Of a stretch of 58,477 nt of DNA, positions 1 through 58,477 are shown piece after piece. Source of the DNA: an uncultured Bacteroidota bacterium (GTDB lineage: Bacteria > Bacteroidota > Bacteroidia > AKYH767-A > OLB10); assembly GCA_900696575.1 (NCBI GenBank), contig CAADHD010000031.1:1-58477 (forward strand), written 5' to 3'. The translations under genes and the position numbers were made by a program. A model generated the notes under the pieces. The model worked only from the letters and a program-made list of their open reading frames with translations. It did no database searches and was not told the origin of the DNA. Positions within the stretch are counted from its first letter, which is position 1; every line of letters starts with the position of its first letter.

Positions 1-2
1 CC

Positions 3-3000
3 AACAGCGGGACGGCTAACTTTAACTTAGCTCAGAATACAGGCGACACTTACCATGCCTTACTGAAAGTGTATATGACCGGTACACATGATTTGGTTGT
101 ATCGAAAAAGACATGCTACTTTAACGGAAACATAGAACTGAACCTGAAAGGCAGCGGTGAGATATATCTTGGAACTTCGGATGGCGATTCATCCTTCCTT
201 GCTTCGGGTAAAACCATATCGGCAGGCGACAGCGGAATAACCGGAGGCGTGGTTGTTTTTAACAAGTTTGTACAGCAGGGAAACACTTCGCAAACGCTTA
301 CGGCAACAAGCAACGGCTCAGGCGGAAACGGAGTGTTTAATATGATTTCATCGGTGTTCAATGGTACTTTAAATGTTACAGCGCCTGTGCCGTTGTTTAA
401 GAACAATATTTTTTACGGAGCATTGAACGTTACCAAAACCACAAACATATCGGCCTTGAGTGACGGAGGAAACAGGTTCTACGGAGATGTAACCATTGAT
501 AACAACTCAGTGCAGCAGGTACGCATGGCAAACAATACGCGGGACAAATACTACGGCAATGTTTCATTCATTGGCAGCAGCACGGGAGTAATACGTCCGT
601 TTTACAATGATACTACAGAAGTGCATGGCAACCTGAGTGTAACGGGCAACAAAGTGGAGCTGGATGCCAATAACGGCATTGTGCGTTTTGCGGGAAGCAA
701 TAACCAAACGGTAAGCGGCAACCTGACTGTGAAATTTAAAAACCCCGTCATAGAAAAAACGGGAGGCCATGTAACACTTGATACTTCCGTTTCGGTTTCA
801 GGAACATTGAAATTAGTAAGCGGAAATATCATAACCACATCCGCTCATCTGCTCACCATGCTTGCCGGAAGCTCGGTAACGGGTGCCGGCAACAGCAGCT
901 TTGTAAGCGGGCCGGTAAAGAAGGCGGGGAATACTGCATTTACTTTTCCAACAGGGAAAGGAAGCAGCTACCGCGCTGTGGAGATAAGCGCACCTTCTAA
1001 CAGTACGGATGCATTTACGGGGGAGTATTTTGATACGGGGCAGGGGCTGGGAAGTACAATTAGTTATCCTCTCAACACTATAAGCGATTGCAGCTATTGG
1101 AAGTTAGACAGAAATACGGGGTCTTCCGGTGTTGTAGTTAAGTTTCAATATGACTCTGTTTCCTGTGACCGGATTGATGCAAAACAGTTGCATATTGCCC
1201 AATGGACAGGTTCTTACTGGAACGATCTCAGCGCAGGAGTTACAAATGGATTATTCAAGAAAACAAGCTTATCCGTTTCTTCATTCGGTTATTTTGCTTT
1301 CGCATATAATCTTGAGTATGGGGATGCCTGCAGGCGAACACGCTATATTGAAACAAAAACCGATTGCCAGCCCACGGCATATATCTTTCACAATAAAGAA
1401 TTCTGGATACAGGCATTCCCAGACAGTGCTTTCATGCAGCTTGATATTATAAAGGACGATACCTCAATTGCATTTTCTTTCATTAAAAGCATTACACTTT
1501 ATGAACAGAATTATTGCCACCTGCTTACCCCCTCGCACCATCTGGATTTTGAGTTGTCTGCATTCAACCAGCCGGAGCAGCATAAAATATTCAACGTAAC
1601 GCCCTATGCAGGATATTTCATTAAAATAGAACGCTATGACAGCACCGCCAACTGCGGAGTGTGCAGCCTCGATTCAACATACTTGAAAATATGTATCCGA
1701 AATATTTCAACACCTATCCCTGTAACTATTTCCAGTACAACCATAGGGCATTCAAAAGATTATTTCGGATACAACATTCCGAATATCATACAAGATGAAA
1801 AAGGATTGGAAGAACAGGGTTTAATGGATGCATTAAAAGGAAATTCAAGATTATTCCACGGTACGTTAAGGTATCCCGGGGGAACAGCAGGAAACTGTTG
1901 GAACTGGAGAACAGGCTGGTTCATAAAAGAATCCCAGCTTCCTTTTAGCTGGCATTTACCGAACAATTACATTAATTATTCAACTCAAAACATTGATAAC
2001 AGCATAAGTATTTACAGAAATTACATGGATAATCTTGGGGCTTCCAATCGGTTAGTTATTAATATGCTTTCCAGTGATGCACCCTACCAAGCTGCTATGC
2101 TTGCAGAATGCCAATGGTTAAATATACCGTCAATTGAAATAGAATTAGGCAATGAATTTTATACCGATTTAGATGAACACATACAGCGTTACCCTAAGGC
2201 GGAAAACTATGCAACGGAATGCGGGGAATGGACATCCGTCTTCATGCAGACATTCGGTTATGATATGCGTGTTGGAATGGTAGGTGGTACTCTAAGGCTG
2301 AACCAGCCGCCTTACATGAGGCGAAATGCATGGCTTCAGAATATTATGCCGGTAATAGACGGATTGAATACTGATGCGAATATTGAAAATAACATTGATG
2401 CCGTTATCCTGCATGATTATTACGGACTTGGAATCGGAGACAATAATTTCCCTCAACCATTTCAAGGTAACCCATCTGGCATATACAATAAAATGTTCAG
2501 CACCCCATTCACCAAGCTGCAGGAACTGAAAGAGAATGAATTCCAGATCATCAACAGCTCCGCGAGCCAGCCCGAAATATGGATAACGGAATTCAATTTG
2601 TTTGACCGGACTAATGATAATCATAAAGTTCATGGTACTTGGGCGCATGCATTGTTTGCTTCCTCCATGCTGCTTGGTTACCTGGAAGAACCGGCAGTTA
2701 CTAGACTCAATATTCATACCTTAACAGGGGATGGTATCTGGGGATCGCTTTTCAATTCAGTTGAAGGACTGGATTTTTTCGCTACACCTTGTACAACATG
2801 TTCAACCAATGAATACGAATACACAGCAGCCGGTAATGCTGTTGCTGCTATAGCACAAACCATTAAAAACACAACCTTCCATAGCAAGCTGATCTTCCCC
2901 GGAGCGCCTGAATTACTACCCGGCATACCCGGTATTTACGGATGGTGGTTTGAAGGACCTGAAAGTTATGAAGCTATTATTCTCAGGCTTGATTTCCCGG

Positions 3001-6000
3001 GTACAACTCCGGTGTTTTCAGGAATTGATATAGCTGCGCTACTATCAGCGACAGGTGTCAATTGTTCTATAACAACCTTATTTCAGAGCGGAGTGGATTA
3101 CAATGCCGATCCGCAACTGCTTGGAGATGGAATCATCGGCAATTCAACTCCTAACGGTGGCGCACATTTTATAACTCTCGATGCTTCAGCACCTTCGAAT
3201 AACCCTTTATTCCTGCCGCCTTATTCGCTTACCAAATTGGTGTTTGAGAAAACATCACCTCAATGCACCATAGCAGTTGCAGACAATGAATTATGCGATG
3301 GCGAATCAACAGGAGTGTATATTTACGGAAGGGAAGCTTCTGCATCATCTCTTACACTTACCAGCAGCGGATGCACCTGTTCGGCATCAACCAACAGTTC
3401 TTCGCATGCTGATGAATATGTAACCGTAGTTACCTGCTCCAATTCATCAACCACAACAGCAGGTACCTGTACCCTTAGTATAGGCGGAGCAACAGCTGTT
3501 ATTACTGTTCACCCGGCATTGCCGACTGTAAATATCACAGCAGCACAGACTCCTGCGCCTGGCGGAACAATTTATATGCCCGGCACCATTACACTTACCG
3601 CCACGGCAACCGGAGGTACGGTTGATTATTACATCTGGACACGCGATCATAATGCCGAAGGAATTATCACCCCGTTTGGAAATCCAACTGTTGTTAATGA
3701 TGTAAACGCAACCGAAACCTTCACCTTGCATTATTCCAACAATCTGAGCAACCGCCAATGCTGGGGTAAAGCTGAAATTAATGTGCCTGTTTGCAATGCT
3801 GATGCAGGACCTGACCGTAAAATCTGTGCAAACCAGGCTGGAGATAATGCCCTCATAGGAACCACTTCTGTGACAGGACTAAGTTATTTGTGGTCAACTT
3901 CAGCTACCGCCTCGCAAATAACCGTGAAGCCCAGTTCAACGACTATTTATACAGTTACTGTATATGACGGCAATGGCTGCTTGGCAACCGATGAGGTTTC
4001 TGTAAATGTGTTAACAGATTGCTGCACGGGAGGTATTGGCGATTATGTAAGCAGAGGCGAAAGCACCCTGCGGGACCTGCGGGATTATTTCAGCGCTAAT
4101 TCGCCACCTTCTCCAGGCAGCTTTAATTGTGCCAACGGTATTTGCACTCTTGACTTAGATGGCACAGGGTTAAATATTTTCCTGAACGGAGATGTTACCA
4201 TCAATAATTTAAGTCCCAACGGGAACGATCCGCAGTTTATCTTCCGGAACTGCAATATTTTTTTCAACCCCAATGCAAAAATCATAACCTCAGCGGCAAA
4301 TAAGGATCTGACATTTGAGGCATGTTCCCTTGCGCGTTGCGGTACGGATTTATGGGATGGCATTTATATGAGCAACCCAAGCGATGACTTATTCATAACA
4401 TCGGGGACAACCGTTGAAGGCTGCGCGAATTGTTTTGTAACTTCGCGTGAAACAAAGGTTGCCGTGACCGATGCCGCCTTCACCACCTTCCACCGCGCCT
4501 TAGTTATTAACGACTATGATGACCCGGCTGATGTAATCATAACAGGAAACACCTTTACCGGAAGCAACAACTTACCGGCTCCTTACAGCGGGCAGCGCAG
4601 CGCATGCATCATCTGCATTGACGATGTGAAAAGCATTACCATTGGCGATATAAGCGGAGCTGCCAACATCCTGAGCACAGCAGATAAAGGCATCCTTGCC
4701 GTGAACAGCGATGTGAATATTTACAACAACACGTTCAGCGGTTTTCCGCAGGTAAACATGACCGATATGTATGACGGCACAGCCATTGAATGCTCCAACG
4801 ATTTTACATTTGATTTACGGCTGTGGCCCAGGAATAATATTGTTGTGCAGGGCAATACGTTTGACGGCAGCACGGATGAAATCCATTACGGCATTAAAAC
4901 CACCAATGTAAATACATACATTGGAGTTGACCAGAATGCCAGCGAAGCCAACACCATGGACTATGTGAGAAACGGAATTTACGCTGCTGGCGGATGGGCA
5001 AAGACAACTGAAGTTGCAGGCAACATCATCACTAACACCCAAACAGGCATACGCACATGGAGCCACCGCGACAACATCAGCATCCGTAACAACACCGTAA
5101 CTGTAAGTGACGGAGGCAATGCGGCTGTAGAGATAGACGGAGCGTGGAGCGAAAGCGGTCTTTCGGAAATAAAAGGAAACAGCATCACCACGGAAGGCAT
5201 GTTTGGTGTGCTGACACGCAGCGCATACGCTGCCATTAAAGAGAATACCATAGCCATGAATCATAACAGTGCAGCAACGCCTGTTTATGGCATCAGGGCC
5301 GAAGCCACGCCTTTTGGCAAAATAGGCTGCAACAGCATACAGGGAAACGGAACCACAACAATTGCCAACAAAACCGCCATTTCATGCACCCAAAGCCAGC
5401 AGCTTACTGTGCAGTGCAACACCACGGATGAAACCGGCATCGGGCTGGAATTTTTAGCCGACTGTGATAACAGCGCCATACAGGGCAATGAAATGAAATA
5501 CCATGACTACGGCATTTACATAGGCGATGGAGGCATTCCCACCGGAGGAGTGATAGGACCGCAGACAGTGAATGATGTTGGCGAATCGCGCGGAAACAAA
5601 TACCAGGGAGAAAATGACAGCGGTGTTTTTCCGGGTGGAGATGCGACTTTTACATATAATTCCGATCCTCCAGTTCCTTTTTGGACAGAACCAAATGCAA
5701 CTGGCACTCCTACAATTTATTATACTCCCCAATCTAATGGTACAAATCAACCAGGAAATCAAATAACTCCTGTACCACCTATTGGCAATCCCCCCATTTT
5801 TGACTGCGCCACCAACAACAACTGCGCAGATTTACGCATCAGCCATCCGGGGTCTTCCTACGGATGGCTTGATGCAGCCGAAGCCATTGCAACGGACAGC
5901 GTACCCGGAAGTGATGATATGGAAGCTGCTTTGAAATGGAGCCTGAAACGGAACCTGTACATGGCGCTTCTGAAAGACAGCACGCTTCGTGACAGCAGCG

Positions 6001-6683
6001 AGGCATTGCAAACTTTTTTTGAAAGCATGGCGCAAAGCAATACCGGTAAATTGGCGGAAGTAACCTTAAAGATTGCCGAGATGAACACCGATACAGCACA
6101 GCCGGCCGGAAGCACAGGCAGGGCAGCGCAGCTTTTATCAGAAGCCCTTGCTTTGAACGATGAAGTGGAGCCTTCAAATACAATGGAAGCCAACGAAAAG
6201 CTTGCCAACAGCATTTACCTTGCTTCGGCAGGTCAGGACAGGCTTGTTGGCAGCGGTTGGCTCACCGCGCTTGAGCAGGGCGCATTCCAGTGCCCTTATA
6301 CAGGCGGTGAAGCCGTATTCCGCCTGCGGAGTTTGTATGTAATGATGCATGGCAACACGGTTTTTGATGATGCACAGTTGTGTGCGCAAAACAATCAGCG
6401 GATAAAGCAATCAAAGAATAAAATTTTTAATACCAGTTATATCAAACTGCTTCCCAATCCCAATAACGGAACCTTTGCCTTTGAGTATGATTTGAAAAAC
6501 TATGCTACGGCTGCCGTTGAGCTGTTTGACGGAACAGGAAGGATTGTGCTGATAAAGTATTTCAGCACGGCAAAGAATTATGAATCGGTGGAAGCCGCTG
6601 TATTGCCTGCCGGAATGTATGGATACAGGATTAAGCTGAACGGTATTCCTTTTCGTTCGGGTAAAATTGCTATTGTCAAATGA
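3..6683 (+). CDS. Giant T9SS-exported chimera: glycosidase-like barrel plus beta-helix (5' partial)
   Basis: The frame is open from the left edge, so the N-terminus and signal peptide lie outside the window; about 2226 residues are visible. Order seen, numbered from the visible start: beta-rich repeats typical of Bacteroidota surface proteins (1-420); a TIM-barrel-like glycosidase region (about 570-1000) with RYPGG near 623, a GNE triplet with Glu718 and an ITEFN strand with Glu863; an Ig/PKD-like domain (1263-1336); a long Asn/Gly-rich right-handed beta-helix region (1363-1870); a helical stretch; and a final T9SS type A sorting domain (LPNPNNGTF onward, about 80 residues). The two Glu residues match the acid/base and nucleophile pattern of clan GH-A retaining glycosidases (GH51/GH79-like), so a polysaccharide-acting surface enzyme is likely. 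The substrate is unknown. The stop overlaps the next start as ATGA. Confidence 0.85.
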   Translation, partial: NSGTANFNLAQNTGDTYHALLKVYMTGTHDLVVSKKTCYFNGNIELNLKGSGEIYLGTSDGDSSFLASGKTISAGDSGITGGVVVFNKFVQQGNTSQTLTATSNGSGGNGVFNMISSVFNGTLNVTAPVPLFKNNIFYGALNVTKTTNISALSDGGNRFYGDVTIDNNSVQQVRMANNTRDKYYGNVSFIGSSTGVIRPFYNDTTEVHGNLSVTGNKVELDANNGIVRFAGSNNQTVSGNLTVKFKNPVIEKTGGHVTLDTSVSVSGTLKLVSGNIITTSAHLLTMLAGSSVTGAGNSSFVSGPVKKAGNTAFTFPTGKGSSYRAVEISAPSNSTDAFTGEYFDTGQGLGSTISYPLNTISDCSYWKLDRNTGSSGVVVKFQYDSVSCDRIDAKQLHIAQWTGSYWNDLSAGVTNGLFKKTSLSVSSFGYFAFAYNLEYGDACRRTRYIETKTDCQPTAYIFHNKEFWIQAFPDSAFMQLDIIKDDTSIAFSFIKSITLYEQNYCHLLTPSHHLDFELSAFNQPEQHKIFNVTPYAGYFIKIERYDSTANCGVCSLDSTYLKICIRNISTPIPVTISSTTIGHSKDYFGYNIPNIIQDEKGLEEQGLMDALKGNSRLFHGTLRYPGGTAGNCWNWRTGWFIKESQLPFSWHLPNNYINYSTQNIDNSISIYRNYMDNLGASNRLVINMLSSDAPYQAAMLAECQWLNIPSIEIELGNEFYTDLDEHIQRYPKAENYATECGEWTSVFMQTFGYDMRVGMVGGTLRLNQPPYMRRNAWLQNIMPVIDGLNTDANIENNIDAVILHDYYGLGIGDNNFPQPFQGNPSGIYNKMFSTPFTKLQELKENEFQIINSSASQPEIWITEFNLFDRTNDNHKVHGTWAHALFASSMLLGYLEEPAVTRLNIHTLTGDGIWGSLFNSVEGLDFFATPCTTCSTNEYEYTAAGNAVAAIAQTIKNTTFHSKLIFPGAPELLPGIPGIYGWWFEGPESYEAIILRLDFPGTTPVFSGIDIAALLSATGVNCSITTLFQSGVDYNADPQLLGDGIIGNSTPNGGAHFITLDASAPSNNPLFLPPYSLTKLVFEKTSPQCTIAVADNELCDGESTGVYIYGREASASSLTLTSSGCTCSASTNSSSHADEYVTVVTCSNSSTTTAGTCTLSIGGATAVITVHPALPTVNITAAQTPAPGGTIYMPGTITLTATATGGTVDYYIWTRDHNAEGIITPFGNPTVVNDVNATETFTLHYSNNLSNRQCWGKAEINVPVCNADAGPDRKICANQAGDNALIGTTSVTGLSYLWSTSATASQITVKPSSTTIYTVTVYDGNGCLATDEVSVNVLTDCCTGGIGDYVSRGESTLRDLRDYFSANSPPSPGSFNCANGICTLDLDGTGLNIFLNGDVTINNLSPNGNDPQFIFRNCNIFFNPNAKIITSAANKDLTFEACSLARCGTDLWDGIYMSNPSDDLFITSGTTVEGCANCFVTSRETKVAVTDAAFTTFHRALVINDYDDPADVIITGNTFTGSNNLPAPYSGQRSACIICIDDVKSITIGDISGAANILSTADKGILAVNSDVNIYNNTFSGFPQVNMTDMYDGTAIECSNDFTFDLRLWPRNNIVVQGNTFDGSTDEIHYGIKTTNVNTYIGVDQNASEANTMDYVRNGIYAAGGWAKTTEVAGNIITNTQTGIRTWSHRDNISIRNNTVTVSDGGNAAVEIDGAWSESGLSEIKGNSITTEGMFGVLTRSAYAAIKENTIAMNHNSAATPVYGIRAEATPFGKIGCNSIQGNGTTTIANKTAISCTQSQQLTVQCNTTDETGIGLEFLADCDNSAIQGNEMKYHDYGIYIGDGGIPTGGVIGPQTVNDVGESRGNKYQGENDSGVFPGGDATFTYNSDPPVPFWTEPNATGTPTIYYTPQSNGTNQPGNQITPVPPIGNPPIFDCATNNNCADLRISHPGSSYGWLDAAEAIATDSVPGSDDMEAALKWSLKRNLYMALLKDSTLRDSSEALQTFFESMAQSNTGKLAEVTLKIAEMNTDTAQPAGSTGRAAQLLSEALALNDEVEPSNTMEANEKLANSIYLASAGQDRLVGSGWLTALEQGAFQCPYTGGEAVFRLRSLYVMMHGNTVFDDAQLCAQNNQRIKQSKNKIFNTSYIKLLPNPNNGTFAFEYDLKNYATAAVELFDGTGRIVLIKYFSTAKNYESVEAAVLPAGMYGYRIKLNGIPFRSGKIAIVK

Positions 6684-8194
6684 GAAATAAAGCGGCTGTT
6701 TTACTTTTTCTGATGCTGTGTTACGGAACTGCACCGGCTCAGTTTCGTGACAAAGAATGGCAGATCAGCCTGAGCGGTTATTCCATAAACCCTGCCATAC
6801 CAACCAACGCTTTATATGTTACTCCACTTGGAGTTGATACTTTTTCGCTGATAAGGCCTTTGTCTTTTACTAATGATAATCATGGAATTTGTGATACCAG
6901 TGGCAACCTGCTTTTTTATACGAACGGAATCTGGATTGCCAACAGGCTTCATGATACGTTATGGAACAGTGTGAATTTTAATCCGGGGTATGCGAGTACT
7001 AATTATTCTCCCTGGGGAATGCCTTACATGCAGTATGTTTTGATATTACCTAACAGCGACAGTTCGCATTTGTATTACATATTCAATCAATGCGCTGATA
7101 CTTATCTTCCCATCAATATCAGGGTGCCTTCACATCTTGGTTATAGTGTGATTGATATGAACCTTGACGGAGGGTTAGGGGGTATTACAGCCATAAAGGA
7201 CAGCACTTTATTTTCCGATACATTAAATAACGGTCACATGACAGCCTGCAAACATGGCAACGGGCGCGACTGGTGGGTGATAACACACAAGTATAATTCG
7301 AACATCAGGCATAAAATATTGGTTACACCGCAGGGACCACAATTACATTCCACGCAGGCAATTGGTCAAAATACTCCTGATATACTGGACTGGTATGGGC
7401 AAGCCTGTTTTTCACCTGACGGGAGCAAATATGCTTTAGTCTTAGCCCGCACCCAGTCGGTAGAGCTTTTTGATTTTGACCGTTGCACAGGAGAGTTATC
7501 CAATCCGCGTTTTGTTTTTATTAACGATTCTACCCCGGGTTTTTTGGGATGTTCTTTTTCTCCTGATAGCAGGTTTCTTTATGCAAGCGATGAGCGATAT
7601 TGTTACCAGTTTGATACATTTTCTCCAAACATTGACAGCAGTAAACAACTTGTTGCGGTGTATGACGGGTATGTTGCAACATTCCAAACCAAATTTTTTT
7701 ATCACCAACTTGCTGCTGATGGTAAAATTTTGATAAGCACTGCAGGAGGCGACAGTGTATTACACAGGATTAACCAACCGGATAGCATAGGTACTGCATG
7801 TGATTTTCAACAACACTGTATTAAATTATCCTACTATGCAAATTTATCATTAAACAACTTCCCCAGCTACAACCTCGGTCCGTTAACAGGCAGTGTATGT
7901 GATACTCTGACATCAGTAAATGAAACAATAAAAAATACTCCATTACAATTAAAAGTCTTTCCCAACCCTGTAACAACTCAGGAATTCAACATAGAATACA
8001 CCCTTGAGCAAAACCAACCGGGCTTTCTTGAGATCAGGGAGATAACCGGCAAAGCGGTTTACACGATACGCCTGCCGCAATGGAGCACACGGCAAACGCT
8101 GCGCCTGCCCAAACTTGCCAGCGGGGTGTATTTAGTTACCCTGCAAAGCGGCAGTAAAAGGGCAATGAGTAAATTTGTGAAAATGGAGGAATGA
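6680..8194 (+). CDS. T9SS type A sorting-domain protein, beta-propeller-like
   Basis: 504 aa with a signal peptide ending near APAQ (residue 20). The body carries recurring strands of the type GNLLFYTNG, FSPDGSKYAL and FSPDSRFLYAS, which resemble WD40/YncE-like propeller blades in secreted Bacteroidota proteins. The last 75 residues (VFPNPVTTQEFN to the end) are a type A sorting domain, so the protein should cross the outer membrane by the type IX system and be attached to the surface or released. It starts in the ATGA overlap of the giant gene upstream and overlaps the next small gene the same way, suggesting translational coupling. No catalytic motif is visible; a binding or adhesion role is inferred. 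Confidence 0.85.
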   Translation: MRNKAAVLLFLMLCYGTAPAQFRDKEWQISLSGYSINPAIPTNALYVTPLGVDTFSLIRPLSFTNDNHGICDTSGNLLFYTNGIWIANRLHDTLWNSVNFNPGYASTNYSPWGMPYMQYVLILPNSDSSHLYYIFNQCADTYLPINIRVPSHLGYSVIDMNLDGGLGGITAIKDSTLFSDTLNNGHMTACKHGNGRDWWVITHKYNSNIRHKILVTPQGPQLHSTQAIGQNTPDILDWYGQACFSPDGSKYALVLARTQSVELFDFDRCTGELSNPRFVFINDSTPGFLGCSFSPDSRFLYASDERYCYQFDTFSPNIDSSKQLVAVYDGYVATFQTKFFYHQLAADGKILISTAGGDSVLHRINQPDSIGTACDFQQHCIKLSYYANLSLNNFPSYNLGPLTGSVCDTLTSVNETIKNTPLQLKVFPNPVTTQEFNIEYTLEQNQPGFLEIREITGKAVYTIRLPQWSTRQTLRLPKLASGVYLVTLQSGSKRAMSKFVKMEE

Positions 8195-8394
8195 AAGCGT
8201 TTGCATGCATCTGTGTTTTTTTACCAGTTAGTCTGGTTTGCTTTTCGCAAACACCTGCGGCAAAAAAACAAATCATCCCGGTTTTTAAGAATAAAGAATA
8301 TTTTTTCAGCGATGCGGTCAGGCTTGCCTCAGCAAAATACATCAACTGTACTTTTCATCTTGCTGCCGGAGCAGCGCTGCTAAATGTTTCATAA
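8191..8394 (+). CDS. Short exported remnant, probable broken T9SS gene (5' part)
   Basis: 67 aa beginning with a good signal peptide (about 20 residues ending VCFSQ), started in an ATGA overlap with the preceding T9SS gene. The mature part is short, matches no family I recognise, and stops at base 8394. Just downstream, in another frame, lies the end of a T9SS sorting domain. The simplest reading is that this was a third exported gene of the cluster that has lost its reading frame and much of its body. It may still be translated as a short peptide. Confidence 0.5.
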   Translation: MKAFACICVFLPVSLVCFSQTPAAKKQIIPVFKNKEYFFSDAVRLASAKYINCTFHLAAGAALLNVS

Positions 8395-8432
8395 AGTGAA
8401 CAGGGAAACAGCGAACGCGAGGCAGCAGCATC

Positions 8433-8531
8433 ATGCTTACCAGATCAAACCATACGGCAGGGATGTATATTTTTCAATTAAGAAATACTGTAACCGGAGA
8501 AGTGATAAACGGGAAGGTGGTTTTTCAATGA
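8433..8531 (+). pseudogene. Detached T9SS sorting-domain tail
   Basis: The frame from this ATG reads HTAGMYIFQLRN, then VTGEVINGKVVFQ and a stop, the typical last strands of a type A sorting domain (GxYxxxL...G...GKxxxx). It has no domain body in front, and the same frame has a TGA at 8397-8399. It is offset in frame from the 67-aa ORF that ends at 8394. I read both as parts of one decayed gene, though a frame error in the assembly is possible. Confidence 0.6.
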
Positions 8532-8749
8532 TTTACAAATTGTGGATGCTTGAAACATGTTGACTTTTTAAAATTCTGATGTTGCACTTTGCCCGTCTCT
8601 GACGGTATTGACTTAAATGTCGGTTATTTACATTTGACCAACGAAATAAGCATACCCTACAGTCGCTCATTACCAAATGTTGCAAATTGGGCTATGCGTC
8701 AAATGCCGGTGTATGGGGGTGCAGGTTAGCTCTTAATAAAAAGGTATAA
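8532..8749. other. Unexplained intergenic stretch
   Basis: No open frame of useful length, no RNA gene and no clear terminator are seen between the broken T9SS gene and the next CDS. Near 8691 it holds a GGGCTATGC segment followed some 30 bases later by GGTTAGC, only loosely like the sites at 56.8-57.9 kb. An A-rich segment just before the next start may serve for ribosome binding. Confidence 0.4.
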
Positions 8750-9256
8750 ATGATTTCCTATTCCGGAACATTGGAAAAAGCCGGTGAGATGGGAGAAAAA
8801 TCCGGATGGACTTTTCTCATCATCCCGCATCGTATTGCCCATAAAATAAATCCCGGCATCAGAAAAGCATTCCGTGTAAAAGGAAAGCTGAATAATAAAC
8901 CGGTAAACGGCATAGCCCTGCTGCCCATTGGCAAAGGCGATTTCATGCTTCCGTTTAATGCTGCACTGAGAAAGCTAACCGGCAAAAAAGCAGGTGATAA
9001 AATCAATGCCTTACTTGAAGCGGATTCTTCTCCACGTAAACTTGACAAAGATTTGCTGCTCTGCTTAGATGATGATCTATCAGCCAGGACATATTTCAAA
9101 TCACTCTCTCCCTCGCATCAGTATTATTTCTCCAACTGGATTACCTCTGCCAAAACCGAAATCACCAAAGCCAAACGCATAGCCACAGCGCTTAATGCCC
9201 TGTCGCGTAAAATGGATTTCGGAGCAATGCTGAGAGATGCAAGAGGTGAAAGGTGA
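8750..9256 (+). CDS. DUF1905 / YdeI-OmpD-associated family protein
   Basis: 168 aa. The first half (about 1-90) has the DUF1905 barrel pattern, with GWTFLIIPH and GIALLPIGKGDFMLPFNAALRK. The second half has the YdeI-type helical pattern with FKSLSPSHQYYFSNWITSAK and repeated KRIATAL. In this family the C-terminal part is linked to bacteriocin protection and OmpD-associated proteins; the biochemical role is poorly known. It is a cytoplasmic single gene with its own start, and the preceding 355 bases hold no intact gene. Confidence 0.8.
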   Translation: MISYSGTLEKAGEMGEKSGWTFLIIPHRIAHKINPGIRKAFRVKGKLNNKPVNGIALLPIGKGDFMLPFNAALRKLTGKKAGDKINALLEADSSPRKLDKDLLLCLDDDLSARTYFKSLSPSHQYYFSNWITSAKTEITKAKRIATALNALSRKMDFGAMLRDARGER

Positions 9257-9500
9257 AAAAGGAAACTCACCAAACATTCCCTTCAAGCATCTTTCCAAAT
9301 AACAGTCAACTGATAACAGGGAAATGTCTCGTACCTTTCGATGAATAAGGAACTGGTCGGTAAGACATTTTCTGCGCCATATTTTCTGATTAAGAGGTGC
9401 GAATAATATAAAAGCCAACCTTTTTCTGGCTTGGTCATAAATTTAATCATGCATTAAAATCCGCTCACCCCTCACCATTCACCTCCCACCTTTCTTGCAT

Positions 9501-9509
9501 TACTTTTAC
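9501..9509 (+). promoter_or_regulatory. Candidate -7 box for serS
   Basis: TACTTTTAC resembles the Bacteroidota -7 element TAnnTTTG and ends 18 nt before the serS start codon. No TTG at the usual spacing is seen, so support is modest. Confidence 0.35.
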
Positions 9510-9527
9510 GCGCTCTCAGAATAATTC

Positions 9528-10802
9528 ATGCTCCAGATTTCATACCTGCGCGATCATACGGAAGTGGCTATGCAGCGCCTTGCCATTAAAAATTTTACCG
9601 ATACCGGGTTAATTCAACAGATCATTGATACCGATACGGAGCGGAGGAAAATTCAGGCTGAGCTGGATGCTTTGCTGGCTCATCAGAACAGAATAGCCAA
9701 ACAGGTTGGCGAACTGATGCGTGCCGGAAATAAAGCCGAAGCCGAGGATTTAAAAAATAAAAGTACAGCCATGAAGCAATCGGTAGCTGAGTTGCATGAT
9801 AAACTTGCTGCTGCCGAAAGAGAAATGGAATCGCTGCTGGTTAAAATTCCGAATACACCATCACCAAAAGTACCTGCCGGAAAATCGGCAGAAGACAATA
9901 AGGAAGTTCACCGCAACAGCGTTCCTGTTCCTGAACTCGGAAAGAAAGCAAAGCCGCATTGGGAACTTGCAGAGCAATATGACATTATTGATTTTGAATT
10001 GGGAAATAAAATTTCCGGTGCAGGTTTCCCGGTTTACAAAGGAAAAGGTGCGCGTTTGCAACGGGCATTAATTAATTTTTTCCTTGATAAAGCCACAGCA
10101 GCAGGATATAAAGAAGTGCAGCCTCCGGTAGTGATTAATGAAGATTCGGGTTTCGGAACAGGGCAGCTTCCCGACAAAGAAGGGCAGATGTATCATGTTA
10201 CGGCTGATAATCTTTATTTGGTACCCACAGCCGAAGTGCCGGTTACTAATTTTTACAGGGATGTGATTTTAAAACATGCAGAATTACCCGTTAAGTTAAC
10301 AGCGTATACTCCGTGTTTCAGGCGCGAAGCCGGCTCGTATGGAAAAGACGTACGCGGCTTGAACCGACTGCACCAGTTTGATAAGGTGGAAATTGTACAG
10401 ATTGAGCATCCCGATAAATCGTACGAAACACTGGAAGTAATGAAAGACTATGTTGCTTCATTGATTGATGCGCTGGAATTGCCTTTCCGTATTGTGATGC
10501 TTTGCGGTGGTGATATGAGTTTTGCTTCGGCACTGACGTATGATTTTGAAGTATGGAGCGGAGCGCAGCACCGCTGGCTGGAAGTAAGCTCGGTTTCCAA
10601 TTTCGAAACGTTTCAATCTAACCGGATGAAACTTCGCTATCGTGATGAGAAAAATAAAACGCATCTGGCGCATACACTGAACGGCAGTGCACTGGCATTG
10701 CCCCGCATTGTTGCGGCACTGCTTGAGAATAATCAGACCGAAAAAGGCATCCGCATTCCGAAAGCTTTAGTTCCTTATACAGGTTTTGAGATGATGGATT
10801 GA
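9528..10802 (+). CDS. serS: Seryl-tRNA synthetase
   Basis: 424 aa, the normal length. It charges tRNA-Ser with serine using ATP in the cytoplasm. The N-terminal antiparallel coiled coil that grips the tRNA long arm spans about residues 30-110 (rich in Lys, Glu and Ala). The class II core follows: TAEVPVTNFYRD, motif 2 FRREAGSYGKDVRGLNRLHQ, and motif 3 NGSALALPRIVAALLENNQ near the C-terminus. The start LQISYLRDH is typical of the family. It converges with the glycosyltransferase gene on the other strand, with one base between the stops and no room for a separate terminator. Confidence 0.97.
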   Translation: MLQISYLRDHTEVAMQRLAIKNFTDTGLIQQIIDTDTERRKIQAELDALLAHQNRIAKQVGELMRAGNKAEAEDLKNKSTAMKQSVAELHDKLAAAEREMESLLVKIPNTPSPKVPAGKSAEDNKEVHRNSVPVPELGKKAKPHWELAEQYDIIDFELGNKISGAGFPVYKGKGARLQRALINFFLDKATAAGYKEVQPPVVINEDSGFGTGQLPDKEGQMYHVTADNLYLVPTAEVPVTNFYRDVILKHAELPVKLTAYTPCFRREAGSYGKDVRGLNRLHQFDKVEIVQIEHPDKSYETLEVMKDYVASLIDALELPFRIVMLCGGDMSFASALTYDFEVWSGAQHRWLEVSSVSNFETFQSNRMKLRYRDEKNKTHLAHTLNGSALALPRIVAALLENNQTEKGIRIPKALVPYTGFEMMD

Positions 10803-10803
10803 A

Positions 10804-11673
10804 TTATCTGATCCTGTAATTCCTGTATTCGCCAATGCGCCAGCCGGTAAGTCTTTCAATTTTCATCAGCAACCGGTTTTTAAAAGATAGTTTTTTCTCC
10901 TGGGCATAGACTGTAACCTGCCAGTTCGCACTTTCAATCCGTTGTTTCATTACGGCTGGATGAGTACCCGTAAAAACAGAAAGCGAATCAATACCTGAGT
11001 AGTCAAACTCTGCAGCATCGCCAACATTTTTTTTCATCCATTGATCGTCATGCCACAACCGGTGAAACGATTGCTGCTTAAGCTGCTGCTTATCGGGCGG
11101 TTTAACCCATCCGTAATGAAAAATGCGGGCATCAACCTGTTTTACGCAAAGTTTCTTCCCGTCTTTTCTGAACCCTTGTGCATCGCGCCACGACCGGATT
11201 TGCCTGTCATTTCGGATGATGCGTATTTCTTTTCTGTACCATCTGCGCGTATCGCCATAAAACCGGTACGTTCCGTAAAAGTGAATGTAGTGAAACAGCA
11301 ATCCATCAATGCTTTTATCGTACAGGTTATTTTTCATGGCGCTATGTATGAATTCATAATCGTCTTCATGAACTACTTCATCAGCCTGCAGGTAAAAAGC
11401 CCAATTGGCATTGGGTGAAATATGGTCAAGCGCTTTGTTGGTTTCAACGGCAAGCACCTTTCCGCCTTCGCGCAGCGAATCATCCCATACGCTGTCAATG
11501 ATTTTTATTTTTTGGGATGAAATGTTTTCAATGGCTGAACGGGTTCCGTCTTCCGAATTTCCGCAGACAACAATCAGCTCATCCACTAAGGGAAGCAGGG
11601 AGTTGATGGATTCAATAAAAGGATAATCGAGTTTTATTCCGTTACGGACAAACGTAAATCCGCTGACCAGCAT
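10804..11673 (-). CDS. Family 2-like glycosyltransferase
   Basis: 289 aa. The N-terminus (SGFTFVRNGIKLDYPFIESI, then DELIVVCGNSEDGTRSAIENI) is a GT-A nucleotide-sugar-binding fold start. YLQADEVVHEDDYE near residue 95 supplies the acidic DxD-like site (QADE). The remainder is rich in aromatic and basic residues. No membrane helices are evident, so it is probably a cytoplasmic or peripheral enzyme adding a sugar to a surface glycan; donor and acceptor cannot be told. Its start codon directly abuts the purB stop (no gap), so the two are co-transcribed with purB first. Confidence 0.8.
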   Translation of the reverse strand: MLVSGFTFVRNGIKLDYPFIESINSLLPLVDELIVVCGNSEDGTRSAIENISSQKIKIIDSVWDDSLREGGKVLAVETNKALDHISPNANWAFYLQADEVVHEDDYEFIHSAMKNNLYDKSIDGLLFHYIHFYGTYRFYGDTRRWYRKEIRIIRNDRQIRSWRDAQGFRKDGKKLCVKQVDARIFHYGWVKPPDKQQLKQQSFHRLWHDDQWMKKNVGDAAEFDYSGIDSLSVFTGTHPAVMKQRIESANWQVTVYAQEKKLSFKNRLLMKIERLTGWRIGEYRNYRIR

Positions 11674-13035
11674 TTATTTTTTCGGCTTGTAAGGAATACC
11701 GGTATAGTTGAAAGGCGTAATGGCTTTCAGTTCTTTCTTTACGGATGCTTTTACATCAAGCGAATCAATGAAAGCCTGAATTTCTTTTTGCGTTATTTTT
11801 TTGTTCTTGCGGGTTAAAGCTTTCAGAGCATTGTACGGGTCGGGATAGTTTTCTCGCCTTAAAACCGTTTGAATGGCTTCGGCCGTAACTGCCCAGTTAT
11901 TATCCATATCAAACGTAATGGTATCGGTATCAGGAGTAACTTTTCCCAATCCTTTGATAAGCGATTTAAGGGCAATGACTGTATGTGCAAACGGAACGCC
12001 AGCATTGCGCAGTACGCTCGAATCGGTAAGGTCGCGCTGCAATCGTGATATGGGAAGTTTGGAAGAAAGAAATTCAAAAACGGCATTAGCCATTCCGAAA
12101 TTGGCTTCTGCATTTTCAAAATCAATCGGGTTCACTTTATGAGGCATTGCGGAAGAACCAACCTCTCCTTCAATCACTTCCTGTCTGAAATAATTCATGG
12201 AGATATAGCTCCACATATCGCGGCTGAAATCAATCAGGATATTGTTGATGCGTTTCAGGTTATCACACAGCGCGGCAAAATGATCGTAATGTTCAATTTG
12301 AGTAGTAGGATAGGAGCGCTGCAAACCGAGCGATTTTAAAAATGATTCTGCAAATCGGTTCCAGTCAATTTCCGGATATGCAGCATAATGTGCATTGAAG
12401 TTGCCGGTAGCTCCTCCGAACTTTCCGGTATTGGGAATTTGGTTCAGCAGCTTTATCTGTTCATCAATACGCACCGAAAAAACATACATCTCTTTACCAA
12501 GACAGGTGGGCGAAGCAGGCTGTCCATGCGTATGGGCAAGCATGGCAATGTTTTTCCATGATTCAGCTTTCTGTTCCAGTTTCTTTTTAAAATCATTAAG
12601 CAACGGCAAATAAATTTTCTGCATGGCCTCTTTCACCATCAACGGAATGGCCGTGTTGTTCATATCCTGTGAAGTCAATCCGAAATGGATAAACTCTTTG
12701 AGATTTTCAAACCCCGTTTCATCAAATTTTTCACGGATGAAATACTCTACTGCTTTAACATCGTGATTGGTGGTCTGCTCAATCTGTTTAATACGCCTTA
12801 CATCGTTTTCATCAAAATCAAGATAAATGTTGCGCAGCGATTTAATTTTTTTCGAATCAAAACCTTTGAGTTGAGAAATGGGCAATTTGGTTAAAGCAAT
12901 AAAATATTCTGCTTCAACCTTTACGCGGTATTTCATCAATGCGGCTTCCGAAAAAAAATCAACCAGCTCTTTGCATTTATCGAAATACCTTCCGTCAACA
13001 GGGCTGATGGCATTCAGTGTATTCAGTTCGGTCAT
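11674..13035 (-). CDS. purB: Adenylosuccinate lyase
   Basis: 453 aa. It removes fumarate from SAICAR and from adenylosuccinate, two steps of purine synthesis. The fumarase/aspartase superfamily signature GSSAMPHKVNPIDFENAE is present about two thirds into the protein, with the flexible catalytic Ser loop. THGQPASPTCLGKE (catalytic His region) and LTSQDMNNTA are also visible. The length and N-terminus (LNAISPVDGRYFDKCKEL) fit. A promoter lies just upstream. It is the first gene of a two-gene unit with the glycosyltransferase. Confidence 0.96.
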   Translation of the reverse strand: MTELNTLNAISPVDGRYFDKCKELVDFFSEAALMKYRVKVEAEYFIALTKLPISQLKGFDSKKIKSLRNIYLDFDENDVRRIKQIEQTTNHDVKAVEYFIREKFDETGFENLKEFIHFGLTSQDMNNTAIPLMVKEAMQKIYLPLLNDFKKKLEQKAESWKNIAMLAHTHGQPASPTCLGKEMYVFSVRIDEQIKLLNQIPNTGKFGGATGNFNAHYAAYPEIDWNRFAESFLKSLGLQRSYPTTQIEHYDHFAALCDNLKRINNILIDFSRDMWSYISMNYFRQEVIEGEVGSSAMPHKVNPIDFENAEANFGMANAVFEFLSSKLPISRLQRDLTDSSVLRNAGVPFAHTVIALKSLIKGLGKVTPDTDTITFDMDNNWAVTAEAIQTVLRRENYPDPYNALKALTRKNKKITQKEIQAFIDSLDVKASVKKELKAITPFNYTGIPYKPKK

Positions 13036-13047
13036 ATTTCTGGATGG

Positions 13048-13076
13048 CGAAGATACACCGTTGATACGACAGCAAA
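13048..13076 (-). promoter_or_regulatory. purB promoter
   Basis: On the minus strand TTTG is followed after 17 nt by TATCTTCG, one base from the Bacteroidota consensus TAnnTTTG. The -7 box ends 12 nt before the purB start, giving a very short leader. Confidence 0.55.
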
Positions 13077-13134
13077 CCCAAATAAAAATAAAGCCTGTGA
13101 GTAAATAGCCGGCTTAGCAAGCCATAAAATTGTT

Positions 13135-14226
13135 TTAGTTATTCATCATAAATCCTGAGGGGCCAATACCTGCTTTGACCGAATCAATCAATGCTCCGGT
13201 TCGGGTATATCGGAAAACATATCCGCTTTGCCCGAAGAAAGGAGAGTACCCACCGTACACATCGCCATTAGAGGGATTGAATCCGAGTCCATAAAAGTTT
13301 TTATTGACTACCGGTGCCGGAACTACATTGTCCGTAATTGACATAATAACCGGAGCTCCTTCGTAGCCATTCATGCCGTTGAGAAAATAAAGCTCGCTGC
13401 CATTTCGGATTGAAAGTTTAACCGGATGTTCAAATTGCCCGAGCGTAATGTTCTCTTCAATGGAAAAATCAGAAGGGTTCATTCGGATCAAACTTCCGGC
13501 AATGTCATCGGCTGTGCCTCCTGTCCAATCAGCACCCACATCGCCTCCACAAAGAATCCAGAGTTTGCTGTTGGCATCTTTCACAATGCTGTTGGGATTA
13601 GTACCCACAGTGATGGTTTGGATTACAGCATCGGTTGCAGGGTCAATGACTGAAACCGTATTATCATCACTGAATCCACCACTGTTCACCACAAAAATTT
13701 TCCCTTCGGCTTCAATCAATTGCTCCGGTCCGTTTTGGCTAACGGGAATGCTGCCAGTAATGGTGTAGCTATTCAGCGAAACAATTTTAAGCGAGTTGTC
13801 GCCCCAGTCTGTTACATAAGCTTTCTCGTTACTGATTGGCAGAAAATATCTCGGGCTGATGAATCCCGAAATGGTTTTATACCATTTGCAAGATGCGGCA
13901 TGAACCACTTCCACTTTCTGTGAATTGTTTACCGTAATATAAAGGAGATTGCCTTTTTTGAAAACCGATTGCACCACATCGCCCAGCGGACGGTTATTGG
14001 CCTTATTAAAAACATCATCTGTCCTTATGCCTGTTGCCGGGTTGATAAAGTCAATGCTGCCGTTACTGCTTCCGAAAGCGCCTTCGTTTATAACAAGCAT
14101 CTGATCAAGGTATCCTTGTGAAGGAGGAAGTATTGCAGTATTTTCTTTATCCTTTTTACAGGATGAAAAAATTAGCAAGGAACTTGCCATGACTGGCAGT
14201 AATAATGCGAAGAATGGTTTTTTCAT
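13135..14226 (-). CDS. YncE-like beta-propeller lipoprotein of the B12 uptake unit
   Basis: 363 aa. A lipoprotein signal (LLIFSSC, Cys23 followed by KK) predicts membrane anchoring. The body is a series of propeller strands (VSVIDPATDAVIQTITVGTNPNSIVKD, LYITVNNSQKVEVV, GNLLYITVN) of the YncE/DUF5074 type. Such lipoproteins are commonly found beside BtuB-type receptors in Bacteroidota, and here the gene follows the TonB receptor after 11 nt, so the cobalamin riboswitch should control both. A role in capturing cobalamin or a corrinoid at the surface is inferred from that context. Downstream a weak GGCTTgctAAGCC hairpin at 13111-13123 may end the transcript. Confidence 0.8.
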   Translation of the reverse strand: MKKPFFALLLPVMASSLLIFSSCKKDKENTAILPPSQGYLDQMLVINEGAFGSSNGSIDFINPATGIRTDDVFNKANNRPLGDVVQSVFKKGNLLYITVNNSQKVEVVHAASCKWYKTISGFISPRYFLPISNEKAYVTDWGDNSLKIVSLNSYTITGSIPVSQNGPEQLIEAEGKIFVVNSGGFSDDNTVSVIDPATDAVIQTITVGTNPNSIVKDANSKLWILCGGDVGADWTGGTADDIAGSLIRMNPSDFSIEENITLGQFEHPVKLSIRNGSELYFLNGMNGYEGAPVIMSITDNVVPAPVVNKNFYGLGFNPSNGDVYGGYSPFFGQSGYVFRYTRTGALIDSVKAGIGPSGFMMNN

Positions 14227-14237
14227 GATGATAAGTT

Positions 14238-16139
14238 TTAGTTGTTTGATGGTTTATGTTGAAAGATGATAGATACCCCGAAGGTGAAACTTCTTCCGGG
14301 CATTGGTCTCCAAGCCATAGATTGGTAATGCAGGTCAGCCAAATTCGAAATTCGCAAATAGGGTTGCAGTTTTGATTTTTTAAAAGAGTGTTCATACATC
14401 AAAGCGCAATGCAGCAGATGATAGGCAGGGAGAAAGTAAGAATGATCGGCTGTAGTGTAGCGTAGCCCGTTGTAGTGATAATGCAGCCACAAACCGAACC
14501 CATAATAAGTAACATGGATGGAACTATTGGCCGAATGTTCCGGAATGTAGATAAGCTGCCTGTTCAGAATGTCATCAGACAAAACCTGATAAACAGTACG
14601 GTTTACTGATTTTGAGAATGTGTAAGAGGCTGACAGTTTCATTTTCCATTGCCGAATCGTGATGGGAATTGCCAGAGCGGTTTCAATACCTTCTGCACGC
14701 ACTTTTTTAATGTTGCGGGGAGTATAATAACCTGCTGCACCGGGCACCCATTGAATCCAATTGCTGACATCATTCCGGTAAATGGTAAACGAAAACGAAG
14801 ATGTTTTATGGAAGAAAAAATCGGCCCCTGTTTCAATGCTGCGGCAATGTTCGGGTTTCAGCTCAGAATTTCCTCCCGGCTTCCAGTAAAGATCGTTGCC
14901 GGTAGGAAATTGATAACTGCTGCCAGCAGTGGCCCTGATCAGCATCTTTTTATGGAGGCGATATTCCAATCCTGCCGAAGCAAGTAACGGAGAGGAAAAG
15001 TTTGCTCTCCGCGTTTTTCTTACATGGACAGAAGTGTTGAATTTCTTTTTTTCAAAACGCAGGGAAGTAAATGCGGAATAATCCTCAAGTTGTTTCCGGT
15101 GTTCATAATCCGTAAACTTAAATTGAGAGTTGCTGTAAACCAAACCACCCTGTGCAATGAGTGAACGGGAGAGAGAATAAGTAGCTCCGCTTTCAAAATA
15201 CTGCGTGAAAGTTTTGCTTTCTGAAAAAATCCGTGCAACCGTATCATGGTATTGCTGGTTATTGGTCAGAAGCGCTGTTTTAAGCCTGATAGAAAAATCA
15301 GAACTGATTATTTTTTTGAATTGAAGCGAAGCATTCAGCAAACTGTCTTTCAGTACTGCATTGCTTCGTGTCTGAGTCATCATTGGAGGAATTTCTCTTT
15401 CTGAATTCTGATGCTGCCATGAAAAAGTGAGTTCATCATTTGCAGTAATTCTCCATCCGGTCTGTCCTGACATAATGAAATGATTTTCTGCAGCATGAAG
15501 TTGCTTTTGCTCCGGTGATTCAGGTAATGCAGTATTGATGAATGGAAAATCATTTTCCGAGTCATGCAACTTTACCGAAAACGATTGATAGAATGTTAAT
15601 CCTGATGCCTGCAAGCTTACTGCCGTTTTTCTGCTTTGAAAACTTCCGGATTCAAAAGATCCATTAACCGAAAGAATTTTTTCAAACCGGTTTTTTTCTT
15701 CCATGATAATGGCGCTGCCGGAGGCAGCAGTGTGATAAAGTGAAGAAGCATTGCCGTGAAAAATGGTAACCTCAGAACCGGGAGAAACCGGAAGAATAGC
15801 TAAATCGGTTAACCCAAGCGAAGGGGAATTAACGGGGATTCCATTCCAGATTATAGAGGTATGTTTTGCCTCCATTCCGCGCATAGAAGCAGTAACTATA
15901 CCGCCCGGTCCATAGTTTTTAAGAATGAGAGATGAGGGTAAAGGCCACTCAGAAATCAGTTGATTGCAGAAAAGTTTTTTTACGATGGAGTCAGTGGTTT
16001 CGGTAAAACAGCCGGACGCAAAAAGCCATTTTTGTTCTGCAAAAACCACAGCGGTATTCAGTTGCACGGTGTCCTGCTGTGCAAAAAGCTCGGCATATAA
16101 GCATATTACAAAAAATACTGGTATCAGCAGTTGTTTCAT
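14238..16139 (-). CDS. BtuB-like TonB-dependent outer-membrane receptor
   Basis: 633 aa with a signal peptide ending near LFAQQ (about residue 21). The plug domain follows (LILKNYGPGGIVTASMRGMEAKHTSIIWNG, cited here as GPGGIVTASMRG and SIIWNGIPVNSP), then a barrel of alternating aromatic and polar strands ending in an aromatic residue-rich tail (RSFTFGVSIIF). It imports a large substrate across the outer membrane using TonB energy. The size is that of BtuB (about 600 aa) rather than SusC (about 1000 aa), and no SusD gene is nearby. The cobalamin riboswitch in its leader points to cobalamin as substrate. The YncE-like lipoprotein gene follows in the same unit. Confidence 0.88.
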   Translation of the reverse strand: MKQLLIPVFFVICLYAELFAQQDTVQLNTAVVFAEQKWLFASGCFTETTDSIVKKLFCNQLISEWPLPSSLILKNYGPGGIVTASMRGMEAKHTSIIWNGIPVNSPSLGLTDLAILPVSPGSEVTIFHGNASSLYHTAASGSAIIMEEKNRFEKILSVNGSFESGSFQSRKTAVSLQASGLTFYQSFSVKLHDSENDFPFINTALPESPEQKQLHAAENHFIMSGQTGWRITANDELTFSWQHQNSEREIPPMMTQTRSNAVLKDSLLNASLQFKKIISSDFSIRLKTALLTNNQQYHDTVARIFSESKTFTQYFESGATYSLSRSLIAQGGLVYSNSQFKFTDYEHRKQLEDYSAFTSLRFEKKKFNTSVHVRKTRRANFSSPLLASAGLEYRLHKKMLIRATAGSSYQFPTGNDLYWKPGGNSELKPEHCRSIETGADFFFHKTSSFSFTIYRNDVSNWIQWVPGAAGYYTPRNIKKVRAEGIETALAIPITIRQWKMKLSASYTFSKSVNRTVYQVLSDDILNRQLIYIPEHSANSSIHVTYYGFGLWLHYHYNGLRYTTADHSYFLPAYHLLHCALMYEHSFKKSKLQPYLRISNLADLHYQSMAWRPMPGRSFTFGVSIIFQHKPSNN

Positions 16140-16203
16140 TGCTCATTAAGTAAAGCAACGGAGTAAGCATGTGAAGAGCCAGCGATTAACACTTTCCTTC
16201 AAC

Positions 16204-16222
16204 AGTCTTTCCTCCGAAGACT
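16204..16222 (-). promoter_or_regulatory. Hairpin enclosing a purine-rich segment downstream of the riboswitch
   Basis: A perfect 6-bp stem AGTCTT/AAGACT has the loop CGGAGGA. It lies between the B12 box and the receptor start, about 65 nt before the ATG. It has no U-run, so it is not an intrinsic terminator. It might take part in the switch, but no alternative pairing was proven by eye. Confidence 0.35.
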
Positions 16223-16235
16223 TTGAAATTGGTGG

Positions 16236-16400
16236 TTAACGGCAGGTCTTCTGACTTACTTCTCTTTCACGCCTTCCCGTCTGATTTTTTGACAGTGGCA
16301 GGGTGTGTGAAAGCATACTATGAAGCTCACAGCAGCGGGGACTGTCCGGGATTTTCACCCGGTTCCCTTTTCATCCCGAACTATTCGGGAACCGCAAACC
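16236..16400 (-). ncRNA. Cobalamin (AdoCbl) riboswitch
   Basis: On the minus strand the leader contains the conserved core in order: AAAGGGAACCGGGTGAAAAT, CCGGACAGTCCCCGCTGCTG, the GCCACTG element at 16293-16299, and the B12 box AAGTCAGAAGACCTGCC at 16241-16257. This is the standard class I cobalamin riboswitch layout. It sits upstream of the BtuB-like receptor and should lower its expression when cobalamin is plentiful. The distance from the B12 box to the start codon is about 100 nt, and no terminator hairpin with a U-run is visible, which favours control of translation, as an inference. Confidence 0.95.
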
Positions 16401-16404
16401 AGTG

Positions 16405-16436
16405 CAAACATAAAATACTTTTTTGAATCAGAACAA
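16405..16436 (-). promoter_or_regulatory. Promoter of the B12 unit
   Basis: On the minus strand TTG is followed after 21 nt by TATGTTTG, a perfect match to the Bacteroidota -7 consensus. Transcription would start near 16398, a few bases before the riboswitch core. The -33 element overlaps the last codons of the upstream glycosyltransferase gene. Confidence 0.6.
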
Positions 16437-17510
16437 TTGGCCGTCATGGATATGTGTTAAAAGCTCATCTAATTTTGTGCTGAAAGAATCGTTTTCAGTA
16501 AGCTTGAAATTATTTCTGAATGATTTGGATTGAATCAAGGCTTCTTTCAGCGAAAAGTTTTTTTCGCTCATAGTGAAAAACCGTTTTGCCTGATGATGAT
16601 ATTTAGCAAGGTATTCCTGTTCTGTTTGCCCGGGGGTTGGAATCAAAATGGCATTCTTTCCGGTTTTGGCCAGGTCCATTATGGTGGAATATCCAGAACG
16701 GCTGATGATGATTTCGGAGTCATTCATCAGCGCTGAAATTTCATCACTGCTGCATATATCAAACACGCGGATATGGTTGGGAGCTTTACCAGTAAATTTT
16801 TTATGAGTACCTCTTACCAGCACACTTTTTAAATCGTGCCGAGAAAGTTCGCGTAGCATAAGATTCTCAAAATTGGTGCGTGCCGGCTCCGGCCCGCTGC
16901 AGATTACCATCAGGTCGTATTTTTTATGAGAAACTGATTTAACTGAATTATGAAGATGCGATAATGGTCCGATAAATTGCATGTTTTTCAGTTTCCGTTT
17001 ATGTGATAAATCACCGGAAAGATTCTGCATGCCCGAAAAGTCAGGTATCAGGCAGGTGTTAAATGGTTCAATAAAGCGTTGGTGGATTTTAAACAACAGA
17101 GGTTCGGTAAACTTCAGCTGCTTCGGGCATTGAATATTTATCTGGTGAATAATCAATGCAGAAAAAAAATGTTCCCGGTAGCACCCGTAACGGTTGTCGG
17201 AAATGATGGCATCAATATCATATTGCTCAATCAGTCTTTCAGTAGTTTCTTTTTCTTCTTCAATAGCTTTGAGGATTCGCGGAAGAGATCGAAGCATATT
17301 CCACACCATACTTTTTGAATGATATCGGATGTTGTAAGACGGAAGTACGGCAGCCGGTAATTCGGGAAAACGTTGGTTCAAAAAAGCAAGCGCTTCGCCA
17401 TCAGAAGCAATAATAACATCCGCACCTTTCTGCTTCAATGCATCAATCAACGGGATGCACCGCGTGGCATGGCCAAGGCCCCAGTTAAGAACGGCAACAA
17501 GAATCCGCAT
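16428..17510 (-). CDS. MurG/UGT-like glycosyltransferase (GT-B fold)
   Basis: 360 aa. The N-terminus ILVAVLNWGLGHATRCIPL is the Gly-rich loop of GT-B enzymes that remodel lipid or glycan acceptors (GT28 and relatives, as in MurG and related UDP-sugar transferases). The C-terminal donor site is IISRSGYSTIMDLAKTGKNA followed by LIPTPGQTEQEYLA, where the Gln/Glu pair binds the nucleotide sugar. The length fits the family. It is not murG itself as far as can be judged, because no division or peptidoglycan genes are nearby. It is divergent from trmB, with 54 bp between the start codons. Confidence 0.8.
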   Translation of the reverse strand: MRILVAVLNWGLGHATRCIPLIDALKQKGADVIIASDGEALAFLNQRFPELPAAVLPSYNIRYHSKSMVWNMLRSLPRILKAIEEEKETTERLIEQYDIDAIISDNRYGCYREHFFSALIIHQINIQCPKQLKFTEPLLFKIHQRFIEPFNTCLIPDFSGMQNLSGDLSHKRKLKNMQFIGPLSHLHNSVKSVSHKKYDLMVICSGPEPARTNFENLMLRELSRHDLKSVLVRGTHKKFTGKAPNHIRVFDICSSDEISALMNDSEIIISRSGYSTIMDLAKTGKNAILIPTPGQTEQEYLAKYHHQAKRFFTMSEKNFSLKEALIQSKSFRNNFKLTENDSFSTKLDELLTHIHDGQLF

Positions 17511-17529
17511 GGAAATGCAAAGATGATTA

Positions 17530-17558
17530 TTGCCGAATTAGAGCAGATTTTAATTTCG
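17530..17558 (+). promoter_or_regulatory. trmB promoter
   Basis: TTG is followed after 18 nt by TAATTTCG (one mismatch to TAnnTTTG). The box ends 6 nt before the chosen trmB ATG, so the mRNA would be almost leaderless. This also argues for that ATG over earlier in-frame ones. Confidence 0.5.
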
Positions 17559-17564
17559 CCCGTT

Positions 17565-18233
17565 ATGGGTAAAAACAAACTCAGACGCTGGGAAGAACTT
17601 AAATCCATGCAGCGTGTATTTCAACCGGATGTAACTTATCATTCGGCTGACTGCTATCTGAAGGGAACATGGAGCAATTCGGTGTTTTTAAATAAACAGC
17701 CCATCATTCTTGAAGCCGGCTGCGGAAAAGGGGAGTATAGCGTAGAAATGGCAAAAAAATTTCCACACAAAAATTTTATCGGAATGGATATTAAAGGAGC
17801 AAGAATATGGAGAGGGGCAAAAACCATCAACGAACAGAATATAACCAATGCTGCTTTTCTTAGGCTGAGAATTGAACTCATTGAAAAGTTTTTTGCACCT
17901 GATGAAGCAGATGAAATATGGTTAACCTTTCCTGACCCTCAGCCGCAAAAAAGCCGCGAAAACAGAAGGCTTACCTCACCCGCCATGCTTCATAGGTTTA
18001 AATCCATTCTTAAAAGCAAAGGACTTTTACATTTGAAAACCGACAGTCTGCAACTGATGGAATACTCAACCGAAATGCTGCAGCAACAAACCGGCAAAAT
18101 GCTCTTCCATACCTTTGACCTGGATGCTTCCGGATTTAACGATGAAAGGCTGTTTATTCAAACCACGTATGAAAAAATATTCCGTAGCGAAGGAAAGAAA
18201 ATCGGTTACCTCTGTTTTCAGTTTGAAAAATGA
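17565..18233 (+). CDS. trmB: tRNA (guanine-N7)-methyltransferase
   Basis: 222 aa from the ATG at MGKNKLRRWEEL, the usual start of this protein in Bacteroidota. An earlier in-frame ATG at 17373 would add about 64 residues unlike the family and run antisense through the divergent glycosyltransferase, so it was rejected. TrmB makes m7G46 in the variable loop of tRNAs with SAM. Visible motifs: the SAM-binding LEAGCGKGEYSVEMAKKFP with FIGMDIKGARIW, and WLTFPDPQPQKSRENRRLT, the catalytic and tRNA-binding motif. The stop overlaps tadA by ATGA, so the two tRNA-modification genes are coupled. Confidence 0.93.
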   Translation: MGKNKLRRWEELKSMQRVFQPDVTYHSADCYLKGTWSNSVFLNKQPIILEAGCGKGEYSVEMAKKFPHKNFIGMDIKGARIWRGAKTINEQNITNAAFLRLRIELIEKFFAPDEADEIWLTFPDPQPQKSRENRRLTSPAMLHRFKSILKSKGLLHLKTDSLQLMEYSTEMLQQQTGKMLFHTFDLDASGFNDERLFIQTTYEKIFRSEGKKIGYLCFQFEK

Positions 18234-18673
18234 TACAACCGGATGATGACTATTTTATGAAAGCTGCTTTGCTGGAAGCAAAACAGGCTTATGAGGAAGA
18301 TGAAATTCCTGTGGGGGCAGTGATAGTGTGTAACCAGCGCATTATTGCGCGCGGCCATAACATGACAGAAACACTGAACGATGTAACAGCTCATGCCGAA
18401 ATTTTAGCCATTACCTCAGCCGCAAATTTTCTTGGGTCAAAATACCTGAATGACTGTACATTGTATGTAACGCTCGAACCCTGCGCCATGTGTGCAGGCG
18501 CTTTATTCTGGTCACAGATTAGCAGGGTGGTTTACGGGGCAGAGGATGACAAGCGTGGATTCACCAAAGTGAATACCCATATGCTCCATCCGAAAACGGA
18601 AATAAAAGCAGGTGTGATGGCTGTAGAATGCAGCCGGTTATTGATGGATTATTTTTCTGCCAAAAGAAAGTAA
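18230..18673 (+). CDS. tadA: tRNA-specific adenosine deaminase
   Basis: 147 aa, normal length. It converts A34 to inosine in the anticodon of tRNA-Arg(ACG). The zinc deaminase motifs are intact: His55-Ala-Glu57 (HAE) and PCAMC with Cys85 and Cys88. The N-terminus (YFMKAALLEAKQAYEEDEIPVGAV) is typical. It is translated from an ATGA overlap with trmB. The related guanine deaminase family has the same motifs, but length and context favour TadA. Confidence 0.92.
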   Translation: MIQPDDDYFMKAALLEAKQAYEEDEIPVGAVIVCNQRIIARGHNMTETLNDVTAHAEILAITSAANFLGSKYLNDCTLYVTLEPCAMCAGALFWSQISRVVYGAEDDKRGFTKVNTHMLHPKTEIKAGVMAVECSRLLMDYFSAKRK

Positions 18674-19102
18674 TCAGAAAACAATGGCATCCAGCGCCTG
18701 CTGAAGCAACGGTTTGTTAAGAAAGCGGAAAACAAATCTGTTTTTATTGGCACGGTTCAAATCCTTAAAGCTTTCGGAGGTAGAAAGCATAATGATTTTT
18801 GTGCGCTGATGAATTTCTGGAGAAAGCATGGCAAACTCATCAAGAAACCCGAAACCATCCATGCCGGGCATTTTTATATCAAGAAAGATTATTTCTGGCA
18901 ATTCTTCCGGGCTGCATTTTCTGATTTGTTCCAATGCAGATTCTGCAGACAGGCAGCATTCGGTTTCTTCAGAAAATTCTGTAGTCTCAATCAGTTTTTT
19001 ATTGACAAAATTTTCAATCTCATTGTCATCAATCAACATAACTTTTTTGAATCGGCAGTGGTTTTCTTTTCCATGGGTTTTAAGGGACTTTACATGTTGC
19101 AT
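18674..19102 (-). CDS. Single-domain response regulator (receiver only)
   Basis: 142 aa. The receiver fold runs from residue 20: acidic pair Asp25-Asp26 (MLIDDNE), phosphoacceptor Asp75 in FLDIKMPGMDGFGF, a Thr/Ser in IIMLSTSES, and the Lys of FLNKPL. No output domain is present, so it probably passes phosphate or binds a partner. The start could also be Met22, because the first 20 residues are not conserved in receivers. It is an orphan with no kinase gene adjacent. It converges with tadA with no gap; the PAS-like gene lies upstream on the same strand. Confidence 0.85.
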   Translation of the reverse strand: MQHVKSLKTHGKENHCRFKKVMLIDDNEIENFVNKKLIETTEFSEETECCLSAESALEQIRKCSPEELPEIIFLDIKMPGMDGFGFLDEFAMLSPEIHQRTKIIMLSTSESFKDLNRANKNRFVFRFLNKPLLQQALDAIVF

Positions 19103-19160
19103 GTTTTCAAAGAATTAGTGAGATTGATACGCAGCAGGCTGATAAAAAGTTATAGAGGAT

Positions 19161-19200
19161 TAAAAAAATTACGCCCTTCCCCAAGGGGGAAGGGACGTAA
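19161..19200 (-). terminator. Strong intrinsic terminator
   Basis: A long hairpin (CCCTTCCCC paired with GGGGAAGGG, flanked by TTAC/GTAA) is followed on the minus strand by seven Ts. It lies just after the PAS-like gene on that strand. Confidence 0.75.
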
Positions 19201-19228
19201 CCAAACCAAACCATGAAACCTTATCTTG

Positions 19229-19630
19229 TCAGTTAAGCCTTGTAAGCGTAACTTTTTCTTTTGTTTTTTCGGTGAATTCAATCATATAGGCATATATGCC
19301 GATGTAGTTTGCTTCCGGAAATGGCACTACGGTACATTTTATAGTGGCATCATCTGTTTCGATATTGATATCAGGCATGGAAGAATTTTTAATGGCGGTG
19401 AATATCTCCGGATGCCTTTCAAGGATTCCTATGGGAATCGGGTTATCAAGATTTGTGTTCCATAACCGGAGAAGAGGCAACCCGGCTTCATTGCATTCGA
19501 TAAGCTTGAAATGGTAATCTATTTTCAGAACCGGAAAAATGGATGCTTGTTTTTCTTTTGTGGCTTGTGAGATCATTTCAATTGTAGCGTAATTGTTTTC
19601 GTGAATGATGCTTTTCATTTTTAATGCCAT
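19229..19630 (-). CDS. Small PAS-like domain protein
   Basis: 133 aa. The middle (SIFPVLKIDYHFKLIECNEAG, then LPLLRLWN, PIPIGILERHPEIFTAI and a strand-rich end GIYAYMIEFTE) follows the strand and helix order of a PAS sensor domain. There is no kinase, GGDEF or DNA-binding domain attached. With the single-domain receiver encoded next on the same strand it may form a small sensing pair, but the strong terminator between them argues for separate transcripts. Assignment rests on pattern only. Confidence 0.55.
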   Translation of the reverse strand: MALKMKSIIHENNYATIEMISQATKEKQASIFPVLKIDYHFKLIECNEAGLPLLRLWNTNLDNPIPIGILERHPEIFTAIKNSSMPDINIETDDATIKCTVVPFPEANYIGIYAYMIEFTEKTKEKVTLTRLN

Positions 19631-19774
19631 CTTTAATTCCTTTTCGGCCTGGCTTTGTAAGAAAAGAGTATTACGCAGAACAGAAAATGGGTTTGACGGG
19701 CCGGAACAGATGGGTATTTCTCTCTCAACAGCAGGATATTTTTGAACTAAATACTGTTTTTATTGTTGTGTAAG

Positions 19775-19782
19775 TAATTTTG
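19775..19782 (+). promoter_or_regulatory. Candidate -7 box for the bacilliredoxin gene
   Basis: TAATTTTG is a perfect match to TAnnTTTG, 26 nt before the start codon. No TTG at the usual distance was found. Confidence 0.4.
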
Positions 19783-19808
19783 CGAAATCAAGAAAAATAA
19801 AATTCAAT

Positions 19809-20225
19809 ATGCCCTACCCGGAACAATTATGTGCTCCTATGAGAGCTGATTTGGTAAATGAAGGATTTAAAGAACTTAAGACTGCCGAGGAAGTAAAAGC
19901 TGCTTTAAATGATTCTAAAGGAACTGCTTTGCTGGTTATTAATTCCGTTTGTGGTTGTGCGGCCGGAGCTGCCCGTCCGGCTGTAAAACAATCACTCAAA
20001 GGGCAAAAAAGGCCGGACCATCTTTATACAGTTTTTGCCGGTCAGGATTTAGAAGCTACAGCCGAAGCAAGAAAATTTACCTTGCCTTACCCGCCTTCAT
20101 CGCCAAGTATAGGCTTGTTTAAGGATGGTAAACTTGTTCATTTTATTGAACGATACCATATTGAAGGACATCCTTCGGAGTTTATCGCTGAAAACCTTCA
20201 GGCAGCTTACGAAGAGTATTGTTAA
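19809..20225 (+). CDS. Bacilliredoxin, BrxA/BrxB (YphP/YqiW) family
   Basis: 138 aa, the family length. The thioredoxin-like fold carries the CGC active site (Cys48-Gly49-Cys50 in VCGCAAGAARPA), the hallmark of this family, plus LYTVFAGQDLEATAEAR and YPPSSPSIGLFKDGKLV. In Bacillus these proteins remove bacillithiol from oxidised proteins. Whether this organism makes bacillithiol cannot be seen here. It is cytoplasmic and stands alone with its own promoter-like box. It converges on rpsU with a shared hairpin between. Confidence 0.9.
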   Translation: MPYPEQLCAPMRADLVNEGFKELKTAEEVKAALNDSKGTALLVINSVCGCAAGAARPAVKQSLKGQKRPDHLYTVFAGQDLEATAEARKFTLPYPPSSPSIGLFKDGKLVHFIERYHIEGHPSEFIAENLQAAYEEYC

Positions 20226-20231
20226 ATGCAA

Positions 20232-20266
20232 TAAAAAAAAGCCGGACAGTCAATTCTGCCCGGCTT
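20232..20266 (-). terminator. rpsU terminator (possibly bidirectional)
   Basis: AAGCCGG and CCGGCTT form a 7-bp stem. On the minus strand it is followed by eight Ts, a textbook intrinsic terminator for rpsU. On the plus strand, after the bacilliredoxin gene, there is no T-run, so action there is weaker. Confidence 0.8.
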
Positions 20267-20288
20267 AATATCTGTGGCCGGAAAATAG

Positions 20289-20486
20289 TTACAGTGAACT
20301 CAAGCCTTCGTTTTGAAGTTTATTTCTGAAGATTGCTTTTTTCACAGTGTTTCTGCGGGTTACGGATTTTTTCTCATAACCCTGTCGAGAACGTAATTGC
20401 CGCACTACTCCGGTTTTTTCAAATTTTTTCTTGAATTTACGGAGAGCCTTGTCTATAGAATCTTCTTTTACAGGAACAATAATCAT
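20289..20486 (-). CDS. rpsU: 30S ribosomal protein S21
   Basis: 65 aa, highly basic. The sequence VPVKEDSIDKALRKFKKKFE with the following TGVVRQLRSRQGYEKKS and RRNTVKKAIFRN is typical S21. It binds the platform of the 30S subunit near the 3' end of 16S rRNA; in Bacteroidota, where anti-Shine-Dalgarno use is suppressed, S21 belongs to the proteins covering that region. It has its own promoter and terminator, so it is a single-gene transcript. Confidence 0.97.
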   Translation of the reverse strand: MIIVPVKEDSIDKALRKFKKKFEKTGVVRQLRSRQGYEKKSVTRRNTVKKAIFRNKLQNEGLSSL

Positions 20487-20508
20487 GTATGGTTAATTTT
20501 TGAGCGTG

Positions 20509-20538
20509 CGAATATAAAAACTGGCATTTAAGCGGCAA
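20509..20538 (-). promoter_or_regulatory. rpsU promoter
   Basis: On the minus strand TTG, 19 nt, then TATATTCG (one mismatch to TAnnTTTG). The box ends 22 nt before the start codon. Confidence 0.55.
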
Positions 20539-20581
20539 GTAAAAGAGAGTATTTAAATTTTAGAATTAAAGTCTGCTATAT

Positions 20582-20589
20582 TACTTTTG
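20582..20589 (+). promoter_or_regulatory. Candidate -7 box for the exported 141-aa protein gene
   Basis: TACTTTTG, a perfect TAnnTTTG match, ends 23 nt before the start codon. No convincing -33 element. Confidence 0.4.
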
Positions 20590-20612
20590 GCTTCGACAAA
20601 CTCTATTAAATC

Positions 20613-21038
20613 ATGAAAAAAATCCTGGCACTTCTTCTTGTTTTTTACGTACTTCCTTCTCATTCCCAGCCACTTAATCCATCTGAGAATTATCCTGACC
20701 GAGATTTATTTGGAAACTATGTAGTGATTCGAATTACATCGTTATGCGGATCTAAAGCCGAAGCAGTTAGTGAACTTATGAAATTCAAGGTGTTTTGTGA
20801 CGAGAGTACTTATTTGAAACCATTCACTCAATACCTCGGTTACTGGCAAGTTAAAAGTGTAGATAAGGAGAAAAACGGAAAATGGATAGGAGGGTATTGT
20901 AACATGCGCAGGCAGAATAAAGAACTGTATGAAATGGATAAGCGCTTCATTCAGATGTATTGCGATAATGCGGATATATGGCAATTCAAAGACATGATGA
21001 AAAATTCCATGTGTGCACCTGAAGAGCTGAAGAAATAA
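20613..21038 (+). CDS. Exported hypothetical protein
   Basis: 141 aa with a clear signal peptide (MKKILALLLVFYVLPSHSQ). I do not recognise the family. The mature part has four Cys residues (in ITSLCGSK, FCDES, GGYCNMRR and MYCDNAD, plus one near the end), so disulphides in the periplasm are possible. It has mixed helix and strand character and no lipobox, transmembrane segment or sorting domain. It ends 1 nt from the convergent fbp stop. Confidence 0.65.
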   Translation: MKKILALLLVFYVLPSHSQPLNPSENYPDRDLFGNYVVIRITSLCGSKAEAVSELMKFKVFCDESTYLKPFTQYLGYWQVKSVDKEKNGKWIGGYCNMRRQNKELYEMDKRFIQMYCDNADIWQFKDMMKNSMCAPEELKK

Positions 21039-21039
21039 A

Positions 21040-22047
21040 TCATCCTCCCTCAGAAACAAATTTTTCGGCCATGGTTACCATTTCCGGTGAGCCAATAAAA
21101 AGAGGCACACGTTGGTGTAATGACTCAGGTTTAATTTCCAGAATACGGTTTTTCCCGTCCGATGCTTTTCCTCCTGCCTGCTCGGCAATCCAGGCTAACG
21201 GGTTGCATTCATAAAGCAAACGAAGTTTTCCGTTAGGGGCTTTCTTGGTGGAAGGGTAAATATAAATACCGCCTTTTAAAAGATTGCGGTGAAAATCGGC
21301 TACTAAACTTCCGATATATCGGGAAGAGTAGGGCCTGCCGGTAGCTTTATCTTCTTCCTGACACCAGCGAAGGTATGCTTTCACCCCATCCTGAAAATGT
21401 TTGAAATTACCTTCGTTAACAGAATAGATATTTCCGGTGGATGGTGTTTTTATATCAGGATGTGAAAGGCAAAACTCACCTATGGATGGATCCAGAGTGA
21501 ATCCGTTAACGCCTTTACCGGTAGTATATACCATCATGGTAGAAGATCCATAAATAACATAACCGGCAGCAACCTGTTCCGTTCCTTTCTGAAGAAATTC
21601 ACTTAAAATGCTTGCAGGTTCCTCATGCTTTCTGCGGTAAATTGAAAAAATAGTACCGATGGAAACATTCACATCAATGTTGGAAGACCCGTCCAACGGA
21701 TCAATACAGACCAGGTATTTGGCATTTTTTGATACAAGGGTATCAATGGGAACCAGATCTTCATTTTCTTCGGAAGCTACAGCACATGTTTCGCCTCCCG
21801 AACCCAAAGCAGCAATAAATTGCTCATTGGCATAAACATCCAGTTTTTTAACCTGCTCTCCTTGAATATTGCTTCCTCCTGCTTCACCAAGTATATCAAC
21901 CAATCCGGCTTTGTTCACTTCGCGGTTTACTATTTTCGCTGCAATACCAATGTCGCGTAAAAGCCTGGATAATTCTCCTTTGGCAAACGGGAAATCGGAT
22001 TGTCTTTCAATAATGAACTGACCTAACGTAGTAACTTTATTTTTCAT
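21040..22047 (-). CDS. fbp: Class 1 fructose-1,6-bisphosphatase
   Basis: 335 aa, normal length. It hydrolyses fructose 1,6-bisphosphate to fructose 6-phosphate in gluconeogenesis. The metal site is [42 protein letters not shown] and the substrate-binding [12 protein letters not shown] are also present. In this orientation it follows the membrane patatin gene after 34 nt, so the two may share a transcript, although no functional link is known. Confidence 0.96.
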
Positions 22048-22081
22048 TTTTTAAGGAGAGCAAATATCTTAATTCAAGGTG

Positions 22082-24340
22082 TTATGGAGTATCATTTAAT
22101 GTAAAGTCATGCCGCGGGTTATTGATTAGCTTTTCCAGTTGTATAAGGCTTTGCCGGTTATACGGATTCATGACACAATCAAGCACAAAGTTTTTTTCAC
22201 GGTTAGTCAGGTGCAGGCTTAAAGAAATTTTCTCTTCTAATTGTGGCATTTCGAACATCACAAAGTCAAGCGGTCCATTAAACCAGGCTGAAGCATTAAT
22301 CAATAACTGATCATTCTGATAATCCTGCATCAGAATAAAATTACCTGTAGCATTTTTCAAAGGAGATGAGAGCTTTTGCCAGAAAGTATTCGAAGCGCTG
22401 AAATCAACTTTTGTCTTCTTATAATTGTCTCTGATCTGTACTATGATAACTCCGGAGGTATTCTGTTCAATCCAATCTTTAAATGAATAAAGAAAGCGAA
22501 CAGCATTTATTATTCCGTAATTGTCTCGTATTCCGGCATCCATTACTTCAATGGCAGGGTCAGTAGGTAAGGTGGCAGCAGGCAGAATGTATGGGAAAGT
22601 GGCATTAAGCCTCAAGGCGCTTGTCATTTTCAAATTACCCGGTTTCAGGTCTTTGAAAAAATGATTTATTTCAATGCCATCAGCAATGGATGCAAATGGA
22701 TTGTTACCTTGTGTGTAGGCTTGCAATAAATAAGAAACAGGAGTGGAAGAAATCAGAAAAGCGCGTCCGTCATTAATAATGGTAGGCGATATAATCAACT
22801 GCGGAATTTCTGCATCGGCTTCCGGCTTTGAAAAATACTGCATGTTTTTATCAAGAAGAAACCCTGTGTTTTCGTTTAACTGCTGTTCAAATGCAAATGC
22901 CCTGTCTTTGATGTATCGGCCAGTACTGTCAGTAAAACTTTGAAGATTCAGAAATAAATCACTCACTACAAAGCCGAACGCAACCGCATTCAGTAAATCT
23001 TTGCCGGTGTCATTTCTGTAACGAATGGCATCACTACTCAGCAAACTGTCCTTTTTCTCAAGGTATAATGAGCGGTAGTAAGCAGCTCCGATTAATCCTC
23101 CTGAAGACCCGCTGATGAGGCGCGTATGAGGCATCAGCTTTCCTCCGGTAGCGCTGTCAATACACATCATTACCGAAAACGTGAACAAGGAAGAGCGAGT
23201 TCCGCCACCGCTTACGCACAGCAGAATCATCTTCGGCTTATGATTTTGCTCTTTGGCCAGATTTGCCTTCCAATTTTCCAGTATGCCAAGTGTTTGCTTT
23301 TTATCGTTGTTAAAAATAGAATCCGAATAAAACTTTTCTGCTTCGGCTACTGAATAAGAAGGTTTTGGTTTACTGTAATCAAGTCCATAAGCTTTGTTAG
23401 AAGGGTTGAAAATTTCGAATTGTGATAGAAAGTTTAACATCAGAAAAACCCCGACAATAGCAGTATTGGCCCAGGCGCGAAGCCAGTAACGGAATACGCC
23501 TGATAACATAAGAATCATGGTGAATAATAACAGAATACTCGCCCCTGCCGGAATCCGGAACAATTCATAATCGCGGAAAACGCCAAGGCCTATAAACGTT
23601 ACAAAAATTAACAGTTCCACAACGGCTGCATTGATGTGGTTTTGCTTAAGAACTGATTGCAGCATGTGCGGTTTGTAATGGCTGGTATCTCTGACCAGGT
23701 TTGTTTTTAGCGGAATGGTCAGATACGTTTCTACACGCCATTTACCGGAATTGGCTCTTGATTTGCGTTTTTTTCCGGTTGTACGGTAAACAGTGGTTTC
23801 TTTTTCTGAATCTTCTACTCCAAATAGTTTGTAGATGTCTTTATTGGTTATCAGAAAGTATTTCCAGGTAGAATAAACAATGGCAAATACCCCTAAAAGA
23901 AAACATCCGATGTCCATTAGGATTTCCGATGGCTCTTTCATCTGGTTGTAGTACTGAAAACGGAAAACGCAGATGATATAAAACAGAAGGTATGCAACCG
24001 GAATGATAAAATTATTCAATATCCATTTTTGAAATGTCTTTGACAATGAAGCAAGAAACGGGAAACGGAAACTGTTAAGAATAAATCCGGAGATGTTAAA
24101 TGCCATGATGAATGCTCCCGTTGCTAACCCCATTATCAGAAATGCCCTGCCTCCTACTATTCCCATGTACTCAGGATCGAGAAACAGATAAGGAATTCCG
24201 AATTTGTTTGCAAACCATCCGCCAGTAAATCCGAAAAGCAAAACCCAATAAGCCATCAGCACCTGGTTTTTTTTCAAGTGCATAATCACCAATTGAAAAG
24301 CGAAGGCATAAAGCCAGCGGTCAAGGATTTGCTTTTTCAT
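22082..24340 (-). CDS. Membrane-anchored patatin-like phospholipase
   Basis: 752 aa. The first 320 residues contain about seven hydrophobic segments (for example AYWVLLFGFTGGWFANKFG and LLIFVTFIGLGVF), so the enzyme is membrane-bound. The patatin domain follows at about 370-720: oxyanion loop CVSGGGTRSSLF near 380, nucleophile elbow GSSGG near 408 with catalytic Ser, and the catalytic Asp in DAGIRDNYG near 600. It is a lipid acyl hydrolase by family. The Gly-Gly-Gly-x-Arg loop is complete, so it should be active. The fusion of a multi-pass N-terminus to patatin is large for the family. It may be co-transcribed with fbp. Confidence 0.82.
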   Translation of the reverse strand: MKKQILDRWLYAFAFQLVIMHLKKNQVLMAYWVLLFGFTGGWFANKFGIPYLFLDPEYMGIVGGRAFLIMGLATGAFIMAFNISGFILNSFRFPFLASLSKTFQKWILNNFIIPVAYLLFYIICVFRFQYYNQMKEPSEILMDIGCFLLGVFAIVYSTWKYFLITNKDIYKLFGVEDSEKETTVYRTTGKKRKSRANSGKWRVETYLTIPLKTNLVRDTSHYKPHMLQSVLKQNHINAAVVELLIFVTFIGLGVFRDYELFRIPAGASILLLFTMILMLSGVFRYWLRAWANTAIVGVFLMLNFLSQFEIFNPSNKAYGLDYSKPKPSYSVAEAEKFYSDSIFNNDKKQTLGILENWKANLAKEQNHKPKMILLCVSGGGTRSSLFTFSVMMCIDSATGGKLMPHTRLISGSSGGLIGAAYYRSLYLEKKDSLLSSDAIRYRNDTGKDLLNAVAFGFVVSDLFLNLQSFTDSTGRYIKDRAFAFEQQLNENTGFLLDKNMQYFSKPEADAEIPQLIISPTIINDGRAFLISSTPVSYLLQAYTQGNNPFASIADGIEINHFFKDLKPGNLKMTSALRLNATFPYILPAATLPTDPAIEVMDAGIRDNYGIINAVRFLYSFKDWIEQNTSGVIIVQIRDNYKKTKVDFSASNTFWQKLSSPLKNATGNFILMQDYQNDQLLINASAWFNGPLDFVMFEMPQLEEKISLSLHLTNREKNFVLDCVMNPYNRQSLIQLEKLINNPRHDFTLNDTP

Positions 24341-24481
24341 GTTTTGGGATGCGGTAAAAATAAATACGTCAATAGCTGTAATTAGATACTTTAATCAGCG
24401 AATGGGATGAGTTTTAAAGAAGAAATGTTAACTCTGTATTTACTGATTCAAAAACTTCCGCCATCATCTGTATCTGAAAAC

Positions 24482-24489
24482 TATCTTCG
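24482..24489 (+). promoter_or_regulatory. aspS -7 box
   Basis: TATCTTCG (one mismatch) ends only 8 nt before the aspS ATG. Transcription would begin at or just before the start codon. No TTG is found 17-23 nt upstream. Confidence 0.4.
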
Positions 24490-24497
24490 CCCCTTCT

Positions 24498-26252
24498 ATG
24501 CTTAGAACTAATTCATGTGGAGAGTTGCGTCTTACTGACGCTGGCAAACAAGTTACCTTATGCGGCTGGGTACAACGTAATCGGGTAATGGGCGGGATGA
24601 CTTTCATTGACCTGCGCGATCGCTATGGCATTACCCAGTTGGTTTTTAATAGCGAGCAAAACAAGGAGTTGTGTAATGAGGCACAAAAACTCGGTCGCGA
24701 GTTTGTTATAAAAGCCACAGGAATTGTGGCAGAGAGAAGCAGCAAAAATCCAAAGATTCCAACAGGAGAAATAGAGGTGATTGTAAGCAGTTTAGAAATT
24801 CTCAATCCTTCAAAAACTCCACCATTTACCATTGAGGATGAAACTGACGGAGGCGAGGACCTGCGGATGAAATTCCGGTATTTGGATATCAGACGTAATC
24901 CGGTTAAGAAAGCCTTGTTGTTGCGCCACCGGATGGCCCAGGAGACTCGTTGTTTTTTTGATCAGCAGGGCTTTATTGAAATTGAAACTCCGGTATTAAT
25001 TAAATCAACCCCCGAAGGAGCAAGAGATTTTATTGTTCCGTCAAGAATGAACCCGCACGAGTTTTATGCTTTACCGCAAAGTCCGCAAACATTCAAACAA
25101 TTACTGATGGTTGCAGGCATTGACAAGTATTTCCAAATTGTAAAATGCTTCAGGGACGAAGATCTTCGGGCCGACCGGCAGCCTGAATTTACACAGGTTG
25201 ACTGCGAAATGAGTTTTATTGAACAGGAAGATATTCTTCAGGTTTTTGAAAAGTATGCCGTTCATTTGTTTCATAATGTCAAAGGCCTTAAACTGCAAAA
25301 GTTTCCGCGAATCACCTTTGCTGATGCAATGCGTGATTATGGTAATGACAAGCCGGACATCCGATTCGGAATGAAACTCAAGAACATTACATCAGTTGTA
25401 AAGGGCAAAAATTTCAAAGTGATTGATGATGCACAAACCGTGCTTGCTATTGCCTCTGAAGGTTGTTCCGAATACACTCGTAAACAATTAGATGAATTAA
25501 CCGATTTTGTCAAGCGTCCTCAAATAGGAGCCAGTGGGCTTATTTATGTGAAATTTAATACTGATGGCAGCATCAAATCATCAGTTGACAAGTTTTACAG
25601 CGAAGATGATTTGAAAAACTGGATGTTGGCTGCAGAAGCCAAACCGGGCGATTTGATTCTGGTGCTTGCCGGTGATGAAAATAAAATCCGTAAAGCGGCC
25701 AGCGAATTGAGACTTGAAATGGGGCACCGGTTAGGGTTAAGAAACCCTGATGTATTTGCTCCTTTATGGGTAGTTGATTTCCCGTTGCTTGAATGGGATG
25801 AAGAAGCAAAACGCTTTCATGCCATGCACCATCCTTTTACTTCGCCATTGCCTGAAGACATTCCATTACTGGATAGCGATCCCGGTAAGGTAAGAGCCAA
25901 TGCATATGATATGGTTATTAATGGAGTTGAAATTGGCGGTGGTTCCATTAGGATTCATAACCGGAAACTTCAGCAAAAACTATTTTCATTGCTCGGATTT
26001 ACAAAAGAACAGGCCGAAAGCCAGTTTGGGTTTTTAATGAATGCATTTGAGTACGGAGCTCCTCCGCACGGAGGGATAGCTTTTGGTTTTGACAGATTGT
26101 GTTCTCTTTTCGGTGGCAGCGATTCCATCCGCGATTACATGGCTTTCCCTAAAAACAATGCCGGACGGGATGTTATGATTGATGCCCCCTCAGCTATTTC
26201 GCAGCATCAGTTAGATGAACTGAATCTTGTTCTAAAGGAAAAACAGTACTGA
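24498..26252 (+). CDS. aspS: Aspartyl-tRNA synthetase
   Basis: 584 aa, bacterial type. The N-terminal OB-fold anticodon-binding domain ([20 protein letters not shown]) is followed by the class II core with motif 2 [20 protein letters not shown], the bacterial GAD insertion (about 285-420), and motif 3 [15 protein letters not shown]. It attaches Asp to tRNA-Asp. I cannot tell from sequence alone whether it also charges tRNA-Asn. It is a single gene with a -7 box very close to the ATG. Confidence 0.97.
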
Positions 26253-26345
26253 AGTTTACCATTCAAATCAATGCTTTAACCAATTAACAAAGACAACCTG
26301 ATAAAATCAGTACAGCCAATAAGCAAAAGGTATAATTAATGGTTT

Positions 26346-26353
26346 TATCTTTA
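26346..26353 (+). promoter_or_regulatory. Candidate -7 box of the first HMA-like/T9SS unit
   Basis: TATCTTTA (last base off consensus) ends 13 nt before the start of the 118-aa gene. No -33 element was seen. Confidence 0.3.
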
Positions 26354-26366
26354 CCATCCAAATACC

Positions 26367-26723
26367 ATGAAACTTTTCATAAACATTTTATCCTTTGCTT
26401 TTATATCCATCATCAATGCCTCTGATGGTTATGCACAAAATTATTTGGCGGCAAAAAAGGAAACCGTTACTTTTGTGATTGATCTTTCAAGTGCAAAGGT
26501 CAATAGTAACATCAAAAATGATTTGTCAGCGCTTCATGGAATTGAATTGAGCGGATATTGTGAAAGGCCTGATCTGAAACAGGCATTGATGATTTTAAAT
26601 ATTGACCGAACTATACACAGCGACAACAACCCGATCGGTTTTTTTCTTGAGAATGCCGGAGTTTCAGCAAAACCGGTTAGCGACAATAGCACCAACCAGT
26701 TGCAACAGTTATTTTGTCAATAA
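26367..26723 (+). CDS. Small exported HMA-fold-like protein lacking CxxC (unit 1)
   Basis: 118 aa with a signal peptide ending at GYAQN (about residue 25). The mature part follows the strand-helix-strand-strand-helix-strand order of a heavy-metal-associated domain: VTFVIDLSS, helix KVNSNIKNDLSAL, HGIELSGYCE, LMILNIDR, helix, VSAKPV. The metal-binding MxCxxC loop is replaced by LSSAKV, so metal binding of the usual kind is unlikely. It resembles the 119-aa protein encoded at 30382 in layout and length, and each precedes a giant T9SS protein. The gene below starts 26 nt after its stop. The function is unknown; a partner or chaperone role for the surface protein is speculation. Confidence 0.65.
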   Translation: MKLFINILSFAFISIINASDGYAQNYLAAKKETVTFVIDLSSAKVNSNIKNDLSALHGIELSGYCERPDLKQALMILNIDRTIHSDNNPIGFFLENAGVSAKPVSDNSTNQLQQLFCQ

Positions 26724-26749
26724 AACTTTTTTAAAATTCTATACTTTGA

Positions 26750-29700
26750 ATGCGTAAGCCAGTAGCTTTTGTAACGGCTGTTTTGCCCTTTATGCTTTTA
26801 GGGAATATCCTTCATGCACAGATTCTGCTTGATGGTAATGCCGCTGGCGGATTTGAATCCTCAGCCACCTTTGCTGGCAATGGATGGGCTTCCGTAAATC
26901 ATACCTCTAATCAATGGTATGTAGGAGCTACAGGCGCAAACAGCGGAGCACGCGGAGCCTATATTTCAAACAGCGGAGGTTCAGGAAATAATTACACGAA
27001 CACCACTGCACAGGTATCGCATTTTTACCGTGATATTACCTTTCCCTCAACCGGAACAGCAGTGATGACTTTCAACTGGAAAGCTTATGGAGAAAGTTTG
27101 CTCGGAAATCCGCTGGATTACATCAGCGTATGTGCAGTGCCCAATACAATTACGCCTGTTGCCGGAAGTGTTGTTGGAAGCGGGTTGCTCGGAAATTTTA
27201 ACTTGCAGAACAGTTGGCAGAATGCTACTGTAGTTTTTTGCGGCAGCAGCGGAAACACTATCCGTGTTGTTTTTTCATGGATTAACGATGCCTCAGGCGG
27301 AAGCAATCCAGCAGCAGCCATTGACAACATTCATATTGTTTTGAATGCCGGAGGTATTCCTGCCAATGACCTTCCGTGTAATGCCACTTTCCTGCCCATA
27401 AATTTACCAATGAGCGGAAACAACATAGGTGCAGGCAACTGCAATGAACCTGCTGCTCCTGCCTGCGGTAACAATTGGAATAATGCAGTGTGGTATAAAT
27501 TTATTGCTCCGGCTTCAGGATGTGTAAAAATTAAAACCATGCTCGGAACATTAACCAATACACAGGTTGCAGCATATTCAGGTTCGTGTTCAGGTTTGAC
27601 ATTGATCTCAGGATCCAATTGTAATGATGACATCACTCCCTGCGGAGTAAGCGGCTATGCTTATCGCCACTCCATGCTTGAGTTAAGCGGCCTTACGGCA
27701 GGCAATATGTATCATGTTGCTGTTGATGGATATGGATTTGAAACCGGAAGTTTTTCAATCATCATTTATGATGCCTGTACAGCAGCTCAATTGCCGGCTA
27801 TTCCTGGCCAGGACTGCGAATTGCCGTTTCAGGTATGTACTACAAGAGTTGATGTTCCGAATCCCGGATACAGCGGTTTTGGAAACCGTTGCGATTTTTC
27901 ATCTGGCTCAAACTGTTTGCTTCAGGGCGAAAAAGGTGCCGTGTGGTACCGTATTGCTATTACCGGAAGCGGATTTCTGGCTTTTGATATCCTTCCGAAT
28001 GATTATACCAGTGGCTGCACCGGTGGCGGAGAAACCGATTATGATTTTGCACTCTATAAAATAGGCGGAGCAGGAGCTACTTCTGCTTGCGGTGCATTAG
28101 GAGTGCCCCTCAGATGTAATTATAATTTTCTTGGGGTTACAGGGTTGTATCCGAACGGAAGCGGAAACCCGGCTTATGGCGGATCATGCTGGGACAATTC
28201 GTACGAAGATACTGTAGGCGTTCAGATTGGAGATGTGTTTCTTTTATGTATCAGTAATTGGGATGTAACCAACTCAGGCTTCAGTTTGCGAATTAACCCT
28301 GCTTCACCGGTTTCATCTGTAGTTCCACCCGGAGGTACAGTTGTATGGACAGGTTCAACCAGCACCGATTGGTTTAATCCTGAGAATTGGGGCGGATGTC
28401 AGATTCCGAATTGCAGATACAATGCGTTTATTCCCCCCAATTTGCCCCGTTATCCGTATATCAATGCTGCCGGTGCAAGTGTAAGAACAATCACAATAAG
28501 CCCCGGTGCCGGTTTAAGTCTGAGTGGCAGCTTTCAATTAATGGTGTGCAACGATTTTGTAAATAATGGAGCAATTAATTTTTCTGCAGGATCAACTGTG
28601 CATTTTGAAGATACTGCCGTAACAGCACCATTAAATATCAATCATAATCAAAAGCTGAATGGCTATCTTACCGGAGCAAACTCGTTAGGAAATGTAGTTA
28701 CCTCAAAACCGGTGGGCTACTATGTTCAGGCACTCCAGGATTTTGATACAAAAGGAAATTTTACGGTTAATGGCGGAAGTTTTGGTGGAGAGTTCAGGGC
28801 TGCAGGTATGTATCAGAAAACAGCAGGAAATTTTACTATTGATCCCACCGGCCCCAATCCGGCAACATATCAGGCTTCGGCAACACTTGAATTTACCGGT
28901 GTAAATCAACAGTACAAAAACAGCGGTTTATTGAATAACGTTGTCATGAATCAATTACCCGGTGGCAGCTTAATGCTTACCGATCATGGCCTGGCTTTGC
29001 CCTGGATGATTTTGGGAACTGCCGGTGTGCTGTCACTTCAAAATGGAATTATAAATACAAACGGAAGCCTGGTTGAAGTGAGAAACCGTGCTTTTAATTC
29101 TGTTGAGCCCGGCAATCTGAACAGTTATATTAACGGATATCTCAGAAAATTCCTCAATCAATCAGGCGGTACCGGCACTTATGAATTTCCTGTTGGGACT
29201 TCTATAAAAGGATATCAGCGGTTGTCGTTAGAAGTTACCTCTGCATTTCCGGCCACGGTCAATTTCATTACGGCAAATTTTGAAAACCTGCTACCTGCAA
29301 ACAATACAGCTCTGGGAAGTGAATGTAGCGTAACCTGGCATCAGGCTCCTGCTTCACCGCTTGACAACGGGTTCTGGAAATTGCAGCCGGCTCCTGCTTC
29401 TGCATTTACAGCCGGCACTTTTAACCCTGTTCTCTGGAACCGCAGTTTTACAAATGCCCAGTTTGGTTTTACAGTGCAATATAACCGTTCAGGAAACAAC
29501 ATACCTGCACAATGGCAATTAAACCCACCGGCTGGAAGCACTTCCTGTGCAAATTTTCCAGTTACTGCCGTTAAGCGAGTCGGCATGAGTGCTGCTACTG
29601 TTTTTGGCAATGCGGGCGAAGTTTATTTCAGTACGGCTCAAGGATTAAATCCGTTGCCGGTTGAACTGGTTTATTTCAGAGGTAAATGTTTGAGTGCTAT

Positions 29701-30229
29701 GCGTAAGGTGGAACTTCAGTGGCAGACCGCATCTGAATGGAATAATGATTTTTTTGAAATTCAAAGATCTTGCATTAATGAACCTTTTAAAGTAGCAGGT
29801 CGGGTGAATGGGCATGGTACTACATCAGCTTCAAACCATTATTATTTTACAGATGATCTTCTTTCAGATTGCAATGAAATTTACTACAGGTTAAGGCAGG
29901 TTGATTTTGATGGGTCAACAGAGATTAGTTCTGTTATTAAAATTCTTTGTTCAAGCAATGAAACTACACCATCACTTTTCCCAAATCCTTTTTATGAATC
30001 TTCTAAATTGTTCTTGAATGGAATGGAAGGCAGCCGGCTAATCATTCAAATTTATCATGCAGATAATGCAGAACTTATTTTTGAAAAGGTGCTAAGTGAA
30101 TCGGAAATTGTCAGCGAAATGGTTTTGAAGCCGCAATATTTTGGAAATTCTTCAGGAGTTTATTTGATAAAAATAATTTCCCAAAAAACAGTTTATACGC
30201 TTAAAGCGGTAAAGATCAGCAAGCAATAA
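26750..30229 (+). CDS. Giant T9SS surface protein (unit 1, 1159 aa)
   Basis: The signal peptide ends near LHAQ (residue 24). Domains seen: a beta jelly-roll-like region (25-195, from DGNAAGGFESSATF); a Cys-rich PPC-like region (about 205-340) with NAVWYKFIAPASGCVKIKT; a second such region (about 352-520) opening GQDCELPFQVC; WTGSTSTDWFNPENWGGC near 532, leading into a long beta-solenoid; then LPVELVYFRGK (fibronectin-like segment) and a C-terminal sorting domain (LFPNPFYESSK onward). It should be exported by the type IX system and sit on the surface, probably as an adhesin or matrix protein. No catalytic residues are visible. It is clearly homologous over most of its length to the 1304-aa protein that follows. 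Confidence 0.85.
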   Translation: MRKPVAFVTAVLPFMLLGNILHAQILLDGNAAGGFESSATFAGNGWASVNHTSNQWYVGATGANSGARGAYISNSGGSGNNYTNTTAQVSHFYRDITFPSTGTAVMTFNWKAYGESLLGNPLDYISVCAVPNTITPVAGSVVGSGLLGNFNLQNSWQNATVVFCGSSGNTIRVVFSWINDASGGSNPAAAIDNIHIVLNAGGIPANDLPCNATFLPINLPMSGNNIGAGNCNEPAAPACGNNWNNAVWYKFIAPASGCVKIKTMLGTLTNTQVAAYSGSCSGLTLISGSNCNDDITPCGVSGYAYRHSMLELSGLTAGNMYHVAVDGYGFETGSFSIIIYDACTAAQLPAIPGQDCELPFQVCTTRVDVPNPGYSGFGNRCDFSSGSNCLLQGEKGAVWYRIAITGSGFLAFDILPNDYTSGCTGGGETDYDFALYKIGGAGATSACGALGVPLRCNYNFLGVTGLYPNGSGNPAYGGSCWDNSYEDTVGVQIGDVFLLCISNWDVTNSGFSLRINPASPVSSVVPPGGTVVWTGSTSTDWFNPENWGGCQIPNCRYNAFIPPNLPRYPYINAAGASVRTITISPGAGLSLSGSFQLMVCNDFVNNGAINFSAGSTVHFEDTAVTAPLNINHNQKLNGYLTGANSLGNVVTSKPVGYYVQALQDFDTKGNFTVNGGSFGGEFRAAGMYQKTAGNFTIDPTGPNPATYQASATLEFTGVNQQYKNSGLLNNVVMNQLPGGSLMLTDHGLALPWMILGTAGVLSLQNGIINTNGSLVEVRNRAFNSVEPGNLNSYINGYLRKFLNQSGGTGTYEFPVGTSIKGYQRLSLEVTSAFPATVNFITANFENLLPANNTALGSECSVTWHQAPASPLDNGFWKLQPAPASAFTAGTFNPVLWNRSFTNAQFGFTVQYNRSGNNIPAQWQLNPPAGSTSCANFPVTAVKRVGMSAATVFGNAGEVYFSTAQGLNPLPVELVYFRGKCLSAMRKVELQWQTASEWNNDFFEIQRSCINEPFKVAGRVNGHGTTSASNHYYFTDDLLSDCNEIYYRLRQVDFDGSTEISSVIKILCSSNETTPSLFPNPFYESSKLFLNGMEGSRLIIQIYHADNAELIFEKVLSESEIVSEMVLKPQYFGNSSGVYLIKIISQKTVYTLKAVKISKQ

Positions 30230-30270
30230 TTTAAATTCTTGCTTAATGAAGACGGGTTTTAACCAAAAAA

Positions 30271-30319
30271 CAGTTTAAATCGTATTAGTGAGCTAATACA
30301 TTCGTCTGATTTTAAACTG
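30271..30319. terminator. Nested hairpin between the two duplicated units
   Basis: An outer stem CAGTTTAAA/TTTAAACTG (9 bp, perfect) encloses an inner hairpin GTATTAG-TGAG-CTAATAC (7 bp, 4-nt loop). Only a weak T-run (TTTTT, 8 nt later) follows. It could be a terminator for the first unit or a structured regulatory site before the second. It is perfectly symmetric, so the strand cannot be assigned. Confidence 0.5.
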
Positions 30320-30346
30320 CAACCTGATTTTTAATGTTTTGAAGCT

Positions 30347-30354
30347 TAGCTTTG
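30347..30354 (+). promoter_or_regulatory. -7 box of the second HMA-like/T9SS unit
   Basis: TAGCTTTG is a perfect TAnnTTTG match, 27 nt before the chosen ATG. It overlaps the TTG that would serve as an alternative start of the small gene, which argues against that start. Confidence 0.45.
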
Positions 30355-30381
30355 CTACAGTTTATTAAACTTAAGAAGATT

Positions 30382-30741
30382 ATGAAGAAAAGATATACCA
30401 GAATTTGCCTAATAACAGTTTTTACTGTTTGCATATTTAATTTTGTTAATGCTCAACATGCTGAAGGAGATTACCGTGAAGCAGTAATCAACATTCCGGG
30501 CCTTGAGTCGGAAAAAACTTATCAGGCAATCGAGAATATTTACAAAAACACATCCGGTGTGGAAATAATGTTGAGATGCAAGCGGGGCGAAATGCTTGTT
30601 TTGAAAATAGATACCCGGATTTATGCGAATACGGATAAGTTACTTGCCAGAATAGCTGATCATAATTTTAAGGCTTCGGTGATGGATGGATTTGACTACA
30701 ACAAAGCAGTGGCTACCTGCAGTGACTTTAAACCTGAATAG
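30382..30741 (+). CDS. Small exported HMA-fold-like protein lacking CxxC (unit 2)
   Basis: 119 aa from the ATG at MKKRYTRICLI, which gives a normal signal peptide ending at NAQH. An earlier in-frame TTG would add ten residues ahead of it. The mature domain aligns well to HMA proteins: AVINIPGLESEKTYQAIENI (here LESEKT stands where MxCxxC binds metal), GVEIMLRCKRGEMLVLKID, and DKLLARIADHNFKASV. Both metal-binding Cys are absent. The same layout is seen in the 118-aa protein at 26367. The giant T9SS gene starts 27 nt downstream. The function is unknown; copper or iron handling seems unlikely without the Cys pair. Confidence 0.7.
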   Translation: MKKRYTRICLITVFTVCIFNFVNAQHAEGDYREAVINIPGLESEKTYQAIENIYKNTSGVEIMLRCKRGEMLVLKIDTRIYANTDKLLARIADHNFKASVMDGFDYNKAVATCSDFKPE

Positions 30742-30768
30742 AAAACTAAACCTCAAAAACAACTCATT

Positions 30769-33700
30769 ATGATGAAGGGGATACTCAAAAATATTTTAGC
30801 TACAGCAATACTATGGAGCTGTTATCAGTTGCCTGCCCAATCGCAATTACTTCTTGATCCAACCGGGGCGGGTGGTTTCGAATTAGGCGGTACCATGGCT
30901 GCCAACGGATGGACAGTGGTCAACGGTGGAACTAATAACTGGTGCGTTGGAGCCCCCGGTGCCAATGCCGGTGCTAATGGTGCGTTTATTTCAAACACCT
31001 CTTGTGGATCTGCTGCCTACAACGTAAATGTTTCGCAGGTTTCTCACTTTTACCGTGATATTGCCTTTCCTGTAGGTCAGGCAACGCTTTCCTTTAACTG
31101 GAGATGTTTCGGTGAAAACGGTTTTGACTGGATGGATGTTTTTCTTTGTCCTACAACAATAAATCCTGTTGCCAATTTTGAATTAGGGGCCGTTTACCGT
31201 TTAAGAAGATTAAATCTTCAAACAGCATGGCAGACTGCAACCATCGTTTTTCCTTGTAATCCTACAGCACAAACACTTCGTTTGGTATTCTCGTGGAAAA
31301 ACGATTTCTCTCTTGGAACCAATCCACCCGGAACGGTTGATAACATCAGTGTGTTCAATAATCCTTTACCAACAAATGGACTTGTCTGCGCCAATGCTGT
31401 GAATATTCCTTCTTTTCCTTTCAGCTTGGTTGGAGAGAGTACAGTTTGTATGAACAATGATTATACAGTAGCTACTCCAGGAATTTGTGCCGGCTCTTTC
31501 ACTACCGGAGAAGATAAGGTCTATGTTTATACCGCAACCGGCCCACAATGCCTGGGGGTTACACTTAATAACACTAACACAGATCAGGTAGGGTTTGCAG
31601 TTTATCAGGGTTGCCCTGGTTCGGGAGGCACATGCATAGGTTGGGCTACGGTTCCTGCCTTAGGCAATTCTATAACCTCAACGATCAACCTGCCGGGAGC
31701 AGGAACTTATTATTTTATAGTTGACGGAATAAGTGCAACTTATGATATCACAATTACATCATTCGGAGCAGGCCCTCCCAATGACAGACCTTGCACGGCT
31801 ACCTTTCTTCCTTTTGGAATATATCTTTCAGGCAATAACACATGTTCCGGTTCGATAGATGAACCTGTAATGCCCGGGGCATGTACACCATGGGGTACTA
31901 TTAATACAGTGTGGTTTAGATTTATTGCGCCCCCATCAGGCTGCGTTAAAATCAAAACTGTTTTAGGAACGCTAACCAATACTATTATCGCTGCTTATAC
32001 TTCAGGAGTTGCGCCTGTAGCCTGTGGATCCGGGGCTTCGCTTACTTACATTTCCTGTAACAATGATGAGCCAACTTGTGGTGGGTTTACACCTCTGTCA
32101 TCCACTTTGACATTGAGTAGCTTATCACCGGGTTTCTCTTATTACATAGTTGTTGATGGAACAAATGCACTTACCGGGTCATTTTCTATTTTAGCGATAG
32201 ATGGCGGGGCAGGTTGTACCAATCAGTTTCCTCCAACTCCAGGACAAGATTGTATTGCTGCCAACCCGGTTTGTTCTAACTCCATTAATGTGCCGAACCC
32301 AGGTTATCAGGGAGTTGGAAATATCTGTGATTTTGGAACGCCTTCTCCTTGCACAGGAGGAACAAGTGGTTGCGGACCTTGTGCAACAACGTGTTTGTGT
32401 TCGGGTGAACGAGGTTCATCATGGTATAGTATTACAATCTGTGCAGCGGGATTTCTGGAATTCTGGATTGTTCCAAATAACTGGCCAGGCCCTCCAAGTA
32501 CCACCGCCACTGATTATGATTTTGCTATTTACGGGCCTAATCCAAATTGTTCCAATTTGACATCTCCGATACGCTGTCATTACAGTGCATTAGGAGTAAC
32601 AGGTGTTTATGGCGCAGCACCGGGCACTGCTCCCCCCGGCTATCCGGGTTTTGGTGGGGCCTTCAGAGATAGAATTGCAGTGAATGCCGGAGAAACTTAC
32701 CTTTTAAATGTGAGCAATTTTGCCATTAATACTTCAGGCTTTACCTTAATTTTTCCTGCCTCTGCTCCTGTATGTTACGGTGTAAATCCGGGGGGAACTA
32801 TTGTCTGGACAGGTTCTGTCAGCACTGATTGGTTCAATACAAACAATTGGGGCGGGTGCCAGATACCTGATTGTTCAAGGAATGCAACAATTCCAAGCTT
32901 TCCTGTCAATCAGCCTGTTGTAAATGCAGCTAATGCCAGTGTTAGAAGTATCTCTGTAACCCCTGGGGCATCACTTACCATTAATACAGGCTTTCAATTA
33001 ATGGTATGCAATGATTTTACAAACAATGGTTCATTTAACGCGCAGCCTAATTCCACTATTTTATTTACAGATACAGCAGTAACAGCTCCGCTCACTAATC
33101 TCCATGATCAAAATATAAATGGAACAGTAACCGGTGCAAGCCGCTTTATGAATGTAACCGTGGATAAACCTACCGGATACCGAGTAATTGCCACTCAAAA
33201 TGTGGATATGGGCGGAAACTTTCTTGTTAATAATACCGGAGGAAGCTTTGATGCTACCGGTATGTATCATCGGGTTGCCGGTGATTTTACCGTCAATTTC
33301 CCAAGCTTTTATTCGCCCGGCTCCGATCTGGAATTCAATGGAACCGCTCAGAATTACTTTAACCGCGGCTCACTGAATAATGTATTGATGAATCAATCAG
33401 CTCCCGGAACACTCACACTACAGAATCATGGCGGTACTTCTGCATGGATGTTAATCGGGGGGTCGGGTAACCTCACCCTCAACTATGGAAGAATATTGAC
33501 CAATGCAACGGCCAATAACAGAGTAGAAGTTCAGAATCGAGCCTTTGGAGCTATTTCACCCGGAAATACAAACAGTTATATCGAGACAAATGGAGTGGCT
33601 GCCAGTGTAGGTCTGAGAAAATACCTTAATCAGACCGGAGCGACCGGCACTTATGAATTTCCGGTTGGCACTTCTGCAAAAGGATATCAAAGACTTTCTT

Positions 33701-34683
33701 TCAACGTAACCACCGGAATGTCGGCCACAGTAAACTATTTTACAGTTCAATTCGATAACACAGTACCCGCCAATAATCTTGGCTTGGGCATCGAATGCGG
33801 ATTTACGTATCACGCTGCACCGGCTACACCGTTGGATAACGGTTTCTGGAGGCTATATCCTACAACTCCCGGAAGTTTCAGTGCCGGTACTTTTACTCCT
33901 ACGCTCTACAATACCGGTTATACCAATGCGCAGTTTGGTTTTACAGCAATGTATAATCGTTCAAATTCAAATACAGCTGCAAACTGGTTAATTAACACAG
34001 GAATTCCGGTTTGCGGTAATCCGGTAACAGCCGTTCAACGAGCAGGGATGAGTATTGCTACTGTATTTCAATCTACATCCAATGCATGGCTTGGCACCGC
34101 TCAGGCGCCTAATCCTTTGCCTGTTGAACTGCTTTCATTTGATGCTTCACCTGCAAAAAACCTTATTAAACTTCGTTGGATAACGGCTTCAGAAAAAGAT
34201 AACAAGGGATTTGAAATTGAAAGAAATAATAACGGCACGGAAGGTTTCCGGCAGATTGGTTTTGTAAATGGAAATGGTACAACAACCTCCTTGAGTGAAT
34301 ATGCTTTTAATGATGTTGAAGTAAGCCCCAATACTACTTACTTCTATCGTTTGAAGCAGGTTGATTATTCAGGATTGTTCGGCTATTCTGAAGTAATAGC
34401 TGCCCGTTTGAATAAAGAAGTAATGCAGTTAACGGTAGTGCCGAATCCTTATCAGCATAATACTAACATCAGCTTTGTGATTAAAGAAGATGCTTTTGTA
34501 AAAATTGATGTCTATAATAGTATCGGCCAGAAAGTAGTTACGCTTCAGAATGCTATGCTTAAGCCGGGAAGCTATCATCATGTATTCAGTGCCCGCAGTT
34601 ATGGATTTTCACATGGTATTTACACAGTTAGAATGATGGTCAACGATGATGTAATTCAGCAGCGAATTATTGAACAAGAATAA
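30769..34683 (+). CDS. Giant T9SS surface protein (unit 2, 1304 aa)
   Basis: Paralogue of the 1159-aa protein upstream, with the same order: signal peptide (ending near AQSQ), jelly-roll-like region (DPTGAGGFELGGTM), PPC-like Cys-rich regions with TVWFRFIAPPSGCVKIKT, GQDCIAANPVCSNS, WTGSVSTDWFNTNNWGGC near 680, a beta-solenoid sharing SFQLMVCNDF-like and DTAVTAPL segments, LPVELLSFDASP and a type A sorting domain (VPNPYQHNTNISF onward, ending in IIEQE). It has an extra domain of about 135 residues (roughly 200-335) that the first copy lacks. It is surface-exposed by inference; adhesin-like with no catalytic motif seen. A strong terminator follows. Confidence 0.85.
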   Translation: MMKGILKNILATAILWSCYQLPAQSQLLLDPTGAGGFELGGTMAANGWTVVNGGTNNWCVGAPGANAGANGAFISNTSCGSAAYNVNVSQVSHFYRDIAFPVGQATLSFNWRCFGENGFDWMDVFLCPTTINPVANFELGAVYRLRRLNLQTAWQTATIVFPCNPTAQTLRLVFSWKNDFSLGTNPPGTVDNISVFNNPLPTNGLVCANAVNIPSFPFSLVGESTVCMNNDYTVATPGICAGSFTTGEDKVYVYTATGPQCLGVTLNNTNTDQVGFAVYQGCPGSGGTCIGWATVPALGNSITSTINLPGAGTYYFIVDGISATYDITITSFGAGPPNDRPCTATFLPFGIYLSGNNTCSGSIDEPVMPGACTPWGTINTVWFRFIAPPSGCVKIKTVLGTLTNTIIAAYTSGVAPVACGSGASLTYISCNNDEPTCGGFTPLSSTLTLSSLSPGFSYYIVVDGTNALTGSFSILAIDGGAGCTNQFPPTPGQDCIAANPVCSNSINVPNPGYQGVGNICDFGTPSPCTGGTSGCGPCATTCLCSGERGSSWYSITICAAGFLEFWIVPNNWPGPPSTTATDYDFAIYGPNPNCSNLTSPIRCHYSALGVTGVYGAAPGTAPPGYPGFGGAFRDRIAVNAGETYLLNVSNFAINTSGFTLIFPASAPVCYGVNPGGTIVWTGSVSTDWFNTNNWGGCQIPDCSRNATIPSFPVNQPVVNAANASVRSISVTPGASLTINTGFQLMVCNDFTNNGSFNAQPNSTILFTDTAVTAPLTNLHDQNINGTVTGASRFMNVTVDKPTGYRVIATQNVDMGGNFLVNNTGGSFDATGMYHRVAGDFTVNFPSFYSPGSDLEFNGTAQNYFNRGSLNNVLMNQSAPGTLTLQNHGGTSAWMLIGGSGNLTLNYGRILTNATANNRVEVQNRAFGAISPGNTNSYIETNGVAASVGLRKYLNQTGATGTYEFPVGTSAKGYQRLSFNVTTGMSATVNYFTVQFDNTVPANNLGLGIECGFTYHAAPATPLDNGFWRLYPTTPGSFSAGTFTPTLYNTGYTNAQFGFTAMYNRSNSNTAANWLINTGIPVCGNPVTAVQRAGMSIATVFQSTSNAWLGTAQAPNPLPVELLSFDASPAKNLIKLRWITASEKDNKGFEIERNNNGTEGFRQIGFVNGNGTTTSLSEYAFNDVEVSPNTTYFYRLKQVDYSGLFGYSEVIAARLNKEVMQLTVVPNPYQHNTNISFVIKEDAFVKIDVYNSIGQKVVTLQNAMLKPGSYHHVFSARSYGFSHGIYTVRMMVNDDVIQQRIIEQE

Positions 34684-34706
34684 ACACGAAGACTGACCCT
34701 TACAAA

Positions 34707-34744
34707 ACAAGAATGCCGCTATCCTATGCGGCATTTTTGTTTTG
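34707..34744 (+). terminator. Intrinsic terminator after the duplicated T9SS units
   Basis: AATGCCGC and GCGGCATT form a perfect 8-bp stem around an 8-nt loop, followed by TTTGTTTT. It lies 23 nt after the stop of the 1304-aa gene and before tRNA-Pro. The symmetric A-rich 5' side makes it weakly bidirectional. Confidence 0.8.
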
Positions 34745-34784
34745 CTATGCATGCAAAACTTTACATTTGTCGCCCCATTGACTT

Positions 34785-34859
34785 CGGGGTGTAGCGAAGC
34801 CAGGTTATCGCGCTACGTTCGGGACGTAGAGACCGGCAGTTCGAATCTGCCCACCCCGA
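34785..34859 (+). tRNA. tRNA-Pro (anticodon CGG)
   Basis: 75 nt fold as a full cloverleaf: acceptor CGGGGTG/CACCCCG (7 bp), D stem GCGA/TCGC, anticodon stem CTACG/CGTAG with loop TTCGGGA (anticodon CGG), a 5-nt variable loop, T stem GGCAG/CTGCC with loop TTCGAAT, and discriminator A. CCA is not encoded (CAA follows), so it must be added after transcription. It reads CCG proline codons. Confidence 0.96.
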
Positions 34860-35048
34860 CAACTTCGGAATAAGAGATTTTGTAAGTTAACATATGGGCT
34901 TACAGCTATAAATCATTTATCACTTAAGAAAATTATCTCCCTCGAATTTTAAATGTAATAAGCTCACTTCTAAATTGTTACAGTACTTTATAGTTAAGAT
35001 AATGTTCGAAAATTGTTAATTTTCAACTGCAAAGGCTTAATGTGAATC
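34860..35048. other. AT-rich spacer between tRNA-Pro and queA
   Basis: No open frame, hairpin with T-run or RNA gene was found here. It is AT-rich and holds the upstream part of the queA promoter region. Confidence 0.4.
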
Positions 35049-35056
35049 TATATTTG
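35049..35056 (+). promoter_or_regulatory. queA -7 box
   Basis: TATATTTG is a perfect match to the Bacteroidota -7 consensus, 29 nt before the queA start. No TTG at the normal spacing. Confidence 0.45.
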
Positions 35057-35085
35057 CGCCTCCCGTTTTAAAACCCGTAAGTTTT

Positions 35086-36141
35086 ATGAAGTTAACTCAG
35101 TTCAAATTTCATTTTAATGAAAACCTTTTGGCCAATCACCCGGCAGCACATCGTGATGAAAGCCGATTGATGATCGTTCATCGCAAATCAAAAACTATTG
35201 AACATAAGGTTTTTAAAGATATTATCAATTACTTTAATGAAGGAGATGTCCTTATCCTTAATAACACTAAAGTTTTTCCTGCACGTCTTTATGGTAACAA
35301 AGAAAAAACGGGGGCCAAGATTGAGGTCTTCTTGCTTCGTGAGCTAAATCATGAAAGTAAGTTATGGGATGTGTTGGTTGATCCTGCCCGTAAAATCCGA
35401 ATTGGCAATAAACTTTATTTTGGAGACAATGATGATTTAATTGCCGAAGTAATTGACAATACCACTTCCAGGGGTCGAACTTTGAGATTTCTTTTTGATG
35501 GAACTCCTCAAGAGTTTCGTGACATAGTGGAAAGACTTGGCCACACCCCATTACCAAAATACATTAAACGGAAAGATGAACCTTATGATAAGGAGCGTTA
35601 TCAGACTGTTTATGCCAGAGAAGAGGGAGCTGTTGCAGCACCCACAGCAGGTCTCCATTTCAGTAAAGAACTGTTGAAGCGAATGGAGCTTAAAGGTGTG
35701 AAAATGGCTGAAGTTACCTTGCATATTGGTTTAGGAACTTTCAGACCTGTTGAGGTTGAAGACCTTACTAAGCACAAAATGGATTCGGAGCAATTTGAAG
35801 TTAATAAAGAAGCTTGCGAAATTGTGAACAAAGCCAAAGGCCAGAAGAAAAGAATTTGTGCTGTAGGAACAACTGCCATGCGCGCTATTGAATCAACAGT
35901 TACAACTAATGGAGAATTAAAACCAGCTAAAGGATGGACAAACAAGTTTATTTTCCCTCCTTATGATTTCAGCATTGCCAACTGCATGATTACCAATTTT
36001 CACATGCCTGAATCTACTTTGCTTATGATGGTTTCAGCTTTTGCCGGATTTGAACTTACGATGCAGGCTTATAAAACTGCCATCAAAGAAAAATACCGCT
36101 TTTACAGCTATGGCGATGCCATGTTCATTCTTGATGATTAA
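35086..36141 (+). CDS. queA: S-adenosylmethionine:tRNA ribosyltransferase-isomerase
   Basis: 351 aa, normal length. QueA transfers and rearranges the ribose of SAM onto preQ1 in tRNA, making epoxyqueuosine at position 34. Family motifs: [32 protein letters not shown]-type region ([15 protein letters not shown]), [32 protein letters not shown] and [20 protein letters not shown]. It overlaps ispD by one base, so the two are translated from one transcript, although they serve different pathways. Confidence 0.96.
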
Positions 36142-36809
36142 TGAACCGCTTTGCTGTTATTGTTGCCGGTGGAACCGGCCAGCGCTTCGGCAGTCCTGTT
36201 CCTAAACAATTCTTGTTGCTCAATGGCAAACCTGTGCTTATGCACAGCATCGAAAAATTTTCTAGGCTTTGTAAAACGGTAGTAGTTGTTTTGCCATACA
36301 ATTTTTTAAATGATTGGGAAGCTGTTTGCCGTCAATTCAAATTCGAAGTGCCTCACCTTATTGCCGTTGGTGGCGCTTCCAGATCCTTATCCGTTCTTAA
36401 CGGTTTAAATAAAATTGAAGAAGATGGAATGGTAGCCATTCATGATGCTGCACGTCCTTTAGTTTCTGAAGCATTGATTGACAAAGTTTTTTCGCACGGT
36501 GAAAAAACCGGAAATGCTGTGCCCTGCATAAGGTTAAGCGATTCCATCCGCATACTTAATGGAAAGGAAAGTAAATCGGTAAACCGTGATGATTTCCGGT
36601 TGATTCAAACACCACAATGCTTTTCCTTAAGTGAACTGAAAAAGGTATTCAGAAAATTTGCGGGAGAAGAATTTACAGACGAAGCCTCCCTGATGGAAAA
36701 ATATGGCATAGCGATAAATCTTGTTGATGGGGAGTATTTCAATATCAAAATCACAGGCAAAACGGATCTTGCCCACGCTGAAATCCTTTTTAACCAAAAG
36801 CACGTATAA
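36141..36809 (+). CDS. ispD: 2-C-methyl-D-erythritol 4-phosphate cytidylyltransferase
   Basis: 222 aa. It couples CTP to MEP in the non-mevalonate isoprenoid pathway. The nucleotide-binding N-terminus VAGGTGQRFGSPVPKQFL is typical, with HDAARPLVSEALID near residue 95 and TDEASLMEKYGIAINLVDG near the end. The length fits. It starts at the last base of the queA stop codon. It implies the organism uses the MEP route. Confidence 0.93.
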   Translation: MNRFAVIVAGGTGQRFGSPVPKQFLLLNGKPVLMHSIEKFSRLCKTVVVVLPYNFLNDWEAVCRQFKFEVPHLIAVGGASRSLSVLNGLNKIEEDGMVAIHDAARPLVSEALIDKVFSHGEKTGNAVPCIRLSDSIRILNGKESKSVNRDDFRLIQTPQCFSLSELKKVFRKFAGEEFTDEASLMEKYGIAINLVDGEYFNIKITGKTDLAHAEILFNQKHV

Positions 36810-36889
36810 TTTTACCGCTTATGCATCGTTTTTGCTGTTAACATTCAGATTGTTAAAAGCGAATAAACAAGTTATATCAGAGTGCGAAA

Positions 36890-38389
36890 ATGAAAAGTAT
36901 CATTGCGAACCCGGTTAACCAAATGAAGAAAAAATCATCCTTCGCTGGCAATGTCTTGCCAATACTTTTTGCAATCGTTCCTTTCACTCTTGCTTCTCAA
37001 CCGTTAATAAATTCAACTCCTCTGACTTTTAAGGTAGTAAATGAAAATTTGATTTCAGTGAATGAGTCAGGGGTTCGGGCCGGATTGTTATATGATGCTG
37101 AAACTAATCAAATAGTTTGGAAGAAAGATATTGACTATGCCTACCCGATAGCCTCTCTTACTAAGATGATGGTAGCCCTTTTGGTGCTTGAAGATATTCA
37201 GAATTGCAATGCAGACTGGAATGATAAACTCGAACTTAAAAACACCATTATTACCAGAGTAAAAAAAAGAAAGGTCTGCAAAGTGGTACACGATACTTAC
37301 TCGCTCGATGCAATGCTTCATCTTGCCATGATTGTATCACATAATGAAGCCTGTAATGTAATTGCACGGCATCTTTCAGGCACTGTTGAGGCTTTTGTTG
37401 AGCGAATGAATGCACGTGCTTCTGAATTAAATATGACCAACACCTTTTTCTCAAATCCCAATGGACTTCCGGCTATGCGCTCTGAACACGATAATCATTC
37501 CAGCGCAAAAGACATTTTAATTCTCGCCTTAGAATTGCTTAAGTATCCTGAACTGACAGCTATTTCGCGCATTGGCTACGATCAAATTGCCAGTGAACGC
37601 AGCAGCAGTATTTACAGAAATCACAACCGCCTGGTTATTGATTTTGAAAATGAAGTGGATGGCCTGAAAACCGGTTATACCCGTAATGCACGCTATTGTC
37701 TTGCTGCATCAGCAATTAAGAATGGAAGAAGGCTGATTGCCATTGCAATTGGCGCTCCGTCTAAAAATTCAAGGGCTGATTTCGTAGCATCGCTTTTCAA
37801 CTCATACTATGATTTAATGGAAGTGGGTAGGTTAGGATTTACAGATGAACAGTATCAGGCTTATCGTGAAAACAAAGCCAGAAAGGAAGGCATTTCCGAA
37901 GTTGCAACTCTGGACACAAGACCTCAGCCTGTACTTAAAACGGTTTGGTCGCGTGAAAAAATTTTGCATTCCGTTCGAAATGGCGAAAATCTCAGTGCTA
38001 TTTCTCAGAAATACAGTTGTTCTGTTTCTGAACTTAAGAAATGGAATAAGCTGAAAAACTCCTTTATTGTCAAAGGACAAAAACTGGTAGTTTATACCAT
38101 GGTGAAAAAACAGATTGAAGTGGACGATGACCAACTACAGCCCGGTGATTCGGAAGAAGAAATCGCAGAAAGTGCTAATCAGGAAAAATCATCTGCTGCC
38201 GGCATTGAAGCCGGGGAAGCCATAACCGAAAGAAAGATTTTTTATATTGTTCAGCCAGGCGATACTCTCTGGAATATTGCCAGAAAACATAACGGACTTA
38301 CCGTTGAAGAGCTACGAAAAATCAACAACCTTGATCCGAAAGAGGTTCTCAAACCCGGAATGAAATTGAAAGTTATTAACGAAGGCTGA
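36890..38389 (+). CDS. D-alanyl-D-alanine carboxypeptidase (S11) with two LysM domains
   Basis: 499 aa. An exported penicillin-binding enzyme that trims the terminal D-Ala of cell-wall pentapeptides. Active-site motifs are complete: SLTK near residue 88, SHN near 150 and KTG near 260. After the catalytic domain come two LysM peptidoglycan-binding repeats, about 360-405 (HSVRNGENLSAISQKYSCS) and 450-498 (YIVQPGDTLWNIARKHNG). The signal peptide core is FAGNVLPILFAIVPFTLASQ. Translation may start at the ATG at 36923, which puts the signal in a more usual position. No C-terminal membrane anchor is present; LysM may replace it. Confidence 0.92.
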   Translation: MKSIIANPVNQMKKKSSFAGNVLPILFAIVPFTLASQPLINSTPLTFKVVNENLISVNESGVRAGLLYDAETNQIVWKKDIDYAYPIASLTKMMVALLVLEDIQNCNADWNDKLELKNTIITRVKKRKVCKVVHDTYSLDAMLHLAMIVSHNEACNVIARHLSGTVEAFVERMNARASELNMTNTFFSNPNGLPAMRSEHDNHSSAKDILILALELLKYPELTAISRIGYDQIASERSSSIYRNHNRLVIDFENEVDGLKTGYTRNARYCLAASAIKNGRRLIAIAIGAPSKNSRADFVASLFNSYYDLMEVGRLGFTDEQYQAYRENKARKEGISEVATLDTRPQPVLKTVWSREKILHSVRNGENLSAISQKYSCSVSELKKWNKLKNSFIVKGQKLVVYTMVKKQIEVDDDQLQPGDSEEEIAESANQEKSSAAGIEAGEAITERKIFYIVQPGDTLWNIARKHNGLTVEELRKINNLDPKEVLKPGMKLKVINEG

Positions 38390-38391
38390 TT

Positions 38392-38416
38392 TATTTTTGC
38401 CTTACTTCTATTTTTG
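38392..38416 (+). promoter_or_regulatory. Candidate promoter of the DUF4468 gene
   Basis: Two TATTTTTG boxes (38392-38399 and 38409-38416) match TAnnTTTG; the first has a TTG 23 nt upstream inside the preceding gene. They lie 23-40 nt before the start codon. Confidence 0.45.
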
Positions 38417-38439
38417 ACCGGTAAATTATTTCAAGCCAC

Positions 38440-39027
38440 ATGCAAAAATTATTTTCAATTGTTTTCCTGTTTCTCTTCGGAGTAATACATCATAGCCTTA
38501 CAGCACAAACACCGGATGCTGTTGCTGAAGATCAGAAACCTTTCTGCCCTATTGACAACGAAACAAAACTTATTACTTACGATAAAGTTGTTTCCCTGAC
38601 AGATCTTAAAGAATCCAAAAGGGATGATCTCTATAACAAGGCGCTGGCATGGGCTAATGCATTCTACAAAAATCCGAATGATGTAATCCGTGAAAAAAAT
38701 CAGGAGTCAGGCAAGATTGTCTGTAAAGCACGATTCAAAATTCAGAATGAAAAAGACAAATCAGGTTTTGCTTCCGATGCCGGAGTGATTCAATATACCT
38801 TGATTTTAATGGTAAAAGACGGGCGTTACCGTTATCAGCTTTCTGCTTTTAACTGGAAACAACTTTCTTACTATCCGATAGAACGATGGCTCGATGCTTC
38901 TTCTCCTTCTTACAGCCCTTCTTTTGCTTATTATCTCATTCAGGTCAACGACTATGCTTACAGCCTTATCGCTGACCTTGAAAAATTCATGGCCATGAAG
39001 AAGAAAGAAAAGAAAGATGATTGGTAA
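38440..39027 (+). CDS. Exported DUF4468 (TBP-like fold) protein
   Basis: 195 aa with a signal peptide ending at LTAQ. The mature part shows the DUF4468 pattern: FCPIDNETKLITYDKVVSLT, LYNKALAWANAFYKNPNDVI, IVCKARFKIQ, VIQYTLILMVKDGRYRYQLSAF. This domain is common in Bacteroidota and was named for a TATA-binding-protein-like fold; its role is unknown. It is probably periplasmic or surface-linked. It follows the D,D-carboxypeptidase but with its own promoter-like boxes, so operon membership is unsure. Confidence 0.82.
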   Translation: MQKLFSIVFLFLFGVIHHSLTAQTPDAVAEDQKPFCPIDNETKLITYDKVVSLTDLKESKRDDLYNKALAWANAFYKNPNDVIREKNQESGKIVCKARFKIQNEKDKSGFASDAGVIQYTLILMVKDGRYRYQLSAFNWKQLSYYPIERWLDASSPSYSPSFAYYLIQVNDYAYSLIADLEKFMAMKKKEKKDDW

Positions 39028-39030
39028 GCG

Positions 39031-40194
39031 TTAAACAAGTCTTTTCACCCTGCTTTCCTGATTTATTTTTTTTCCTTCTGTTTTTTCAATTAGCAGAATT
39101 CCCGGTTTCTTGTTTTTTTCGAATGAGCCGAACTGATTTTCCAGCATCAATGCTTTAGCACCATTTAATGTAGCCCATTGTAGTAATTTCCCTGTTGAAA
39201 TTTCAGGATAATACCTGAGAATTGTTTTCATTTCTTCAAGTACACAAAGGGTATCGTTTGAGGCAAGTGAATCAGTGCCCAGGCAACAGTTTTCCAACGA
39301 TTGAAACAATCTAATATCCGGAAGCCTGTTTTCAATGTACAGATTGGCCTTCGGGCAAAGACACCAGAATACTTTTTGGCCGGTTCCGTTTATTTGATGA
39401 ACCACCTCGGCAGTTGAATAGGTGTTGTGTACAAGCAAAAGTGGTTGCTCTTTTTGAATACAATCTAACAGGCTTTGAACGGAGGAGACCCCGTCTTTCT
39501 GACGGAAATCTTTTTTAAAGTAATGCTGAAAAAAAACTGCCAGCTTTCCGGTTCCTTCCGTCATCAATTCACGCTCACTTTCCGATTCGGCATGATGTAT
39601 TGATACGGGCGTACAGCTATTAAATGCAAATATCTTTTTTAATAATTTCTGTGTAACACTGTATGTGGCATGAGGAGTAAGTGATTTACGAAGCTCTGAA
39701 AATGTTGCATACATTTTTTTCCCTTTTTCAAAAACTTCCTCCGTCCGTTCTTCTAGAAAATCGTACAATTCAATGAATGTATGATAGGCAATGGCGCTTT
39801 TCGATTTTACCTCATAACTTATTTCACCATTTGAAATGTCGCCAACACAATTGATGCCCTGTTCAAACATGACTTTATCTGCTTCCGCAGCAGCATTTTT
39901 TATCTCATCAGGTTCTTTGTTTTTGGTTTGTTCATTCAACAAACCGGCTATGAAACCGGCAAGCGAAGTATGCGGCTCAATTTTTCCTTTCAGGTATGAA
40001 AGCTCCAGATGACAATGTGCATTTACAAATCCGGGGCAGAGGATTCCTCTATGTTTTTCAATGGTTAGTTTTTCTGAAAACCGGCCGGCAGCATAAACTC
40101 CATCAATGCTTCCGTCATTCCTTACAGCCACAATCCCGTTGGGAATGGCAGGACTGCTTATGGGAAAAACGAAATCAGCGCTTAAAAACCGCAA
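39031..40194 (-). CDS. Amidohydrolase (aminofutalosine/SAH deaminase-like)
   Basis: 387 aa. Metal-dependent amidohydrolase barrel: GFVNAHCHLELSYLKG (HxH metal pair near residue 62), SIHHAESESERELM (His), LLVHNTYSTAEVV (His) and GTDSLASNDTLC (catalytic Asp near 308). This set is that of the ATZ/TRZ subgroup deaminases that act on adenine nucleosides or aminofutalosine. No mqn genes are nearby, so the menaquinone pathway link is only a possibility. It begins 10 nt after the stop of the M14 peptidase gene on the same strand. Confidence 0.8.
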   Translation of the reverse strand: MRFLSADFVFPISSPAIPNGIVAVRNDGSIDGVYAAGRFSEKLTIEKHRGILCPGFVNAHCHLELSYLKGKIEPHTSLAGFIAGLLNEQTKNKEPDEIKNAAAEADKVMFEQGINCVGDISNGEISYEVKSKSAIAYHTFIELYDFLEERTEEVFEKGKKMYATFSELRKSLTPHATYSVTQKLLKKIFAFNSCTPVSIHHAESESERELMTEGTGKLAVFFQHYFKKDFRQKDGVSSVQSLLDCIQKEQPLLLVHNTYSTAEVVHQINGTGQKVFWCLCPKANLYIENRLPDIRLFQSLENCCLGTDSLASNDTLCVLEEMKTILRYYPEISTGKLLQWATLNGAKALMLENQFGSFEKNKKPGILLIEKTEGKKINQESRVKRLV

Positions 40195-40204
40195 GGCTGT
40201 TTGG

Positions 40205-42583
40205 TTATTTCAATACAGAAAACTTTCCGCGGATAGCAGTTCCGTCTTCAGCTTTCAATGTGTAGAAATAAATCCCGCTTTCAAACTGTGTAAGATTGAT
40301 TTGACACTGGCTAATGCCACTCTTCATCTTTTGGTTCTGAATCAGCCTTCCGGATGCATCGGCAATTGTTAATTCGCTTTCGTTTTTCAAGGTGGTTGAA
40401 AAAGTGATTTGATGGAGAGCAGGATTAGGATAAATATGCACCGAAAAATTTCCGGTTAGATTTTCATTGACAGATAAACCACCGGGCAGAATCTCGACAA
40501 TGGATAAATCATCAAAGTAAAATCCGTCATATTCTTCAAAACCATCGCTTACAAGCATAAACCTTATTTTGATTTGATTTCCGATATATGGAGTAAGATC
40601 AATTCTTTCTTTCACCCAGGTATTTTGAAATCCTTCATACACCGGTTGACCGGGATCCTGATCCAATGTGCCTTCTACAGTGAAATTTCCACACAGCGGA
40701 GTCCATGTTCCTCCGTTATCTGTGCTTATTAGCACTTGCGCAAAATCAAAATTGGGTTCAATTGCCCATTTAGCAAAGTAGGTAAGTTCAGCGCTTACGG
40801 CATTTATCAGATTGAATTGATTGTTTGAAGTGAAAGTTCTTACTGTGTTCGAAGGATAATTTCCATTCGGAGAATCGGTAATGCTGGTAGGTGCAGAATA
40901 GTATTGCTGAGAGGTAATTCCCCATCCTGATTGTGGGGTCCATCCTCCGCTAGTTGGAAAACTGCTGAAGTAAACCTGAGTAGGGACACCGAAAATTTTA
41001 ATAACCGTATCGGCCAGTGTATAAAGACCGTTGTTAATACTCAAGACAAATTTTAATTCATCTCCATAATTTAGGTTGGTATTTACGAGCGTAAAGGCTA
41101 TGGAATCAACAAGTGTCTGAAGCAGTGACAGGTTAGAATAAAGTTTAGGCGAGCCGGTTGAAACAATGTTGGAACTTGCAGGTGCTAATGTTACCGTATA
41201 AGTGGCAGTGGTATCAAGCCCTAATTGCTGTAGCGAAAACTTAATATGACCTGAAACGGAAGAAATTATTTTTTCTCCTGTTTCTCGTACATCAGCATAA
41301 GGACCACATAACTGAGCAGCCAGTAGATTCTGATAAACAGTGCCATGGCACAGATCTTCGATTTCGAATTGTGAAGGCCAGAACCAGGGACCGACTTCCG
41401 GAGTCATAGCCAGTATTTTTGGTTTAATAGTTTGCTCGCCATACATCCAGTCATCAGAGCTGCCATTTACTACATATCCTACTGTTTGATTGGCAGTTCC
41501 GTAGGTGTAACGGTTCTGCTCGGTAAGCATAGAGCCATAGTTTACAAACAAAGCGGAATCGGGTGTGTAAAGATTCTGAATGTAGCCCCAGGGATAAATA
41601 AGCAGGTTGCCGAAGGTGTGATAGTTCAGTGCAATTTTAAAATTATGGGCATTTACAAAGTTTTTCACCATTTCTGTTTCCGGTTCGGAGAAAGGGCCTG
41701 TTCCACGATAGGTTTCATCCACTCCCAAAGGGGAGGAGCCGTTGTTATCGTAACCCCAGTTGTATCCGTAATTTCTGTTGAGGTCAACTCCGAAAGTGCC
41801 GTCCAAGTTGTTGCGTTTGTTTTTACGCCACATGCCTCCTCCGGTGGGGTCTGTAATTTCATTTTCAATATATCCATCCGGATTGATGCAGGGAATAAAA
41901 TAAAGTTCCGTGCTGTTTACAATCTGCTGAACAAGCGGGTTTGAAGAATAATTTTCGAGCAGATACCACATGTAAAAAATCAACTGATGCATGCTTACCG
42001 GCTCACGCGCATGATGAATGGCGGTATAAAGCATTTGCGGTTCAGGCTCATTCACGGTTGGATTGTCAGAAATTTTAACATAAAAAACCGGGCGGCCTTC
42101 AATGGTCGTAATGGAAGCATCAACAGGCGCTTTTACAGTTATAAGGTTAGGAAACTGGTTATACATTTCATCCAGATGGTCTAACAGCTCATAATAATAC
42201 AGATGTCCGCCCATGGAACCGAGCGAAAAGTTGGCAGGCGTGGTATATTGAGGCATGCCATTACCGCACGGATATCCAGCGCCTGATAATTTATGAGCAG
42301 ACTGAGGTTCCCTGTTCCTCCGAAGAAAATCTTCTTTCACATCATCCACCATAATTTCATAAGGCAAGCCCGTTGTTTTAACTTTATCAATTTCTCGCTG
42401 GCTCAGTTCTGCAATAAACCAGACATTAGGCCGGATAAGACCATGATCTGTTTCAATGCCAAGCGCACTGATTTTATGAAGACCTTCTTTTCCGGTAAGA
42501 ATTTTAATCCGGCTGTATTTTTCCTGAGCAGCGCTCTGAAAACAGATAAGTGCAACGAGCAATATGAATAGCGTATTTTTCAT
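40205..42583 (-). CDS. T9SS-exported zinc carboxypeptidase (M14)
   Basis: 792 aa. Signal peptide ending near QSAAQE. The M14 catalytic domain spans about 120-430: zinc ligands in AIHHAREPVS (HxxE, near 192), the substrate-binding INPDGY and DLNRNYGYNWGY, and the catalytic Glu in MTPEVGPWFWP near 394. Next a jelly-roll MAM-like region (about 555-700) with GGWTPQSGWG, then the T9SS sorting domain (IYPNPALHQITF to the end). It should cleave C-terminal residues from extracellular peptides. All catalytic residues are visible. It has a strong promoter and may be co-transcribed with the amidohydrolase. Confidence 0.93.
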   Translation of the reverse strand: MKNTLFILLVALICFQSAAQEKYSRIKILTGKEGLHKISALGIETDHGLIRPNVWFIAELSQREIDKVKTTGLPYEIMVDDVKEDFLRRNREPQSAHKLSGAGYPCGNGMPQYTTPANFSLGSMGGHLYYYELLDHLDEMYNQFPNLITVKAPVDASITTIEGRPVFYVKISDNPTVNEPEPQMLYTAIHHAREPVSMHQLIFYMWYLLENYSSNPLVQQIVNSTELYFIPCINPDGYIENEITDPTGGGMWRKNKRNNLDGTFGVDLNRNYGYNWGYDNNGSSPLGVDETYRGTGPFSEPETEMVKNFVNAHNFKIALNYHTFGNLLIYPWGYIQNLYTPDSALFVNYGSMLTEQNRYTYGTANQTVGYVVNGSSDDWMYGEQTIKPKILAMTPEVGPWFWPSQFEIEDLCHGTVYQNLLAAQLCGPYADVRETGEKIISSVSGHIKFSLQQLGLDTTATYTVTLAPASSNIVSTGSPKLYSNLSLLQTLVDSIAFTLVNTNLNYGDELKFVLSINNGLYTLADTVIKIFGVPTQVYFSSFPTSGGWTPQSGWGITSQQYYSAPTSITDSPNGNYPSNTVRTFTSNNQFNLINAVSAELTYFAKWAIEPNFDFAQVLISTDNGGTWTPLCGNFTVEGTLDQDPGQPVYEGFQNTWVKERIDLTPYIGNQIKIRFMLVSDGFEEYDGFYFDDLSIVEILPGGLSVNENLTGNFSVHIYPNPALHQITFSTTLKNESELTIADASGRLIQNQKMKSGISQCQINLTQFESGIYFYTLKAEDGTAIRGKFSVLK

Positions 42584-42599
42584 AGGTAATTAACACAGG

Positions 42600-42628
42600 C
42601 AAATGTATATAGATAATTGTTCTGACAA
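42600..42628 (-). promoter_or_regulatory. Promoter of the M14 peptidase gene
   Basis: On the minus strand TTG, 18 nt, then TACATTTG, a perfect match to the Bacteroidota consensus. The -7 box ends 16 nt before the start codon. Confidence 0.65.
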
Positions 42629-42688
42629 GACAATTGCGTCAAGAAAGATTTTTACCGCTTAACAGCAACACCCCGCCCACTCTTATTC

Positions 42689-42696
42689 TAAATTTG
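42689..42696 (+). promoter_or_regulatory. hemW -7 box
   Basis: TAAATTTG, a perfect TAnnTTTG match, ends 7 nt before the hemW start. No -33 TTG at the right distance. The leader would be near zero. Confidence 0.4.
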
Positions 42697-42703
42697 CTCA
42701 CCA

Positions 42704-43837
42704 ATGGCCGGCATTTACCTACACATTCCTTATTGCAGACAAGCCTGCTACTACTGTAATTTTCATTTTTCTGTTTCGCTGAAAAGCAAACAGGAATTGT
42801 TAAGGGCAATAAAAAGGGAAATAGAACTCAGAAAATCTTTTTTTCAGAATGAAATTATTAATACGGTTTATTTTGGAGGAGGAACCCCTTCAATGCTGAC
42901 AGCGGATGAAATTCTGGATTTGTGGAAATCAATGGATTTGCATTTTAACCTTTTCGGTGTTGAGGAGGTAACGCTTGAAGCCAATCCTGAAGACCTTACG
43001 AATGAGTATCTCTTCAGCTTAAAGTCAACTCCGGTAAACAGGCTGAGCATCGGAGTACAATCATTTGATGATGATGATTTGAAAATGATGAACCGTGTGC
43101 ATCATTCATCCACGGCCATTCAATCCATACTCTATGCATCCAAAACAGGATTTGAAAACATAACCATTGATCTGATTTATGGAATCCCGGGGATGACTTC
43201 TGAACGTTGGAAAGCCAATCTTGACATGGCGTTTTCGCTTCCCGTTAACCACCTTTCGTGTTATTCGCTTACCGTAGAAGAAAAAACAGCATTGGCGGCA
43301 ATGATTAAAAATCAAAAAGCTCCTCCGGTGGATGATCAGTTAAGCGCTGAGCATTTTGAGTTGCTGATGGTGAAGCTAGATAAAAAAGGATGGGATCATT
43401 ATGAGATATCGAACATGGCTGTTTCCGAAAAATTCCGTTCTCAACACAACAGCAGTTACTGGTCGGGTGAGCCGTATCTGGGTTTAGGCCCATCGGCTCA
43501 TTCTTTTAAATCCGGAATCCGTTCGTGGAATGTTTCAAACAATGCCATTTATATCCGTTCCCTGCAAAACGAAAAACTGCCATCAGATTCGGAAGAACTG
43601 ACCGAAACCATGAAGTTCAATGAGTATGTGATGACAGCCTTACGGACAAAAGAAGGCATCAGTAAAAATTACATTCACCGGCAATTCAGCAAAAAATACC
43701 CTGTACATTTTGAAAAAGAATTAAAAAAAATCAATCCTGAGTTTTTTATTCCGAATAATGAGGTTACCAGGTTAAATCAAAAAGGAAAAATGTTTGCCGA
43801 TAAAATAGCTTCCGATTTGTTTTATGTTGAAAAATAA
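42704..43837 (+). CDS. hemW: HemW-type radical SAM protein
   Basis: 377 aa, normal length. The radical SAM cluster motif is YCRQACYYC (Cys11, Cys15, Cys18) followed by NFHF. FGGGTPSMLTADEI, LEANPEDLT, RLSIGVQSFDDDDL and YSLTVEE are family segments. HemW is a heme-binding homologue of the oxygen-independent coproporphyrinogen oxidase; it is a heme chaperone rather than the oxidase. It needs a 4Fe-4S cluster, which the nearby suf operon could supply. It is divergent from the M14 gene. Confidence 0.92.
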   Translation: MAGIYLHIPYCRQACYYCNFHFSVSLKSKQELLRAIKREIELRKSFFQNEIINTVYFGGGTPSMLTADEILDLWKSMDLHFNLFGVEEVTLEANPEDLTNEYLFSLKSTPVNRLSIGVQSFDDDDLKMMNRVHHSSTAIQSILYASKTGFENITIDLIYGIPGMTSERWKANLDMAFSLPVNHLSCYSLTVEEKTALAAMIKNQKAPPVDDQLSAEHFELLMVKLDKKGWDHYEISNMAVSEKFRSQHNSSYWSGEPYLGLGPSAHSFKSGIRSWNVSNNAIYIRSLQNEKLPSDSEELTETMKFNEYVMTALRTKEGISKNYIHRQFSKKYPVHFEKELKKINPEFFIPNNEVTRLNQKGKMFADKIASDLFYVEK

Positions 43838-43924
43838 TCAGGAAGGTTGTCAATAAATTTCATGGCTGGTATTGATTGAATCATCTCCGTTGGCATATTT
43901 TAGCCGCGCCTATTCAGCTTACCC

Positions 43925-44110
43925 ATGAACAATCTTGACCTCGATACCATTGAAAAACTGATTAAAGAGAAAGAGGAAAAATTTCAAAGGGAATTGTCGC
44001 GTAATGCCGATAAAACTGTACTGAATGAGCTTAAGAAGGATTTGGAATTTTTCAGGCAACAGCGTGCCGAAATTTTTAAAAAGAACTCCAGAAGCGGATA
44101 CTCCGAATAA
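43925..44110 (+). CDS. Small coiled-coil hypothetical protein
   Basis: 61 aa, almost all helical and highly charged (IEKLIKEKEEKFQRE, LKKDLEFFRQQRAEIF), probably a two-helix coiled coil. No family recognised. Its frame is open from a sensible ATG, and its composition looks coding. It stands 92 nt ahead of the suf operon, which has its own -7 box, so it is not clearly part of it. Confidence 0.55.
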   Translation: MNNLDLDTIEKLIKEKEEKFQRELSRNADKTVLNELKKDLEFFRQQRAEIFKKNSRSGYSE

Positions 44111-44170
44111 CTCAATTTTCTCAGGGTATTAACATTTTAATTGCTGAACTGTTACTCTTCCGGCATGGCT

Positions 44171-44178
44171 TATCTTTG
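44171..44178 (+). promoter_or_regulatory. -7 box of the suf operon
   Basis: TATCTTTG followed by C is a perfect Bacteroidota -7 match, 24 nt before the first suf start. The nearest TTG is 27 nt upstream, longer than usual. No site for an iron or cluster-sensing repressor was recognised. Confidence 0.5.
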
Positions 44179-44202
44179 CATCCGTATTTTTATTAAGTAA
44201 AT

Positions 44203-44529
44203 ATGATTACAGTAACCGAAAAAGCAAAAAACCGCGCTTTAGAACTTATAAAAGCTGAAAATAAGCCGTTTGAGACCTTTATCCGCGTAGGAGTTGAAGG
44301 CGGGGGGTGTTCGGGCTTAAGTTATAAACTGGAATTTGATTCAGTTATTAAGCCTGACGATAAAATTTTTGAAGACCAGGGAATTAAAATCGTGTGCGAT
44401 AAAAAATCTTTCTTATACCTGATTGGAACCGAACTTGACTTCTCCGATGGGCTGAATGGTAAAGGATTTCAGTTTCGCAATCCTAACGCTTCGAGAACCT
44501 GCGGTTGCGGTGAGAGTTTTGCCGTGTAA
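44203..44529 (+). CDS. sufA: A-type iron-sulfur carrier (SufA/IscA-like)
   Basis: 108 aa. The HesB/IscA fold with all three cluster Cys: Cys36 in GGGCSGLSYKLEF, and Cys100 and Cys102 in TCGCGESF. It carries Fe-S clusters from the SUF scaffold to target proteins. Being first in the suf operon supports SufA rather than ErpA or IscA, though the family cannot be split by sequence alone. Confidence 0.9.
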   Translation: MITVTEKAKNRALELIKAENKPFETFIRVGVEGGGCSGLSYKLEFDSVIKPDDKIFEDQGIKIVCDKKSFLYLIGTELDFSDGLNGKGFQFRNPNASRTCGCGESFAV

Positions 44530-44592
44530 ATGATTTATCTGTCACTTTTTTTTATCCGGATAAAAACTTTAGATGAATTCTAAACAAGACAC

Positions 44593-46035
44593 ATGAGCGA
44601 AGATTTGAAAATCATAGATAAAGTTACTCAGGCAGAATACAAATGGGGTTTTGAATCAAATATAGAGTCTGAAACTTCACCGGCCGGTTTGAATGAAGAC
44701 ATCATTCGTTATATCTCTGCCAAAAAGGAAGAGCCTGAATGGATGCTTGACTACCGTTTGAAAAGTTATCAAGGCTGGCTGAAGATGACTGAACCGGAAT
44801 GGGCTAATGTGCATTATCCGAAAATTGATTTTCAGGAAATCATCTACTATGCTGCCCCCAAAAAGCGGCCACAAATTAAAAGCATTGATGAATTAGACCC
44901 TGAGATAAAAGCTACGTTTGATAAACTGGGAATATCACTGGAGGAACAAAAGCGTCTTGCCAATGTAGCCGTTGATGCCGTTATTGATTCTGTTTCTGTT
45001 AAAACCACTTTTAAGGAAACATTGGCTGAATTAGGAATAATATTCTGCTCTTTTAGTGAAGCGGTTAAAGAATATCCTGAATTGGTTAGAAAATACCTGG
45101 GGAGCGTAGTTCCGCATACCGATAACTTTTATGCTGCGCTAAACAGTGCTGTGTTCAGCGATGGCTCGTTTTGTTACATACCCAAAGGTGTTCGCTGCCC
45201 AATGGAGCTCAGCACTTACTTCCGCATAAATGCAGCAGGTACCGGCCAGTTTGAACGTACCTTGATTATAGCTGATGAAGGAAGTTTTGTAAGCTATCTT
45301 GAAGGATGCACAGCGCCCATGCGCGATAAAAATCAATTACATGCTGCCGTGGTAGAGATTTATGCGCATAAGGATGCGCAAGTGAAATACTCTACAGTGC
45401 AGAACTGGTATCCCGGAAATAAAGACGGGGTTGGTGGCATTTATAATTTTGTTACCAAACGCGGGCTGGCTCTCGAAAATTCAAAAATAAGCTGGACGCA
45501 GGTCGAAACAGGAAGCGCCATCACCTGGAAATATCCAAGCGTTATTTTAAAAGGCGACAACAGCGTTGGCGAATTTTATTCTGTTGCTGTTACCAACAAT
45601 AGGCAGCAAGCCGATACAGGAACAAAAATGATTCACCTCGGCAAGAATACCAGAAGCACCATAATTAGCAAAGGCATCAGTGCCGGAAGAAGCAATAACA
45701 GTTACCGCGGGCTTGTAAAAATAAACCGCAATGCAGAACATGCCCGTAATTTTTCTCAATGCGATTCTTTGCTCATTGGCGACAAATGCGGGGCTCACAC
45801 ATTTCCCTACCTCGAAATTCAGAACCCTTCTGCTAAAGTTGAGCATGAAGCCACTACCAGCAAAGTAGGAGAAGACCAGATTTTCTATTGCAATCAGCGC
45901 GGGTTAAAAACAGAAGATGCTGTTAATTTAATTGTCAACGGTTTCTGTAAACAGGTTTTTAATGAGTTGCCGATGGAATTTGCCGTAGAAGCTCAAAAAC
46001 TGTTAGCTGTTTCTCTTGAAGGTTCTGTAGGATAA
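44593..46035 (+). CDS. sufB: Fe-S cluster assembly scaffold SufB
   Basis: 480 aa, normal length. A beta-helix protein that with SufC and SufD forms the SufBC2D scaffold. Recognised by [60 protein letters not shown] (Cys in EGC) and [20 protein letters not shown] near the end. It is cytoplasmic. The next gene sufC starts 16 nt later. The high similarity of gene order to other suf operons makes the call secure. Confidence 0.97.
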
Positions 46036-46051
46036 GAAAATTTAGCCCTAT

Positions 46052-46804
46052 ATGATAAAGATTAAAAATTTACACGTTTCGGTTGAAGGCCGTGAGATAT
46101 TGCAAGGCCTCAGTCTGGAGATTAATCCGGGAGAAGTTCATGCTGTGATGGGACCGAATGGTTCAGGTAAAAGCACACTCGCCTCTGTCATTGCCGGACG
46201 CGAAGGATATGAAATTACTTCCGGTGAAATTATTTACCGCAATGAAAACATTCTTGAACTTGCACCGGAAGAACGCGCGCAAAAAGGAATTTTCCTTGCT
46301 TTTCAATATCCGGTCGAAATTCCCGGCATCAGCAATGCCACCTTTCTGAAGGAAGCTGTTAATTCCATACGAAAAGCCAATGGCGTTGAACCACTCGACT
46401 CGAAAAAATTTCTTCAACTGATGAAAGAAAAAATGGCGGTAGTAAACATGGATAAAACCATGACACAACGCAGTGTGAACGAGGGTTTTAGCGGAGGTGA
46501 GAAAAAGCGGAATGAAATTTTTCAGATGGCCATGCTCGAACCTAAGTTCTGTGTGCTTGATGAAACCGATTCAGGTCTCGACATTGATGCCCTTCGTATT
46601 GTAGCCAATGGTGTAAACACTATGCGAAATCCCGATCGCTCTTTCCTTATAATTACCCACTATCAGCGCCTGCTCGATTATATTGTTCCTGATGTTGTGC
46701 ATGTACTTGTTGGAGGCCGCATTGTAAAAAGCGGACCTAAAGAATTAGCCCTTGAACTGGAAGAAAAAGGATATGACTGGATTAAAGACGGTGCTGCTGT
46801 ATGA
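46052..46804 (+). CDS. sufC: Fe-S assembly ATPase SufC
   Basis: 250 aa. ABC-type ATPase without membrane domain. Walker [16 protein letters not shown] at about residue 33-47, Walker [15 protein letters not shown], signature [15 protein letters not shown]. The LDETDSGLD segment is the SufC hallmark. It powers the SufBCD scaffold. The stop overlaps sufD by ATGA. Confidence 0.97.
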
Positions 46805-48084
46805 ACATGACTGAAAAGATTATTGAATTCTCAGGAAGCCATCCGAAACCTTTCGGAGTTGTTCAGCAGAAGGCTGCCGGTGTTTTTGAAGCAAAAGGGT
46901 TACCTGGCCTTAAGGATGAAGAATGGAAGTACACCAACATTAGGCAGGTGTTTGAGAAGAGTTATGCATTAAACATTGCTAAAAGGGAGATTGCAGTTAA
47001 AAGTTTTATCAGCCGGTTTCCCTTTCTGTCTGAAGGTATAGTCATTGTGCTAATCAATGGAAAAACAGTTGAAATTCCCGTAAAGAATTTACCTGCCGGA
47101 TTAAAAGCGGAAGTGATAAACCAGCAGAATATGGATGAGTGGTTCAATACTCATTTTGCCAGACTGGCCTCTGATGAAAAAGATTCGCTTACGGCCCTGA
47201 ATACTTCGCTGCTCAGCGAGTGTCTGCTCATCTCAGTAGCTGCCAACACAAAAATTACGGCTCCTGTTTATCTGCTCAACATCTCTTCTTCTGCCGAACC
47301 GGCCATGACTTACGGCAGGCTGCTCGTCTATGCCGGCAAACATTCAAATGCCGATATTACCTTGCTTCATGTTTCCGATAATGAGCAATCAGAAACTTTT
47401 GATAATATGGTAACAGAAATTTATGCTCAAGAAAACTCTGCGCTTGAAATTAATCTGATACAACAACAGAATTTGGTTTCCAATGTCGTCACTGCCACGA
47501 ATGCAAGGGTAGAGGTCAATGCAAAATTTCGAATCAACACATTTACCGCAGGAGGAAATCTAACGCGTAACAAACTTCAGATTACCTTGGCGGGACGCAA
47601 CAGCGAAGCCATCCTGAACGGGCTTTACCTGCCTTCAGGAAAAATGCACATAGATAACTTTACATCCGTTATTCATGCTGTTCCGCATGGCATGAGTAAT
47701 CAGACTTACAAAGGAGTCATCAGCGGCATGGCACATGGTGTTTTCAACGGAAGGATTGTGGTTGAACGTGATGCTCAGAAAACGCAGGCATATCAGTCAA
47801 ATAAAAATTTATTGCTCAGCCGCAATGCTGTCATCAATTCAAAACCCCAGCTTGAAATTTTTGCCGATGATGTCAAGTGTACTCATGGCGCTACCACGGG
47901 ACAATTGGATGATGATGCGTTGTTTTATCTGTGTGCCAGAGGTATTAACCGTAACGATGCGCTGACTTTACTGGTGCAGGCTTTTGCCGGAGAGGTGATG
48001 GATGGAATGGAAAACAAAGCGGTGAATGAATACCTGCATGATTTAATAGCTCAACATTTCAGTACACTTCCAAACGAGCCATGA
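46801..48084 (+). CDS. sufD: Fe-S assembly protein SufD
   Basis: 427 aa. SufB-like beta-helix paralogue, partner of SufB in the SufBC2D complex. Typical segments: [19 protein letters not shown] at the N-terminus, [39 protein letters not shown] and [20 protein letters not shown], with the His important for assembly. It overlaps sufC and sufS by ATGA at each end. Confidence 0.96.
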
Positions 48085-49337
48085 CTGCCGAAAAGGTGAA
48101 ACAAGTTTCTATGAATTCTGAAATTATCAGAATAAGAAATGATTTTCCCATTCTTCAGCAAAACGTTTACGGCAAACCGCTGATTTATTTTGATAATGCT
48201 GCTACTTCGCAAAAGCCCCGGCAGGTGCTGCAGGCATTATCAGAGTATTATTCAAAGCAAAATGCCAACATTCACCGCGGGGTGCATTACCTCAGCCAGC
48301 AGGCATCGGAAATGTATGAGCAGGTACGCGTTAAAGTGCGCGATTTTATTCATGCCCGCAGTGAGCATGAAATCATTTTTACCCGCGGAACTACAGAAAG
48401 TATCAACCTGGTTGCTCACTCATTCGGAAATGCTTTTGTAAACAAAGGCGATGAAATCATCATCACCGCTATGGAACATCACAGCAACATTGTTCCCTGG
48501 CAATTGATGTGTGAGACAAGAAAAGCAGTTCTGAAGGTCATTCCGATAAATGACAATGGAGAGCTGCTGATGGAATCATTTAACCAAATGCTTTCGGAAA
48601 GAACCAAACTCATCTCGGTTGTGCATATTTCCAATTCTCTCGGTACCATCAATCCGGTAAAACAAATCATTGAAGCCGCACATCAAAGAAGTATTCCTGT
48701 GATGATAGATGCTGCCCAGTCGGCCATACATGAGGAAATAAATGTAGCACAACTTGATTGTGATTTTCTGGCCATGAGCAGCCATAAAATGCTCGGACCT
48801 ACCGGAGCGGGTGTACTGTATGGTAAAATGGAACTGCTTGAAAAAATGCCGCCCTATCAAGGTGGCGGAGATATGATTCAGTCGGTAAGTTTTAATGAAA
48901 CAACTTATCAGAATCCGCCTTTCCGCTTTGAAGCCGGAACCCAAAACATAGCCGATGTCATTGCCTTTGGTGCAGCGCTCGATTATTTAAATGCTCTTGA
49001 CAGAAAAGATCTTCTTCGGCATGAACAGCAATTGCTTCAGTATGCTGCTGAACAAGTTCAGAAAATTGACGGCATAAGAATAATCGGTACAGCCAAAGAG
49101 AAAGCAAGCATCCTTTCTTTTATTGCAGAAGGAGTGAATGCTATGGATTTAGGAATGTATCTCGATACGCAGGGCATTGCAGTGCGTACCGGCCATCATT
49201 GCACAGAACCGGTGATGGATTTCTTTAAAATACCGGGAACAATCCGCGCTTCCTTCCTTTTTTACAATACCATTAACGAAGTGGATGCATTTGTAAGCGC
49301 CTTAGAAAAAGGAATTACCTTACTAAATAAGAAATGA
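48081..49337 (+). CDS. sufS: Cysteine desulfurase SufS
   Basis: 418 aa. PLP enzyme that takes sulfur from cysteine as persulfide. PLP Lys236 in MSSHKMLGPTGAGVLYG; active-site Cys374 in RTGHHCTEPVMDF; N-terminal YFDNAATSQKP and YLSQQASEMYEQV. The class II desulfurase type used with SufE. The start is set by the ATGA overlap with sufD; a Met at residue 12 could also serve. sufE follows with the same overlap. Confidence 0.96.
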   Translation: MTAEKVKQVSMNSEIIRIRNDFPILQQNVYGKPLIYFDNAATSQKPRQVLQALSEYYSKQNANIHRGVHYLSQQASEMYEQVRVKVRDFIHARSEHEIIFTRGTTESINLVAHSFGNAFVNKGDEIIITAMEHHSNIVPWQLMCETRKAVLKVIPINDNGELLMESFNQMLSERTKLISVVHISNSLGTINPVKQIIEAAHQRSIPVMIDAAQSAIHEEINVAQLDCDFLAMSSHKMLGPTGAGVLYGKMELLEKMPPYQGGGDMIQSVSFNETTYQNPPFRFEAGTQNIADVIAFGAALDYLNALDRKDLLRHEQQLLQYAAEQVQKIDGIRIIGTAKEKASILSFIAEGVNAMDLGMYLDTQGIAVRTGHHCTEPVMDFFKIPGTIRASFLFYNTINEVDAFVSALEKGITLLNKK

Positions 49338-49741
49338 AAACATTAGCCGAAGCCGAGCAGGAAATCATTAACGACTTTGCATTGTTTGATACCTGGGATG
49401 AAAAGTATCAGTACATTATTGAACTCGGGCAACAGCTTCCACCGCTTGATGATAAATTCAAAAACGAAGAGCATAAAATAAAAGGCTGCCAAAGCAGTGT
49501 TTGGCTGCATTGTTACAGAGATAACAGCAAAATTTATTTCCGAGCCGACAGCGATTCTACCTTTGTAAAAGGAGAGATTGCATTACTGATAAAAGTATTG
49601 AGCGGAAGGACACCGGATGAGATAAAAAATACCTCTTTACATTTTATTGATGCCATTGGTTTGCGTCAGCATCTCAGCATGACCCGCGCCAACGGATTGG
49701 CAAGCATGATTAAGAAGATGAAAGAATATGCCGAAGTATAA
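49334..49741 (+). CDS. sufE: Sulfur acceptor SufE
   Basis: 135 aa. Takes persulfide from SufS through Cys52 in IKGCQSSVWLH. The region YQYIIELGQQLPPLDDKFKNE and LSGRTPDEI are standard. Last gene of the suf operon, coupled by ATGA. It ends 5 nt from the convergent Cas4-like gene with no clear terminator between. Confidence 0.95.
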   Translation: MKTLAEAEQEIINDFALFDTWDEKYQYIIELGQQLPPLDDKFKNEEHKIKGCQSSVWLHCYRDNSKIYFRADSDSTFVKGEIALLIKVLSGRTPDEIKNTSLHFIDAIGLRQHLSMTRANGLASMIKKMKEYAEV

Positions 49742-49746
49742 ATCGT

Positions 49747-50466
49747 TCAGAAAGGAAGCTCGTTTTGGTTTCCTTGCAGATTTGCATCACTGTGGCAATA
49801 TCCATAAAAATCGCACAGGTAAGGTTTCAAACAATGTTCGCCAACACTCACTTCGGGCGCTTGTTTTGCCGAAATGACTTTAAGCGCAGCATCAACTTTT
49901 TCAGAAGTTATGGGGAGTTGTTCCCGGCAATAATCTGTTACCTGCGTTTTACAGAAAATATCTTCGTGATATTGCAAGGCTTCGTCAACCGGTTTATTCA
50001 GGTGAAGAAAATAAAAATCAGAAAGTGGCAAGCCGCTTTTGGCAATTACAAAGTATTGCAGTGCAGCATCCTTCAGGTAAGATTCGGAAATTTTCAGTGA
50101 GCTTTTTACTTCCATAGCACAATAGCCTTCCTTCCCCAGAACAAGAATATCAACAGCAGCCAATACACGGTTAAACTGAAAAGCCGCTTCGTAAATAACA
50201 GGAAATTTTTTCTCAATCAGTTCCTGTGTTTGTAAAATGCTATTGCGGTAATCCCAGGGTTGGGGCGGCTGGCAGTTAATGCCTCCCGGAAATTTTTCTC
50301 TGGCTAATGCTCCGATGTCATGCCCTTTCTGAAAACGAACTTTAAGCGCTTCGGGCAGCGGATCGCGTTTGTTATAATGAAACTTATAAAGGTAAAGCGA
50401 CTTGCTGCATTGCAGGCTTCGCAGGTAGGATGATTTAGAAAGTAGATGTTTAGGAGGTAAAACCAA
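49747..50466 (-). CDS. Cas4-like Fe-S nuclease (N-terminal part of DUF2779-type protein)
   Basis: 239 aa. The N-terminus SYLRSLQCSKSLYLYKFHYN gives Cys20. The PD-(D/E)XK core is LAAVDILV followed by YCAMEVKSSLKISE, with Asp, Glu and Lys in place. The C-terminal cluster is HCLKPYLCDFYGYCH (Cys212, Cys218, Cys224). Four Cys around a nuclease core is the arrangement of Cas4, AddB and Dna2 Fe-S nucleases. It resembles the first half of DUF2779 proteins, which continue into a second domain; here the protein ends 15 residues after the last Cys. There is no CRISPR or cas gene in the window. It lies 2 nt behind the receiver gene, so it is co-transcribed. Confidence 0.7.
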   Translation of the reverse strand: MVLPPKHLLSKSSYLRSLQCSKSLYLYKFHYNKRDPLPEALKVRFQKGHDIGALAREKFPGGINCQPPQPWDYRNSILQTQELIEKKFPVIYEAAFQFNRVLAAVDILVLGKEGYCAMEVKSSLKISESYLKDAALQYFVIAKSGLPLSDFYFLHLNKPVDEALQYHEDIFCKTQVTDYCREQLPITSEKVDAALKVISAKQAPEVSVGEHCLKPYLCDFYGYCHSDANLQGNQNELPF

Positions 50467-50468
50467 AG

Positions 50469-50969
50469 TTATTTCGAAAAGGAAATAATCAATATGCCGG
50501 CAAAAAGGGCAATCAGTAAAAAGACAAGCAACCGGTTAAAGAAGCGCTGTGTACCTAAATTTTTCTTCAGCGAATCGTGAGTAAGGATGTTATGCAGCAA
50601 TATTTCGGCTTTCTGAAATGTATGTTCATTTTTAATCAGGTAATCATACGCCCCGAATTTGATGGTATGCGCAGCCACCTCAGGATTTTCGCTGGCGCTG
50701 ATAAAGATAACCGGTGTTTCGGGATACATCTGCTTCAATCGCTGTAATAACTGAATGCCGTTCATGGCAGCAGGATTCACAGAGTCAAGCTGATAATCAA
50801 TGATGATTAAATCCTGTCGTTCATAAATTTTTTCGACAGCCTCTTCACCAGAACCATAGGTAGTCACTTTTGAATTCGGGTATCGTTGAAGAATAAAATC
50901 TTTCAGCATGGTCAGGAAAGAAGGCTCGTCATCAACAAGAGCAATCTTGAATTTTATATCAGTGTACAT
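50469..50969 (-). CDS. Membrane-tethered receiver-domain protein
   Basis: 166 aa. Complete receiver domain: acidic pair Asp13-Asp14 (ALVDDEPSF), phosphoacceptor Asp58 (LIIIDYQLD), Ser91 (VIFISASE), Lys113 (YLIKNE). Instead of an output domain, it ends in one strong transmembrane helix (about 147-164, LLVFLLIALFAGILIISF) and only two residues. So the receiver sits in the cytoplasm, tail-anchored in the membrane. That is unusual for response regulators. No kinase is adjacent. It is followed by the Cas4-like gene after 2 nt. Confidence 0.85.
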   Translation of the reverse strand: MYTDIKFKIALVDDEPSFLTMLKDFILQRYPNSKVTTYGSGEEAVEKIYERQDLIIIDYQLDSVNPAAMNGIQLLQRLKQMYPETPVIFISASENPEVAAHTIKFGAYDYLIKNEHTFQKAEILLHNILTHDSLKKNLGTQRFFNRLLVFLLIALFAGILIISFSK

Positions 50970-50973
50970 ATTG

Positions 50974-50981
50974 CAAAAGTA
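50974..50981 (-). promoter_or_regulatory. -7 box of the receiver/Cas4-like unit
   Basis: TACTTTTG on the minus strand, a perfect match, ends only 4 nt before the start codon. The mRNA should be leaderless. The nearest TTG is 25 nt further up. Confidence 0.45.
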
Positions 50982-51040
50982 ATTAGAATAGGGGTTAAGG
51001 GGAGGGCAAAAAAGCAGCAGATTATTCTTCTTCCTTTATT

Positions 51041-51048
51041 TACTTTTC
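51041..51048 (+). promoter_or_regulatory. Candidate -7 box of the DinB gene
   Basis: TACTTTTC (last base off consensus) lies 21 nt before the start codon. Confidence 0.3.
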
Positions 51049-51069
51049 CGCCTTCAATAACCCTCTTTT

Positions 51070-51552
51070 ATGCATGAGTATTTAAGTGCTTACCTCAAAT
51101 ACAACCTTTGGGCAAACAGAATCATTACCGGTTATTTTGAAAAAGCAGGAAAGGAGAGTCTGGATATTACTATAGAAAGCAGTTTTCCTTCTATCCGTAA
51201 AACATGGTATCACATCTGGGATGCACAGTGTATTTGGATTCTGCGTTTAGAAGGTAAAGAGGTAACCACCTGGCCAGGTCGCGATTTTACCGGAACGATG
51301 AAGGAGGCGATTTATCAGTTTATGGAAAGCACTGAGAAACTGGCAGAACTGGGCTTGCAGTTGGATGCGGAAAAATTAATTACCTATAAAAACCTGTCAG
51401 GAAAGGAGTTTACAAACAAAGTATGGCACATACTTATGCATGTGGTGAATCATGGCACTTATCATCGCGGGCAATTAGTAACCATGCTGCGTCAGGCAGG
51501 AATGAAAGAACTTCAGCCGCTGGATATGATTGTTTTTACCCGCCAGCAATAA
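51070..51552 (+). CDS. DinB-family protein
   Basis: 160 aa four-helix bundle. Family marks: YLKYNLWANRIITGYFEKAG at the N-terminus, TWYHIWDAQCIWILRLEG and HILMHVVNHGTYHRGQLVTM, whose His residues form the usual metal site. DinB proteins act as thiol-dependent metalloenzymes (bacillithiol, mycothiol or glutathione transferases) in several bacteria. A bacilliredoxin gene lies elsewhere in the window, which fits but does not prove bacillithiol use. Single gene. Confidence 0.88.
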   Translation: MHEYLSAYLKYNLWANRIITGYFEKAGKESLDITIESSFPSIRKTWYHIWDAQCIWILRLEGKEVTTWPGRDFTGTMKEAIYQFMESTEKLAELGLQLDAEKLITYKNLSGKEFTNKVWHILMHVVNHGTYHRGQLVTMLRQAGMKELQPLDMIVFTRQQ

Positions 51553-51565
51553 TTCCGCACCTTAC

Positions 51566-51573
51566 TATCTTGC
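51566..51573 (+). promoter_or_regulatory. Candidate -7 box of the carbonic anhydrase gene
   Basis: TATCTTGC, one T short of consensus, ends 21 nt before the start codon. Confidence 0.3.
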
Positions 51574-51594
51574 ACAGCATTTTAAAGTGGTTAC

Positions 51595-52233
51595 ATGGAA
51601 ATTAAACGCATTTTTGAAAACAACGAAAAATGGGTTCAGGAAAAATTAGCTCTTGACCCTGATTACTTTATCAATCTCAGCAAGGGCCAAAACCCGAATT
51701 TTCTTTACATAGGTTGCAGCGACAGCCGCGCCACAGCCGAAGAACTGATGGGCATGCAGCCCGGTCAGGTCTTTGTTCACCGCAACATTGCTAACTCCGT
51801 AGTGAGTATTGATAACAACGTGAATGCCGTTATTCAGTATGCGGTTGAAGTGCTTAAAGTAAAACACATCATTGTCTGCGGACATTACGAATGCGGAGGC
51901 GTACTGGCAGCTCTCAACTCAAGCGATCTGGGGCAGATAAACAGTTGGCTTTCTCATTTGCGTGATGTCTATCGCATTCACCGAAAGGAACTGGAAGCAA
52001 TCACCGCTGAAAAGAAGCGATTCGACCGGCTGGTTGAGCTTAATGTGATAGAGCAATGTATCAACATAACGAAGATTGACCATGTGCAACGCTCATGGTA
52101 TAGCCATTCACTTCCTAAAATTCACGGATGGGTATTTGATGTGCGCAGCGGACGATTAATTGATCTGAAATTTGATATGGAGCGTGAATTCAATTCCATC
52201 AAAAGTATTTATGGATTGATGCCCGGAAAATGA
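51595..52233 (+). CDS. can: Beta-carbonic anhydrase
   Basis: 212 aa. Interconverts CO2 and bicarbonate. Zinc ligands Cys41 (IGCSDSRA), His97 and Cys100 (CGHYECGG), with Asp43-Arg45 forming the dyad. HRNIANSVVSIDNN is the third family motif. It supplies bicarbonate to carboxylases. The gene is single, converging on the ABC transporter gene. Confidence 0.95.
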   Translation: MEIKRIFENNEKWVQEKLALDPDYFINLSKGQNPNFLYIGCSDSRATAEELMGMQPGQVFVHRNIANSVVSIDNNVNAVIQYAVEVLKVKHIIVCGHYECGGVLAALNSSDLGQINSWLSHLRDVYRIHRKELEAITAEKKRFDRLVELNVIEQCINITKIDHVQRSWYSHSLPKIHGWVFDVRSGRLIDLKFDMEREFNSIKSIYGLMPGK

Positions 52234-52264
52234 CAAATAGCGATTGGAAGCCAACTTTGAATGA

Positions 52265-55200
52265 TCACTTCCTTTTGTGAAATAAAACAGCCGCTTTATT
52301 CAATACATCAAAGTAAAGAAGCAGGAACATGCATAGGGTCATTTTCCAGATAATGATGAAGTTGAAGAAATAGGTTTTGAAGCTGATTCCGAAAATATTT
52401 TTTCCTGAGACAAAATAGGGTGAGCGGATGCCGCCTTCCATATACACCGGGCGGAATTTCCGTATGAGTTCGTCCTTTTGAATAATAATGAAATCGAGGT
52501 TGGAATAATCGGTTACGTGTTGTGTTAATGCTTTGTTGGTGTAAGAATTTTTGAGGGCTAACAAATCAATTCCTTTTGACAGGAGGAGTTTGCTTACACT
52601 GTCTTTCGCTGAAGCAGCGCGGTTGTAAATCGCAATGTAGTCTTTGCGGGCTCTCTCCAAAGCCAAGCTTAATTCTGTATGTTGTTTCCGGTTTAATGCT
52701 TCCTGAAACCCGGAAATGAACTGCTGTACTGCCGGATAACCGGAGGCTTTGCTGTCATGCTTCAGTTCATTGCGCAGCATGGGAATAAATTCGCTGCGCT
52801 TCTGATGGTATGCACTGTCAAGTTTATCGTTCATCACCTGAAACCAGAAATCTTTGCGGTAAGTAGCGGTTGACATGGCTTTATCCATCGGGAAGAAATG
52901 GCGCTCGTAATCATTATTGCTGAATTGGTTTACTGCCAGTCCTTCAAATGCCCAGCGTGAAGCCATTATTTCGCCAATAAAAGGAACATGTTTCTGACTG
53001 GTAATGGCGGGATTTAAATTTTCGAATTTCACCATCACTCCGCTTAAAATAATCTGAGGGATGATAAGAAAAGGGACAAGGATATAGACCGTAATGGCTG
53101 ATTTGAAAAGGGAAGAGACAAGAAGTCCGAGCACATTGGCAAAGCAGGAAACAGTGAATAACATGATCCAATAACTGAACATCATGCCTTTAATACCGAG
53201 GATGAAATGCGAGACGAATACAAACAGCAATGTCTGAATGGCAGAAAGAAAAAACAGTACGCTGATTTTTGAACTCAGGTATGAAAAGCGGCTCAGGCTG
53301 AGAAATTTTTCGCGGAGAAGAATTTTCCGGTCGCGGATTATTTCTTCGGCACTTACCGATAAGCCCATGAACAAGGCAACAATTACGCTTATGAAAATAA
53401 AAGCCGGTATGTTCAGGTTGTCATAGAATGTATAACTGCCTCCGTAAGGTGTATATTTAAGAAAGTAAGCCAGCAGCCATGCAAGTAAGGGTGCTTCGAG
53501 CAGGTTGATAAGCATATACTGCCGGTTGCGCAGTTTGGAAAGCACATCGCGCTGAATGTAAATTTTCAGTTGCTCAAACCGCAGGGCTTTGCGGTAGTCG
53601 CCTTTGGGAAGATATTTGCGAGGTGTTGGTGTGTGGTCTTCGCTTTGTTTGCTTTCGGTAAAAAGCTTATTCCACTCGGCAGGTTTTATTTTCCTTTCCC
53701 TGGTCTGGTTGCCGAATTCATCAATGGTTTTTCCTTCAATGATGGAGAAAACAAGTTCTGTATCTACATCTCCGCATAGCTCGCATTCGCTGATGTTTTT
53801 ATCGGCATAACCGGCATGGGTTTTAAAATAAGTGAGTGATTCGACAGGATTACCGTAGTAAACCGGGTAACCTCCATGATCGAGAATAAGCAGCTTATCG
53901 AACAGTTTGAATACTTCGGCAGAAGGCTGGTGAATAACAACGAAAACAAGTTTACGCTGAGCGGTAAGCTGTTTCAAAAGGTCCATCACCTGTATTGAAT
54001 CAAGCGAGGATAATCCGCTGGTTGGCTCATCTACAAAAAGGACTGAAGGAGCACGGATGATTTCGAGCGCAATGTTCAATCGTTTGCGTTGTCCTCCGCT
54101 AATCATTTTATCAAGCGGGCTGCCTACCTTAAGGTCTTTAATTTCATAAAGGCCGAGCGACTGCAGCAATTGATTTACTTTAACGGTGAGTTCGTTTTTA
54201 TCAAGCTCACCGAAGCATAATTTGCTGTTGAAGTAAAGATTCTGGTAAACGGTAAGGTCTTCCATCAGCAAATCATCCTGCGGCACATAACCGATTACAC
54301 CTTCAAATAATGTTTTCTCTTTATGCAGGTTAAAAGTGTTGATGATGATTTCGCCAGATGAGGGAGTAAAGTTTCCGTTCAGCAGGTTAAGCAAAGTTGA
54401 TTTGCCGGCCCCGCTTCCGCCCATAATCCCGACTAGATTTCCTGATCGGGCAACAAAACTCAGCGGCTGCAATCCTTTTTTTCCGTTAGGAAAATCGAAT
54501 TCAATATTTTTAACTTCAAATTTTATACTGAGGTGCGATCCGGCATCAAGAAAAATGTTGGTGATGTCGCTTTGATAAACCGGTTTAATGCGGCAACCTT
54601 TAATTACTGCTGCATTCGGAATAATGTAAATGGTATTATTCTGTACAGGATTGCCATTAAGCGTTAACAAGTCGGCCTGATTCTCGAAATAACGCAGAAA
54701 AATGATGTCGGCATAACGGATATAGGCCAGCAGAATTTTTCCTTCAAGAAAAGGAACCTGCAACTGTTTAAGTTTTCTGGCTGTTGGATTTTGATCAGCA
54801 CTAAGCACCATCAGGCATGAATGATCAGGAATCTCATTTTCCTGAAGCGTAGTTAAAGCAAAACAAATCTCATAATCTTCAGAGGAAATGTTGAAGGTAT
54901 GAGCTACCGATCGCAGGCATGCTTTTTCTTCATCGGTAAGGGTATCGCAGCAGGAAACAGAAAATTCAATAAGCCGGATAAGGACAATGTACTTCTCGCG
55001 GATTTTAAGCTCGCGGTTTATTTCACCCGATATTTTCTTCAGGCGCTCCTTGGTGAGTAAGCCAGGCTGCGCAATGAATTCGCCTTCACGTTCTTTACTG
55101 AACTGCTGTAGATGGTTTTCAAATACTTCAAGGAAGTATGGTCTTGCCGAAGGGCTGATTTGCTGTTTGAGGAAATGCTCAACTATGCGTTTGCCCGAAT

Positions 55201-55270
55201 GTGAATAGCGCTCATTATCCGCAAGAATGGCGAATAACTGCATCAGGGCTTTCAGTAGTTTATCGCTCAT
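52265..55270 (-). CDS. ABCG-type ABC transporter with TerB-like N-terminus
   Basis: 1001 aa half-transporter. Residues 1-130 are helical and resemble a TerB domain (LLKALMQLFAILADNERYS, then CCDTLTDEEKACLRSVAH). A strand-rich linker follows. The ATPase has Walker A GGSGAGKSTLLNLLNG near 283, signature MISGGQRKRLNIALE near 388, and Walker B VLFVDEPTSGLSS. The membrane part (about 590-990) has several helices, with a long soluble insertion (about 790-940) before the last helix. The ATPase-then-permease order is that of ABCG/White exporters. The substrate is unknown. The gene has a leader with GC-rich palindromes. Confidence 0.88.
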   Translation of the reverse strand: MSDKLLKALMQLFAILADNERYSHSGKRIVEHFLKQQISPSARPYFLEVFENHLQQFSKEREGEFIAQPGLLTKERLKKISGEINRELKIREKYIVLIRLIEFSVSCCDTLTDEEKACLRSVAHTFNISSEDYEICFALTTLQENEIPDHSCLMVLSADQNPTARKLKQLQVPFLEGKILLAYIRYADIIFLRYFENQADLLTLNGNPVQNNTIYIIPNAAVIKGCRIKPVYQSDITNIFLDAGSHLSIKFEVKNIEFDFPNGKKGLQPLSFVARSGNLVGIMGGSGAGKSTLLNLLNGNFTPSSGEIIINTFNLHKEKTLFEGVIGYVPQDDLLMEDLTVYQNLYFNSKLCFGELDKNELTVKVNQLLQSLGLYEIKDLKVGSPLDKMISGGQRKRLNIALEIIRAPSVLFVDEPTSGLSSLDSIQVMDLLKQLTAQRKLVFVVIHQPSAEVFKLFDKLLILDHGGYPVYYGNPVESLTYFKTHAGYADKNISECELCGDVDTELVFSIIEGKTIDEFGNQTRERKIKPAEWNKLFTESKQSEDHTPTPRKYLPKGDYRKALRFEQLKIYIQRDVLSKLRNRQYMLINLLEAPLLAWLLAYFLKYTPYGGSYTFYDNLNIPAFIFISVIVALFMGLSVSAEEIIRDRKILLREKFLSLSRFSYLSSKISVLFFLSAIQTLLFVFVSHFILGIKGMMFSYWIMLFTVSCFANVLGLLVSSLFKSAITVYILVPFLIIPQIILSGVMVKFENLNPAITSQKHVPFIGEIMASRWAFEGLAVNQFSNNDYERHFFPMDKAMSTATYRKDFWFQVMNDKLDSAYHQKRSEFIPMLRNELKHDSKASGYPAVQQFISGFQEALNRKQHTELSLALERARKDYIAIYNRAASAKDSVSKLLLSKGIDLLALKNSYTNKALTQHVTDYSNLDFIIIQKDELIRKFRPVYMEGGIRSPYFVSGKNIFGISFKTYFFNFIIIWKMTLCMFLLLYFDVLNKAAVLFHKRK

Positions 55271-55291
55271 GGTTTAAGAGAAAACCTCAAC

Positions 55292-55352
55292 CCGCTGCCT
55301 GTCCGGCAGGCAGGCGGCCCCTCTGCGCAGGCAGGGGGGTTGCTCCGCAGCA
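55292..55352. repeat. Two adjacent GC-rich palindromes in the ABC transporter leader
   Basis: CTGCCTGTCCGGCAGGCAG is nearly palindromic, and it is followed by a second dyad CCCCTCTGC...GCAGGGG. Both are far richer in GC than the neighbourhood. They lie about 20-80 nt upstream of the ABC gene start and downstream of the lipoprotein stop, so they could form terminator or attenuator hairpins, or be a REP-like repeat. Confidence 0.6.
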
Positions 55353-55424
55353 AAATTTGATTTTGTGTATAAAAATAATTTATAATGGAAGGATTAAAGG
55401 GAGGCTGAACGATGGCGTATGTAA

Positions 55425-56276
55425 TTACTGAATGATGTTCTTTCTTACTTCATCAAGCTTTGCTCCTAATTTATGGAGGAAGTCTTTGTTGATTTCAGTG
55501 GCTTCGGCAGGCTCCTTATAAATAGCAAGCAGGGCGGCAAAGTCGCTGTGAATTTTTTCTAATTCCTTATCGCCTTTAAATTGTTCTAAGAGCTGGGCAA
55601 TGTTGTCAAGATAGAAACGCTGTTCCCAGATACGCTGAAAAAGATTTTCGGTGTTTTCATTTCGTTCGGCATTCTTAAGAAGGCTAACGGTTATGTACTG
55701 GGCTTCGAGCCAACTTCCGGCCAAAGCCTGGCTGGCATTAAGCAGACGCTCGTTATTGCGCAGGTAAGCATCGGTAGCGGCATAGGCTTCGTCTATAATG
55801 CGCGAAAGAGAATCTTTGTTTTCGGCATTGCTTTCAAAGCGGTTTACAAAGCGGTTAAAAGTTTCGCTGAGGTTAAGCTGCTCGGCTAATTGTTTGCAGG
55901 TAGAGTAATACTTGATGGTTTCCAGAGTGCGGTTGTTGGTTACGCAGTAGCCAAGGTCAATACCGTAAATGCCGTAATTGAAAGCCAGCTTGAGCGAAGT
56001 CTGGTACTTGCGGGCATTCTCTGTAGAGTTTAACAGTGAAACATTGACAGGCAGGCCCGACTGTGCAAATTCATCAAGAATCAATAGGGGAGAAGGCAGG
56101 TTGGCAATGGTGTAGGTAAATTTGAATTCTGCTTCGGGGTTTACCGGTTCGGCAACAGCATCACCGGGAACAGAGTCGGTAAGCGCATCGGTTTTTGTTT
56201 CATTTCCGGTGTTGCAGGAGGTGAATGAAAAAACAGCAAGGGCAGTGCTCAGTGCTATCAGGTTTTTCAGGATCAT
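55425..56276 (-). CDS. Hypothetical lipoprotein
   Basis: 283 aa with a lipobox (FSFTSC, Cys21 then NTGNET), so it is a lipid-anchored periplasmic or surface protein. The mature part is helical (residues about 60-280), rich in Leu, Asn and Glu, with repeated amphipathic helices. I do not recognise the family. A linker rich in Asp, Ala and Pro follows the lipobox. It has a TAnnTTTG box upstream. The ABC transporter gene comes next on the same strand after about 150 nt. Confidence 0.75.
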   Translation of the reverse strand: MILKNLIALSTALAVFSFTSCNTGNETKTDALTDSVPGDAVAEPVNPEAEFKFTYTIANLPSPLLILDEFAQSGLPVNVSLLNSTENARKYQTSLKLAFNYGIYGIDLGYCVTNNRTLETIKYYSTCKQLAEQLNLSETFNRFVNRFESNAENKDSLSRIIDEAYAATDAYLRNNERLLNASQALAGSWLEAQYITVSLLKNAERNENTENLFQRIWEQRFYLDNIAQLLEQFKGDKELEKIHSDFAALLAIYKEPAEATEINKDFLHKLGAKLDEVRKNIIQ

Positions 56277-56292
56277 AAATTTAAGTTTGAGG

Positions 56293-56300
56293 CAAATGTA
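56293..56300 (-). promoter_or_regulatory. -7 box of the lipoprotein gene
   Basis: TACATTTG on the minus strand, a perfect match, ends 16 nt before the start codon; the nearest TTG is 26 nt upstream. Confidence 0.4.
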
Positions 56301-56443
56301 AAAACCGGACGGATAAAGCAGGTAAACAATGGAATTTTAAGTTAAGAGACGGCAGGGGAAGCATGGATTACAAACGAATGGTAAATGGAATTGAATCAGA
56401 TTGTTTACCCAACAGGCCCTTACCGGAAGAGTGCATACTCTGA

Positions 56444-56842
56444 CAAAACTCCTCCTCCCCACTTTGAACAACTTCTCTTAGTTGTACAAAAAAAGATAGC
56501 CTGATAAACTGTTTACTGCCCTAAAAATAAACCATGCAGCATATTACCGGTACCGGCAGTCAACAACACTGCTTTCAATGTCCGGAACAACGGGTTTGTC
56601 AGGATAACCCCGTAAGTGTGACGGATGCATTACAGAGAAATCTGATTTGAAACGACTCAGCTTTGTTGATTAGAAACGCAGCGGCCTGCAAAATGTAAAC
56701 GGTGAATTGTTAGCAAGAAATCAACTGCATTATTCTCTGTAATAAATCATCCATTGCCTGACTTCTGAATGCTTTCTTTAGCTTTATCAGCAATCAATTT
56801 TGCGTTTAGGAGGGTATTTTCACAATTTGTATCGGCTATGAC
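56444..56842 (+). mobile_element. Decayed IS1182-like element, left copy
   Basis: This segment matches the right copy at 57901 onward in order: a leader with GTTGTACAAA and TTTACTGCC, the start of a transposase, a short internal segment (LQNVNGEL), then AATAAATCATC and TTCTGAATGCTTTCTTTAGC. It lacks all of the transposase core and its C-terminus, so it cannot move itself. The 5' end is uncertain; the 3' end is taken at GGCTATGAC. Region 56277-56443 upstream holds only the lipoprotein promoter and nothing else recognisable. Confidence 0.65.
56534..56650 (+). pseudogene. IS1182-like transposase N-terminal fragment (left)
   Basis: 38 codons beginning MQHITGTGSQQ and containing QDNPVSVTDAL, then a stop. 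This is the conserved N-terminus of IS1182-family transposases (the family reads GTxRxQ...DNPVRxxDAFV). Compared with the right copy it has lost the R and F of the NPVRVxDAF motif, so it is more decayed. Confidence 0.7.
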
Positions 56843-56859
56843 AAGAATCTGGCGGTTAG
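56817..56859 (+). repeat. Imperfect inverted repeat, left arm
   Basis: 43 bp that read TTTTCACA, then GGCTATGAC, then TCTGGC and TTAG. It matches the right arm at 57886-57927 in inverted orientation at about 33 of 43 positions (counted by eye). It coincides with the 3' end of the left IS copy and faces inward to the methyltransferase gene. Confidence 0.65.
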
Positions 56860-56955
56860 TAGTTTGGCGTAGTGGCAGTTTGCGGGCTGCGTCTATATCT
56901 ACCGAGAAAAATATGATGCAGGGTAGAATGTTCTAAACTCGGCTTTCCCCCGCCA

Positions 56956-56979
56956 TTGGCTATACACGATGTTAGCAAT
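56956..56979 (+). repeat. Third related site between the arms
   Basis: TTGGCTATACACGA then TTAGCAAT. Its two halves match, with a shorter middle, the right flank of the gene read on the minus strand (TTGGCTATGACGA...TTAGCAAT). It lies 12 nt after the stop of the methyltransferase gene. It may mark the edge of an inserted gene cassette. Confidence 0.45.
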
Positions 56980-56991
56980 CGAAGTTCTTTG

Positions 56992-57840
56992 TCATTTGTT
57001 AATTCTTATCCAATATGAACCTCCATGTTTCTCAACTTCTTTTAAATTATCATGATTCCAAATTGGAGAAATCAGATCAGAAAGTTCTTTATCCTCGAAA
57101 ATGAAATAATTTGGTAAAATTGTATCATATTTTTCTGGATTTGCTAATAAATACATGGCTAATCCATACTGTTCCGAATAAAATCTATCACACATAAATT
57201 GAGGATAATCATAGGGTAAATAAATGTCATGAATATGTACAATCACACCTTTTTTCAGTTTTGGAAGTATTTCTAAAAAAAAGACCATGGAATCAGAATT
57301 CGGCAAGATCCTATGAGAATTATCTACAAAGAGAATATCATTTTCATTTAACTCGTCCAAAAAATTCAAGTCTATGTTCTCAAAAGGCTTTCGAATTACT
57401 TTATCTGCTAAATTATCAATCTCTGCACGAGGCATTGGGTCAATCGAAACAATTTCAGTATCTAAATGGTGCTCAGACTTTGCTTTAAAAGCAACTTTTG
57501 TCGAGTTACCAGAACCTATCTCAATATATTTTTTAGGTTTAAACTCCGAAATTAAAGTATAAATCCCTATAATATCAAGTCCAGGTAAAAATCCGTTATT
57601 CCATGAGGGTTTGGCTGAATCAGTCTCTTTGCTGGAATCTTTAATTGTCCAGATTTTGTCTTTGTGAGATAGCGCCTTTCCTATTAAATCACGGTACTTG
57701 GGACGATTTGCATCAATAATCTTGTATAAATCCTGATGAGCAGGTTTTCCATGTCCATATCTTGGTTTGAAATCCACTTTATACTCAAGGAATAAATTTT
57801 GAAATCTTGGGTTTAGAAATCTGTAAATCTGTTTAATCAT
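56992..57840 (-). CDS. Class I SAM-dependent methyltransferase-like protein
   Basis: 282 aa. The SAM-binding loop is KKYIEIGSGNSTKVAFKAK (motif I), followed by IVSIDPMPRAEI (motif II acidic residue) and DILFVDNSHRILPNSDS. This is the Methyltransf_24-like pattern found in glycan and small-molecule modifying enzymes. The C-terminal HIHDIYLPYDYPQFMCDRFY supplies the post-core. The target is unknown. The gene is visibly AT-richer than its neighbours and is bracketed by two IS relics and inverted repeats, so it is probably acquired. Confidence 0.75.
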   Translation of the reverse strand: MIKQIYRFLNPRFQNLFLEYKVDFKPRYGHGKPAHQDLYKIIDANRPKYRDLIGKALSHKDKIWTIKDSSKETDSAKPSWNNGFLPGLDIIGIYTLISEFKPKKYIEIGSGNSTKVAFKAKSEHHLDTEIVSIDPMPRAEIDNLADKVIRKPFENIDLNFLDELNENDILFVDNSHRILPNSDSMVFFLEILPKLKKGVIVHIHDIYLPYDYPQFMCDRFYSEQYGLAMYLLANPEKYDTILPNYFIFEDKELSDLISPIWNHDNLKEVEKHGGSYWIRINK

Positions 57841-57885
57841 ATTATTAGTTTAAATTTATGCAGTATCGTTTTTTTACTATAATTG

Positions 57886-57927
57886 CTAATGCCAGACCCT
57901 CGTCATAGCCAAGGCAAGCTGTGAAAA
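57886..57927 (-). repeat. Imperfect inverted repeat, right arm
   Basis: On the minus strand it reads TTTTCACA, GGCTATGACGAG, TCTGGC and TTAG, the counterpart of the left arm. It lies at the 5' side of the methyltransferase gene and overlaps the start of the right IS copy. Confidence 0.65.
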
Positions 57928-58016
57928 AACTCTTCTTTCAATTGTGAGTAACTTCTCATGGTTGTACAAAAATAATTGTTTGCCTGAAATGATATTTACT
58001 GCCGTAAAAATAAATC

Positions 58017-58154
58017 ATGCAGCATATTACCGGTACCGGCCGTCAGCAACTCAGTTTTCAAAGTCCGGAACAGCAGATCAGCCATGATAACCCCGTGCGG
58101 GTGATGGATGCCTTTGTGGAGAAACTTGATTTGAAAAAGCCGGGGTTTGGTTGA
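58017..58154 (+). pseudogene. IS1182-like transposase N-terminal fragment (right)
   Basis: 45 codons beginning MQHITGTGRQQLSFQ with SHDNPVRVMDAFVEKLDLKK and then GFG before a stop. This is the best preserved part and fits IS1182-family N-termini closely. The next family block, rich in Tyr, Leu and Arg, is deleted. Confidence 0.8.
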
Positions 58155-58253
58155 TGAGGAATGCAGCGACCTGCAAAAAGTTAACGGAGAATTGCCCAAA
58201 GGCAATCATGAACACCTTTGAAAATAAAATGTCGTGAATAAATCGCCTTAATC

Positions 58254-58427
58254 ATGACCGTTTACAACCTGAAACGCGTAATCAACATTCTCGGCATTGA
58301 ATCTTTATTGAAAAAACTCAAAACCTGGAAGCCGAAGTACCCCCGGCTTTTGTTTTTTGAAAAAAACAGCCTCTTTAAAGGCTTTTATAAGCACGATTAT
58401 TTTTCACTTCAGAAGTTAGCCGCATAA
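58254..58427 (+). pseudogene. IS1182-like transposase C-terminal fragment
   Basis: 57 codons reading MTVYNLKRVINILGIESL, a segment typical of the end of IS1182-type transposases (YNLKRxINILG), then a basic, aromatic-rich tail ending SLQKLAA. It follows the N-terminal fragment with the middle deleted. The left copy lacks this piece. Confidence 0.65.
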
Positions 58428-58477
58428 TTTTCTTTAATAAATCATCCCTTATATGGCTTCTGAATGCTTCCTTTAGC

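Follow-up and report, generated by a model that had tools for sequence, protein, structure and literature searches.

The closest described relatives of the small proteins reported here are the HMA proteins (PF00403), which include MerP, Atx1/CopZ and the domains of Cu-ATPases. The small proteins share their fold and a remote sequence relation and, like MerP, they are exported, but they differ by the loss of the CxxC motif, a lysine in the metal loop, a distal pair of cysteines and a place before a giant T9SS protein. Cargo of the T9SS is described as being recognized through its C-terminal domain and as relying on general machinery and on carrier barrels. None of SkpA, PorP/SprF and PorV is known to have an HMA fold. 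In PMC10994853, PMC12635249 and PMC9143113 they are described as envelope proteins that handle T9SS cargo, which resembles the role proposed below for the small proteins. Unlike the latter, SkpA is a Skp homologue acting in the translocon, and the PorP/SprF and PorV carriers are outer-membrane proteins.

A further parallel is NapD, a small chaperone of ferredoxin fold whose gene shares an operon with that of its client NapA (PMC3712460). The likeness would lie in the small ferredoxin-type fold and in a gene beside a would-be single client; NapD was a weak match in the fold search with small2 (structure 2jsx, rank 49, E 0.025, TMt 0.45). NapD, however, works in the cytoplasm, where it binds a Tat signal peptide, whereas the small proteins present, by inspection, a Sec-type signal peptide and have a T9SS neighbour. 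Literature searches found no published description of the pairing of these small proteins with giants, in agreement with the original prediction that it is not a described system. A one-to-one periplasmic partner for the giants, if true, would bring a further, cargo-specific stage into the T9SS pathway and extend the HMA fold to a new use. Through the pairing, dozens of small exported proteins that had no name can be connected with a likely process, and a direct test is made easy by the gene order.

Tandem units in the window

The window, i.e., the whole stretch of 58,477 nucleotides analysed, comes from an uncultured Bacteroidota bacterium and contains the following features:

26367..26723, + strand: small1, exported CxxC-less HMA-like protein, 118 aa, with two distal Cys
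26750..30229, + strand: giant1, T9SS type A cargo, 1159 aa
30271..30319, + strand: weak inverted repeat between the units (76-nt stretch, dG -13.6, z -2.4)
30347..30355, + strand: TAnnTTTGC element, 26 nt 5' of the ATG at 30382
30382..30741, + strand: small2, exported CxxC-less HMA-like protein, 119 aa from the ATG at 30382
30769..34683, + strand: giant2, T9SS type A cargo, 1304 aa
34703..34744, + strand: strong hairpin with a T-rich 3' arm (dG -26.2, z -7.4), from the terminator scan

These coordinates confirm the two predicted tandem units, with spacings from small gene to giant of 26 nt in unit 1 and 27 nt in unit 2. The large proteins are similar to each other, as had been noticed (45% identity across 993 columns), and the near relative G001 presents the same tandem. 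Tandem duplication of the unit is clear. The small proteins had been described as sharing layout more than residues: their identity is indeed low (about 21-25%; 25% across 68 aa, 26 bits), yet a profile that excludes the window's genus identifies them as homologues. Starting small2 at a TTG 30 nt upstream of its ATG would yield 129 aa, and this TTG overlaps the candidate promoter element.

The small gene and the giant of each unit are probably co-transcribed. The hairpin at 34703..34744 is likely the terminator of unit 2. The inverted repeat at 30271..30319 is possibly an attenuator or terminator and was absent from the output of the terminator scan. The TAnnTTTGC element, which follows the consensus of the Bacteroidota promoter -7 box, is a weak candidate for the promoter of unit 2, since the window contains fewer matches (11) than expected by chance (17).

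Both giants exceeded the curated cut-off of 23 bits for TIGR04183, the NCBI T9SS type A sorting domain (23.9 bits for giant1 and 25.1 for giant2), and both fell below the Pfam cut-off for PF18962. The genome also encodes SprA, the T9SS translocon (2616 bits; contig C9 of G000), and the assignment of the giants to the T9SS was thus upheld. Giant1 combines a choice-of-anchor J match at its N-terminus (under the cut-off), an all-beta model and the sorting domain at its C-terminus. Across genomes, 12 of the 15 paired giants that were scanned presented a type A sorting domain at 1e-3; none was detected at this threshold in the other three or in the giant of locus L128. The giant of one pair is a type B cargo with an SprB repeat.

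Fold and lost metal site of the small proteins

Judged by sequence profile, small1 and small2 belong to one family: they scored 28.6 and 50.6 bits against the profile built without the window's genus, and the best of 4000 shuffles reached 10.4. The model of small2 presents the order beta-alpha-beta-beta-alpha-(beta)-alpha and matches Cu-ATPase, Atx1-type and MerP domains with Z up to 9.8. Searching with this model in Foldseek, we found that all five rows below E 0.001 were HMA domains (best E 2.6e-4, TMt up to 0.84). The family profile reached HMA chains in the PDB with a whole-chain E of 1.4e-7, a value summed over repeated weak domains. Family members generally fell short of the gathering cut-off of PF00403, which one of the 30 members scanned touched (E 0.027). 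The predicted fold of the small proteins is that of HMA domains, as originally proposed: the small2 model and the family profile agree, and small1 is tied to small2 through the profile.

According to the profile and the small2 model, LSSAKV and LESEKT do occupy the position of the HMA metal loop. The lack of a metal-binding CxxC, first noted for the two window proteins, extends well beyond them: CxxC was present in 0/40 aligned members, and 37 of the 40 carry Lys or Arg in the loop. The two distal cysteines were found in 38/40 and 36/40 rows, mostly both present or both absent, and they may form a disulfide. Both are missing at these places in three lineages that kept the pairing (G010/G014, G002 and one G033 pair). 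By inspection, the N-terminus is a Sec-type signal peptide, which suggests a periplasmic location. A simple pattern detected an end resembling the Q-rule for signal peptides (PMC10653852) in 37 of 50 proteins.

Pairing, joint inheritance and proposed role

Adjacency was assessed on 26 members that lie outside the profile training and were not found through a giant. Twenty of them, from the window's taxonomic family and eight others, are directly upstream of a giant, and small-gene homologues are thus mostly beside giants, as predicted; the remaining six are situated elsewhere. The proportion varied with the E limit, from 17/17 at 1e-12 to 18/21 at 1e-9 and 20/29 at 2e-7. All 29 training rows seen in loci also precede a giant but were selected for that. 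Three more members, found by the second profile only, likewise precede a large exported ORF. Spacing in 50 pairs ranged from -59 to +69 nt (median 18.5).

Small proteins and giants are inherited together as units. In a tree built from a 480-aa fragment of 44 of the 74 giants (30 were left out, the motif being missing), giant1 groups with giant1 of G001, and giant2 with giant2 of G001. Small and giant distances correlated at 0.455 for true partners, against a mean of 0.361 when partners were swapped within genomes; 17 of 5000 random arrangements were as high, and the true partner was favoured in 8 of 10 genomes. The pairing is not universal. Giants without a small protein accounted for 32 of the 73 examined, including other giant subfamilies, and four lie, likewise at the aspS locus, in a different genus (g5) of the window's family. 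Conversely, a subfamily of the small proteins that is linked to the acetyl-CoA synthetase gene (acs) has no adjoining giant.

We propose, with slightly less than even confidence, that the small protein is a cargo-dedicated periplasmic escort or chaperone of its giant. The unit would be a two-gene cassette whose first product is a soluble periplasmic HMA-fold protein without a metal site. This protein would cross the inner membrane by Sec, bind the incoming giant in the periplasm, perhaps via the open face of its beta-sheet or the rebuilt loop, and act as a chaperone, guarding the giant against misfolding until its C-terminal domain is taken by the T9SS translocon. In favour of an escort are the conserved adjacency, the joint inheritance, the Q-rule-like signal peptide ends, the sorting domains of most paired giants scanned and the precedent of NapD. 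More tentatively, such proteins may be T9SS escorts of a class not described before, each specific to its cargo: HMA domains that lack the metal site, enter the periplasm and serve the adjacent giant alone, with type A and at least one SprB-type type B cargo among the clients. Against an escort stand the pairless giants (32/73), the members not placed before a giant (6/26) and the paired giants in which no sorting domain was detected at 1e-3 (3/15, and that of L128). In addition, the T9SS is regarded as passing cargo that is already folded, so it is not evident that a dedicated chaperone is required. Correlated trees do not prove binding either, as joint duplication alone yields correlation.

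The main rival is a co-assembled surface subunit: the small protein would bind the giant in the periplasm and then exit with it or cap it at the surface, as a stable accessory or ligand-binding part of the mature giant. Conserved adjacency and joint inheritance fit this equally, and the window small proteins diverge more than the giants (21% vs 45% identity), as is often the case for surface parts. We nevertheless consider it rather unlikely: the two window small proteins match no T9SS sorting domain, and no fusion of small protein and giant was found among profile hits. In ORFs longer than 300 aa the profile had weak hits, none better than E 6e-5; where ranges were listed, the match was mostly limited to the first half of the profile, including the signal peptide. 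It is less probable still that the two genes are mere neighbours, duplicated and moved jointly as one cassette, or that the small ORF mainly aids translation of the giant, with no tie between the proteins. Although the clear tandem duplication, the correlation that linked-gene trees show without contact and the absence of the small gene beside some giants would all agree with this, adjacency occurs across ten families, of which two are represented in the training set, despite differing other neighbours, and the fold, the loop Lys and the Cys pair are all conserved.

The frequent and mostly joint presence of the two cysteines (38/40 and 36/40 rows), together with several invariant Cys in the giants, could also point to a thiol helper that makes or reshuffles disulfides of the giant or ties it covalently to envelope parts. 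There is precedent in disulfide links to the gliding track, SprF being linked to GldK (PMC12635249). We give this little credence, however, as the two Cys, widely separated along the chain, do not make up a CxxC, a structural staple would be the simpler explanation, and the three lineages lacking both Cys still pair. Finally, the HMA fold and the relation to MerP and Atx1-type domains would suit a metal chaperone loading the giant, but Lys or Arg replaces the metal site in 37/40 members and CxxC is found in 0/40; we rejected this very improbable explanation. The escort remains our preferred reading.

Distribution and other small proteins

The second profile detected 2 of 395 genomes phylum-wide at 1e-4, namely its own genome and one weak unpaired match. 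A spread of the small family across the phylum was therefore rejected, and the family looks mainly confined to this class. Class-wide, matches at 1e-3 were found in 36 of 395 genomes. These counts come from a fast first look that may miss members.

At locus L236 of G295, a 234-aa ORF with a weak profile match is followed after 2 nt by a 1784-aa ORF; no NCBIfam model matches either of the two. More distant giants (twice at L163, once at L164 and three times at L174) are preceded by small exported proteins of a second kind, whose layout looks HMA-like on visual inspection. We do not claim kinship with the main family because profile-profile comparison failed, giving a probability of only 1.4%. 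A profile of this second kind yielded one new member (L277), located 19 nt before a T9SS-like ORF.

Organization of the two units

Two consecutive units, each pairing a small exported protein with a giant surface protein of the type IX secretion system (T9SS) directly downstream, were delimited by ORF calling, and a hairpin follows the second:

26367-26723, + strand, small1
26750-30229, + strand, giant1
30382-30741, + strand, small2 (ATG start)
30769-34683, + strand, giant2
34703-34744, strong hairpin closing unit 2 (z -7.4)

The small-to-giant spacing is 26 nt in unit 1 and 27 nt in unit 2, and the units are separated by 152 nt that contain a weak hairpin (z -2.4). A sigma-70-type scan listed no promoter in either small-giant gap, and each pair is probably co-transcribed. 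A TAnnTTTGC element was found just upstream of small2, but this is weak evidence because the window contains fewer such elements than chance predicts. The sole tRNA gene found in the window, tRNA-Pro (CGG), directly follows unit 2 (34785-34860).

The giants align with 45% identity over 993 columns (47% over a 198-column N-terminal stretch), and small1 and small2 with 25% identity across 68 residues. Both giants exceed the NCBIfam cut-off for the T9SS sorting domain and fall below that of Pfam. This domain was matched (1e-3) in 12 of 15 paired giants of our giant set, and also at loci L126, L132 and L139 but not L128; the remaining giants were called such by similarity to the giant profile alone. 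The predicted structure of giant1 is nearly all beta (pLDDT 74) and resembles PorU, reelin, carbohydrate-binding and FN3 domains. Because these matches are partial and whole-model TM-scores are low, an adhesin-like build is only suggested.

A family of small proteins with an HMA-like fold

Searched singly against Pfam and NCBIfam, small1 and small2 gave no match above chance. Using giant2 as a query against 61 genomes (its own included), we obtained matches in 60, and reading the upstream genes revealed that many giants are directly preceded by a small exported ORF of about 105-145 aa. Thirty such ORFs, small1 and small2 among them, formed a first profile (A1). When the profile was rebuilt without the window's genus, small2 scored 50.6 bits and small1 28.6, against a best score of 10.4 for 4000 shuffled copies. 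The two proteins are the only matches to the family profile in their own genome (E up to 0.01).

Compared with the PDB, the top matches of A1 were heavy-metal-associated (HMA) domains of copper ATPases, with whole-chain E-values of 1.4e-7 and 3.3e-7 that sum over several weak domains; further matches were 2ew9 (E 0.0015) and the copper-binding protein 2l3m (E 0.017). These matches are HMA proteins even though A1 consists solely of CxxC-less proteins, and the alignment places the CxxC loop of HMA opposite a family loop with a conserved Lys. Only 1 of 30 members scanned singly touched Pfam HMA (E 0.027). The AlphaFold2 model of small2 presented pLDDT block means of 91-96 over residues 31-110, and its five Foldseek matches under E 0.001, with TMt between 0.78 and 0.84, were two ATP7B chains, MerP, an HMA protein from rice and a Menkes domain. 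A second aligner returned Z-scores up to 9.8, with HMA proteins all through the top of the list. An HMA fold without the metal site is well supported for the family; since the model was made for small2 alone, small1 is predicted to share the fold by family membership.

Among 40 aligned mature sequences (alignment A6), none contained CxxC; 33 had a Lys in the loop and 4 had an Arg. A Cys follows strand 2 in 38/40 and another lies near the C-terminus in 36/40: 36 sequences have both, 2 lack both, 2 have only the first and none has only the second (Fisher p 0.008, indicative only as the rows are related). The simplest reading is that the pair would form a disulfide stapling the C-terminal helix. 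By simple patterns, the signal peptide end was Q-rule-like, as in Bacteroidota, in 37/50 small proteins and lipobox-like in one.

CxxC-less-loop exported HMA-like proteins with Cys-rich C-terminal tails were also observed away from giants (L226:5709-6116, L274:1438-1842, L138:7192-7563). An exported HMA-like subfamily in which the C-terminal Cys is missing is encoded divergently from neighbouring acetyl-CoA synthetase genes (labelled by inspection); these loci have no T9SS giant close by:

L097:3474-3866
L098:2808-3218
L099:4680-5036
L100:5468-5860
L101:4959-5336

Adjacency to giants across genomes

A1 matched 27 of 42 genomes of the order (E 0.01) and 46 of 395 of the class (E 1e-3). Distinct members of the fetched neighbourhoods were sorted by their same-strand downstream gene. 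All 29 training rows seen in loci precede a giant, a circular result as they were picked for doing so. L160, discovered via its giant, was set aside, and L109 and L086 (contig ends) and L133 (masked stretch) were not judgeable. Among the assessable non-training members with E up to 1.1e-8, a threshold chosen with the table already seen, 20 of 26 have a giant downstream; adjacency was 17/17 at 1e-12, 18/21 at 1e-9 and 20/29 at 2e-7. The six others comprise four that adjoin acetyl-CoA synthetase genes (L097-L100; label by inspection) and two (L138, L140) that are HMA-like and carry Cys-rich tails. The 20 span the window's family and eight more (f25, f32, f34, f41, f43, f45, f48, f56). They include near copies, five giants truncated by contig ends (L067, L077, L092, L093, L117; L092 shows 75 residues only) and two shorter giants (L135, 749 aa; L139, 976 aa). 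L141 entered the count on Pfam evidence: at L141:3755-10980, in a single-contig genome, the family small precedes a type B cargo, identified by its sorting domain and its SprB repeats, and a PorP/SprF gene comes next. PorP/SprF genes are also near in L126, L127 and L160.

Weaker A1 matches were mostly ORFs without a downstream giant. The A6 profile matched 36/395 class genomes; of six new matches, four were inspected, and L270, L271 and L272 precede large exported ORFs truncated at the locus end while L274 does not. In the phylum sample, 2/395 genomes matched (E 1e-4).

The small and giant genes are a conserved, unnamed gene pair, and the small protein likely has a dedicated role for the giant. 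Our best guess, with roughly even chances of being right, is that it would act as a cargo-dedicated periplasmic chaperone of the adjoining giant. Among open-access papers found by searches on T9SS with chaperone, cargo, HMA and gene-pair topics, no title or abstract opening named a partner of this kind. T9SS helpers already described are SkpA (PMC10994853) and the disulfide-linked SprF and PorG (PMC12635249), and the nearest working model is NapD, the chaperone of NapA (PMC3712460).

A second small exported type with an HMA-like layout was found 14-34 nt upstream of more distant giants; profile comparison could not demonstrate its kinship with the main family:

L163:4611-5063, 11520-11930
L164:1922-2329
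L174:2911-3303, 4673-5014, 6881-7303
L277:1471-1902

Separately, a weak profile match (L236:4941-5645, 234 aa) lies 2 nt before a 1784-aa ORF truncated at the locus end; neither ORF matched an NCBIfam model.

Inheritance of the pair

Pairwise distances were correlated over 44 pairs; 7 of 51 had been removed because the giant was short or truncated or, in L141, unrelated. Small and giant distances correlated with r 0.455 (best of 2000 random pairings, 0.259). When partners were swapped only within the 10 two-pair genomes, 17 of 5000 arrangements reached the true r; the true pairing was favoured in eight of these genomes and disfavoured in two. The correlation shows that each pair is inherited as one unit; it does not demonstrate contact between the two proteins.

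In the giant tree (44 of 74 giants), giant1 groups with giant1 of G001 (support 100), a near relative with the same tandem, and giant2 with giant2 of G001 (85, not starred); these four group apart from the giants of G010 and G014. Since each giant pairs with its G001 counterpart, the tandem probably predates the split of the two species.

A small gene lies upstream of 41 of the 73 giants with sufficient upstream sequence and is absent from 32. Among giants scoring at least 1100 bits with the giant profile, a limit set post hoc, 37/41 have one; because the profile was built on paired giants, this count is favoured. The label (with or without a small gene) changes 4 times on the tree, against a shuffled mean of 13.3 (0/500 as low). 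Four small-less giants at the aspS locus (a gene labelled by inspection) make up a single branch in a group of ten shared with paired giants from the window, from G001 and from G010 and G014, and the small gene was therefore likely lost in their genus. All four genomes retain another pair elsewhere (L035, L036, L037, L039). These small-less giants are longer (1441-1528 aa vs 1155-1304), and the one compared has an N-terminal extension. The longer small-less giants that this other genus has at the same aspS locus (L028, L030, L031, L032) sit on a long branch of the giant tree.
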